Assembly (NCBI GenBank): GCA_023053545.1
Contig: JAKZAN010000006.1
Coordinates: 10,696,351-10,760,350 of the forward strand
Length of the DNA stretch: 64,000 nt
Source: Lepidurus packardi
Taxonomy: Eukaryota; Arthropoda; Branchiopoda; Notostraca; Triopsidae
Direction: 5' to 3'
Positions within the stretch are counted from its first letter, which is position 1. Each line of letters begins with the position of its first letter. Under the pieces are notes generated by a model. That model was not told where the DNA came from, made no database searches, and saw only the letters and a program-made list of their open reading frames with translations. The position numbers and the translations under genes are program-made. Shown piece by piece: positions 1 through 64,000 of the stretch.

Positions 1-1
1 T

Positions 2-2542
2 GAAGAAGAGTTGGCTCTTTTCGAAGCGGAAAAGCTGCTGTTATCCACCGGATTTGAAGAAAGACTGGCTAATTTGCAACAGGACCAAGAAAAGAAGGCT
101 GGGGAGATGAAAACTGCTTTGGAAACCATCCGTGTGGAGCACCAATCCGAGGTGGAAGCTTTGCGTTCAGAGTTGGAAGCCGAGAAGATTGACGTGGCAA
201 TGAAGTATACAAAAACCGCTCAGGAGGAAATCAAACAAGTCGAATTGAAGCACGAAAAGGATTTGGAAGACTTACAGACTGAGAAGGAGCAATTAAAGGA
301 AGTTTTCGAGCAAGAGAAATCGACTCTTATTAAGTGTCACGAAGAAGAGACCCAGGCTTACCAAACCAAATTATCGAAATTGGAAGAAACTACGATGAAG
401 CAAGAAGAAAAATATCTGGAAATTTCGGCCGAGATGAAAACCAAGGAAGCCGAATTCTTGGAATTCAAAGCTCAACTTACGGAATTTCGCACAGCATTTG
501 AAGACGAAGCAATGAACTGGTCTGCTCAATTGAAAGCCAAAGACGAGGAATTGGAAAGTTTGCGAGAAAAATTGACCCATAGTAACGAACAAGTCCTAAA
601 ATTCGAAGCTGAACAGAAGAAAGCGATTGCCACATCTGAAGACAACGGCACTCGCTTGAAAGCCCTCGAAACGGAATTGGTTAACGCGAAGGAACAATCC
701 CTTACTTGGGAAAAGGAGCAACAGCATTTTAAAAGTATTTTAGAGGCCAAGGAACAGCAGCTGCTAGAACTTGGGTCTCAACTGGCTGAACGGACCACGT
801 TGAATAGCCAGCAGGAGGCTAAATTGGAAGCTATTTCTGCCGAATTAGCGCAAGTTCTTGGGGATTTAGCGTTGAAGAGTGAGCAAACCCAAAAGTTGGA
901 AGACGATTTGAAAAAGCAAGTTTTAGAAGCACAGCGAACAAAGATGGAGAACGCGCAGCTGCACTCTGTTTTGGAAGACGAGAAAAGCAAAGTTGGAGAC
1001 ATGGCGAAACAGCTTTCGGCGCTTAAGGAGAATTTCCGTGAGCAGAAAGCTTTAATCGAGAGTAACGCGGAGGAGCAACTCCAAGAAACTGTCGCTCATT
1101 GGTCGCAGCGCATGCGAGAGCTGAAAGCGGGCTTCGGTGCCACTAAGGAGTCCATGGAGGCTGCCTTCCAAGATGAGAAGGCCTCTTTGGCTGAAGATTG
1201 GAAGAATTTCCGAGACATACTGGAAGCTTCATTTGCGCGCCAGAAAATGGACTTGAAATCTGAGCAAGCCAACCTAGAAAAAGCCCTCCAAGACGCCCTC
1301 CAATCCTCCATGGAGCTCCAGCAAGCTTTGAAGCGCCGTGAAGAGGAGCTGCAATCCGTAAAGATTGAAACAGACGCATTGGTCGGCAAACATGAAGAAC
1401 AGGTGGAGACACTGAAGGAAAATGTGACGCAGTCCCTCAAAGACATTGCCCAATTGAGGTCCCGGAATGCGGCTTTGAATCGTGCTTTGAAGATTAGCGA
1501 AAATGATCGGAGCGAACTCGCGGCCAAATTGAAGGAGAAGGATGGCCAAGTTAAGCAACAAGAACTACAGGAGCAGGAACAACAGGAATTGTTAACTCTG
1601 CGTGAAGCATTGGCTACCGCACAAGCTGATTTGGCAGCTTTGCAAGACCGCTACGACAGTTTGTACAATCTGGTCGGACCTTTCAAGTCACAGCTCGAGC
1701 AGTATGAAACGGAAAGGCAATTATTGCTGAGTCAGAAAGAAGACACGCTTTCAGCCATGAATTCCTTGGGTACGAAGTACGCCGAGCTGATGGGCCATCA
1801 AAACCAGAAGCAAAAGATTCATCACATTATCAAGCTTAAAGACGACCTGTGTCGCCTGCGCAAAGAACTGGCCGAGTCTCAGCTGCAACTGGAGAAAGAA
1901 AGGAAATTGCGCCGTAAAGCCGAGGCAGACGGCGCTACTAAGCGAGCAGGAGCTGCTACTGCTGTTGCTTCCAATGCAACGCCTACTGTAACATCCAAAG
2001 CTCCTGCCAAAGTCGGTCCACCCGTCCGAAGGTTGCCCATTATTGGCCAGAATGTGACCACTCGTGAAGGCGCGGGTTTCTTCGTTTCGATGGATGAAAT
2101 TGACGAATTAGCCAAGGCGCAGGAAGAGGAGAAGAAGCAGACCAGGCAATCTCGAGCGGCTGCGTCGATGGCTTTCGATGGTTTTGAAATTGTTTTTGAA
2201 ACTGATCACAAGGAGAAACCCAATCGCGATACTTTTCTAGTACCTCAACTACCTGCTGCTACGGCTAAAAAACCAACTTCGCACGAGTTTTTGGAACTGC
2301 CTAACCCAGTAGCCAATAAGAGGGAGACAATGGTTCTGGGAAGACGATCCACATACCTTGTAACAGAGGAACAGGATGCTGAGAATGTTGTCATTGACAC
2401 TCGGTCAAACCAAGAGAATGTGTTTATGGATGTGTCTCACATTTCTTCAGTAGAAGCTCCTCCGGCTAGAAAGACCGGTACTACTAATGCTGCTTTAGCT
2501 GCTTCCACGCCACTCAGGCCCAGATTTGCCAACATGAAGTAG
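2..2542 (+). CDS. HMMR/RHAMM-like coiled-coil protein, 3' part (5' end outside window)
   Basis: The reading frame is open from base 2 and ends in TAG at 2540-2542 (846 residues seen), so the start lies left of the window. Residues 1 to about 640 are almost pure charged heptad sequence (long parallel coiled coil). Near residue 600 the motif QKQKIHHIIKLKDD, preceded by YAELMGHQN, closely resembles the conserved C-terminal segment of HMMR, which in vertebrates contributes to spindle-pole and microtubule targeting. After it comes a basic, Ala/Pro/Thr-rich tail ending in PRFANMK. The visible part is one uninterrupted exon. The next gene downstream, in the same orientation, is a shorter relative. 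Family assignment rests on the C-terminal motif; the coiled coil alone would not distinguish it from other structural proteins. The function in this organism (spindle or centrosome) is inferred. Confidence 0.75.
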   Translation, partial: EEELALFEAEKLLLSTGFEERLANLQQDQEKKAGEMKTALETIRVEHQSEVEALRSELEAEKIDVAMKYTKTAQEEIKQVELKHEKDLEDLQTEKEQLKEVFEQEKSTLIKCHEEETQAYQTKLSKLEETTMKQEEKYLEISAEMKTKEAEFLEFKAQLTEFRTAFEDEAMNWSAQLKAKDEELESLREKLTHSNEQVLKFEAEQKKAIATSEDNGTRLKALETELVNAKEQSLTWEKEQQHFKSILEAKEQQLLELGSQLAERTTLNSQQEAKLEAISAELAQVLGDLALKSEQTQKLEDDLKKQVLEAQRTKMENAQLHSVLEDEKSKVGDMAKQLSALKENFREQKALIESNAEEQLQETVAHWSQRMRELKAGFGATKESMEAAFQDEKASLAEDWKNFRDILEASFARQKMDLKSEQANLEKALQDALQSSMELQQALKRREEELQSVKIETDALVGKHEEQVETLKENVTQSLKDIAQLRSRNAALNRALKISENDRSELAAKLKEKDGQVKQQELQEQEQQELLTLREALATAQADLAALQDRYDSLYNLVGPFKSQLEQYETERQLLLSQKEDTLSAMNSLGTKYAELMGHQNQKQKIHHIIKLKDDLCRLRKELAESQLQLEKERKLRRKAEADGATKRAGAATAVASNATPTVTSKAPAKVGPPVRRLPIIGQNVTTREGAGFFVSMDEIDELAKAQEEEKKQTRQSRAAASMAFDGFEIVFETDHKEKPNRDTFLVPQLPAATAKKPTSHEFLELPNPVANKRETMVLGRRSTYLVTEEQDAENVVIDTRSNQENVFMDVSHISSVEAPPARKTGTTNAALAASTPLRPRFANMK

Positions 2543-2696
2543 AGGCGAAATTTAATTAGGGCTATTATCTTAAACATTTCTTGTGTTCATCCCGCTGTAA
2601 TTTTAAAACCCATTCTACATGCATTTGCTCGGTTTTATGTGTCTTTTTATGCTGTCACTATCTCTAACATGTGGAAAAATCCAGGTGAATATTCGC

Positions 2697-2752
2697 AATA
2701 AAGCACTAATCTTATTGTCTTGGTCTTTGCATCCGTTTTTTCTATCAATAAA
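2697..2752 (+). terminator. Two poly(A) signals of the HMMR-like gene
   Basis: AATAAA occurs at 2697-2702 and again at 2747-2752, about 155 and 205 bases after the stop codon at 2542, followed by T-rich sequence. They are the natural candidates for 3' end formation of the upstream coiled-coil gene. Confidence 0.55.
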
Positions 2753-4000
2753 GGGACGAAAACCAAAACGCCAAAGGTAGTATCAACAGTTTTTTTTTTG
2801 TAAATAACTTTTTAAACCTGGAACTACGGGGGAAAATTCAGCAGTTTAAGGTTCTGTATAGGCGGTTACTATGCAGAATTTCGGATGTTCTTGCAAAAAT
2901 CAGTTCATTTCATACAAAAATACCATAACAGTAAAGTTAGCGCACGAAGTCGCTGTAGTGCATAACGCATACTTTTTCCATTCATAATTAATTAGAAGTA
3001 AGCAAATTTAGGTTTCAGCTACCTAAAGTACGTGGGACTAGAAAGAATCCATTGATTGTGCACTTCCACTTCTTGATACAAAATAATAAACTTTATGGCG
3101 TACATTCTTTTCAACATGACAAGGTTCGATGACTTGGATCACCGTGTATCCATGTATCAAAACCCAACCGGGGTAAAGCGAAGTTGCGAACTCCTTGACT
3201 TTCAATTCATCCCCGGTTTTGGGACTAAGGGACACACAGTCAACCAGATCTAGAATTAACTGGCAGATCAAAACTAAGTTTCGATTTCGTATCTAAATAC
3301 CCTTTCTAAAGTCTAATTGACTTAAGACTGAAATTCTTAAGCCGTCCGTCTAGAATATTGTAGACAGTCCGTAATATAGAGTACTCTTGTGTTAGGTTGA
3401 CAAAGTGCCTTTTATGGCCATCAGTCGATCAGATGGAGACTTCCCGACGTCAACGAAGACACTTTTAGCCGTGTACGTGCAGTGGTACAAACGTCTTAAA
3501 ATCTTCGCTTCGCCTTATCAAAGCGTACGTTATTCAGTGATGTGCTATGTACAGTATTATATAACTTTCTAGTTATAAAATATTCTTATTTAATAATTTT
3601 CCAATACGGAGTTGGTTTCTACTATACGTTTTAGAAATTGTATTCTCTAACAGCTTTGATTGCGATAATTATATTTCGGGTTGTTTCATAGAAATTTGCA
3701 ATTATATATATATTTTGTAAAAATTTCCCTTTGTATGCTACAATTTTCAATAGTCAAATACCTCCAAAATTCTGTGGTGAATTTACTACAAAATATCTCA
3801 ATTTTACTTTACGATTTTAAAAATATTTGTACGGTTTTGTACACTTTTTCGGGGTGCAGGCGGAAAAGGTACCACCAACATATTTACTTAAAAAATTACA
3901 GAAAACTGCAGTGTACAGTACAAGTCATCCAAGTAGCGAGCTTACATTACAGTTTGGCTTCCTTGTTAACGGTTTATTTCGAAGATCGAGCAAAGAAGTG
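2753..4000. other. Intergenic spacer and 5' leader of the second coiled-coil gene
   Basis: AT-rich, with no recognised gene. A 77-codon minus-strand ORF (3038-3271) with a protein-like composition was seen but has no recognised relative. The right end is probably a transcribed 5' leader: a donor GTACGT at 4001 and an acceptor TAATAG ending at 4056 would remove a 56-bp intron just before the start codon at 4068. Confidence 0.4.
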
Positions 4001-4067
4001 GTACGTATAGCTTTCGCTTATTCGAACATTGTATTTACTTTTTGTTGCTGTAATAGGCTGAGCGCCA

Positions 4068-5818
4068 ATGGCTAGCTCGAATAGCTACAACTTTGCTGAG
4101 GATCACCGTTTCAAAGAGGAACCAGCAAATTTCAATGACAGCGGAGTTGAAGACCTGAGATTCCCGACACCTATATCATCATCCCGAACTAGATCAGCGT
4201 CAATGAGCTCCACTTCTTCCAGCCCTTCGGTCTTTTCATCTTTGGTGCGTATAGTACACTGAATTCTTCGTATCCGTTGAAGTGGAAACTCTCTTTAACT
4301 CTCGATTTTCTATATATTAATCTTTCGTCCAGAGTAATAAGTCGGCAGCACTCGAACCTGCGCCATACGCTAAACAGATTACTGAACTTGAAAAGGACTT
4401 TCGAAGGGTCATAGCCGAGCACACAGCTCTGTTAAAGAAAACGTCTGAGCTGGAAGAAAGCCTGCAAGGGTAACTGAATCATTAAAAAAAAAAAAATACC
4501 AATCTGTTTAACTGAAGGGTGGAATTTCAAACTGCGCGGAATACAAGAGACATAACTCGATTGGACACTTCCATGGTTGTACTGGAAAGAGACAATATAA
4601 GTTTCAAGCATGGAAAAACCATTATCCAACAGAAAGTAATCGATATTTTGTAATAAGCTTTTTTGTACTGTTTAAATCGATTTATTTTTAACCAAGCCTT
4701 CAACTCCACAGTTAACTTTCTATGAAGCAGTCCAAAACAAAAACTACCGTGGACTAGAGGAGCAGTTTATGGCGTTCGAGCAGCAAACTCAGGAGGAGTT
4801 GATTCGTTTGGAAGAAAAACTAACGTCAGCCCCTGATTGTGAACAGAAGTTCACGGATTTGCAACGCAAACACGAAGAAACTATACGAGCCTTGCTCTTA
4901 AAGCACGAAACAGACGTGAACAATGCGAAACACAAGAGTATTGCATTGGAGCAACATGTTCACATTGAACTAGCTCGTTTTGAAGAGGAAATGAGAACCT
5001 GGGCTACCGATCTGAACATTAGCCACATACATCGTGAAAGAGAAGAAAAGGATTCGGCTCCCCGGCAGCAAACTGCAGAAGTAACTCAACTGAAAGCTAA
5101 GTTGGAGCACAATCGCAGCGCACATCAACGCGAACTGGAATCTTTGCATATGCAATTCCAAAACGAAAAGCGAGAATTGGAAGCAGTACATCGAAATCGT
5201 GCTTTGCATCAGGCGGAAAGACTGCAGTCACAATGCGAGCACAAGTTGGCTGATTTACGTTCGCAAAACGAAATCGCGATGTCGAAATTGAAAGAGAGCT
5301 TCCTACAAGAGAAGTCTGAATTGCAGAAAATGTATGAAGAAGCCATCCAAGCTCTACAGAACGAACTAGCATTACTGAAAAAGCAAACATCTGACGCTGA
5401 AGAAAATAATCCTCAGGTTCTTGAAGAATCTAGAAAAAAGTCTAGCAAATCTGAGAGTGGCCAATTTCAAGGTGCGCTCTCCAATTTTCGACAAGTATAT
5501 GAAGAGGAAAAAGCCCACTGGTCGGAGCAGCTGGAAGCGAAAGAGGAAGAAGTAGACAGTCTAAAGGAGCAGTTAGTCGAGAGTTACGACCACATCTTGA
5601 ATTTTCAGAAAAAAATTAAGAAATTAAGTGCGGCTAAAAATCTAGAACTAGAGGAGATTGAAAGACGCTTGAAAGCAGCTGAAGAGGAGCTGACGGAAGT
5701 TAAGCAAGAATTCAACAGACTAGAGGAGGATTATCAACATCTTAGAGGAATCTTGAGTGAAAAAGAAAGCGAGTTGATGAAATTGCAATGTCAACTTGCT
5801 CAAGGTTCCCAAGTCTAA
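4068..5818 (+). CDS. Short HMMR-like coiled-coil paralogue, 4 coding exons
   Basis: Exons 4068-4244, 4333-4469, 4518-4635 and 4712-5818 are joined by GT..AG introns of 88, 48 and 76 bp. All phases agree and give 512 residues. The first about 60 residues are Ser-rich and unstructured; the rest is charged coiled coil. The C-terminal about 110 residues align along their length with the middle of the upstream gene (pattern F....E.E...W..QL.AK..E..SL followed by ..I/ILxEKExxLxxLxxQLA), so the two are tandem duplicates. This copy stops (TAA, 5816-5818) right after that block and lacks the QKQKIHHIIKLKDD segment and basic tail. The start was chosen because it follows a leader intron acceptor and keeps frame into exon 2. 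It could be a truncated, sub-functional copy; no disabling mutation is seen in the exons. Confidence 0.72.
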
Positions 5819-5861
5819 GGCGCTATATTGTTTCATCAATCAATCGGGTCTAAAATTGGAA

Positions 5862-5867
5862 AATAAA
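5862..5867 (+). terminator. Poly(A) signal of the short coiled-coil paralogue
   Basis: AATAAA lies 44 bases after the stop codon at 5818 and is the first such hexamer downstream. Confidence 0.55.
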
Positions 5868-7050
5868 CTGCATTTCATTTACATTATACGAAGTTCCACG
5901 TGCATTGTAGACAAAGCAAAGCTTCGTCGTTAGTTTACTCTTTTTTTCTCGCATATACGACGTGACCGATGAGTTGTTGTTACTTTGACTAATGCATTTG
6001 ACACTCAACCTAAAGAAGGAACTGCGGGATGCTGGAAAATCAAATCGGGGTTTAGAAACTTCAGGAACATGCCGAGAAAACTTGTGAGGACCTCGGGAAC
6101 CAAGGCGTCATTTAAATTAGCGCATTGGCTTCGGTTGATTCATAACTAGGGATCCCGGATTCGAGCGCAGACCCCTCGATACTTCGATTGTAGGAAAACT
6201 GTAATAAGAAAGTGCTGTAACTAAAGAGTAATATCTAGGGCTGCGTCTCTCCGACATCTATATTCAATATCTAATGGTTCGCAGGGGACAGCCTACGCGT
6301 AACTGTAGAAACGGTTCGTGTCGTCCTCTGGCCTCGGTTTTTCGCCCTTTAAATACCCCCAAAAAGCGCTAAAAATTGTAGTACACAAGCCTTTCTTTTC
6401 GACGACACGGACGAAACTTTAACAAAGTTTGTGACGAGATTTTTTAGCAATTTTGATTCTTTCTTTGAACCATCTAGCAAGAAATTTCTACAGGTGGCGC
6501 AAGTTACTGATACGGTAGAAGTAATCACTTTGAACGAAAAGGCTAGAAAATGTTGTCATGTGAGGGTGTCCGATGTTAGCTCCATAACACCTATGCCTAA
6601 TCCTATAGAGCTGGACTAGTTTATGTAAGTTTATATGACAGTATCCGCTGGGCGTATGTTTGAAATTTTTCTATAGGACAAGTAAGGAACAGGCGAAACC
6701 TGATTCTAACCAAGGTCATTTTGCGAGGTAATCCGGAATACGCTTAGTGGGGAATCCCTTCTAAACTCCCCAGTCAAATGAGCAGATTATTCCATTGATT
6801 GACCAGCTGCTTCAATTGTTTGGGGAATTTAGAAAGAATATCATGGTGAGAATTTTAATTTTATAGATTTTCTAGTTTGTTACTTTTGTTCATTTGCAGA
6901 CAATAAACTGTAATTTTCTTCCTAATATCATGTTTTTATTTTTATTACATAATAAACAGTCTACCTATATGTACACATGTAGGTAGATATTTCCAATTTA
7001 CATTTATTAGAATCGCCGCTTAATAGAATCAGTATTCAATTGTTATTGCG
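5868..7050. other. Spacer with a possible retroelement scrap
   Basis: No gene is recognised with confidence. A 62-codon plus-strand ORF (6431-6619) reads like the C-terminal beta-barrel tail that follows integrase in some LTR-retroelement polyproteins (pattern ..VTDTVEVITLNEKARK..HVRVSDVS). That resemblance is weak and no other retroelement part adjoins it. A 12-bp-stem hairpin with a 4-base loop sits at 6960-6987. Confidence 0.3.
6960..6987. repeat. Hairpin, 12-bp stem and TACA loop
   Basis: Arms 6960-6971 and 6976-6987 are complementary with one G-T wobble and are separated by four bases. There is no obvious promoter or run of T beside it. Function unknown. Confidence 0.4.
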
Positions 7051-8594
7051 AGATGAAGAATACCTTAAAAATATGGACCGCCCTCTGGATTTTTTCTTGT
7101 AACATTCTCAAGACGTTCGGTTTACAGACGAGTATGACGAAAATTAAAATGCCTTACACCATAATCCACACATCTGTCACGATGCTCCATTCTGACCAAC
7201 CACAAAAAACGAAGGTCACTACTTTCAGGATCCACGACACGCCCATCAAAACAAATATGCGAAAGGATGTGAACAGCCTGATACAAGGAACCACATTAAT
7301 TGAAATGAGCTTTCTTTGTTTTAACTTGTAAGAGTTTAATGGTATACCGATTGCGGACGTATTTCTTGGGGACGTTGGCTGCAGTTGAAATGTTGTAGTA
7401 GCAAGTAGCGGCCCAGATGAAGTTTATGGTGTTCAGACTTACGAGGATACCGATAGGAACGTAGAAATATGTAGCTAGTTCTGTGTAACCTTTTTGGAAA
7501 ATCTTTGGTTAATTCGAATGTAAAAAAAAAAGAAACATTATCCTGCAGGGTAGGCATTCTTCACTCGCTTACCTGCAAACCAGCATCGTAGTTGACCAAA
7601 CCTGGGTTTTATTACCCATAGTGGGAGTTCTTCTTCGGGGTACCATCGAATAAGTTGCGTAATCCCCTCGAGAAGTAAGGGAACACCCCAACCGAAGACT
7701 GAGTAGTACATACATTTGCGAAGTTGCTTTCCGCCGCTTAGTTGCGTAGTCTGGATGTGTCTTGGTTTTTGAATGAACAAGCTTAGTCTCGGGATGAAAT
7801 AAGAAGAGAAGAACTTATGTTACCTGAACATTTTCACCAGGTCCAGGGATATTATTGTCATCCATGTAAATGCCGCGAGGAAGAAGTAGTGCGTAAAACT
7901 AGCTAGCAACGAAAGTCAGATTATTTGTTTGGAAAAGAGATTTAGATAGGAGGTTATACTGTACCAAGAATAACACAATCGGTATCGGACAAGTGACTTC
8001 CGTGATGCTGTATGTAGCCCATTCCGAAGTACATTGCGCTCATGGAGCCCACTAAACTCATTGTGCTCATGCTACGTTGTTTTTCACGAAGTTTTGCGAG
8101 AATGATGTAGACCAGGAAAGTGGCCCCCAGAAAGCCAGCGGAAGTGAAAATGAACCAAGGGTAGATTTCTAACGCAAGCAAATTGTGCTTGCTGTCTTCC
8201 GGTTCGCAAAAGTACGCTTTAATCTGTAAAGGATGGGAAAAACGACACGAAAGTATTAACCTGCATTAAAATCCAACTTTTTCTTCGGATTCAGTAAACC
8301 AAAGGAATTACGGTTGGTTCGCTGCCATCTTTGATAAAGTATTCAATGCAATACTCAAGAATTTCCTTACTTTTATTCATATGACTAGGCGCCTTTAAGA
8401 GTCCGGAATCTTTCAGCACGTAGAAATCATTTCGGTTTTGTACCAAGGAAATGCCCATTACGTAACTTCGGCATGAAACGTCATTTCCTATGGGAAAATG
8501 GATGGCTAAGTAATCTGTTGTGAGGGAAACGTCGCCGTATTTGTCCATGAACCGAACGGGCATGTCAGGAATTGCAGAACAGAAGACGGGTCTG

Positions 8595-8654
8595 TTGTTG
8601 TTGATATTGAAGTTGAAGATGTTGATGTTGAAGATGTTGATGTTGAAGATGTTG
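8595..8654 (-). repeat. 15-bp minisatellite inside the receptor reading frame
   Basis: The unit GTTGATGTTGAAGAT is repeated, with slightly degenerate copies to the left. On the minus strand it reads as Asn-Ile-(Asn/Phe) repeats in frame with the receptor ectodomain that follows, so it looks like an in-frame expansion or junction filler next to inserted DNA. Confidence 0.6.
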
Positions 8655-8697
8655 TGTCTACACTTAGCAGAGTAGTTGACTGGATCTAAGTGATTAA

Positions 8698-8816
8698 CAC
8701 TCTGGTTAGTGAACCAGAGTGCGCAGCTATATATACGAGACTACCGAACTCGCAACTGTTGTGGGACCAGGTTGACCTGATCCCACAAGGGCCGCAACAT
8801 GTTTGGAATGCGAGTT
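8698..8816. repeat. Nested hairpin segment inserted in the receptor copy
   Basis: There is a perfect 10-bp stem (8698-8707 with 8712-8721, loop AGTG). A second hairpin has 11-bp arms with one wobble (8761-8771 with 8776-8786, loop TTGA). The second is itself enclosed by AACTCGCA (8747-8754) and its complement TGCGAGTT (8809-8816). The segment interrupts receptor homology and has no coding potential. A small foldback element is the likely explanation; no target-site duplication was identified. Confidence 0.45.
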
Positions 8817-10029
8817 ACAACACTATGGGTCAAGATGGGTCAAGATCATGACAGGGCATTTCACTTAACGTTAGATTTTCGAATTTTTCGCATGAACCCG
8901 CAGTGCTATTTATGAAGTACCCATCGGAACAACACCTTTTGATGCAGGGTTTTTTTGCACAAGGATTACAGACTTTAGCCATAAGCGGGTAGTTTTGTAG
9001 TTCTTGTTGCTCCGTGAAGTTGGTTTCGCTTTCTAACTCATCGATGCAGTATTCGTCATAATTAAATCGGCCTTTCATTATCACGGTTGGGTCCGTAATT
9101 GACAAGATTGATGCAGGGAGTACTTTCAGGTTCTTTGAATTATTCGAATTCGCGTATCCCACAATCCTCATTAGTTCGCTTCCATTGCATTGAATGTCCT
9201 TGTTGGGAAATTCTTCGACGTAGGTAGAATTTAGTAAGTAGTAGGTATCAGTCGAAATGGACCAATAAGGAATATGTAGAGAGGTGTTGCGATTCCTGGC
9301 TTGAACAGATGGCAGCGTGCAATTGCCGTTGGAATGCAAAACCTGGCCAGCTGGACAACATTTTTGGATGGATACTTTGAATTCTAAACAAGCAACTACT
9401 ACAGTGCTTTGGATAATGCTGTCAAAATCAAAGCAAAACTTGTGCGTACTGAGGGAGATGTTTTGTGATATTTCGTGTATAACCAGTTGCCCTTCTGCTA
9501 AGGTAAAGTTGTCCTTGTTAATTTCAAAAACTTTCATTTCAGTATGTTCTGGGCAGATGTTGCCGTAAATGATTTCGATGTTTTCCGGATCAGAAGTGGT
9601 GAAGCTGCGTAGTATCTTTTCGTTAGTAATAGCTTGTTCGTCATCTAGATGTCCATCTGTAACGGATTGATTGAGTTCGCATAAAGAATACGCATCAGTA
9701 TCGAACGTGGAACCCATAGGACAACACTTGGGGTAACAATTTGTCGTATTGCATTGTGTTGGTATTGTTTGTTGAGTGTTTTCAGGTTGGGATCTGCAGA
9801 TTAATGCGCGCGGTTTCGCCTAAAGAAAAGGTAATTTAATTTAAATTGAACTGTAGTGTAGGATTGTAGTTGTACCCTCTCGTGTGAGTCACTTTGAAAG
9901 GCCTTGTCTATGCAATACTCGGAAATAGGGATTGGATTGTCTCCGTTTTGGACAACTTCTGTTGTAGTCACTTGCTAACACTCGGGTTACTATTAAAATA
10001 TAAATTAGTGTAAACCAGTGCATTCTCAT

Positions 10030-10757
10030 TTCGGAATATATTTTCTTATAACTTCAAACACAAAATTTAACTGATTACAGCCTCGAAATCAGCCTATATC
10101 AGTAAGCCCTTGAGTGTACAGTAGGCTACACGAGCTTCACTCGACCAAAATGCTTTTCAACTGAACTGCCTCTGTAGGGCGTTTATAATGTTACAAGGGT
10201 CCAGAAAACCCACAAGTTCGCGTCTCTGCCAGCAACTGTTTTTTGGTCATTAAAATGCAAGATGAACCTCGGATGCAAACTCGCATGGCAACTGTTTCGA
10301 ACCTTTACCACCGAGGAAGGTCTCTGCGTACACTTTTAAAACTTCCCCGCACAACAGATTTATTACCGGATCTGTGGAACATTGGGAGACTGGAGTTAAT
10401 GTATAAGTATTCCCTCTATCATATTAATATCATATACATTACAAAAGTCAATTAATGACAGCTGTGATGACAGAAGTCATAGCCAATATTAACGTCGCAC
10501 TATGTAAGCCTATATTTTTGCCGTGTCCACTTTTTGCAATGGGTTGGGCGTATTGGACATACAATCTTTTGACTTTCAAGCAATGCGCTTCCTGATATTC
10601 ATTGGAACCTGTAACCCATTATTGTCAGTAATAACCTTAAACCGACACATTTGCCCGATATATTAGGGGACGTTTATTTCTTCTATCGATGGAAGCTTTG
10701 CCATGCTTAGCAATCTATATACAGACAGGAGTTCGTGAATAGTTTAATTACTATTAA
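10030..10757. other. Non-coding region containing the source of a 456-bp repeat
   Basis: No gene is recognised. Bases 10290-10745 recur at 14694-15149. The first about 230 bp are essentially identical and the remainder carries roughly twenty differences. The identity of the repeated sequence is unknown. Confidence 0.6.
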
Positions 10758-10958
10758 CAGAAAATTACAACAGACCAATTCCAATCCGCCCAAAGTATCG
10801 TGGAGGATATTCTGATCAGCCGTCCAGCCCAGGAGACATTGCCAATGGCACTACCGAAATTTGCCTCCCTTGTTCGGCTAACCAACAGGGCTAGGGAACA
10901 GCAAAGACCAAAACACCCAATGGCCCTGGACTTCGACCTACTTGTGGATCATGTACCA
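10758..10958 (+). pseudogene. Fragment resembling a FLYWCH/MULE-type transposase protein
   Basis: The plus-strand frame reads a segment of about 67 residues with the layout seen between the FLYWCH finger and the MULE domain in metazoan Mutator-like proteins: a short 'SIVEDIL' helix, 'LPKFASLVRLTNRAREQQRP' and 'DFDLLVDHVP'. The frame ends exactly where the hAT terminal repeat starts at 10959, and no continuation is found on the far side of that element. Assignment is by pattern memory only. Confidence 0.4.
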
Positions 10959-13419
10959 CAGGGGTCGGCAACCTTTTACCCAACGCGGGCCAGAACAAAT
11001 GCATGGAGGGTAGTGGCGGGCCGGATTAATCCTTTGAACTACTAATTCAAAATTCAGCCGTAATAAAATTTTGGAGGATCAGGAAAGATGTTTATTTAAT
11101 CCGAAATGTGCTTTATTGGAAGAATTGTCTGTATTTTCAATTTAAAGAGACAATAAGTTCAGTGCATTGCATTACTCTTATAATGGGTTCGATATTCGTT
11201 TTAACATAGATTTGACTTAGTTGAACTAGAATTAATGTGACGCTTGGTGCTGTTTGGCAGCTGAAAGTTTCTTCATATCACACGACATGCCAGACGATGC
11301 CAAGTGCAGTACGTCGCCCAAATGCTCGTCAGTAATTCGATTTCTCAAATGATTTTTTGTGTGTTTCATTTTTGAAAACAATTGCTCACACACGTAAGTG
11401 CTACCGAACATTGATGCCATCCTTTTGGCGTAATTAGTTAAGTTCGGGTGACTCCCGGACTCAAGAAGATACTTCTTGTAGAAATCTGTTAGTGGTACAC
11501 CACCTGCATTGAATTTTGATTTCAACACATCATTACATTGCAACTCAATGAGCTCCATCTGAATATTATCCGGAACGTTATTTACGTCGACATCAAAAGG
11601 TGTACTAAACATCCTGAAATCGACTACGTGTGATCGGAGATCAGCAAAACGTGAGGCAAACTCGCTTTTTAGAGTGCGGATCACTGCCACAAATTCGCAG
11701 CTTTCTTTTGGGTTTCTTTCCGCGAGTGTAGGAAAATGCGAATAATTAGACTTCTCAAGCTGGTTTTCCCACAATCGAAGCTTTGTTTCGAATGCAGTAA
11801 CGTGGCTCCACATTTCATGGATCAGTTGATTTTTTCCTTGAAGCTGCAAATTCAGGCTGTTCAAATGCCTCGTTAGGTGGACTAGAAACGCGAGGCTTGA
11901 AAGCCACGTTTGATCCCGAAATTCTTTGGCGTTCATGTTTTTGCTCTCAAGAAAGCCAGCTATTTCTTCACGGAGGGAATACACTCTTCCTAGCATAGCA
12001 CCACGACTAAGACAACGAACATCACAGTAATAAAGTAAGTCTCCATATTCATTCTCCGATTCGGACAAAAGTGTTCGAAATTGACGATGATTTAAACCCC
12101 GAGACAAGATTACATTGACCGTTTTTACAGCCACGTCCATTACTTCATTCAGATTCGATGTTTTGGCACACAGTGCTTCCTGGTGTATGATGCAGTGTAT
12201 CTTTGTGACATCGTGAACGATTCCGAGGCCTTCCATATGTTTCCTAAGTAAGGCCACGACGCCTTTATTCTGTCCGACCATAGCCGGAGCTCCATCGGTT
12301 GTTACGGACACAAGCTTTGTCAAGTCCAAATCGAGATTCGAAAAACACTGAAGCAATGCTGCCAGAATGTCCTCTCCTTTGGTAGTACCCTTCATAGGTA
12401 CCAGTTGTAGGAATTCCTCGACAATTTCGAAGGTTTCAGTAACTCCGCGTATAAATACTGCAAGCTGTGCAGTATCAGTGGCATCAGTGCTCTCATCAAG
12501 GGCTATTGAGAAGAACTGAAATTCCTTGCAACTCTTTCTTAAATTGCTTTTCAGGTCAGCTGATATTTCTTCAATTCGTCTCGTAACGGTTCTCGCCGAA
12601 AGGCTTACATTTGAAAAAAGATCCTTTTTCTCCGGACATACTATGTTTACAACGGCCATCAAACACTTTTTTACAAAATCACCATCTGTGAAGGGTTTCA
12701 TTTCCTCTGCTATAAGTTTTGAGACAGCAAAACTCGCACGTGTGTTTTTCTCAGATTCTGATTCTTAAATACCAAGCTTTGCTTTTGCAGACTACGACTG
12801 AGTTTAGCAATTTCGTCTTTTCTTAGTTGACCGGTAAATTCAGCGTGGTTAGAATGATTAGCCTCGTAGTGTCGCTTGATGTTGAACTCTTTATGAACGG
12901 CAACACTTGCCTGGCAAATGAGACATATAGGTTTTCCGAAATGCTGGACAAAGAAGTATTGATCAGTCCAGCACTCTTGGAAATTGCGACATTCGGTATC
13001 AACTTTTCGACGCTTTGCTGACATTTTCCCAGAAAGTGGAAGAATTTGCTACAGTATCACAGAAAGTTGGCTACTTTACTATCACGAAAGTGAAGCACAA
13101 CGAGGCGAATCCACTATGAATAGCCGCAGAACGCGAACGTGGCAGCGTCAAGCTAAAAGTGGAACTGGAACAGCGAAATCAGTTCAAAATGCTAATAGTA
13201 GGCTTCACGGGCTACACTGCGCTGAGCAGACTAGACTAGGGTTGGATTCAGATGTTTTGCGAAAATCTTTTTAAAGGAACGACGTAGTCAAAACTTATAT
13301 ATTAGTTTATAAGGTACCGCGGGCCGGATGCATGTAATATTTCACCCGTGGGCCGCGGGCCGGATAAAATGGGCTGGCGGGCCGGATTCAGCACGCGGGC
13401 CGTAGGTTGCCGACCGCTG
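10959..13419 (-). mobile_element. hAT-family DNA transposon, 2.46 kb, near-complete
   Basis: The ends form 16-bp terminal inverted repeats: 10959-10974 (CAGGGGTCGGCAACCT) and 13404-13419, complementary with one mismatch. Several GGGCCGG-type subterminal motifs lie inside both ends, as is usual for hAT elements. It contains a minus-strand ZBED5/GTF2IRD2-like transposase. The flanking octamers ATGTACCA (10951-10958) and TTCTACAT (13420-13427) both fit the nnnTAnnn target preference of Buster-type hATs but differ from each other. The two flanks also belong to different sequences, so the element's ends have been recombined or its surroundings rearranged since insertion. Confidence 0.85.
11232..13024 (-). 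pseudogene. hAT transposase (ZBED5/GTF2IRD2-like), one frameshift
   Basis: The N-terminal part (13024 down to about 12765) has a BED-type zinc finger: CLICQASVAVHKEFNIKRHY followed by H. The C-terminal part (about 12760 down to 11232) carries the transposase core (FSIALDESTDATDTAQLAVF, SVTTDGAPAMVGQNKGVVAL, IHCIIHQEALCAK) and the hAT dimerisation block (RMASMFGSTYVCEQLFSKMK, HLRNRITDEHL). The two parts are in different frames; the shift falls near 12765 in AATCAGAATC. Apart from this single base the protein of about 590 residues appears complete, so the element is young or the shift is an assembly error. Domesticated relatives of this family exist in vertebrates, but the intact terminal repeats here argue for a plain transposon. 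Confidence 0.82.
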
Positions 13420-13643
13420 TTCTACATCTTCAGATTTTCAAGTACTTTTTCGCTTCCGGTTTGGATAGAATTTCTTCCGCCAGTCGTTCTGCATGTCTTC
13501 CTTGTCCTTTTTTATTTTTGTAATCACTCCTTGATCAACACCATTCTTTTCAGCAATTGATACTTTATTTCGTTCTTGTCCAAGAGGGATACAACTTCAA
13601 CTCGCAAGGCTAAAGCTAGACTTGAGCACTTCTTCCTAGACAT
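13420..13643 (-). pseudogene. N-terminal fragment of a pogo/Tigger-type (CENP-B-like) transposase
   Basis: On the minus strand an ATG at 13641-13643 opens MSRKKCSSLALALRVEVVSL, followed after a one-base shift by an HTH-like stretch (VSIAEKNGVDQGVITKIKKD) and KFYPNRKRKST. This is the typical N-terminal layout of CENP-B/Tigger DNA-binding domains. The reading stops at the hAT boundary and no catalytic DDE part follows on the other side. Broken by the frameshift and by truncation. Confidence 0.42.
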
Positions 13644-14508
13644 TTTTCTAAAAAAGACATTTTTCTTTGAAATGTGTACGTTATTTACGTTGTGAATCTG
13701 TCCTTTCTCGAATAGAAGAGGTTTTCTGAGGTTTGTAGACCTGTTCTGAAAGGGGAAATCATCTTTCAGAACAGGTTTACATCAGTGCGAGGCTCTTCCG
13801 ACATCCCTTCCGCGTCCAGATAAGCTCCACAGCTAAACAAGATATGGTCAGTTGAGGCCTCAGCTCGGGAAGAACACTACAAAAAGCAAAAGTGTTCAAA
13901 GCATTTTCTTTTAAAAGAATTTTAATTCGTTCATATGCAGCTGCAAGTTGATAATACAAACCGGATTTCTTGGATCACTGAAAATGCTAACAGGTATACT
14001 TAAAACACTTGCAGCCTTTTTAGTAATCCTACAAGCTGGAAAAGGAACTCCCAGAAAAGAAACTCATCCATGTTTGAGTTATTTCGGCAGTCCCAGGTAA
14101 TTCTGAATGCAAAAATGGGAGAAACTGGTCACGTGTTTTTGATGCACACAACTTATTCTTATAGTTATTTTTACAAATACTTCGAAGAAGGAAAACGAGG
14201 TCCATGCGCGAAAGACCAGATATTCTTGCCTATTCCCGATGATCTCGATAAAACTCTTCTGCAAGGAGGGGCACTGGGATCAGAGGATGCTTTTGCCGCT
14301 GAAGAACTAAATGAGCTGGACACACAAAATCATACCAATCTGTTAAATGATGAGGCAAACTCTGATAATTATAATTGCCAGAAAGGTTACTGTGTGTGGA
14401 ACGACCCACAGCACCCATGCCACGGTCTTCCTGCCAATCAGCGTTATTCCAATGAAACAAAGCTCTGTCACACTTTAGGTTTCCAAGAGCATTGTCCAGA
14501 GAGACAAA

Positions 14509-14616
14509 GTAATTCTGAATGCAAAAATGGAAAAAACTGGTCACGTGTTTTTGATGCACACAACTTATTCTTATAGACATGTTTTAGAATACTTCGACGA
14601 AGGAAAACGAGGTCCA
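14509..14616 (+). repeat. Mosaic segment 1: copy of 15216-15323
   Basis: 108 of 108 bases are identical to 15216-15323. It contains a complete 68-bp intron (14509-14576) plus the first 40 bases of the following exon, then breaks off inside the GPC codon region. Confidence 0.9.
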
Positions 14617-14621
14617 TAATA

Positions 14622-14694
14622 AAGAATACCTTAAAAATATGGACCGCCCTCTGGATTTTTTCTTGTAACATTCTCAAGACGTTCGGTTTACAGA
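14622..14694 (+). repeat. Mosaic segment 2: copy of the methuselah-like TM7 region (7057-7129)
   Basis: 73 of 73 bases are identical to 7057-7129, the TM7/C-terminal part of the decayed receptor, in the same orientation as the source. It begins six bases after the end of segment 1. Confidence 0.92.
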
Positions 14695-15149
14695 ACTGTT
14701 TCGAACCTTTACCACCGAGGAAGGTCTCTGCGTACACTTTTAAAACTTCCCCGCACAACAGATTTATTACCGGATCTGTGGAACATTGGGAGACTGGAGT
14801 TAATGTATAAGTATTCCCTCTATCATATTAATATCATATACATTACAAAAGTCAATTAATGACAGCTGTGATGACAGAAGTCATAGCCAATATTAACGTC
14901 GCACTATGTAAGCCTATATTTTTACCGTGTCCACTTTTTGCACTGGGTTGGGCGTATTGGAGATATAATCTTTCGACTTTCAAGTAATGCGCTTCCTGAT
15001 ATTCATTGGAACCTGTAGCCCATTATTTTCGATAATTACCTTAAAATGACACATTTGCACGATATACTAGTGTACGTTTATTTCTTCTATCGATGGAAGC
15101 TTTGACATGCTTAGCAATCTATTTACAGACAGGAGTTCGTGAATAGTTT
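14694..15149 (+). repeat. Mosaic segment 3: copy of 10290-10745
   Basis: 456 bp matching 10290-10745 in the same orientation. It abuts segment 2 with a single shared base. Identity is near perfect over the first half and clearly lower over the second, ending at AGTTT on both sides. Confidence 0.92.
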
Positions 15150-15195
15150 CAAAAAGCATACCGAAAAAAAACAGGGAGATTAAGGATGGTTCAGC

Positions 15196-15640
15196 ACTTA
15201 TTTCGACCCTTCCAAGTAATTCTGAATGCAAAAATGGAAAAAACTGGTCACGTGTTTTTGATGCACACAACTTATTCTTATAGACATGTTTTAGAATACT
15301 TCGACGAAGGAAAACGAGGTCCATGCGCGAAAGATCAGATATTCTTGCCTATTCCCGATGATCTCGATACAACTCTTCTGCAAGGAGGGGCGGGCACTGG
15401 GATCAGCGGATGCTTTTGCCGCTGAAGAACGAAATGAGCTAGACACATAAAATCATACCAATCTGTTAAATGATGAGGCAAACTCTGATAATTATGATTG
15501 CCAGAAAGGTTACTGTGTGTGGAACGACCCACAGCACCCATGCCACGGTCTTCCTGCCAATCAGCGTTATTCCAATGAAACAAAGCTCTGTCACACTTTA
15601 GGTTTCCAAGAGCATTGTCCAGAGAGACAAGAGTTTTATG
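15196..15640 (+). repeat. Second copy of the secreted-protein exon 1 tail, intron and exon 2
   Basis: Parallel to 14081-14508: it contains the tail of exon 1, the 68-bp intron (15216-15283) and exon 2. Relative to the first copy it has a 4-bp insertion in the GGGGC run near 15388 and a CAA-to-TAA change near 15448, so this copy cannot encode the domain. It continues at its 3' end into unique downstream exons. Confidence 0.85.
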
Positions 15641-16262
15641 CGCAACTTGAAGAACCCTTGACACGCTTTACGGCGACTGTGACTGTTTCCCACTAGAGGA
15701 ATTCTGGTTCGACCCGAATGACGGTAACTGCTACTTACCCTTTAGTCAAGTACAAATATATTTCATATTGTCATTTACCGTTTAATGTTTGGGTGCTTTG
15801 TAGGGATCTTGCCTTGATAGCCAGTGATTAACAATCAATCAAACAACGGGAAGAGCGGAATGCGAAGCCGAACCTTGCCCAAACGATGGAAAACATGTGT
15901 ACTGGGCAGAAGGCTCTCAGAAGTGCTTTCTTCGCGGAGAAACAGGTCCATGCGATCACAGTTCGGGACAGGCATTAGGATATTGGACTTGGGAGTTGTC
16001 CAATGCATTAAATATTTTGTCTTTGTTCCCCATTTTACCTCCTACGCTTACCGTCCGGCTTTCGATTACGGTGAGGGTAGTAGTTTCTTCGATGCTTCTC
16101 CTATGAGACATTTTAACATTAGGAAGACAGTTACCAGTTCTGAACGGCGGAGATACTGTTGGCTCTAAACATACTTCCACATCTTGCTGGGCTAGTAGAA
16201 ATGTAAACTTCAACCCGTGCGGCATAGGACATTTTTCAAAAGCCTTCAAAGCTTGCGTTTAA

Positions 16263-18654
16263 AATGTTTCCTTTTACGGTACTTAAAAACGAACAAGAAT
16301 AGTGTTTTCTATATATCGCGTATAGCTTTTGTAAAAAGAAAGAACTTTAGTTTCCTTTTAACTTCTCGATTAGCTAAACACCTTACAGCCTTCATTACGC
16401 AGACCTTAGTTTTATACGGAAATACAACGACAGCTGATGTATGAAAATATCTGCAATGTCACATACACTGTTCAGTTTTAATTGGACACCAATCGAGACT
16501 TTCTCTTTAAGTTAAAACTGAAAATTATCAACCATACCCTCAACTCATGCAAAATAAGCTACTGAAACAAGGGGGTCACATACTTCTTATAACCAGTTCC
16601 TCATAGCAAAACAGCGATTTGCCTTTTTATATCCTCTCTCCTTAAAATGGCAGAACCAGTGGGACTTTCTCTATAAGATAAAACTGAAAGTTATCAACCA
16701 TACCCTCAATTCATGCAAAATAAGCTATTGAAACAAGGGAGTCACACACTTCATATAACCAGTTCATCATAGCAAAACAACGATTTGCCTTTTTATATCC
16801 TTTCTCTCCTCATTCTTTTGGCCTGGACTCCATAGCTTACTGGGTAGTATTGTGACGTTAAGTTTAAGGCGTATTTAGATTACAATTAAAACGTCGAGGG
16901 GTCAAAAAGTGGTAAAGTAAAAGGTGTTTATCGATCCTATAGCCAACATAGCCACTAAAAGCGAACTCCATGCAAAGCAACCAGGATAGAATAGAATTGT
17001 ACACCATCCTGATGCCAACGTGCAGGGGCACTTTGCGTGCGGACACAGTTAAGCATATTTTTTTTTAGCGTCATAATACGATATAGTACAGATAGGTATA
17101 GGTAACCGTGGGGAATTTCGGAACAAGTTTTGGCAAAAAACAGCACAGTTTACCATGACACCATCTCGGAGGTAATATTTTAGTCGTCGTCCTATACTTG
17201 TTTTAACTGTCGGTTTCTGATAATTTTAAATTTTTCGTTTATGAAATTACGATAAATAGTGCAGGATATAGCAAAGGATCATACGGGTCTATCATCAGTG
17301 CCATCTTGTGACAACAATGATCAACTACTTGAAGTATACGGTGGCCTTGTGCCGCTTGTGCTGTGTCTAACCATGTGAACGAAATACGACAGTCCTGACT
17401 TAATCCGTTTCCGCGACCATTAATGCTTTACACTGTTTCGTATAGATATGGAACTTATTGTTTAAAACCCCCAGTTCGACCAACCAACCATATCCCTTTT
17501 GAAATCTAGCCCATTATGAGTCGTAAAACTCAACCGACCGTATCCAGCGATTGCAACCAAGCTAAATCGACGAGTCGAGGGTTATTCCACTTTTAGATCG
17601 CGTAGACATGATCGAAGGTTCCACCAACACTGTATCACACGTCGTTTACTACTCACTTACCTATTCTGACTTTATTGGCAAGTTCTTACCTACATTAAGG
17701 ATTCGAAAGACGTTATTCAAGCTTCAGATGCCAGCAATGAGGTTGAAAACTTCTCTGCGAGACTTCTAAAGGAGGCCTCTTCGGGTTCAATACCGAAAGT
17801 TCGGAACATCTTGCGTCTTTTTCAGAAAACCTTGATTCCAAGATTCAAGTTCTCGTCGCAAAACATGACTTTCTCTAGAGACGAGATCTTTTCCGGCTTA
17901 GAGCACCCCCGATGATTCCATAATAGAGTAGAGAAACGGTTGCAAGGGAGTTTACTTAATTTCATTATCGGTACTGCGTTTCTTGAAGTGACGTAAGTTC
18001 AAGTTTGTATAAAAAGTACATCAAAGTTGACCTTAGAAAAGACTTCTTTTTCAATATAACCTTTATTAAGACAGCATGAAGTTTCATGTACAAGCAACCA
18101 TGAATTGGACACCAGTGCCGGCCAGCGTGCAGGTCCCCCCTTGATCTTTTCTCGTTAACATTCCATGGATCATGGCGAAATCCAGGACTCCATGCCCTTT
18201 TGCATACAGAGGGCGGGATTCTGGCCTTCAACACAAAACGAGTGCAGCAAAGAAATCAAGGGGAGGGAGGGAAAAATCAAATCTAACCCTTGTATCTAAA
18301 CCACACCACCTCCCCTCTGCTTTAAGATTTTCTTTTCAACAATCTTAACACGTTTTTTTGTCGAAACTTACATAATCTTTTCCCCCAAAAATTCAAATAC
18401 GATGTAAAAAGCCTGCTTCTCAGGTAGCCTTTTCCTCCCCCTAAACACTCCAAATAATATAGCTTTAACATTCCAAAAAGGGCCACCTTTCTGAGCTCAA
18501 GTTTAAACCATCTCGAGAATGAAAGAGAACCCAAATTATTTTCGTCGGTGTCCTTCATACGTCTTGCTTTCAGAATTCGCGTAGCGCTATCACTATAATA
18601 CGAATACGTCCATTTGTCTTCCTAAGTTTCTACGAAAGGATGTTCAAAATGTTC
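16263..18654. other. Intergenic spacer and probable 3' UTR of mask
   Basis: No protein gene is recognised. It contains the direct repeat listed separately. TTTATT at 18062-18067 (AATAAA on the minus strand) is a candidate poly(A) signal for mask, about 590 bases beyond its stop. Confidence 0.45.
16497..16809. repeat. Direct tandem duplication, about 147-bp unit at 166-bp spacing
   Basis: 16497-16643 and 16663-16809 match at about nine bases in ten (shared core ATTCATGCAAAATAAGCT or a one-base variant, and GATTTGCCTTTTTATATCC), separated by about 20 unrelated bases. No terminal inverted repeats or coding potential seen. Confidence 0.85.
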
Positions 18655-20964
18655 TTATTGTGTCCACTTGCCCCACATCTAGGTAAAAACAGAAAACGAA
18701 ACAAGTTAAAACTCAACCTCCATTAGACATTTTAAACAAAAAAAATACGTACAGTAGGCGATTCATGAGAAGATTGCTCCGCTCTCTGCTTCCCAGTCAT
18801 CCAAAGTCCATTATGAGCGTTCTCGGGAGGCGGAACTTCTAGTCCATTACCAAACACATTACCCATCGGTAGCATTTGCGGTGGCAACCCATTCAAGAAC
18901 CCGTGTCCGCTGGGACCAAAATGCCCTCCATTCTTAAAAAAACAAAACAAAAAAACACATCGATTAATATTCATTGAAAATCTTGCTATGCCAGCTGGTA
19001 AAAATGAACTTATCAATAGGTAATTACCAAAATATCAACAAACAAACAGAAAAAAACGTAAAAATTCCAAAAAGTACTTTAAAATAAAAAAATAGTATGA
19101 TACATCACGTTAAGGATTGAAACAGGGAAACAATCTACGCATAGAAAAATAAAAAGTTAGAGAGACTAACATCGAACTAAATGCATAAACTGAAAAAAAC
19201 GAAAAGGAAAAATTCAACAAACGAAGAAAAAGTGCAAGAAAAAAAGAAACAGTAAATAATCCATTGAACAGCAGATTAAAAAAATTATTCGAAATAGCTC
19301 ACCTGGTAGGTAACGTCAATATTCTGTTCCACAGTCGGCATGGGATCAAGATGCCTCTGCAGCAATTGCTGTTGATGGGTCTGTTTTTGCAAATACAGCA
19401 AAGCTTCTTCACCCACCGGACCTCCAGGAGCAGCCGAAGGTCCATGTAATCCTCCTCCTCCTCCCAGCATCCAATCATTAGGTCCTAATCCATGTTGTGG
19501 GCCCAACTGTTGATGCATAACATCTCCAAAGTTCGCGCTACTGACGGCATTTCCCGTCCCATTTCCCCCCGAGCTGCTGTTACCTCCTCCAGTGCCCCAC
19601 ATGGCCATTTCCTGAAACGCTGGTGTGCGTCTCGACTGAGCTCGCTCCGTGCCAATAGGTCGCGGCAACTTGCGGTCCCGGTCGTCTCCGATGGGCCTTG
19701 GATGAGGCTGGGACGGCGGCGGATGGGACAGATGCTCATTCGCATTGGGACCTGCGTTCGGTGAATCCGGATTGGCGGCTGGGCGTGGCGAAATCGGTGC
19801 CGAGGGCGGAGGTCCGTTCAGCAACGTCATAGACGTGGGCGGTAAACGGGGAGGGAAGTTCATCATGCGATGGATATCGGGATTCGTGGGCGGGGCCGCA
19901 AAAGGCGTGCCAATGGGCGGTGGGAAATCCGTGCCAAACGGTTGATGGCCGTGGCCTGAGGGATGGTGACTCGGAACCATGCCTTGTACCGAATCTACGG
20001 GACCGCCCATTCCCAAACTGAACATGCTAGGAAAGGGCATTCTGTTTCCGATCACGCCAGGATTCTGACCAGGAAAACCGGGTCCGGGACCTCGCGACGA
20101 CGAGAAATCTGGCGCATTGGGGTTTAGTTTTGACTGGTAGGGCATCGCTGAGAAAAGGGCTTGATTGCTCGCGTAGCGGTGATGTGATCCGGGGAATCGA
20201 GGCGGCGGAGGCGGTCCTTGCGGCCTGAACATAGGCGGGAAGGGTATGCCTTCATACTGGTTCGCGTTCAACGAGTCGGCTCCGAAATTGACTCCCAAAC
20301 GAGTGGAAGTCGGGCCCCCGGGAGCTAAAGTGGCCACCGCTTGGCCTCCATGGGATATCATGGACGAAGGAGGACCAGGGGGCGTGCTGCGGTCCCGCTG
20401 ATGGTGTGGAGCGATGGGCGCAGGGTTGAACAAAGGCAAAGGTGAGCCAATCCTCGGCGGCGGAGTCAGAGGATGCGGCCGGGGTGGGGCGTGGCGTGTT
20501 TGGCCGGCACTGGGCACTGGCGTACCCGGTGCGGACGACGTCATAGACGCTGATGAGACTTCATGGCCTCCGCTGGAGGACGAAACCATCATGAAGGCAT
20601 CCGCCTGCGAAAAGGGTTGGAAAGCCCCGCGGTAACCCGGTGCTTTGGCCAAATCCACAGTAGGGGGCGCTTCGACTGGGGCGATGTCACTGAGCATTTG
20701 CGTGCGGGAAGCGTTAGCGTGGGCTTGGCTGGCTAACGGCCCGGCAGCTACACTGGCAAAGGAGTTGGATTTGCTTCCATGTTCCTTGGGCCAAATATTT
20801 GTCTGACTCTGTTAGATAAAAATAACAATTCATAAAAATAAAACTACAGAAAATATTAATTGCATATCTAACTAATCAAATGCTCTACGCTCACTCTGCG
20901 GCGTTAGTAAACGAAATTTCAAATGAAACCTTTCTATCAAATAGAAAAAAAGCGCGAATTCCCC

Positions 20965-21000
<36 letters not shown>

Positions 21001-24000
21001 GGAAAACTTATTTTTTTTCAAGAAAATTGTTTCCTTTCCAGGGAAAAAGACCACCCCCCAGAAAATACACGTTTGAAACATCTTTTCGAATTAAAAGAGT
21101 AAGTACGAAATGAAGGTATTACCTTGCTAAAAAGGTTGTTAAAAGGCGAGTATTCTTGCACAGGCGAGGTTGATCCTGGTCTGGACCCCATTCCGCCTTG
21201 GGACGAGCCGGAAGATGACATGGATCCGACAGCTGAGACAGTTGATCCAGAGGCGGGAGCAGAGCTGGTTGGCACACCCATGGCCGCTGTGGTGCTCATT
21301 CCCAGGCTGGTAGCTAGACTTGGGACGGAGGATGAAAACACAGCAGTAGCGGAGGCGACCGGTGGAGTTGGCTTGACGGAGGTATTGGTGGTGGTGACAG
21401 AAGCTGCACTGACGGCTGTGCTCGAGGAAACGGGAGGTCTGGGCAAGCCGGTGAGCGACGTTGGCAGACTTGTGACGGGCGCAACGTTCCCTGACTTCTT
21501 GGCAACAACCGGTCCGATAGGCTCGGTCACTTTGGCTGCGAAAGACTGAGACGCTTGAGCCGAAGCTGCACTTAGCGTGGTTGTAGTAACTGTGGACGTC
21601 GCCGATGAAGCCACCAGTACCACTCGCGTTGAGGCAGTGGCAGTAGCAGCCTTTGCACTTGCAGCAGCAGAAACTTTTTTAGCCACATCTACAAGGGAAT
21701 TTAAAAATAAGTAAAAAAAAATACAGAAAAATAAATAACGCAAAGAAATCATTACCTGAAGGGAAGAGTTGTCGTACGGCTGGGCTTTTGCACACGGCGG
21801 CCAATGCAGGAGCTACAGCAGCAAGTAAAGGGGGTGTGATGGTTTCCGAAGCAGGGACAATCTTTTTGGGCGATCCTGGTGTAAAACCCCAGGCCGAAGA
21901 AGCCGTCGGGAGTACAACGGATGTTACTTTGGCTTGGGAAGCACTGGTACTGCTGGTCCCGGTATTGGCCACAGCCCGAGCAGCTTTGGCTGTGATGGCA
22001 CTGCTCAAGGCGGCTTGGTTTTGACCAGAACCAGCTTGGCTACGATACTTTGCGAGCAACTCGGCGAATTCCTTGTCTGGTTCTTTGATCAGAGCTGCGA
22101 TCAATGTTTGCGCCTGTTTGGTAGACTCTGCCGTGCCCCTATGAAAGATAATGAGCAAGCAAAAAGGGTTCTTTACCTTGAAAAATAACGAATGGATACA
22201 CTACTTTCCCAACAAAACAAAGACTACACAAAACAACACGAAAATGATACATAGAAACAAGAAAAGAAAGAGGACATCATCCCTGAGCCTATATCCTCAG
22301 GGATGTTGTTATAAACTTGCAACAAATGCAATGAAAATATAAATGAACAACTGAGAAAATAAAATAAAACATTAATAATGAGTGTACAAAATAAAGAGAC
22401 GCTGGAAAGTGGAATCTTTGAAAGACTTACTTGATCAACACACTCCGATCGCCTGTGTTTTTGCCTTGCTTTTCGACTTCGATATGTGCGCCCGAGATTT
22501 CGCGAATGGCGTTGATGTTGCATCCACCTCGTCCGATGACTCGGCTAATGGCCGAAGAGGGAACGGAGACTTTCTTGGATCGTTCACCATTTTGAATAAC
22601 AGACAAAGTTAAGGCAGACTTGTCAGCAGCACTGACTTTTTTGCTGGTTACGGGCGCGGTGGCAACCTCTCGAGTCGGCGGTTGCTTACGGACTACGGTC
22701 CAGCCTTCTTCGCGCTTGGTTCCGCGCTTAGGGCTCGCTAATGCCACAATAGACACAGGAATGCTCCCTTCCTTCAATGCGTCGATAACGGTAAAGCCGT
22801 CACTGCAAGAATGAAAATAAAAAAAAAGAAATAATTCATTATTTCACAATATTTCCGTTTAAAAGAAAAACAGTAACAAAACTGATCGAAATCGAAAACG
22901 CGTGCTCAATCGATTTAAAACGACAAAATCCACATGTGAGAAAATGTCAAGGAATTAAATCAAACCGATTCGTTACGGAATGATTCGATATTATTCCAAT
23001 TCCGATTCGATATCGAAATGCGAACAACGAGGTTAGTGTTGAATAATCGAATCGTGCCAAAAATAACCCACTCGATTATTCAACATAGCTGACAGATTTG
23101 TATGAAATAGGGAAAAAAAAATCACAATCCAAGTGACTTTAAAATATAAAAAATTAGCAAAAAAAAGCAAAAGAAAACAACAACTAAGAAGTGAAATAAC
23201 AAAAGAGAAACAATCGAAAGGAAGTGACTGAAATCACAAAACTTCGACGGATAAATCACCTAAAGCCAAACCAAGACGACAATGACAAAAACTTACTGGA
23301 TATGACTTTTGATTGCATTCTTTGACACTTTGCTGGAACCCGCTTCTTGCGGTCCACTCTGGGAAGTAGTGGTTGACGAAGACGACACGCTAGTCTCCTT
23401 TTTCCGTTTCTGATTGGTCCTGACAGTGGTAGGCGTGGGTGGCAAAACCACAGGAACAATCTCCGGAGGGGCAATAAGGACAGGACAAACGCCATTGGGC
23501 TTTTTCTCCTCTTTGATCATCGTGGGTAAAAGCGTGGCAAGAGTAGGTTCGCTTTTCTTGCTCTTCTTCTTGGCATTGTTGTTACCCACAACTGCAATTT
23601 GGGACTGAATATGGGCAGGTTTCCCATCAGAGGAAGACGAGGCTTGACTGGAAGCGTCCACGTTGCCATTGGTGTCTTCAAGGGCGTGGCCTTTGATCAC
23701 CTTGACAGTATGGTGGTTGCTTCGCAACAAATCGTTTACTAAAAAAAAAAAAAAAAAATTCAAGAAAAAGTCCAAAGCATAATAAATTAACTTTTTCATC
23801 TTTCCTTAAAAAACAGTAAATCATGAAAAGTAAAAGACGAACCAAAGTCGGACTGACCGTCACTAGCATCTCCATCCGAGTTTTCATCTCCCTCGTTCTC
23901 TTCATTTTCCTCATCTTTCCGGTCTTCGTCATCGTCGTCCCCATCGTCATCCTTCTTCTTTTCTTCCTTCTTCTCCGCCTTCTTCTTCTTCTTTTTCTCT

Positions 24001-27000
24001 CGTCTGCGAGCAGCCGCTTGTCGTTTCATATCTTGTCGGATCTTCTCCATGTCCAGCTCTTCCAACAAATTGGTGGCGTTCTTGTTAGCCTCTGCAGCTT
24101 GGTGGTCTTTGGCCGTACGGATAATTTCCAAGCAATGGTGACATTTCTTCAGCAATTCCTTGTCTGTGATGGTGGTTATGTAGCGGGTCATTTCCTGATC
24201 CGAAGGAAACTGCGTCACGCGCTTCACCATCCATTTAACCACCTTAATGTGGCCTTTACGGAAAGCCGCCATCAGACAAGAGACTTTACGGTTGTCTTGG
24301 GAGTCGATATCCGCGTTGGCTTTAAACAGCAGCTCAACCACTTCCAAATGACCCCCGTTGGCTGCTAACCATAAAGGGGAGTTGCCTTTCTTGTTCTTGA
24401 CGTCTTCCTGAGCCCCGTGCTTCAACAGCAGGTCCACAAACTCCACATGGCCCTTGTCAGCCGCAATGGTGAGGGCAGTATCTCGGGAAGAAGGAACAGG
24501 AGGTGCGTTCACGTCCGCTCCGTACTCCAACAACACCCGACCCACTTCCACGTAGCCTCCACTAGCAGCCTCCATCAGGGGCGTTAACCCGGTCTGTTTA
24601 AAACCGGATACATTGCGTTGTAAAATACGTCCAATATTTATTAAAAAAAAAAAAAAAATGAAAAAGTACCTTGGCTCGGTGCTCTACATTGGCTTTCTTC
24701 TCTAGCAGCAGTTGGACGACTTCATGACGACCTTGGAAGCAGGCGAGCGTTAAGGCCGTGTTGCGATTGGTTTCAATTTGCGCATTGATATCCGAGCCCA
24801 TATCCAAAAGTGTGCGAACTGCAGTGACATGACCATTCATGGCAGCGAGCATCAAGGGAGAAATGCCCAGTTTGGAGCCTGTGCGCGAGTTAATTTCGGC
24901 GCCATGAGCCAACAGGAGGCGAATGATGTTAACGTATCCACCCGAAGCCGCCAAGGACAAGGGCGTATAATCCGATACGTTGCGATGCTCTTTGTTCGCG
25001 CCCCGGTTGAGCAAGAGGTCCACCACTTCGAAACGACCCCCCGAACAAGCCAAGGAAAGGGGCGTGTCTTTGGTACGCTCGGACTGAGCCTCAATACTGG
25101 CGCCATGGGTGAGCAAGATCTCGCAAACCTTTTCGTGGCCCGCCGTAGCCGCCAGGATCAAGGGCGTGAAACCTTTCTTATCTCGATGTTCTAAAATTGT
25201 TTTTACAAAATTCAGAAATATTATTATTTCATTGGTTGCTTTTTACACAACTGTGATGTATTGTACGTACCGATATCTGCTCCTCGACTCAGCAGCAGCT
25301 CGACCAGTTCTTCATGCCCGCCGGTGCAAGCCAAAGTCAAGGCTGTATCATGATTAGAGTCTGTCTCCGAGTCCAAATCTTAAAAAAGACAGAAATTCGC
25401 TTAGTCTAAGAAATTACATTTCCCCAGATGCCGATGCGAGTAGGGAAAGCATACCTGCTGGAGGGTATGGCGTACCTCGAGGAGTGTTAGGCCCACTAGG
25501 GGCTTGTTGTCCATGTTGACCAGACGCTGGTTGGACCGCTCCAGGATGAGGAGGATGCCCGGAAGGAACCACGTTTAGGGATACTGGTACCGAAACCTGT
25601 GTGGGCGTGCCTGTCGTCAAGTATCCCACGGGGAGCGAGTAATCTGGCAGGTCTGGAACGGGTACCGCTCCGGCCACGCCTCCTGTTCCCGTTATAGACA
25701 AGGGGGGGATTCCACTGGCTGAAACACGTCAACATTTTTAAAAATTAGCAAGTTATGCTTATTTCTTTTTTTCATTTCATGGAATAGTATTTTTCCAAAA
25801 GGTAGTTAGATACTTACTATTTTTATTATTATTATGATGATTATTATTATCTCATTACCATTATATTTCTTATTTTAATTTTTTAGTAATTTTTTTTAAA
25901 GAAAGAAAAATTCAAGAATTGGCCTTGTCAGGTACAAATATATACAGAAAAGTGACCAAGCGAATAATAATGGCCCATTTTTCACTGAGAAAATTGTGGG
26001 ATTTTTTTCTTCACCTGCCAAGTAATGAGAGTAGGATTCTTGCAGGGCCGCTGCGGGCGTGGCCACCATAAGACCGTCGTCTGCCCCCTGCGCATGGGCG
26101 TGAGTATGGGTAAGGGGGAGATGGGGGTGAGGGTAGTGGGCGGGGTAGGCAGCTGCCAACACATCAGGAATGCTGACGTTGGTGGCGGAAGAGACGGGGA
26201 AATATGACGCGTGAGCAGGCGGGGCGCCATTACAGGAGAAACTCACCAATCCGCTGCCTAACGGGTTTGAAGGCGTGGTAAATTTCTTTTAATAACCTTT
26301 CTTTCAAACGCAACGGAAAGTTCGAGCCAACCAAAAAAAAAAAGAGGACAAAACTTGTCAAGCGTTACTGGCAGAATCGCTAAAAAGTGGTAAGCAGAAG
26401 GAACGTTGCTGACAAAACAGAAAAGAGGGAGGAGTCTCAATGAAAGGATTGTGGCAGGTGGCCAAGTCAGAAACAGTGCTAAAAACTCGAAAAGGACTAC
26501 ACTCGGTGGGGTCGGAACACCAGAAAAACGTAAGCGGTGAAAAAGAAACACAAATATTCGACGCTGGTGAAAAAGGGCGTGTCTTGAGGATTGCAAGCCT
26601 CGGTTTTACAATTAGAAAGGGAAGCTGTTAAAAAAAGAAGCTTACGCAAGAATTTGTGCTGCAAATCAGCCTAAAATCTTTCATTTGGCATAAAAATTTT
26701 ACTTTTTGCCCCTGAATTCCTGAAAGGCCTTAATTATCATCATAACTGTCGAATTAAAAGTTCTGAAAGACGATTATGGCTTACTGAATTATTGACATCA
26801 CGAGTTCAGATCGAATTCCTAACGTAGAGTCCTGTTATTTTCTATTAATTCCTATTACTAGCGCAAAAAAACAACAACAAGTGAGCGCCTTAGGATAGGG
26901 ACAGCGTGGGGAATTTTCTTCACATTTGAAAAGTTTATATAACCTGTCTAAACCGACCGAAACACGACCACTGTAGGTTGTCTTTCTGTTAGGGCAAAAC

Positions 27001-30000
27001 GCCAGCCCAAGAATTAGGATTCGGCCCGCAAGTTATAAACTGAATATCTATATTTCCCAACTAAAATTATATTTGGATTACACGTAAGTTATATTTATGG
27101 TATATATCTGAGTTATATTTGAATTCCCTGGCTGTTCAAGATAGCGTTTTAAGAGCAGAGGGGCGGAGTTTATTCCTTAACCGATTTTTTCTTAAATACT
27201 GAAAGAAATTGATTGATCGAAAAAGCCGATTACTAAAAGCAAAAAAGGGGAAAAAAGGAATTTCAACGCCAAACGAATTTTTTTTTGTTTTTTAAAAGGA
27301 AAAGTTTGGATTATAACAATTCGGAAAACGAAACGTGCGCTACGGGGCACAGAACAAAGCAAAGCAGAAAACTCTGGACAACTCAGCTCTATATAGGTAC
27401 TGAATCTAAGGGTAAATCTTATTTTAAATAGAAAAGAAAAACGAAAGACAGAAAAAAGGGAAAGGTGGTTTTCTTACTTGTACCATCTAATGCCAATCCA
27501 GGATAGAGATTACTGGCTGCTTGGGCCGATTGGTGGATCAGTTGGGGCACGGCTGCTTGGACTGCAGTACTCGTGGACGACACCGAAGCACTTTGAGTGA
27601 CTGCCGGTATTGCGGCTTGACCTTTCGTCCCCTTTTTCCCGACTTTGGCCGGCTTCTTATCCGGCGACGACGGTGCAGGCGTGGACACCGTGGGCGCGGT
27701 GGTTATGGGCATCCCTCCTAGATTCGGTTGCAATGTTTGAGACTGCGGAATCGCAAACCCCCCTGGAGGGTACGTGGAGGACTGTATGGGCAGATTCGAG
27801 TCAAAGAAGGGTATCGTCTGGCCTTGGACTACGAAAGAGAGAAATGCAGGGTTTTCCTTTTAGTTTAAATGTCCCTTAAACAAACAACAATGCAAGGAAA
27901 ACGTTTGTTTTCAAACTTACGCATTTGACGGGACTGGAGAAGCAATTGATGATGCAGCGCCAACTGCTGCTGTTGTAAGGTTTGATTCGCTTGACTGGCC
28001 GGCGACGCCGTTCCGGTGACGGAGGCTTGCTGGGACATGGACTGGAGCCCAGCAGCAGCTGCTTGGAGTTGCTGGTAGTGGAGCTGTAAGGCGGCCGTGG
28101 TTTGGGCTGCCGTGGGATAGGAGGGGCAAGAGAGATGCGGGTAGGAGAGCACTCCCACTTCCGGAGACAGGAACGGAAGTTGGGCGGCTGCAGCGCTGGG
28201 GGACAGAGCCGGTTCAGCCGCCGAGGAAGACGCGGAGGACGCGGAAGACGTAGGAGGCGTGTCTTCGGTCAAATCGATGCTGCGTTTCTCCGCTCGACTG
28301 GTGCTGGCCACCTCCGTCGTCAATTTCACCTCTTCTAGCGGCTGAATTACGGCGTCTAGCGCGTCTCCTTCTTCGCTGCGATCCAGCCTTCCGACCAAGG
28401 GCGGCACAGAAGAGGACTGGGGAAAGGCCAATTGTTGCTCCACCTAAAGAGACTTGTTAATAGTCCCTTCCGAAGAATGAAAAAAATTATGTACTTGTAG
28501 CTGGAACTGACGGATTTGCTGCTGCAACTGCTGCTTTTGTTGCAGAATTTGCTGGACTCGTTGCTGGAACTGCGCAGTGGCGGCCGCCGAAGCGGAGGCT
28601 TGATTGGCGCCGGTGCGATTGCCAGGACCAGTACCGGAAGTGGCGGAAGCAGCCGCTCCTGCTAGAGCGGGCGCGAGGACTTGCTGTTCCAATTGTTGGA
28701 GCTGCGCCACGTTTTGCTGCAAGGCGGCGAGCTGGACTTGGTTCTGCAACGCGTTTTGCTGCAGCGCGGCTAAGGTGGCTTGGTTTTGCTGCTTGAGCTG
28801 GCGTTGCTGGAGGACTTGCTGCTGCAAATGCTGGTTCAACTGCTGCAGCTGCTGGAGTTGCTCCAACTGTTGATTCTGTTGCTGCAAAGCCACCTGCCAT
28901 TGCTGCTGCTTTTTCACGTTCTTGTTGTCTTTCTTGGAAACGGGCTTGGCTTTGGGACGGTCGGCAGGAGGTAAAGGAATCGTAGTAGAAGACGAAGAGG
29001 TACTGGTCGCCGACACGGTGCTGGAAGTAGCCGTCGTCAACTGGGTGGTAATGAGGCTCAGCGCGCTCGTTGGGACGATGTTGGGGTTGGTGACAATCAC
29101 GCTCTCCCTGACCAGCCCGGGGGAGCTGCTCGAGGCGGTAACCGGAGAGGTCGGAAGCCCTCCCCAGGTCGCGCTGGCCACGAAATCCGCAACGGCCTAA
29201 AACAAAATTACCGTTATGAAATTTTTTTCAGATCGGAGTCAAATGCTAGAGTACAGTAGCTTTTCCTAAGCCAATTGAACTATTTCTTCAAAGAATTTAA
29301 AGCAAAAATCAGATCACTGCCTCCATACAATGAACATAAGACATCCCTTTCTGAAACAAACTAATGCCTCGAGAAAATTTGTTCATTGGAACGTGTTCTG
29401 TAAAACAATGTACTGCCAACTTTCTTAAATGAGGTAAAAAAGAGAAAGCTCTTACAGATTTTTTTTTTTATATAATTTTCAAATTCCTCTCGTGAATTCA
29501 CTTTCCTCATAATAAATAGGCAAATAACGTACCTTGATGTCAACTTTAGGCGGTTCGGAATTGTTGTCGCCAAAGATTTTGACAATGTCTTCCAGGTTGA
29601 TGGTATTCCCTACCCCTGTATGCAAAGGCGAGAAAGCTGAGAGTCCTCCTGCCTTCTCGGTTTTCTCCCTCAGTTCTCGCTCGATACACTAGAATAGGAC
29701 ATTCAAGTTGTCATTTAGCATTCGAATGAAATACAAGCGTCGTTACCTCCAATTCTTCTACACATTGAGATTTATCTGAGAATTCCTCCAAGCCTAACCG
29801 GGGCAAGGATAACTTGAACGGACTTAGACCAAGCGAAACCTAACAAGCAAAACACATGAATAATTCTTTCGCCTAATAAATAATTTCTCCAAAAAAGTGA
29901 TTTTTAAGTTGCAACTAATTCACTAACAAGAAAGAAAACAAGTCAAAAGAAAAAGGGAGTTTCCTTACTTTCCCGTCAGTGTCTCGTTTGACTGTGGAGG

Positions 30001-33000
30001 CGGTAGTGGAGATTGAGGAAGGCGGCTCCACCAGTTTCAGCTCTTCTTCAATGTCTTCATCTTCTTCCTCTTCTTCGGTCGTCACTTCTTCGGGCGGATT
30101 CCGTGTTTGCTGCACCTCCGCGGTCACGAAGGGCTGGTCAAGTTTGGTTTTATTGGTCGAAGACCTGGGACCTGTCGAGGTGGAAGCTGTGGCTTGAGTC
30201 GCTATTACCGCCCCTGCCGCTGCTGTACTACCATTGGCTCCGCTTTTGGCTAAGGTTCCTTCACTCTTTCCTCCTACGCACAAGTACAGAACATCTTTAA
30301 CTTCTGAGTAAAATGCTCAGGAATTTAACTCCTGATGTGCTAAAAATTTAAAGAATAGCGGGTAAGACATGAAATCGTTACCTAGGGTGATATTGGGCAA
30401 CGTTCCTGCAGCGGTGGAAGCCGGAGTAGGCGTAGCTGGAGCAGCGCCTTGGGGCTCCAGTCGTCCATGGGGCGGTACCCGAGGGGCAGGCGTTGGTGTG
30501 AGGGGAGGCAGGGCTAAATGGGAGGTGTCTTCTGTCCCCGTAGTAGTCAAACCGACTGCTTGACCTGCTTGGATCCCCAAGGCGAAGGCCTGGGCCGATT
30601 CCGTGGATACCAAGATGGAATTTGGGTAGTCCAACAGCAGCTGCACCACTTGTGTGTGTCCACTTTTGGCTGCCTCGATGATCATAGTTGAGTTGTCCTA
30701 AAGAGCAAGTGAACATCAAAGTTAGCCTTTGATTTTAAGTCGATTCAAAAAATAAAAGTCAGGAATTTCGTACTTTGAGTCGATGGAAGGGGTTGGCGCC
30801 ATGGAGCAACAAAAGTTCCACCACGGCTAAATGGCCTCCAGCACAAGCCAGGGATAAAGGCGTGTGATCGTTCGAAGACGTTTGCCGGTTGACATCGGCG
30901 CCTTTGGCCAACAGGAACTGGACGGTGCACAAATGCCCTGCTCGAGCTGCTTTCATCAACGGTGTTCGACCTCCTTCCGAGACATGTTCCTAGAACAACC
31001 ATGTGAAGTAGAAACCAAACATTCAAACCGATGTCTGACAATAGTTTTAAGAAAATAGTTTTTAAAAAATGCCATCATCGAGTTCTTTTATTTCCCGACA
31101 AGCTGGGAAAATTATCAGCATTTACTTAGCTGAACATTTCATTTCGTCAGGTTTTCACTTGTAAGCTGTTAAGTTACGCCAGGGGGTTACCTGTTGGCAT
31201 CTGACCTACGTCAGAGCTGGCTAGGTCAGGGGGGAGAAAGCCGGGAAAGAGGAGTAGTCGAGTACAGAGAGTTGAGCGAGAGCAAGCGCGAGAGTAGCAG
31301 TAGCCGAGTTGAAAGTAGCAGAGTCGTAGTCAAGCAAGTGATATTTAGATCCATATTATTCCAATCAAAAGTGTACGAGTGTATCAGGCTTTGTACGCTA
31401 AATACAGGAACATTCTGTCATTAACAAAGCTAATTACTATAAAAGTTCCTTTAATTAGCTAGGGAAACATCAGAAGCAACAGTGCTACTTATAGCGTATC
31501 TTCTATCCGAATTAGCTCAACAGAAATCATGCTGTTCGGAAATTGTTAAAGCTTTTCGGGGGGACTATGGTTCAAAAGTAAGAAGAATACCATTTCGAAT
31601 TAAAGCTCCAGTACACCTTAGCTCGGCATAGGCAGTCAACAAGATACATAGACAAAATTCGGAACAAAATTACTCGAAAACCTATTTTTCCTTTAGGACC
31701 AATGTGTGCCATACTTCCGTTTTGTATTGCAAAGTGTGCTAAAAAAGGCTTTTTTAGTCATCTTATTTCACGTTGCAAATTAATTTCCTTTCTTACAACT
31801 TAACCGGTGACTAGACTTTTCTTTTACTAGCTATGGGTTAAACTTTGACGTTAGAAGGGCGTTTCTCATAACTTATCGCTCAACAATGAATCCAGAATCA
31901 CCCCGTTTGAAAGTCAATTGATCACTATCGCCACCTATGAAGCTTAACAAGAGTGCTTTTTAGTAAATAACAAAATTAAAAACAAATGAAACCCAAAGCA
32001 AAATGCCTGCCTATCTTCCTTACAAATTCGATACCAGCTAGCGTTCTGTTTTGGTAAGCATTATATCAATAAAAAGCCATATTTAATAAGCAGATTTTCT
32101 CTCAACTTATCGCTCAACAATTAATGGGAATCACCCCTTTTGAAAATCTGGTTACTAGCGCCACCTATGAAGCTTAAGAAGAGCTACTTTTGGCAAATAA
32201 CAAAATTCAGAACAAGTGAAACCCAAAGCAAAAAGCTTGCACACTTTCGTTACAAACTCGGAAATCAGTACGCCTTACATGTTTTTTTAAGCACCATAAC
32301 AATGAACGGCCATACTGATTGAGCTGGTTCTATAGAAGAGTTATAGATCTAGTGGCGGAATGATTTATCGTCTTCCGGTGTTTTGCACAACGTGCCAAAT
32401 AGGCTACTGCCCTCGCCAGGGCAAAACACTAACGCAAACAAGGGGTAAAAATGAGCATAATCTTACCAAATCCGCTCCATATTGCAAAAGAAGCTCAGCC
32501 ACGTCCGTGTGTCCATTTTCAGCTGCATAGGTGAGCGCGGTATCCCCAGTACCTGTCTGGGCGTGTACATTCGCTCCGGCTTCCAGTAAATAACGCACCA
32601 AATCTAAATGCCCTTCTTGGGCGGCCTCCATGAGTGGAGTCGAAGCTCCCAACTCCAAATCCGCCCCCGCTTTAATTAGAAAGTCAGCCACCTCTAAAAA
32701 GCCTCCACAACAGGCCAAGGTTAAAGCGGTCTCCTGCGTTTCCTCGGTTTGGGCGTTGATATCAGCTCCTATTCCGTGAAAATTTCTATGAAAATCCTGC
32801 AATATCTCAACAAAGTCGCTCTATAAAATCTTTCACACTACGCTCAATCCCCAATCTACCTTTTTTTAAAAAAAAAAATAATCTCTACCATTGCGAAATT
32901 CCTAAAGTCTCGCTATAAACTCAAAACGTTTTAAAAAATGTTCCTCCTTCGCGGTTCGAGCATAAGGTAAGCGAACTTACCTTGGGACAGTAGTAAGGCC

Positions 33001-35757
33001 ACCATTTCCTCATGGCCCTCCCTCGCAGCCTCCATTAGGGGTGTGTATCCTTCATCGTTCACTTCCTCGATGTTCGCTCCTCTCTCCAGGAGCAACATGG
33101 CTAGTTCCACATGTCCTCCACAGGCGGCTAACGTCAGCGGGCTTTCAAAGCTATCAGCTGGCATGTTAACTTGCGCTCCCGAGTCGAGCAACAAGCGAGC
33201 CACTTCCACGTGCCCGTCCATGGACGCTTCCATGAGCGCGGTGTGCATCTCGTCCGTTTTGTGCTCTTGGTCGGCTCCCGCTTCCAACAAAAAACGGACC
33301 ATCTCCAGGTGACCTTTATAGCAGGCTAAGGTCAGCGCAGATTCCTTAAACTCGTTCGAATGCGTGTTGATGCCTGCCCCGTGATCCAAGAGAATCCTGG
33401 CTACGCCCACGTGCCCGGCCGAGGCTGCTTCCATGAGAGGCGTATGTCCATTCTCATTGTGGTCTTCCACGTTGGCTCCAGCCTCGAGCAACAAGCGCAC
33501 TACTTCCTCGTGCCCTGAAGCGCAGGCGTACATCAGCGGCGTGTTCCCTAATTATTCACAAACAGAGTATTAGCCTCACTTTCAGAAGGAAAAGCGAGCT
33601 TGCTTTCAAGGGGAAAAGGACTAAAAAAAAGGGTCGTACCGGAGGCTGATTGGGCATTAACATCCGCATTGTGTTCTATGAGAAGTCGGACGATGTCGAC
33701 ATTGCCAGCGGAAGCCGCCTCCATGAGGGGCGTGCAGTCTTGCTTGAGCCCTTTGTCCTCGACGTTGGCGCGCATCGCGAGTAGGACTTGGGCAAGTTCG
33801 TAGTAGCCGGCCGAGCAGGCCAAGGACAGGAGACTCTCGCCTTCTTCCGTCGTCTCATGCACCGATCGCCCTTCGTCGAGCAGGCGACGCACGGCGTGGA
33901 CGTCGCCTTCGTTGCAGGCTTCCGCCAGGGAGCGGCGTGAAACGGCGGAGGAACCACCCGCGCCGCTGCCGAATCGCACCGTTTCGTCGTCACTCCGCCC
34001 ACTGGAAGATTCGCTGGGATGGGTGGCGGCCGTCGAGGACGATGAAGACGAGGTGCTGATCACCGCGGACGGTCCCACACCGTCAGATCGCATGCGCGTT
34101 AAAGCGGCCGCGGCTTCGTCCAAAGCGCAGGAAACGCTTGACGTGAGACGCGACAGCACTTCAGGATCGCCGAATCGCTTCCCGTCAGCTGACAGCTTAC
34201 CAATGCCTACAAAAAAAGCGTGTTATTTTCTACTTCAGATGTCCTTACGTTCTTTTCGAATTTTCAAATCTTCTTATCCCACTTTTTAAAAACATTTTTT
34301 TAGACTGAATGTGCCAACTCCCTAGTCCCTCTTTATCCCCCTTCTAATTACAATAATACAGAATAAAATAGGCTTACCGGCTGCTTCCAGGAGAGCCTCA
34401 ATTCGCGCTTGGGTTTCGGGGTCAATTCTTTGAAGCTCGGTTTCTGAAACTGGAAGGGATCCTGAGTGTGACAGCAGAAAACGTCGATCCAGGACGTCTT
34501 CGCATAGGTCACTTGGCTCGATGCTAAAGGATTCCACCTAGTGATAATAAGAACGAGTTAAGATCCAGAGACACTGTATAAGAGGACCAATGCCATAAAT
34601 GAATGACAAGAGAACATAAAACCTACAGAAATGAAATCAAAATAAAAGTATGGTCATTTCTATCTTGAAAGACAGTAAAAAGGATAGGATCACTATTCTA
34701 AAAACGTAAGCTAGTGTACAGACTAAATGGCGGCCGTGTTTTGGTTTACTGTTCAGAATTTCACAATGCAGAGACCAAAGCAAAACCTTCCAGAACAGCA
34801 AAAGTCCCCCGCTTTAAACTGTGCTGCTATTTTCCGGTTTCTGGGTAGCTTATTGCTTCTTCAAAGTCCCCAAAAGCAGAAGAAAGGCCGGGAACACGTT
34901 CCTTAGGTGTTAGAAACGTCACTCAGACAATCAGAAGCTTAGTTGTGCTGTTTTAATGTGCTTTAGTAAATAATAAAGTGCTTTCATGTGATTTACTTGA
35001 GGCAGAATAACACTTAACATGCTGGGACGCATTATAGTTGATGCTATTTACATACCACTTGAGGTTGTTTCATAACATAACCTAAGAAGCTAAGCTTTCC
35101 TAGAATTTACAGTTGATCAAAAGTTTTTATTTTATTTTTTGGAAGGCTTGTTGCATTTGCTGGATCTTTGGCTAGGCAGCATGAAAGGCTAAACGAGAGA
35201 GTATTGCCACTAAAGACGGCCCAGATGTGTGTCTGTCTATAGTGAGCATACATTTTACAGTAGGCAAGCCTTTCACCTCGCTGACCTGCAAGGTACAACT
35301 GGACATTTGGATTCATGATTTTCCTCCACCAGATTGCAGAAAGTATTATTGATTTAAAGGAATAAAATGTCTAATAATATACCTCCGAAACGTCGTCGTC
35401 ACTATCTGAGGCAAAAGTAGGCGAGGAAAAATCCGGGACTGGATCTCCTGTGGACTGACTGGCACTTAGACCTGGCTCTTGACCCGAGCCTGCTGTGCTA
35501 TGGCTACTGAGGGCTTTCCTAGCTTTGTTGGCTAATGCTTTGGTGGTTTGCGATGAATGCTGCAAAACCGTACGAATATTAAAAGTGGCCGATCCTGTTT
35601 TATTGGGCGCGATGGGCGCCGAAGTTGACTGATTACTGTTCGATACTAAAAGATTGCAAGTTTGGCCCGGGCCAGATTGACTCGGCTGCGCTCGGACCTC
35701 GTGCTTCACGCCGTTCCTTTGCTTTTCCGCACTGGAACTATGTACCACATTCTGCAT
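18655..35757 (-). CDS. mask: Mask / ANKHD1: multiple ankyrin repeats and single KH domain protein
   Basis: 25 coding exons, all phases consistent, 3325 residues: 35383-35757, 34378-34537, 33640-34206, 32981-33547, 32467-32768, 30774-30989, 30382-30697, 29969-30273, 29747-29839, 29533-29688, 28495-29196, 27921-28443, 27478-27828, 26015-26257, 25455-25718, 25271-25378, 24670-25190, 23858-24593, 23297-23738, 22431-22802, 21756-22138, 21123-21688, 19303-20808, 18753-18932, 18655-18678. Order: acidic N-terminus, DPETQARIEALLEAAG, first ankyrin array (about residues 230-800), Gln-rich region (about 1020-1430), second ankyrin array (about 1715-2060), a basic/acidic low-complexity stretch, a KH domain with IGRGGCNINAI (about 2380-2460), and a Pro-rich tail ending PTMWGKWTQ. 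Mask acts with the Hippo effector Yorkie/YAP and in receptor-tyrosine-kinase signalling in flies. The length lies between human ANKHD1 (about 2540) and fly Mask (about 4000). Confidence 0.95.
20966..20998. repeat. Poly(C) tract, 33 bases, in a mask intron
   Basis: An uninterrupted run of C inside the intron between mask exons 22 and 23. Its length is probably polymorphic and poorly determined by sequencing. Confidence 0.95.
26258..27477 (-). other. Long mask intron (1.2 kb), no gene seen
   Basis: Lies between exons 13 and 14, AT-rich with A-runs. No coding or RNA gene was recognised. Confidence 0.6.
31167..31426 (+). mobile_element. Solo LTR, 260 bp, with 4-bp target duplication
   Basis: Starts TGTTAAGTTACGCC and ends GTCATTAACA, so the termini are the inverted pair TGTTAA/TTAACA. 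It is flanked on both sides by AAGC (31163-31166 and 31427-31430). The body is GA-rich in the middle. No internal retroelement sequence is present. A 4-bp duplication is typical of several arthropod Gypsy-type elements. It lies in the 1.5-kb intron between mask exons 5 and 6, antisense to mask as written; orientation is not proven. Confidence 0.8.
31862..32330. repeat. Tandem duplication, 234-bp unit, in a mask intron
   Basis: 31862-32095 and 32096-32330 align throughout with moderate divergence. Shared blocks include ACTTATCGCTCAACAA, GCCACCTATGAAGCTTAA, AAATAACAAAATT and GAAACCCAAAGCAAAA. No coding potential. Confidence 0.85.
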
Positions 35758-36571
35758 CTTTACACTTTACACGTCCATTAAATTACGCCTTGAAATTAGC
35801 ATCCCAAATTTTCACAACTTTTAGATCGCTTTAGCACGTCTGATTAGACCTTCACAAAACTATGGCGTAGTCTCCACAAGCGATGGGAAATCCCTTCTAA
35901 CACTGACCCGCCATGTTGACTGCTTCTTGCGCCACCTCTTTGCCAAATCCAACGCCATCTGCGACAATGCGACCTACTAGCACCAACTTTGAATAAAGTT
36001 AGCCTACCCTTTTAAGCTTTCCTATGCGAACACCCTTATTGATCTCATTAACTTACTCAATAAATTAATAGTTACCATTAAAATTTAATCAATGAAAAAG
36101 CTATCTCAATAAACCTAAATAATTCAAAGAAATGGGACCGTTCTTCGGAATTTCACTGTTGGCAGTTATGGATGTCGAATACAACAGAATGATACTAGTT
36201 CCCGTCTTTTATTAAATCCAGCTTTTCTTCTTTTACCGTAGTGCAGTCGAGGCATTATTAACACTGCAGCTTGTCATTTCATGGGCGGTGGAAAAGTAAT
36301 ATTAGTAAGAAATAAGAAGTTTAAAAAATAGGCAATGACTCTTTTGTGTGTATACGTAGAAAACCATTCCAGATTTCAGTGCTAATATCTACAAAGTTTT
36401 TTGGACAGGGCAATGAGTATAATAATCTTGTGTAAAACCAAGAAAGGTTTTACGTGACATAGGGAAGTATGGGTGTTTCACCACAAGAGCTGTCTCCTTC
36501 TTCATTATTCCAAATCTGGTGCTATGTACAGCCTGACAGGAAAATCGCACACGATTAAAAAAAAAACTTGA
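35758..36571 (-). promoter_or_regulatory. mask 5' flank and kel 3' UTR
   Basis: About 0.8 kb between the mask start codon and the kel stop codon, both genes on the minus strand. An AGGTGGCGC (CTCF-like, minus strand, 35929-35937) and an AGATGGCG (YY1/Pho-like, minus strand, 35953-35960) lie about 170-200 bases upstream of the mask ATG. TTTATT at 36209-36214 (AATAAA on the minus strand) is a candidate kel poly(A) signal. Confidence 0.45.
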
Positions 36572-38973
36572 TTAGAAGGGCCGGTTAATCACGGCGACGC
36601 CCGTATAACTGCGGCCAATGCCCATGCAGACAGGTAACAAGCTCCAGACATTGGTGTCGGGATTGTAGACTTCCACGGAGGCCAGATTGGAGGTCCCATC
36701 ATCACCCCCGACCACGAAAAGCGAACCTTCATGGGACACGACCCCTGCGTTTCGGCGACACAAAATCATATCAGCGGCCGGTAGCCAAACGCCTAATTTG
36801 GGGTCGTAGCGTTCTACCGACTTTCGTACTACGGGGCCGTCATGGCCGCCGACGGCGTACAAGAATCCATCCAAGACGCCCACTCCAGCACCACTGCGTC
36901 TGCAGCCCATTTCCGCCACCAAGTACCAGGAATCTGTCACGTGATCATAACGTTCTACTGACGACAAACATTGCCGCGACGCTCCATCATATCCACCCAC
37001 CTTAGTATATACAAAAAAGTAAGGAACGTTCCAATTTTCGTTCTTGTGGATAAGGTTACCGCGTAAATAAAGCCGTCGAGGACAGCCACGCCCACTGAGC
37101 TCCTTCGGGTTGACATGGGCGCAATAGACAACCATTCCTGGCGAGAAGGATCGAAAGTTTCCGCCGTATTTAAGCCTGTCGAACCGTCAAACCCACCCAC
37201 CGCATAAATGCAGTTGTTGAGCACAGTCACGCCCAATGTGGACCGCCGAGACTCCATATCTGGCGCCGGAAACCATTGATCCAACTGTGGCTCGTACATG
37301 TCTACACTGCGCACGCGCAGAGCGCCATTAAAACCGCCTATGGCATAGACCCGTCCACAAACCACTGCCAATCCAGCCCTAAATGGCAAAAATTACATTT
37401 AAATTTAAATAAGCAATAAAACTAAATAACAATCTTGGAGGAAATAAATAATAATAATACTTATGACAAAAAGGAAACATAAAGTATACAATTAGGCGAA
37501 ACGCGCAAAGACAATGCACCTGCATCTTCTGGTGGGCATTTCAGCTAAAGGATACCATCGGTCTGCTTCAAAATCGTAGCACTCGACACCTCGGATGGCC
37601 TTGGGAGATTGGCCCCCCACTACGAGCAAAACCTGCATTGAAAGCGAGCAAAAAGAGTTCCCAACCGCCTTCTAAATCATTAGGCGGAAAGTTAAACTCA
37701 CTTTGGGCAAGCCAGAAGGTCGCCGTGGCCTCGTCCGTGGCGTCCTGAAAAGCAGCTTTTGTTCCCCTTTCAACAAATGGTATTTCAGGGCTTCAATCAA
37801 GTAGTCTTTGCCTAGGTTTCAAAGTAGCATGAAGCACTACACGACGATTTACTCCAAGATTCTGTCAAACTTACATTGAGAAGACAACTTCATTAAGGGG
37901 TCTTCTTCTACTTTTTGGACCAGATATTCTTGCGACAACAAGGGCAGCCGGACATGAGCCATAAGATCCGGTAGATGATTCGTACGCATTTCAGGGTCAT
38001 AGTTAATCCACGCGACTACACATTCGTAAACCTAAAAGCAATCGATATGACGTTAGAATTTAAAAAAAAAATGTTCTAATCACTTGTTCTTCGTTAGGAA
38101 CTGTTAGCTTATCGCTGGCAATTAATCGGGCAACTTCTTCCCAAGAAAGGTTGAAAAATTCTTCGTTTTCTACCACATCCCTAATATTTCAACTTTTACT
38201 TTTGAAGATCTCTTTCTTTTAAAGATACTTACGAAAAGTGCTGCTCGACGTACTTGTCGGCGAGCGCCTGCAAATCGGGACAGTGATGCAGATCGGCAAA
38301 ACTTCGGATCCCCAAGCAATTGGAAGGGTGGAGTTGGGTGACTAAGAAATCACAGCAGGCATCTTTGACATCGGTTAATTGAAGCAGGTTAGCGGCCGGC
38401 AGTAGAAACTGGACATTGTCTTCTGTCACTTGGACTTCAGCAGTGTACACATAATTGAGTAAAATATCGAGAGCTTTGGCGTCAATATCTTGGAGGATGA
38501 TATTTGTCTGTCGACTTTCTTCGAAATTCGCAAACATGGCTTGGAAATAGGGACTACACGATGATAAGATTACGCGATGGGCCGGGAACTCCCGACCTTG
38601 AGCAACTAAAGTTACGTCGCACAGCATGTGATCCCTAGGTAAGGAATTATAACGCATTTTCTTACTCATTTTCTAAGAAATTTCTAAGGGAACTAGTTAC
38701 TTGCGCATATAGTTGATCTTTGAGAAAGCTTTATTGCAATGGTCTGCATTATGGTACGTTGGTCGTTCTGCAAGAGAATTACTGCTTTGTTCTTTCTGCG
38801 AACTCTCGTCGAGCGAATTCTGGCTGGCATGGCGCAAAAGCAGCTTGCTAGAGTAGAAAATATGCACAAAAAAGGCTAATTAATACCATTTAGATCTTTA
38901 ATGAGGTGTTTTCTAGTTACCCCGCGTTAGGTGACAAACGATGACCGGACGGTGCCAACCGTAATTCGTTCAT
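36572..38973 (-). CDS. kel: Kelch-like BTB-BACK-Kelch protein, KLHL2/KLHL3 (ring-canal Kelch) type
   Basis: Nine exons with consistent phases give 608 residues: 38921-38973, 38701-38847, 38233-38634, 38084-38180, 37875-38031, 37702-37811, 37520-37632, 37060-37378, 36572-37000. The BTB domain (about residues 60-165) begins HMLCDVTLVAQGREFPAHRV and is followed by BACK (about 170-270) and six Kelch blades from about residue 323, with repeated YAVGG and SVERYD motifs. The last blade ends GRSYTGVAVINRPF, as in KLHL2/KLHL3, the vertebrate counterparts of fly Kelch. These are Cullin-3 substrate adaptors that bind actin or specific clients. The stop is TAA (36572-36574). The intron before exon 3 has several AG sites; only the one giving MRKDHMLCDV keeps frame. 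Head-to-head with the pyrophosphatase gene. Confidence 0.93.
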
Positions 38974-39365
38974 AATTTTCGTATTTGGACTCGAGAAAAA
39001 CACGAAAACGAAATGCACTAAGAGCTCACTTCCTACGGTCTTTTTGTTATGCGACTGCTACAAACAGTTACACCCCTTTAATCTTATCAAATCACAAAAA
39101 GGGGTCGTTAACTTGACCTAATTTTGGGTTGACGACCTTGACATTTTCGCGCAAATGACCTTCTTATTTGATTTCAAAACCGCAAACTAAAACCACAACG
39201 GTACCCGTAAACTTCTTTGTTTTCCCCGATCAGCTGATTATGCTTTTTCCTATTTTTTAAGTCATTATAGATGGCGTTGCCGGTCACATCCGTGACAAAA
39301 GCTCGTACAAAGCGTTACAAAGATAACTCCTCAAAGTAATCAGATTTAAAAGCATACTAATCTTA
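38974..39365. promoter_or_regulatory. Shared divergent promoter of kel and inorganic pyrophosphatase
   Basis: Only 392 bases separate the two start codons. AGATGGCG, a YY1/Pho-like core-promoter motif, lies at 39269-39276, about 90 bases before the pyrophosphatase ATG. No convincing TATA box was seen, which fits broad, housekeeping-type initiation. Confidence 0.6.
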
Positions 39366-41237
39366 ATGGCTGGGGCGAAATTACTCTCGCTGTTTTGTGA
39401 ACAAAGACGAGTTTCTAGTTTGGCCCAAATCTGGTCCACTTCTTATAGCAGCACTTTCGCAGTAGCGCTAGGCGTAGAGTCCAGGTGCCTAAAAAAGCCA
39501 CGCCTCCTTATTCCTAACTCCTCCATTAGTACCGTCGGCCAAGTACAGCAACTGCGATTGCCACGACGCTCTTTCCCAGTGACAGTTCGTCAATTTTCCA
39601 GTGCTAAAAATTCGCGCAGCATGTATCGTACGGAAGAACGTGGCGTGCCAAACACGGAGTCCTATCGCGTATTTATTCGTAAGTTAAAATATTCAAATTG
39701 TGTTATCATTCCCAAAAATAATTGGTTAAAAACACATTTGGCGTCTGTCGTGCCAAGACAACCGGTCTCGTTTCAATCCCTAATGTTTTTTTGTTTTTTT
39801 TTAAGAAGGTCAGAGTTAGAAGTGAACTGAAGATACGGTCGTGATCTGACGTGAATGTCATTAAATTTATAAGGTGAAATCCTCCCATCCAATCCAATCA
39901 TTGGGGTTTTGGTACCTGGGATTTTTTTCTGCACGTGACGTTGCACCGGTCTGAACCAGAATTACTTATCTTGTTGTAGATGGGTTTCCTTAGCAACGAA
40001 AGATTCTGACGTTCTTTGAACTGATCTCTGATCGTTAACTATCCATTCTTGCAGGTAATGAATCCGGTCCAATCTCCCCTTTCCACGACATCCCACTCTA
40101 CGCCAATGAAGAAGAGAAGATTTGCAACGTGGTTATAGAAGTCCCCAGGTGGACTAATGCCAAGATGGAGGTAAGATTGTAAGATGATGTACTTCCTGCC
40201 ATTAAGTTATTCCACGTGTTGTATGTTCATACACTCGTAGATTTGCAAGGAAGAGGCTTTGAACCCCATCAAGCAAGACATAAAGAAAGGCAAACTTCGC
40301 TATGTGGCCAACTGCTTCCCTCACCATGGCTACATCTGGAATTACGGCGCCCTTCCCCAAACCTGGGAAAACCCACACGTTCTGGATGCTCATACGGGCT
40401 GCAAAGGCGACAATGATCCCATTGATGTGTGCGAGATTGGACACCGAGTATAAGTCAACCTTATCAATCATAAACTCTCTTCTGTAACGAGTTATCTCGC
40501 GAATAGGTTGCCAAACGAGGCGACGTTATCCAAGTGAAAATCCTGGGAACAATTGCCTTGATCGATGAAGGTAACTTTTTTTTAGTTTATTTACATATTT
40601 TATATATGCATATAGGTGAAATTATAGATGTATATAGGTGAAACTGATTGGAAGATCATTGCGATCGATGTCAACGATCCCCTGGCCGCGTCTCTGAATG
40701 ACATGGATGACGTGGAGAAGCACATGCCCGGTTTCATGGCCGCCACCGTAGAATGGTTCAAAATTTACAAGATGCCTGACGGCAAACCTCCCAACAACTT
40801 TGCTTTTGGCGCCGAAGCTAAAAACAGGGAATTTGCCTTGAAAGTCATTGAGGAAACTAACGCTTGCTGGAAGTCTTTGATGGCGAATCAGGCTGACGCT
40901 GCTGGAATTGAAAGGTATTTATGATATTCGTAACGGAAAACGCGATTTTAGGTTTTCTAATTCTCTTTATTTTATTCACGCATTGTTTTTGGATTTTTAA
41001 ACATCTGTTTCTCGTGCTGTAGGTGCTGTGTTGGCGTCGAGGACTGTGCCTTCAAAGTCAACGTGACCGAAGCCGAAGAGCACGTCAAGAAACACGGCGA
41101 ATGCGTGGGCGAATGTGAAGCTATGCCCGCGGACGGTATCTACAACATTTAACTCTATGTATTTTAATTTTTTAAGTAAAAAACGTTTTGCTTGTTTTGT
41201 AGTGGACAAATGGCACTACGTGAAACTGCTCAAGTAA
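39366..41237 (+). CDS. Nurf-38: Soluble inorganic pyrophosphatase (PPA1/PPA2, NURF-38 family)
   Basis: Seven exons with consistent phases give 374 residues: 39366-39678, 40055-40170, 40241-40447, 40507-40570, 40638-40914, 41023-41135, 41203-41237. Exon 3 carries the signature DNDPIDV (residues 200-206), whose aspartates bind the metal ions for hydrolysis of pyrophosphate to two phosphates. Other conserved parts are [31 protein letters not shown] and [16 protein letters not shown]. The first 85 residues are basic, Ser/Arg/Leu-rich and acid-poor like a mitochondrial presequence. An internal Met at residue 86 (39621-39623) would give a 289-residue cytosolic/nuclear form, the length of fly NURF-38, which also serves as a chromatin-remodelling subunit. 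The two forms are inferred. Confidence 0.95.
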
Positions 41238-43800
41238 AAGCACAAGACGACTGGACGACGGGAAGCAGATCCTTTAAACCTACATGGAATTAGATGGCAC
41301 CTGTGCAAATTCGTTGAAACTCGGGAAATACAATGCTTTCTGCACCTGTAACGTCACTATCCTATTTGCTTCTTGTACATTTACCTGCGAAGGGGAAGTC
41401 GTACTGCATCAAGCGTTGGAAGAGGAAAAGAATCCGCCACTTTTCATATAAAAAATAAGTGAACAAGCATAATAATCTAAAAGTTTATTGTTCTGTATCA
41501 CGTGTCAACAAAACCATGCACGTAGTAAAGAATTGGCAGTAGGTTTGTCCAAAAAATGAAAGCGCCTCAGACGTGTCTGGTAGGCCAGCTCAGCGAAATA
41601 AGATCTGCAATCTTGGGTGGGAACCTGGTCTTCTTTTTTTCAACTTGTTTTTGTCTTCCGCCGGGATGCAACAATGCCACTTATCTCTTGTCTTTTCGTC
41701 TTCTTAGCGATATCCAGCTTGGCCGTAGCATGTTTGTAGCCCTCTGCCTTTCTTTTTTTTCGTTTTTTTTTTTTTACAAGAGCTGGTGAATGGGGTAACA
41801 GAATAAAGGGGGGAGAATGTACGAAATGGGGCGGTGGGGGCGTTGCTGAATTTTCTCTATTTCCCACCCCCCTCCCCGATTTTTGGTTCAGCAATTCAAT
41901 GGACACAGAACGTCCAAACCATCCACGAATTACGAACTTGATCAATTCAAAGTTTGACAACCGATATAAACAAATCAAAATCATACAATTTTTTAGGGTC
42001 ACACCGGAAAAATTTTACCACGTGACAGGGTGAAAGACTTGGCTGGCTTTACATTGAATTTTTTTTGTTATCCGTCGGTACCAGATAACGCGAAACTTTT
42101 ATCCTTTTTTCGTTCGTTTTCCCCCAAAGTTGCACTGAGGCTTAAAAAAATTACCCCAAAAGTGGTGTCCAAATACTCTTGAACGCTTTATATTTTTTGT
42201 TGCAAAGTCGTTAACCCTTGGCACGAGGTTGGAAATAGAAAGGGAGCATAAAATTTGGTAACAAGGGGAGAGACCGAAATGAATGCGAGTTTTCACATAA
42301 TTTTTCTTCGAAATCGTTTGGTTAGACAGGCCTAAACAGTGTTTAATTATCTAGGTCACTCAATTCTTAGACAACGAGGCACTTTGGCAAGAACCACAAT
42401 TTTTTTCCCCTTTTTGTCGTATCGCACTAAAAATGACCGCAAACATCACACTTGGTTTCCAGTTTTGTTTTTCCCAAAAAATCCGCCAAAACTGTCCTCT
42501 CTTTTCATTTCCAACCCACGCAACTCCTTTTTCCCCAAAGTTAAAAAATAAATAATTTTCGTTTTAATCAACGGGCTTTTGTCTATGTGTGCACCATGTA
42601 ACTTTCCTTATTCTATTTTAAATTTACCTGGCCTGGCGCAAAGAAGAGAAAATGAGATACAACTCAAGGAAAATTAAGGAAAAGTTGACTTATGCTTTTT
42701 TTAGTTGCTAGATGGCGTTCCTGGTAGTCTTTTTTTTAACTTCTAAGGAATTGCATTTTCCTATTCGCTTTGTGCTTCGCAGACCAATCGACCTGTTGAT
42801 TTCTAGTTTTGGGTGGGGGAGACAATTTTCAAAATATATGAGAGAGAAAAGCCAATAATGGATTGAGCAGAAAAAAGGTTTTGCTGGCTGGTTTTCGATC
42901 AGGTTAATTCTTGTACGAATAAAGAAAAAAAGAACAGAAAAGGGGGAGGGGCAATTCAACGGCAGAGATCGTTTCTCCATCCTAAGTCCTTGTACCTGTA
43001 CTACCTACCCACCAAACGGTCCTACTGCACTTTTCAATTTTTTAGAGACATATTCCTATCGGCTGACATGGACCAATTAGCGCTTTTTCGCACCGCTAGA
43101 TGGCAATATGGGCGCTTTAACTTTGACCTTGCAATGACGACACGAGTTTAAAAAAAGGGTACAGCAATTTAGTCTTCACTCCACTCGTAGGCCTAAAAAC
43201 GTGGTATAAAAATGTCTCATAGACGCGCGACGTTCGTCACACAATTTTGCAACATTTCCTTGTATCCGAAAAGAGGAGGAAGGAGGGGGGGGGGAAGGAA
43301 TCTCGCATTTTTGCTTTTTTGACTTCTTCAAGGATCAAAGCGGCTAACTGGTCAAACTTGGATGGCTTCGGACAACACGAGGCTAACTTTCCTTGACACG
43401 GATTTTTTTTTTAAAGGAGATGGTTGGTTAATTTTGTGTTCATTTTTTTTTCTTCAAGACGGAGGAAAAAATGTTTCGCTGGGAACCTGTAAGAAATGAA
43501 ACCCGGTGGGAAGAAGCAAAACGAAAACTTGGTGTGGTTTGTTTTTTGTGTTTAAAATGGGAGAAAACGGCAATTCTAAAACTATGTGGTTTGTTATACG
43601 GATTCTATATGGATTCGACACGGAATTAGCAACGGCAATGAGCTATGGCGGAGGTTGGAAGTATGAAGCGACTATTGTAGTAAAAAACCTACATCGGAGA
43701 CCGGTCAACAGCTACAAATTTTTCTTTTTAGTTTCTAAATAGGTAAATCGACTGCAGTCAGAAGCGAAGAAATGAGCTGGAGGAAAAGAGGCGGTCACCG

Positions 43801-43809
43801 GCGCCACCT
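43801..43809 (-). promoter_or_regulatory. CTCF-like site AGGTGGCGC
   Basis: GCGCCACCT on the plus strand equals AGGTGGCGC, the core of the fly CTCF motif. The same nonamer occurs at 32158-32166 and 35929-35937. Nine bases are weak evidence taken alone. Confidence 0.35.
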
Positions 43810-45474
43810 AGGGTAAGCAATAGGTAGCTCTTACGTAGTCTTCCTTTTAGAACTTGGAAAGGGTATGGCTGGGCTATTTTGCACTTTTCCTCGTAATTAT
43901 ATGGGCTATGATTACCAGAAAAAGACCAGAAAAAAAGGTGACAGTCTCTTTTCGTTTGGGAAAGCGAACCGGCTGTTGTCAAGAAGAAACACGATACGGT
44001 GAAAGCGACAATCATTGGCAAAACACACAAAGGCTGAGCAAACCCTTTTTTAGTTGGTGGATTCTTTGTCTTTTAGGTTTTCTTGTTCCTAATAATCAAT
44101 CTAAGAAAAAGATTAAAAAAAAAATAGAGTTTGGATCGCACCACAGACAATGCAGAGTTACGATCACATCTCTGGGCACACAGAAAGACATGGCTCCCTC
44201 CCCACAGACCTCTTGTATGCCCCGACTTGGACTGGAAGTTTTCTTATCAGATGATTCTAATTTCTTTCATAAAAGCCATTTTGAATGAAGGGGGAGTCAA
44301 GGAACATAGTTCCCACTGAATCGTGATAAAACCCCCTTCAATTTTTAGTTAGTTAATTTTTGAAATTTTGAATCCAAGTCGGATCCATAAAAAACGCTGG
44401 GTTTCGGATCAGGAGGTGAAATCTTGCCATATAACAGCCCTATAACTATGCTGTTGACGCACTACTTTGATACAAAAAGCCTACAGTGAACAATGAGCAA
44501 AAAGCGATATGCGGAAAGCAAAAAATTCACCTTTTTTTCGCTGCCATGGAAAGAAAAGGATGTTGTAACATGAACAAACAATAGCTCTCTAAAAGAAATT
44601 GACAATAATAATAATAATAGTTTGGATAATAGTAATAATAGAATAAAAATAGCGCAAAGGGAGAGGCCGGACGCGGGGCGGTCGATCAGCCCAAGGCGCC
44701 GGCAACGGCAAAAGGGACCTGGCTTGACAGGCCACACGTACGACACCTTTTTTTGTCGGTAACCTCTAGCCGGTACTCCGTGTGTACAGGAGGGGACCGA
44801 ACGGTACACCAAAACTTGCGAGAGCCAATCAAGTGGGACGGACGACGGGTGCACACATCGTCGCAAAATCCCTCGGACCCACACAGCCTCTTGTTTCGCC
44901 GCTTTATTTTTTATTTTATGTGTCTTTTCCGTAGGACTGCGTCCACCTAGCGGGACAACTTGGAACCTCGAGGGCACTGCGTCCCCCGTTATTTCCTCTG
45001 GCCAAGATTCAGCTCGAGGATTCACACACAAGTTTTGAATCCCAGAAAGAACTGTTCCTGCCCTTTAGCAGTTAAGAACAAAAACACACTACGATCTTCT
45101 TCTCCAGAGTCCGAGCCACATCCAAAAACGATCATGTTTTTTGCCCTAACGATTGTTTCTTTATTAATTATCCATCAAACCAATCCTTCACGTCCATCCA
45201 TGGCCTCTCGACACGCTAAACAAACGCGACCCAACTAACAGTCCCTCGTCTTTTTATTTTATTTTTTACCAAAGACCCAAGATTTTCCCTTGCAGTTTAC
45301 CTAAGTTGGACAGGACAAGCCATCACGATGCTACTTTTTTTTAAAGAAAATTTAACCACCCCTTGATTGTTTTGTATCAAAAGCGTTAGCAATATGGCTG
45401 GTTTGTGCTTGGCACTGTTAGGTCTCTTTCGCTTCTTTTGAACTCCACGCGACCTAAGAAAGAACTCGATCCTG

Positions 45475-45488
45475 GTGCCCTCTAGGGG
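45475..45488 (-). promoter_or_regulatory. CTCF-like site (CCCCTAGAGGGCAC)
   Basis: On the minus strand the sequence fits the C-C-x-x-TAG-A/G-GGG-C core of animal CTCF motifs. It lies between the pyrophosphatase and zinc-finger genes. Confidence 0.3.
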
Positions 45489-48400
45489 ATGTGCCGGTAT
45501 ACTTGAGAATGGGATGTTTGCTTGTTTTCTTTCCTAACAAGGGGAACTTTGCGAGATGATATAATGATAAGGTCTGTGCCACAAAAGGAACAATTTTTGC
45601 TTTTTACACAGGACTGAGAGGCTTTTTAAGTTAGGTCCTGCCCACCTTAGTTTTCCTTTTCTTTTCTTTCAACTTTCCGTCCAGTGATGGTCGATCGAGG
45701 GCCCTTGGTTTTTTCTTACCAACATTAGCAATATCCATCACACATTTGCAAGACTTGGGGGAGGGGGAGCAATGACACAAACATGACAGACATAACCTAA
45801 CCAACGAAACATTACTTCACGACCACGTTTAAAGTGCAGAGCACTCATCAGGGGCGTTTTAACGCTCTTTTTTTGCTTCCTTTTCAACATTCAATGGGAG
45901 CCACCAGGAAAAGCGATATCAACCTTCTCTGTCCGTTTGTGTCCTTCTTGACCACTCCTTTGGTCAACAAACAACAAAACGCTTCTTCTACACGACGCTT
46001 GACCCTGCCTTCAGCAGACCTAGAACCGTGCATGCGTGTTTCCCTATCGTATGTGGGAACCTAGCTTCTGGTCTATTCCAAAAATCTTTCCTGCTCCCCA
46101 CCTAGGGTCAATTTGAGTCCACTCGTGTGTTCCGTGTATGTGGGGGGGGAGGGTTATTTTGGCCTTGGCTTCTTGGAATTCGAATGAGACAAAAAAAGCT
46201 AAGGCCTTTACAAGAAAAACAAAATGTATAGGATAACGACTGGAAACAAATTGTAACAATGCAACGGCAGATGGTAGTCCTGCCTTTAACAGAATTGAAA
46301 GAGGCATGGGAATCAGTTTAATGAGATAAAAAAATGTAAAGGTGATCAGCAAGCGATGAGCACCAATCACACGGTCCAAGATTGCCAATGACTGGTACGT
46401 TTTACGAGTCACTCAGGAGAGGGAAAATCAAAAACAAACGGGGTTGCAAAAAAAAAAAAAAAAAAAAATACAAATAAAAAATACAAATAAAAAAAATCAA
46501 AGACAGCTGGTATATTTGCCGATTTCGAATCATTGCGCTTTGTACAAGTTTCTTTGCGTGACTATTAACGTTTTTCAGCTTTGTTTGCCTTTCTCTCAAA
46601 TGTGTCCTTTCTTCTTTTTGCTTTCGTCGCGGCTACTGAGAAGTGAATTTCGTTTTCTTTTCTTAAGCATTCGATGCAATGTTAGTACGATACGCAAGAG
46701 TGCCCCAAATCGCAATGATCCGTCCAGTGTCACGATATCACAGTCAAACCGTCCTCCACGGAATCCCTTCGGGGGAACAATCCGTCTGTTTTCATGACTA
46801 ATGCACAGACTTTTTTTCGTTTCTTTTGTATATAGAGGACACAGCCACACACAAAAAAAATCTTCTATTCCAATTTTCTTTTTCAGTGTTAGCGGGGGCG
46901 GGGCGGGAGAGGCTTTTACGGATTAGTTCCAGTGTATACTACGACAAAATAGAGGGGAGAGTTAAAGTTAATTCTTGAATTTAATTCACAGTGCGCTGGG
47001 GGTGGGGGAAATTGGTTGAGCGGGACATGCAGAGGATTTACAAGTTCGACTCGCGGCGTTGCATTTTGAATGCAAACACCCGGAACTGACCCTAGGTCCT
47101 AATGCCTTCTATACCAACTTTTGCTTCCACTTTCCTACTCTCCATTCTGTTTTGTTTTTCCCCTTAGTTTTCCTTTAGGCAGCAACTCCCCAGTAAAAAT
47201 AAATTCTTTATCCCTTTCCGTGATCATTTAGAGCCCATGACATGTTTTCTGCTACGAGACGCTAAAAACTCTACAATGAGGCCTGTACATAAAAGCGCTG
47301 ACACGAGTTTAAAGTGTCGTGAACACTTGAATGTTCCCCCGCATTGCCCTTTCCTCTCTTTAGTACAACACGCAAGTCCCTCCCCCCGTTCAAAAGACAT
47401 GGCAGAAACACCCCCCCTGACAATAAGGTTCAGTAGCCACATACACACAGACGCACACCCACAACACAATACACGACAGCCTGTAGTTTCCTTCGAAAAC
47501 CCAGCCGACTCGGCATTCCGTTCAACCGAGTTAATCCCCATCTAGTGGTTGCCTCCAACAATGAAGAAGACGCTCATGCCCTAACCGCGACTCCCGTCTC
47601 GGTTCTCGATGGATAGTTAGCCACGCCTACCCGCCCTCGGTTTGCGAAAAAACAAAAACCTCTCATTTTTCACCCCTAATACCCTTTTCTCGAACTTGAT
47701 CTTGCCCTACGCTTGAAGACAAATGAAGAATCGAGGTATTGGCCATGGATAAACGAAGCACATCTTTTGGTATTGGTTGGTTTCTTACTTCCATCAACGC
47801 ACCTTCCCTTTCCAACGAACCGGACAAGCCCCAAGTAACCATTTAAAATAAATCAGTTGCACTGGCAATTGAACAAGGGGTTCCTTCTTTCAATTCCAAC
47901 AACTTATTTTTTTCTAAAAGCAAGAACGATAAAAAGAAGAAAGTTCCCTTCCTCGACTGGTATTCACAGGCGTGGAGATGACACACCTTCTAGCAGGAAA
48001 ACAGATAACTAATTCTTCCATACGCTGAACCCAAAGAAAAGGAATCTACCCCCAAAACTAACGCATCCATTCTTTCTTTTCACTCAAACAGTTGAAGGGA
48101 ATATTCGGCAAAAAATAGACCTAATATTGATAGCTCAAGTCAAACTAAATCCGGGGTAATTATATCGGAAGCTCAAAGCAAAAAAAAAAACAAAAAAAAA
48201 ACGAAGGAATACCCAAGGGCGATTTGGGGGTGGGGATAGTAATAGCTACTGAGATTCAAACCTAAAGAACAAAGTTTCCTATAACTGAAGTACGACGCAA
48301 AAAAACCACTTGGTCAGTTGAACCTAAGAAAAAAGCCATCAAATTTGTTCCGGTCCTAACTAAGTGGGGATTCCGTGTTGCACTGAATGGGCAAGGGAAA

Positions 48401-51400
48401 ACTACCTATCATTCTAAACGGCTGAAAATTGGACAATCAAATGAAACTCTTTGCCGAGGCCAATGAACGTAACACAATACAAACGGCTGGAATATCCCCC
48501 TATCGCTTTTCTTTAAAAAAAAAATTGGAAAAAAATATGAAACCACGGGTGCGAGGGCAAATCAGTTTCGGAAAGCTCACACGCGCCCAAAGTCAGCATT
48601 GCATGTGAAGGGATGGGTTTTGGAAATAAGTGTTTCTGTTTCTCACGCGGACGCTGTGTACACAACGCAAGAAATATATCGAAGTAAAACTCAATAAATT
48701 CAAAACAAAAAGGCGCACGCGGGAAAGTTTGGCGTCAAAAGCCCGGCAAACAATCGCACTTCCCTTTAAACACAGTGGCACGTGAAAAATTACGTAGGCT
48801 TGCAAAAAGGCCGTGACTTTTGATTGACGCTTTTTTTCATCCTCCATTGACATGCTCAGCGCCACAATTTCCTTTCTCTGTCTATTAAAGGTCTTTTTTT
48901 CTTCCTCTCATCGACTTTTTTTTTTCTCACGAAAAAGCTGATGGGCTGACATGTCAACAACAGGAATCCTTTTGAACCTCGACACAATTGAAAAACAGCT
49001 TTTTCATTTTTCAACTTGAAACGTTTGGCTGTACCCCAAATTGGAACTATTATGACGCAAACTATTTCCCCCAAAAATTGAGAAAAAATAAGAGTCGCCC
49101 CCAAAAGGTGGAGCTGCAACGCTAACGAGCAGCAACGGCAGTTTTGCAACGAAACCAAAGAAGAAAAAAATTACCCCAAAAATAGTGTTAATAATAATAA
49201 GGTCAACGGATTCTATATACCTTGCGCTTATGAGCGTTAAATCATTCGTTTTTCCTCAACTTTTGCCAAAGTGATTAAAAAGAATCGTATTGGAAATGGA
49301 CATGACACACGGACTTGGTCCTTGGGCTCCCATTCTCGCGAGATACATTCGTAGGAGGGGGCGGGGCTAGCATCACGGGGAGGGGCGGGGGCGGAGCATG
49401 TTTTAGTTCTCTTCTTTTTTTTTGGTCTTGAGCGTGTTGCGAATCACTCGCAAAATTGTTGGGCTTAATAGACGAAAAACCAAACAAAAATATTCCAATT
49501 GCCCAACCGATTTCTCCAAAGGGGTGGGGTCTGTTCTTGACTTCATGGCAGCGAGCTTTTTGATGAACACAATAGCATCCTCAGCGCGTCCCACAGTGGC
49601 ATCTCTCCAGTGATGGCGGCAACACACGGGGCAATACCCAGTCCATTTCTTCCCACATCACACACACCGGAGCTAATTTCTTTTTAAAAAAAAACATCTT
49701 CACATCTGTTCCAAGAGCAGATTTTTGCACGTCAAGGCAGGGAGAGGGGAGGGGGTTAAATCTGCACTCTTGTTTCTGGAGGGAGGAGAGGACTTGGTAT
49801 TTTTCTGCTTCAGAGCGTCGGTGAAAACGTTTTGCGGGGGTGGCAAAGTATGGTTAATGTGAGGCCTTCATAAGAATGTGTTCCATCCAACAATGAAAAC
49901 ACACACACACACACACACCTCTTGATTCCGGTCCCGAAAGACACACTCGGTTTTTCGCAGGGGCCACTGAACAAACATTCCGTCTCTCTTTCGGCGGCCT
50001 GGGTTATGGTTTTCTCTCCTGGGATTGTAACGGATGGGGAATATTCACTGTTGCCCCCAAACTCGTCCCGCTGTGCAAATCCTGTGCTAGTTTTCATTCT
50101 TGTCCCCATCACACACACACACACACTACCACACGAACGTCTTCCAGGCCGTAGCGAGTGTGTCCCGCCATTTTTATTTATTCTTCACCTTCCTTTGCTT
50201 AAGCGATGCCTAATACAACTTCCTCCCGGTTTTTAAAGCCAACCCCCGGTTTAGACCCACGAACCGTTTTTTAAATCCCGGGAGGGGATTCAGGGTGCAT
50301 ATGCAAACATACCCACACTGAAACTTTGCACTCTATTTGCTTTTCCCGCCTTCTTTAAGTCTGGTTCTTTTTCGTGCCCATTGCTATTCGCACCCATGTG
50401 GAAGTTGTCACATGTGCTTTAAAACACGCGTACAATTAAAGTACAGTAAACCGAATGGTTCATTTAGAGCTTATCACAGCCAAAGGGCAACTTCCCTGTC
50501 GTCACAGCTCTCGTCGAAACGAGCGTAAGAAATATCCGGGGGGAGGGGGGTAAGACTTGTTGCGAGTCCGGGAAACGGAAGAAAAACGGGTGGGGTCGAA
50601 CAAGGAGGGTCTTAATGCACAGTTTCCGTTTCTTTCGGCAGAGGGGGTTTTGAACCGGGTCTGCTAGAGCCAAGAAAAAACGGTGATATTTCAGCTTAGA
50701 AGCAAGTTGAAGGAGAAGGGGTGGGCTGACTCATGGCGGGGGTTTATTTCATTGTTGTAATGCTTTTTCCGTGCATCTCTATACCGTTTGAAGTAGGACA
50801 CGGGAACGCGGGACCTCAACCCTGAGTTGTCGAAGGATTCAGAGGGGGCGTTACCGTTTAGTTGGTTCGTTTTTTGAAATCTTTGTGTCGCAGTTCGGGG
50901 TTCTGGCTAGACTGGCTGAAAATCAAGCGCGAAAAAAAAGTAACGATTCCATGCCGCAAATGTTTTTTTGCGTTCGGTAGATAAGCGGTTGTCTTTCAGG
51001 GAAAAACACAAACTTTTGCTTTTTTCTTTGAAGAAAAAAATGAATTTTGAACATTGTCGTCTATTCGCCGCCGGATATCGTTGGGCATCGGCTCGTATAC
51101 TGTCTTATTTTTTGTCTCCAAGAAAAAAGGGGAGGGGCGAGAAATTTCCAGGGGGCGCAGCGTATTGTAACAAGGTAGCTATCTTGGACAGCTCCACTTG
51201 TTAATGACCGAATCAGTCGGGATAGATTGAAGATTTTCTTCTAAAGAGTGCGAGGGGGTTGAAAGCTGAGAGAATGGGGGCGGGGCTTGTAGCTATCAAC
51301 TTGGGTTTTTTTATTTGTCTTTGCCAATTGGTCAACACATTTTCATAACCATTTAAATTAAAAAAAAAAATTTTTTGCTTGCGGGATCAAATCTGGATTC

Positions 51401-52375
51401 CTTGGGAGCATCGACAGGTCCACAAAACTTTGAGAAACTTAAGGTGAAATTTTGCGTTGGCAAAATAACAGCGGTTGAACCGGGGATTTTCTTTTTGTCT
51501 TGGACAGAAGAAGGCAGAGCGAAACTTTTTCTTTTTGCGGCGATGATCGAAATCCGAGGGATTTTTTCCGTTTTCTTCTCCGTTTTTTTTTGTGGTTGCT
51601 TTGAAAGCAAAAGATAGCCAATCACAGACCGTTGCAAAACTGGGATTTTTTCTCGCCAAGAAAATTTGGGTAAAATCCGAATCATGGTTTCAGGATATTT
51701 CGCCCTAAGAAAAACTTTTCTTTTTTGTTGCTTCCGTATACTGGGTTTTTAGAACTGGTGTCTTTTTTGCCACCAAAGGACTTTTTGTTCTCTTTTTGGG
51801 ATGGGAGAAAGAATAAAGAGGGGGTGGAAAGAGGGATTGTGAGGAGGGGAGGCTTTATTAACCCAAAATGTTGCGTTCTTTTTTTTCATTTCTCTCGTTA
51901 AGACGACGGCGGATAATACTGGAGCGTTTTTAGCGACTCGAAGGAAGATGCTTGCATATGCCTTTTTTTCACCGAAAGGGGGGAACCACAGAAAGGGAGT
52001 ATCCAAAATTTCCAAAAAATATAATTTTTTTCTATACCAGTCCCTTTGTTGTTTTGTGTCAAAACGTAGGGGATCCATAAAATTTTCTTCCAAAAAATTT
52101 CGATTCCCAAAAAGTGGATTCTTTTTTTAAGTTTTTAGAGGCACCGCGTAGCAAATATAGTAAGGGACTGGCAGGAATACGTGTTTCACCTGGCTTCAAG
52201 AAAAAAATTTCCTTGTTCCTATTTCTTGTTTCCATTTTTCGATTCCCCCAAAAAACAAGTTCGTTTTTGCGTCTCTGAGAGGCATCCGCAAAACCGCAGC
52301 ATCACTTTTAAGCTTCTTGGTCTCGTTTTTTTTTTCAAAAAAGAAAGAAAAATTTCAACGTTTGTTTGTTTTGTT

Positions 52376-54536
52376 TTACACTAAATGAGTGGACAGGTGC
52401 TTGGACAAGTAATCTGCCCGCGCAAAAGTTTTCCCGCAAGCGTCGCAGCGGTACGGCCGCTCGCCCGTATGGATCCGCAAGTGCCGGTTCATGTCGCTTT
52501 TCCCGCCGAACGCGCGGCCACAGAACTCGCACTCAAACGGTCGTTCGCCCGTGTGCTTGCGGATGTGCAGCTTGAGGTTCTCCTTGGCGCGGAACCCCTT
52601 CCCGCAGAAGGGACACAGGTGCGGTCGCCCGGGGTCGTACTCGGGCGGCGGGACGCCGGCGGCCATGGCGTTGGCGGCGGCTGCCGCTGCCGCGGCCGTG
52701 AACTCGCGGAACATGCCGGTCATGAAGGGCGAAGAAATGGCCGCCGCCCCGGGCAGATGCGAGTGGCGCTGTATGGAGGCGGCCAGGGACGACGAGGCGG
52801 GCGACTGGTTGTTGCTACTGGAGGTGGCGCCACTGGCTGGGTTGTTGTTGGAACTGTTGGTAGCTTGAGCATCTTCGGTGAGGTCAGTTTCGGAGCCTTC
52901 GCGGTCCGATCCTTCCATATTGTCGTCTGAAGGCACGTCCTCGGCGTTGGCCCCGTCCGCGTTGTTGTTGTTGCCTTTGGCTCCACCCCCACCGCCGGCC
53001 AAGACACTGTTGGACGTTTTCGCGTCAAAGTGTTTGAGCCCGGGCGGCGGAGGCATGGCGTTCCGGGCGAAGAAGCCGGCCGCGATCATGGCTTGGTGTT
53101 GCCGCATGGTTTCGTGGATGCTGGCCGCGAAGGACGACGTAGTACAGGTAGCGTTGGAAGACGAGGTGGAAACGGAACCTTCCGCATGGTTGGACGTGGA
53201 GGAGGCGGTGACTGAAGACGCTAAGTGAGCAGCGGCGTTGCCTAAGGACGCAATGGACGTCTGTTGTTGGCGCGCCATGCGATCCATGCACGACAGGCTG
53301 TGGATCCGCAGACTCTCTTCGTTGACAAACTTCATGCGACACACGAGACAGACGCAGATCTGGCGGGACGACAGGCTCGCGGAAGTGGTCGGACCCAAGT
53401 AGGATCGACTAGAGGAAACCGACAGGGGATCCGAGGAACCGGCGACGGCGCTGGGCGATTCGGCGCCCGACTGGGACGGGCCTGGCATTCCCTCGCCAGC
53501 CCCTTCCCCACCACCACCACGGCCTTCGTTGTTTTCCGAGCTGACGGAACTCGCACCCGACAGCCGACCTTCCAGTTTGACGTCCGAGTCGGCGCCTGAA
53601 GTGGATGCGCCCGCGTGGGAGGGGCCGGCTTGCTGGCCGGGCCCGAGCCCGCACGATGACCGCGACGGTCGCTCGTCGTCGTCCGTGACCATGAGTAAAG
53701 GCAGGTGCGTGGGTCGCGAAAGCATTTCCAGGACGCTGCGTTGTTCCTCCGCGTAGCCCATGGCGCGGTGGTAGGCCGGGTGCAGGCGTTCAACCGCGTG
53801 GTTGAGTCGATGCTTCTTGAAGGATTTGAGATACTTGAATTGCATGCCGCAGACTTCGCAGCGAAAGGGCTTTTCGCCGGGTAACCGGGCCGTATGGTTC
53901 TGCTCCTTGTGCTTCGTGAACGCGGACAGGTACTTGTAGCATTGGCCACATTGCTCGCACTTGTAGGGTTTCTCGCGCGAGCCCAGGGAGAAGCCCAGGC
54001 CGACGTGGGACTCGATCAGGCTCATGCCAGGCGGAAAGGCGAGGCCCGCCATGGCGGCCGCGGCGGCTGCAGCGGCTGCGGCCGCGTGCATGGAACTCGC
54101 CGGGTCGGACGATCCTTCGCCGTCGTCCAAGTCGCCGCCCGGCCGAGGGGTCGAGGTCTCGGAGCGACTCCCGCTGCCCATGCCAAAGTGCAGGCCGCCG
54201 AACCGGATGCCCACGTCGAACTGGGGCACTCCCACCGGCAGGAAAGGCTGGAACGAGTCCCGTTGACCCATCCCGCTACTGGACTTGTCCTTGCTGGTGC
54301 CGGGTAACGTAGGCGAAGGCGACAGATCGCCGCCGCCCTGAGCGCTGTTGTCGGCCGAGTCGTTGCCAGTTGAGAACGTGATGTATCGGCGGTCTCCTCC
54401 GCTGCCGCCGAACCGCATGGAGGAGTAAACCGCCGAGCCAGACGACCGCGCTTCCCCGCTCATGCTGGGCGTAGGGCTCAAGAACTCGCCTTCTTCGATC
54501 ACTACTTCAGCCGTTGGCATTTGATCATCCGAGAAC
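52376..54536 (-). CDS. C2H2 zinc-finger transcription factor, main/3' exon
   Basis: One long exon. From the Met at 54518-54520 it encodes 714 residues; the frame continues upstream to an acceptor (TCGTCTAG) just before 54536, so an additional 5' exon is probable. Two fingers lie near residues 187-240 (YKCEQCGQCYKYLSAFTKH, FRCEVCGMQFKYLKSFKKH), a degenerate one near 385-410, and three linked fingers at the C-terminus (about 632-712) with TGERPF/TGERPY linkers. The finger cores are CPFCGKGFRAKENLKLH, CEFCGRAFGGKSDMNRH and CDACGKTFARADYLSKH. Between them are long Ser-, Asn- and Ala-rich stretches including two poly-Ala runs, typical of developmental regulators. The protein ends 3 residues after the last His. 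The C-terminal trio recalls the fly dati group, but I cannot confirm that. Confidence 0.88.
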
Positions 54537-56930
54537 TAGACGATTTAATAGAGAGAGAAAGAGAACAATGAATTAGTTCTTCCTTAGATGAAATTGTAAA
54601 CCTCTCTCATGGCGATCGTATCTATGATGCAATAACTTTAAGCTTTCATCTGTGAGGAATTTGCCTAAAGTCTCTAGTATCTCTCCATGTAAAACATTCA
54701 GTGAATGTTTCCAAAGATTCTTTTCTGAAAATCGAGGGGAGATTGAATGCCTTGAACGGGTTTCCCAACCAAGAATGGACGGGCGGAAGAAGCTTTCAGT
54801 CCCCACGAGAATGAAGTCGTCCGGTTTGGGTTTCGCATCGGGACTCGGTTTTTACCACGAGACGGATCCTTATCGGCATTGCGTGCGCTGGCTACTGCTA
54901 TTGCGACTCGCCACATTCTGAATTCAGAACCAGAGCGGGAGAATGAGTAACACGCGAGAAATGTGCGCGGACGATTTCCATACGAGACACTGCCACCTGT
55001 ACTACACACAACAAGCCCACAGACGCTGGCAACACCTGGAACCTGAATTCAATGCATTTCCCCTCTGTTCTCGGCTGACACGCCGCTGCCGCCCTCTTTC
55101 CCAATGTCGGATAGAACAGACTTGATTCACTCTTACTTACGCTAAGGCGAAGCTAAGAATACATCTTGCTTTCAAAAAAAATCTCAAAAATCTCTCATCC
55201 GGCTGCATTCTTCCCCGTATCTTTGACATAAAAGTACATGTGGGTTTGTTCTTCTCCGTTGCTACCAGGGCCATTTTTTCCCTTTTCTAACTGCTTAATA
55301 TACCAGGCACGTTTAAACGAAACACTATTTCCGATCCCAATTATTACTGGAGTAAAAGTTAAAAGTGACCCAGAGAAACAACACGAAATGGAGTACATCC
55401 AAGAACGTGTACACTCCACAGAATGTTTTTGCACACTTGTAATTGACTCAAAAACAGGCTAAAAAAATCTCCAAGGCGTTGTTTTCAACGCGTAAGCATG
55501 GCTAGCCTATGATAAACGGACCCGTGTCCAGGCAATAATGAATTCACGCTCCCGTATGGCTTTGCTTGCTATGACGATTAGCATGGGGAATTTCAAATTT
55601 CGAACGTTCCAGGATGTTCGAAGACTTGATTTGGGATATTGTGCTGCTACAGCAAGCTGTGGTGACAAATTGTACTTTCAGAATCCAAACAAACGTAGAA
55701 ATTGTGCGGCAATTAGCTCTCTATTTCGTTTTTTACTCCATAAGTAAGGTTTTCGCCGAACAATTCTAAACATCAACGCCATCTGCTAATGTTTTGCATC
55801 TCTAAGCAAAGGTAAACGGGAGCAAACCCCAGTTTACCTTGTTTGTATGACTCGTATCGCCTCTTTTCGAATGTTCTGGGTTCTAAACTTCTCTGTATAC
55901 GAGTCTTTTCGTGTTGGAAGTTGGTTTAGTGGCATCAAGCTGATTCGCACGCAAGGCTTTCGCAAAACAGTAACAAACATGGGTGCCAGCTATGGTTGTT
56001 TCGCATCAATAAGCTAAAGTATCCGGGAGCGTTAACTTTTAAAATATCCTTTATGGAAAATATATCAAGAATAACTGCATTTGCTTTCCCGTATTTTGTC
56101 TTAGAAGCTAAAGTGAGTATTATTTTTGAACGACTGTATTATTGACGGGGAAATTCCAAAGCCAGAGGCTGGTAGAAGCAATTAGTATTTGAACTTTGTT
56201 TCCTACTATTTCAAAGCTAACGAATCTTTAGCCCTACCTCCCATTCTATGAGTTTCGCTTTGGGAAATCATAGAGACCTCTTAAATAGCCTTTTATGGTA
56301 CACTGAATTAGAAATTGCAATCTTTTTCTTGCACACGCCACGCGTGCAAACTCTCAAGGTTCCTACCGTAACAGGTTCACGAAGTATTTTTCAAGGTAAT
56401 TTTTTTTACTTCAATCTTAAGTTAAGAATTAACGAGTTACAACAGTAGAAAAGATGCGATCCTATGTTTAGACTTAGCAAAAAGGCACTCGTCTTGTTTT
56501 TCCTCTATGCGCAGCCTTATTTTAGTACGTGTGATGCTTGGATAACACTTGTAAAAATGCTTCATTTCCTGCGACTGACAGAAAGCATGAAGAAAAGAAT
56601 TCGTTTGCAAACCGTATGAACGCACGGAACGAGATCATGCTATCACTAAAATACTATTTCAATAGCATAAGTTACAGTTTTAAAAAAGTGCATGAAATTA
56701 GACCCATTCCCTTCGTCCCTTCGTCTCATTTGCAGAATCGGGAAAAAACGCATGCCAAAATCTCCAAGTCATTTTATGAACCTCCCTGAACGTGTCACGC
56801 TGAAAACCTCAAACTTGGATCTTTTGCAAAAGGTGCCCAAGCAGTTGAGCTTTATGCTACGCAAATCCTGCCCAGCGCCTGGGCGTTGACATAGCCAAGA
56901 GGGATGAATAGTTTGTACACCGGCTCGGCG

Positions 56931-56975
56931 AGCAAGCGAGAGAGAGGAAAGAGCGAGAGAGAGATTTGCAGGCTG
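56931..56975 (+). promoter_or_regulatory. GAGA-rich tract
   Basis: Contains GCGAGCAAGCGAGAGAGAGG and GAGCGAGAGAGAGA. GAGAG runs are bound by GAGA-factor-like proteins near arthropod promoters. On the minus strand it is a pyrimidine-rich stretch about 2.4 kb upstream of the zinc-finger ATG, so a promoter or 5' leader is possible. A second GA tract lies at about 60267-60290. Confidence 0.4.
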
Positions 56976-58406
56976 AGCTCAACCATCACCACGAGACAAA
57001 CGCAGACACGCTAACAAAAAACCGTCTGCAGTACGGCCGCTCACGAATGGGCCCCATCCGATCTATTTGCCTCGACGCTTTCGGGACCCACGAAGCACCT
57101 TAGGAGCAGTATCTAGCTCGCTTTCTATATAGTATTTTGAAGTTGGCGAATGCGCCAATCTCCCAGGAAAGCCCATAGCAGGTATGCCTCTATGTACGTG
57201 TGTGTGTATAGCCTGTGTATAAAATGAATCCCCGAATGCTGCGTCAAAAAAAGCCAAAGCGACACATCCGCTCACGTTCTAACCCCAAACAGGCATGTCT
57301 GGCTGGCTTTTTTTTCGGGAGCTTCAAACACATACATAACCATTACACATGGCAAAAAAGGGTTGAAAATGGCGGAATGAGGGGTCTGGGGAGTCTTGGG
57401 AAGGATACGCGGACGCAGAAAAATTGCAGCCGGTTTTTTGTGAGGAAGACTCCAAGCGAGTTCTTGCAAGGAAAAAGCGGCGTGCCTGTTTTTCTTGGCA
57501 CATTTCGCAAGGATACACGCCCTCCAGCGACTCGCTCTTTTTTGGGTTGCCATTTTTTAAGCTGAGCGAGCGCACTTTTGGCAAAAAATGTGCCTGCTTC
57601 AAGACCTGCCATGTTTCTCAAGGTAAAACGAGCCTCAGGAGTTGTTAGACCGACCGGGGACTTGGCTGAACGCTGCCTGAATTGCATAGATCTATGCAAA
57701 CGAATATCAAAGAGAGAGACGCGCATTTTCCTTGTTGGAACAGGTGGAAGCATTATGACGGTTTTTTTCTCCCTTGTTTCCACCAACTCAGCCTTACGCA
57801 AATACTTCCTGGAAATTATTCTTGGCGAGGACACGAGTTTTTTGTTTTTTTCGAACAAACATTCGAAGCAACACAAAATAGACACGAAATGTTTTTTGTC
57901 TTTTTAGGGAAGTTTCGCCAGTTCCACTCGTCTGCTAGAAAGCTTTCAACAAGTGCGTCGAGATCACGGCTCAACACCCAAACCAGGAAGAAAAGAAACA
58001 GAAACATACACATTCAAGTGCAGGGCTGGCGTATGTATAATTGTCGAGCTGCACGAGGAGATTTTCCAACAGAAATTCCAACAGAAAGGGACGTTTTCTT
58101 AGGCGGCCTGAGTCCCACCTTTTGCGTTCCATTTGGCAAATAAGCGAAAGAAAATCAGCCAACAAGGAAGCTCTTTTCTATCTATTCTTTTGATTTACGG
58201 AAAAAGTTTGGTTTATTGCCATTGGGGAATGTCTTGTTTCAACACGTTCTCCGGATTTAGTGACAAACGAATGTACTGTATCCCGCTGTTAAAAGTGACA
58301 CTAGTGTGGCACCTTTGAACAATGAATTTTTCTTTTTCAGCTAATGGGGTGAAAGGAATACAAGTTCCAATTCCAATCCAACTACTGTACCAATTTTTAA
58401 CTCGAA

Positions 58407-58430
58407 GCATGACACTCGGGTGTCATGCTT
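58407..58430. repeat. Perfect hairpin, 10-bp stem and TCGG loop
   Basis: AGCATGACAC (58407-58416) is complementary to GTGTCATGCT (58421-58430) and is followed by five T. A related hairpin (TGACAC with GTGTCA) follows at 58457-58473. A run of T after a stem is reminiscent of a pol III stop, but no promoter is visible. Confidence 0.5.
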
Positions 58431-58596
58431 TTTCCGGAGCACGTTTGGCCACAGTATGACACGCGGAGTGTCACTTGTATCGCCGGGTTCTGAAACCGGA
58501 GTCCCTATTGGTCTGTTTGCCGTTGTTAGGCCGTCCATCTTGCGGTAAACCCAGGAAGTAAATTCTTTTTGGTTGTTTTACGGAAAGAAGAAAATG

Positions 58597-58632
58597 ATCG
58601 CTTCTCGGCCTTTTGGCTAAGATCAAAGTGTA
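58597..58632 (+). pseudogene. U2 snRNA 5'-end fragment, 36 nt
   Basis: ATCGCTTCTCGGCCTTTTGG followed by CTAAGATCAAAGTGTA reproduces the 5' end of U2 snRNA, including the branch-point-pairing approach region. Homology then stops where U2 should continue with GTATCTGTTC, and an A/G-rich stretch follows. The branch-site recognition sequence, Sm site and all later stems are absent, so this is not a functional U2 gene. A 3'-truncated retro-copy is the simplest explanation. Confidence 0.85.
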
Positions 58633-61600
58633 AAAGGAAGAAAAAGGAAGAGTACAGTCCTATTAAATGACGTACCAACTATTTGAAAATCACAATAAAC
58701 TCAATGAAAAACATGGAATACAGTCATTGAAACTTTTAAGGTTACAGAAAATGTATGGTAATTGTAGTTTGAATTTATGAATTTACTGTTCGGTTACAAA
58801 GGCCAAGACGATAATTTGAGTTCTTTTTATGGAAGTTCAACCGACAAAAAAATACTCTATTTAAAAGATTAGGAGAGATGTCCTGCCAGTGTACATAAAG
58901 GGATAAAAAAAATTGCCCGAAACATGCTATTGTTGGGGGGGGGGGGGGTGCAGCAGGAGGCCTGCGAGGCTATGATTAACCATCCCCTTTAGTCTCGTGG
59001 TAGAACAATAGTGCACTTGGGCATAGCATTGTTGTCACCTCTTTTCCCGGGCTCATTTGCGAAGCTTGGGTTCCCCCGTGCATCTATTACCCCGCTGCAT
59101 GAAGCGCGTGACAAAGGAGAACACGGAGACCAGGCTTGGCAAAACTACTTACTCGAAAACATGGGCACAGAAAAAGCGGGGAAAAAGAAAGAAAACAAAA
59201 CGCGAAGCAATTTCCGTAAATTGTCGTCCTTGCGCAACACGTGTATACTCTACGGTACTGCACGCCATCTATTAACGAGGGCCTGGGACTACAACTTAAC
59301 GGAAAGTAGTGTCGTTGAAAAAGTCGCCGGAAAAGAATCTTCCAATTCTAGACCCAATGAAATGACTACTAAACCCCCCGCAATTCCTATCCCCACCTTT
59401 GCCATTACTTTAATAAAGACCAAGACTTCGCTCCCATTGGAACCCAATCCGAAAGTGGTTTTAACAAGTCCAGGAAGTTAAAACAAAGCTGTCTTTTTTT
59501 CTTTCTTCGGGGTGTGCAGGGAATTATTCGTTGTTGTACAAATAAAGGGAGAGGGACCTTATTTCGCCTATTTAGAACGGTGCGCGTTTTTCCTTGTTGC
59601 GAAAGGGAGCTTTGCTTTCATTGTTGGGCACACGTCCCGCAAAGGGGGAATTGTTTTATTTAATTGTTATAGCAAGGCAATAGAGTTCATTGTTAGTGAC
59701 GCAACAGCATTCTGCGCGAGCTAAATTAGGAATTTGCCAATGTTGGTCCCGTCCTGGTCCCGCTATTGGTTTCCGCCATTACCCATGCTGCGCGCCATGA
59801 ATTGGCATTCATGCAAATTTAGTCCGGCTAAAGGGACCTCCAGCTCTTCGCAATTACGGTTTAAGTGAACCATTCTATGTATGTGACTGAACCTTTTCCT
59901 TGCCAATTTATCTATGCGAGTCATTATAAAATGGGGCAATGTGCATATTGTGCCAATTATCCACCGTAAACGCTGTGGGACTTTGCGGAACGGATGAGCC
60001 ACTCCAAGGGTAATAGCGATGCCAAAGAACACATGCCCTATGCAAGCCGATTCCAGATCTCTTCCTTCTTTTACCCAGAGAGAGGGAGAAAAGGGTTCGA
60101 GCTAAATCAAGTTCTCATTTTTAGTGTGGAAAGAGGGTTCGGGAGAGAGGAGAGGGTTGGCAAATTCAAGTTTCGCAACGGGTTTGCACTAGAAAAAGTT
60201 CGCGCACGTAGGAAAGGGTTAGCAGCTTTGGCGGAATGAACGAACTACTCTTAAAGGGGAAGCCGAGAGAAGAGAGAGGAGAGAGAGACGGATGGCCTTT
60301 GTCTCTCCCAATGCCAAGCTGGAATGGGGAACGCCATTCTATTGATCATCTCGACCAAAAACGAAGACTATAGCTCAGTGTGACCGTTAGCTCTTGTCCT
60401 CCATGGCCAGCTTAAAAGATGCAACAGCATGGTGCTGGCCGTTGCAGCAGAACCCAGACGTTCTGCTCAACCCTTTCAGCACTTGAGGAGAGCAGCCCAA
60501 ACGGAAAGTGAAAAGTAAAACCCGCTTGGGACTGGGAAACTAACATTCCTATTGAAAGCAAGAAAAACTAAAAAGCCAAGGCCTCGGGAGCTTTTCGTTT
60601 CTTCGTTTTTATTTTTATTGGATTTTTTTTTTTTTTTATTTGCGACTCGGGAAAAGGACGCTCTCCCATCTTCGGCTTTGCTTCGTATGTTAATGCCACA
60701 GCCATGGTGTGTCAAGTGTTTTCTTTTTCCCAAACAAAAGAACAGCAAAAGCAAGTAGGAACGGCTAAGCGCGTGATTTAGAATGGTTTGAACGAGTCTG
60801 GCCCAAAAGAAAAAAATAGTGGACCGGAAATTTGGTAGCGTTACGTACAGGTAAAATTGCTTTTGGTAGCAGACCAAGAGTATTTTTTTTATTTAATTTT
60901 TTGCTAATTTTACTTGAAATAGCCACTCTTTTTGGGGGTCTTTTTGTGAGCTTTTTTCGAGACGGAGAGGGGGGGGGGGCTTCGTCCATGTGCAAATTAA
61001 AAGTATCTCTAAACAACTCCAGGCGTACATCCTGCCATGCTATGCAGCAATGAGACGAGGCGAAACAGCTATTATTAATTGAGGAAGTAAAGAAATTGGC
61101 CTATCAACTGTGCGTATTACAGCATTAGAGAACGTTCCCAGGTCCCACACTTGCAAAACGTCATATTGTTGGGGGTTCGAGAATATACAGCTGCTTGACC
61201 CCTAATAAGGCATGCCCATGTCTTGCAATTGTTGGCCACTTTTTTTTTCTTTTTTTTTTAATTCCACGCAAATTAGCCTGTACCCCATGCGTCGCCACTC
61301 TATGTCTAGCTGGGTTTGGAAAATGAACGTTTCAAGTCGGCGAAAACACGAGCGTCATTTACATTAAAGTGTGGGGTAAAAACTGTCACGTTAATTACGC
61401 ATGACGAGGACGAAATTCTGCTATAGTAAGTAAACAAAATCTAACGGTTTTTCCCATAAACTACGCTAGGTTCTATAGAAATCAAGTGAGAGAATCATTA
61501 TCCTACGAAAATTCCCGTTTCAGAATTGGACCTTTTTTTGTTAAAAAGTGTGTGTGAAATCCCTTAATTGGCAGTTTCGGGTTACTGAAACTCGTAATGG

Positions 61601-62035
61601 AACAAATGAATACCCAAAGTCGCTTTCTCCCCTTGACAAGGTCTCAAAAATTCCATAAAAAAAGAATATGCATGTCAGTATAAATGGCCCTCCATGATTT
61701 CACTGTTGGGCGGCTCCAGAAGGATTGTAACCTTGTACACTGTTAGCAACAATGAAAGATTTTGGCTCGTTTTTTGTTTCGAACGAATGGATCGCCCCTT
61801 GCCACGTGAGGTCTAGAATTCATTGTTAGCACCGGCCATGAATCTACGGGGTGAAGACACGAAAAGCAGTTTCATTGCTGGCATCGATTTCACCAACGCT
61901 TTAAACCTTTTCGTTCCTAATTTCTCATTTTCCTTTCGTCACTTCTCCACTTCTTTTCGAACGTGGAAAGCATTGGCTGTGGGAAAAGAAACCAAAACAA
62001 GACAATCTCGACTTCTTGGCCAGATGCATATGGTG

Positions 62036-62172
62036 ATGCAGAGCCAGGTTGTCAAGTCGCCTTTTTATTCATTGTTGCCACAGTGAAACCTAACGTCTAA
62101 CCCCATTAATGCAGAGCCAGGTTGTCAAGTCGCCCTTTGCTTCATTGTTTCAACAATGAAACCTAACGTTTG
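62036..62172 (+). repeat. Tandem duplication, about 63-bp unit at 74-bp spacing, carrying SOX sites
   Basis: 62036-62097 and 62110-62172 share ATGCAGAGCCAGGTTGTCAA and GAAACCTAACGT, with a TTCATTGTT site between. In the second copy the site has become a head-to-head pair (62143-62149 and 62152-62158). Confidence 0.85.
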
Positions 62173-64000
62173 AAGCACACACACGCTATTACCCTTAACT
62201 GGCTCTGAAATGGTAAAGTAAAGCCCGTTGCTCTTCAAACTCCGCGTTCCACTCCAACTCTGAATTCCCCCAAAGTTGGCTTTGGCCAAGGCGTAGTTTC
62301 GCAGGAATAGCGCCAGTGCAAGGCAACTCTTGCAGAGTCTGGAAGTAACACAGGCTGCTGTAGTTGCCTACGCAACCCGAACTCGTTAGGAATGGCGAAT
62401 ACATAACCTGGGGAGCCTCTTAGTCCTGCTTGGAGGTGAAGCCAACCCCCCAAATCTCTTCTCTGTACTGCCAGTCTGGAAAGTTCTTTGTGTTATCTCT
62501 CCTTTTTGTGTGTGTTTTTTGGCTTTTGGTGGGCAGACTACTTGCCAAGCCAAACCAGTTTTCGTTGGTCGTTCTGCGCTCTAACAATGAAAGACGTTGT
62601 CCGGGCTGCGTGGCTGCCAATCCTTTTCCTAGCTATTAAATATTCTTCTGCAAAAGAAGCCAAAATTGCATATTAGTGTGCCCTCATTAAAACCAGGCTC
62701 TAAAAACTCTGCTATTAATTCATTTTAATGTTGGATTAATCGCAGATTGAGTCAGTCAATGTAGTCACTCTCCATTTATGTCCCAAACTTCCCACAGTAT
62801 ATTAACTGGTATAGGCCTAAGGTTTACATAGCCATGGCAGTTCCTTCACAAAATTACAAAGGGGCGGGGGCGGGTGATGGTGTGAGGAAGGCCTAGGGCC
62901 CATTAATCAACAACATTAATTTGTTTAAATTTCACATCGCTTCTTCCCAGTGTCAACTCCCAGCTGACGTTTTCTTGTTTAACTTTTTTTTACGGGGTAA
63001 TAATCTAACCCGAAAGTTCCCCTTCCGTAAATCACACATAACCCATGGTGGTAGATCTAATGGCGAGTGGCAGCGCTTTTACATAAGGGAGGAAGATGGT
63101 ATGGTACCTTTTTCCAAACTAATAACGCACTACGTACATGAACAACATGCTGTGTTGCGAGGCTTGAAAACCTTTTCATCGTACTACCACACACACACAT
63201 AACACCACTTTTTTTTATTATTTTTTGTCTCTAAAACACAACCCTAGTTTGCTTACACCGGCAATCGGGTGATTAAACCTGTCATAAGCACAACTCCCCG
63301 AGAAAAAAAAGTTAATATATATATACTGTATACAGAATATAACCAGCTGGTCCAATGAAGCGCACCTCTCACAACCTCCTAGCGTTTTTACGAAAAAAAA
63401 AAAAAAATCGGAACCATTCCTACCGAAAAATGCAGCAGAAAACTACCAACTAGCCATGGCCGCTAGTTTTATCTTCACTAACTAACAAGCTCAACAAGTT
63501 CCGTTTACGGAAATACAAATACTTGTTTCAATCCTAGGACGTATATTGACCCCTTTCATTTCCCTCAGATCCATCGTTTTCTTTTCTTTATTTTTTTCCG
63601 CTTTTTTTTGCAAATAGGTTCGCAGGCCACCATTATTCGAACTGAAGTTTTAGGAGTGCCGAACTAACGGGAGATGCTATAGGAACTTATGGGCATAAAA
63701 ATAAACAACAAATTAACGGCGAAGAAATGCGGAACGGGCTCCAGCAATCAAGAAACAAAAGAGACCAAGTCCGTTTTTTCTTCCCTTGTGCACACTGAGA
63801 AAAGTCCAAAGCCAAAGTCCCAGCCAACAGGGACAAGTGAAATAAAACTCGTTAAAAATCGTTCAGATTTTGGCTACTAGATTATCTATATAGCAAAAGA
63901 ACTGCACAGGTCAGTCACTCCAAAGCTTACGTAGTCACAGACACATCAGGAGAGGAGAGATTGCTTTCAAATTGGAGCTCGAGCAAGAAAAATCTTAGAA

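Follow-up and report, generated by a model that had tools for sequence, protein, structure and literature searches.

A probable small tandem duplication with two copied tracts at its seam in a methuselah-like receptor and secreted-protein gene cluster of Lepidurus packardi

Introduction

The helq-1 mutants of Caenorhabditis elegans accumulate tandem duplications, which range from ~100 bp to 10 kb around a median of ~1 kb and need polymerase theta (PMC8654963). As reported there, microhomology is overrepresented at the joins of these duplications, some of which also carry templated insertions; such duplications are rare in wild-type worms, and "patchwork" is that paper's term for inserts made of several stretches, which it describes at the joins of deletions (PMC8654963). 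Human rearrangements of the FoSTeS/MMBIR type carry templated insertions, and some of their joins are blunt or have 1–2 bp of homology (PMC5120786). In Drosophila, complex CNV breakpoints contain de novo insertions of up to 60 bp; of 50 insertions, 2 were tandem duplications and 41 matched nothing in the reference (PMC4056370).

Here we analyse a block of rearranged sequence at positions 14509–15149 of a 64,000-nt stretch of the Lepidurus packardi genome (C5:10696351–10760350; hereafter the window, to which all positions without a contig name refer). The original prediction, made from the letters of the window, described this block as a recent, three-piece copied patchwork inserted into a gene for a secreted protein. 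We regard it as a known kind of DNA-repair scar, and as neither a new mechanism nor a new kind of element.

Results

Repeated tracts at the block

We compared the window with itself (self-BLAST of the 64 kb at E 1e-5) and searched the whole assembly (108,557,554 bases in 344 contigs). Five of the eight repeat pairs in the window belong to the block site, and a 94% repeat (14079–14510 / 15198–15634) flanks the block on both sides. The three matches reported for 14509–15149 are real, apart from one 1-bp slip and one overstated identity, and they are not due to chance, since self-BLAST returned E ≤ 5e-32 for each of the three pieces. The features of the locus are listed below; P denotes an inverted paralogous copy outside the window, and G1 to G3 denote copies of the secreted-protein gene.

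6484–10519, minus strand: methuselah-like receptor gene copy (P-type) containing the 73-bp tract; 37 of the 56 mismatches between 6484–10745 and P lie before 10520
8830–9717, open reading frame within the receptor copy: Methuselah_N domain (Pfam match)
7056–7128, coding strand minus: copy of the 73-bp tract, presumably receptor cytoplasmic tail (73/73)
10290–10745: receptor upstream flank, ~8% diverged from P and from 14924–15149 from 10520 on
10520–14373: diverged "A-type" block in the first copy (spacer, hAT-like element, 5' part of G1), with divergence steps at 10520 and 14373
10959–13419, minus strand: hAT-like transposon; ends match at 14 of 15 bases (by eye), Dimer_Tnp_hAT in the open reading frame 11232–12701
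14079–14508, plus strand: gene copy 1 (G1), ending at 14508; its last 134 bp (14374–14507) equal 15497–15630
14507–14617, plus strand: putative templated insert 1 (G2), copy of 15214–15324 (111/111; 110/111 to P)
14618–14621: filler of 4 nt at the second join
14622–14694: putative templated insert 2, copy of 7056–7128 (73/73)
14694–15191: native receptor-upstream flank of G3, with which the second copy of the duplicated unit would begin; matches an uninterrupted stretch of P at 99%
15192–16637, plus strand: gene copy 3 (G3), right limit approximate; the fusion at 15191 is present at two places in the genome

Pairwise comparison within the window gave 111/111 identity between 14507–14617 and 15214–15324; the reported pair 14509–14616 and 15216–15323 is exact, and the identical tract is somewhat longer. 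The stretch 15214–15324 occurs three times in the window, in G1, in the insert and in G3, and P matches the tract at 110/111 positions. The second piece, 14622–14694, is identical to 7056–7128 at 73/73 positions, while the proposed partner 7057–7129 is 1 bp off and not identical. By its reading frame, the tract at 7056–7128 is receptor coding sequence on the minus strand. It was described as a TM7 fragment of a receptor; from the usual receptor layout, we take it to be the stretch just past the last membrane helix, in the cytoplasmic tail. Because P also matches this tract at 73/73 positions, the true donor copy is ambiguous. For the same reason, the proposal that all pieces keep the orientation of their source, which is uniform when measured against the window's own copies, is not firm for the 73-bp piece, as the inverted P is equally close. 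The longest piece, 14694–15149, aligns with 10290–10745 without gaps at 437 of 456 positions (95.8%), with no mismatch in the first 230 bp and all 19 in the last 226 bp, after 14923, so that an identity "at or near 100%" applies to only half of it. One further exact tract was missing from the prediction: 14374–14507 equals 15497–15630 (134/134) and abuts the block on its left.

An inverted paralog contains the third piece but not the two inserts

A search of the assembly with 14300–15400 returned at least 29 matches. Paralog P (C5:10676455–10670354, minus strand) lies ~34 kb from the block and is inverted relative to the window. Its first part (C5:10676455–10672211) aligns with 6484–10745 at 98.1% and its second (C5:10672662–10670684) with 14694–16635 at 94.7% (35 mismatches plus gaps); the two parts overlap, and the equivalent of 6484–10745 runs straight into that of 15150–17151. 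P thus holds the receptor gene, its upstream flank and a copy of the secreted-protein gene in one uninterrupted stretch, and is without the A-type block, the 5' part of G1, the 111-bp insert, the 73-bp insert and the second flank. The two loci also form an inverted repeat (6484–10745 / C5:10676455–10672211; ~4.2 kb, 98%, arms ~26 kb apart, patchy divergence), between whose arms gene conversion or inversion could take place.

At all 19 sites that differ between 10290–10745 and 14694–15149, P agrees with 14694–15149. Because of this agreement (19/19), and because the piece is contiguous with its right-hand neighbour in P, we conclude that piece 3 is the older upstream flank of G3 and not an insert. 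The idea that three donors, all foreign to the site, were stitched together there fails at this point, since P carries piece 3 joined to 15150 onward; a copied patchwork at a single seam remains the best fit for the two short tracts (111 and 73 bp), though not for the third piece. We also tried, and rejected, piece 3 as a fresh copy of 10290–10745, as its identical half is nearly identical to P too: P shows no substitution against 10315–10519 and one 4-nt gap at 10318–10321. Across 10313–10321, both window copies share the state of the receptor copies L017, L018 and L020, and P is derived. The identity of piece 3 is consequently uninformative on recent copying.

The first copy is a mosaic. P and the window differ at 19 positions in the 226 bp of 10520–10745, and their similarity stops past 10745. 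G1 and G3 differ at several sites up to 14373 and are identical from 14374 to 14507; at 14480 and 14490 they have bases in common that are present neither in P nor in two other aligned copies. The A-type block (10520–14373) may either have been in place already, with the 134 bp then copied into it, or have arrived later by recombination. The hAT-like element within it (10959–13419) has no clear 8-bp target duplication at its ends.

State of the genes

The block was predicted to interrupt a gene for a secreted protein. Instead of an intact host gene, we found two damaged copies at this place, G1 and G3. G1 is truncated by the first join, at 14508. G3 lacks its upstream part with the putative start, and it has an extra 4-nt frameshift as well as the base change that creates a stop in P. 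The receptor copy of the window has an in-frame stop shortly before the tail. Pfam searches returned no family for the secreted protein, either with 14070–14576 at E 0.001 or with 14070–14576 and 14166–14507 at E up to 10. Downstream of G3 lies a tandem pair of ~148 bp (16497–16642 / 16663–16810; 92%).

Three joins within 190 bp

The unusual joins number three, at 14507, 14618–14621 and 14694, and all fall within 190 bp. The first leads from the equivalent of 15630 to 15214 with a 1-bp overlap between the pieces, the second from 15324 to 7056 across 4 nt of filler, and the third from 7128 to 10290, again with a 1-bp overlap. Laid out in the order of P, the path runs up to 15630, back ~417 bp to 15214, back ~3.9 kb to 7056, forward 3.16 kb from the 7056 tract to 10290, and then onward through G3. 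The pattern of each of the three joins has a single match in the 108.6-Mb assembly (at most 2 mismatches), and none of them was found there a second time; the older receptor/gene fusion at 15191 has two matches, in P and in the window. Because each join occurs once and the fusion twice, the joins are younger than the split between P and the window, unless P has lost them.

Such a layout could also come from misassembly or from the merging of haplotypes, the more so as the site is surrounded by direct identical tracts of 111–230 bp and an inverted ~4.2-kb repeat and as the assembly also has contigs with bacterial-looking polymerase A genes. However, the donors share just 0–2 bp at the three joins, and a misjoin through overlaps or k-mers would need more than that. 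The contig that contains the site is 12.5 Mb long, and the 144 kb examined have no N. We therefore consider an artefact very unlikely.

Microhomology at the joins amounts to 1–2 bp, 0 bp (plus the 4-nt filler) and 1 bp, compared with a random mean of 0.70, and is thus not above chance, although only three joins enter this comparison. For this reason it is the patchwork layout by itself that points to template switching, and replication template switching, polymerase-theta end joining and other end joining would look alike here. The layout agrees with the predicted signature of template switching or synthesis-dependent repair, without separating these mechanisms. Neither the microhomology beyond chance by which FoSTeS/MMBIR is recognised nor the excess microhomology of theta-type duplications reported in PMC8654963 was seen at these three joins. 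The clustering of all three within 190 bp may point to one event with iterative template switches.

Age of the seam and possible stepwise origins

Outside piece 3, 318 bp are identical, which bounds the divergence at 0.94% (95%); with the identical half of piece 3 added, the figures become 548 bp and 0.55%. The proposed recent origin draws on the 318 bp outside piece 3, and gene conversion could also have kept these copies identical. Divergence between P and the window is patchy, which suggests gene conversion and weakens any dating by the identity of the pieces.

Deletions alone would turn a repeated module into the series G1, G2, receptor tail, upstream flank and G3, and more copies of both gene and receptor exist in the cluster and in the genome. 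The block could accordingly be a remnant of receptor-gene modules that were duplicated by unequal exchange and then reduced by three deletions to islands of 111 and 73 bp between G1 and G3. We hold this to be unlikely: it needs three deletions and ~3 modules while 318–548 bp kept zero mismatches, three random deletions leave two islands of ≤120 bp in 0.3–1.1% of placements (under a crude uniform model), and no second place in the assembly has any of the joins.

We also scanned 144 kb for comparable patchworks (matches of ≥40 bp at ≥97%, both directions counted). Among the 32 matches listed, adjoining ones with different donors occurred as six pairs at the block site, as three pairs in one simple tandem array and nowhere else in the 144 kb. 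These counts are an undercount and not a base rate, as two tracts of the site itself, the one of 134 bp and the identical half of piece 3, escaped the scan, presumably because both extend into diverged sequence and so fall below 97%. The gene cluster has a second inverted pair (C5:10656285–10657955 / 10665291–10666956; 1.67 kb, 97%), and the window contains further short tandem pairs at 31862–32081 / 32096–32314 (79%) and 62036–62096 / 62109–62169 (90%).

A mobile element might have moved or captured the sequence, for example by an insertion of 14618–15213 between 111-bp direct repeats. This is suggested by a direct repeat that resembles an over-long target duplication, by the hAT-like element in the first copy and by match limits that receptor copies have in common at 6484 (L019, L023, L024), 10517 (L017, L018, L020) and 15191 (L022, L025). 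Yet beyond each limit the other copies still run on in common, which identifies these as breakpoints of the window/P lineage, and we rejected a receptor-bearing element with ends at 6484, 10517 and 15191 on the same ground. Moreover, 14618–15213 is mostly native flank in P, and to our knowledge the target duplications of common transposons are far shorter than 111 bp. A repeat search of 13900–16400 for element ends or a typical target duplication gave, apart from the 111-bp direct repeat, a single inverted pair, which is a short palindrome in G1. Mobile-element activity is thus a highly improbable source of the block.

Candidate repair genes in the assembly

DNA_pol_A matches at C3:8443195–8444475 and HTH_61 matches at C3:8448840–8449205 lie on the same strand, 4.4 kb apart; one stretch of each has an internal stop, in a search that ignores introns. 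Going by domain layout, we assume that this pair is what would be expected of polymerase theta, and a theta-like gene appears to be present in the genome. A separate HTH_61 match (C4:4880130–4880378) may, on a similar assumption, be HELQ. Two more DNA polymerase A matches, at C52:134880–136019 and C129:27759–28883, have open frames of 955 and 874 codons and look bacterial, and the assembly may include bacterial contigs.

Discussion

We put the probability at roughly 0.6 that the block marks where the two copies of a small tandem duplication meet, with two short templated inserts between them, within a cluster of methuselah-like receptor and secreted-protein genes. The duplicated unit would begin in the upstream flank of the receptor and stop in the middle of the gene copy, with a length of ~930 bp when laid out as in P and of 937 bp in the second copy of the window. 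Its first copy runs up to 14507, equivalent to 15630, and its second starts at 14694, equivalent to 10290. A direct second copy is present, as 14694–15630 corresponds to 10290–10519 plus 14374–14507 when ordered by P, with the direct repeat holding at both ends of the unit only and the interior of the first copy consisting of the diverged block. The seam itself holds short inserts with nearby, identifiable donors (111/111 and 73/73). In favour of a tandem duplication, both tracts that meet at the first join are identical to G3 (134/134 on the left, 111/111 on the right). Against it, the interior of the first copy (10520–14373) is diverged, which calls either for a second event or for an A-type copy that was there before, and the donor and orientation of the 73-bp piece are not firm, given the equally close inverted P. 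Further points against it are the chance-level microhomology, where PMC8654963 reports an excess at duplication joins, and the rarity of such duplications in wild-type worms.

If a tandem duplication is the correct reading, we infer that a broken end would have copied homologous sequence and then failed to re-anneal. It would next have primed briefly on two nearby templates, giving the 111 bp of 15214–15324 and the 73 bp of 7056–7128, before a final end-joining step. The process could have been polymerase-theta-type joining of an intermediate left by failed synthesis-dependent repair, or else replicative template switching. Theta-mediated inserts are typically shorter than 111 and 73 bp, which counts against this reading. 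Because the donors are nearby, the inserts exact and the three joins packed into 190 bp, we favour a single repair event with short copying steps. A single hybrid event in the germline is conceivable though doubtful, in which homologous copying from a neighbouring paralog would have brought the 134 bp into G1, followed by two non-homologous short hops and a return to the homologous flank; if so, the cluster, whose inverted 4-kb copies would go on exchanging sequence, would be a natural hotspot for such repair.

Read as the seam of a tandem duplication, the locus would offer a natural and readable animal case in which a small duplication records at least two short copying steps, and the adjacent paralog without the joins allows these steps to be ordered. 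It would also show how clusters of receptor and secreted-protein genes produce broken, chimeric copies.

Among known systems, the duplication resembles those of C. elegans helq-1 mutants (PMC8654963) in lying near their ~1 kb median and in having seam stretches copied from nearby. It differs from them in that microhomology is at chance, the patchwork sits at a duplication join rather than a deletion join, the inserts measure 111 and 73 bp with one coming from 3 kb away in the order of P, the assembly has a possible HELQ match whereas those worms are without HELQ-1, and the case is a single one in an assembly (PMC8654963). With FoSTeS/MMBIR (PMC5120786) it shares the gain in copy number and the templated seam pieces, 15214–15324 being present three times; unlike those rearrangements, it spans <5 kb in one gene cluster, involves no second chromosome and has no longer microhomology. 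Like the Drosophila CNV breakpoints of PMC4056370, it is a non-homologous seam with added sequence in an arthropod, and it is distinguished from them by the exact donors of both inserts.
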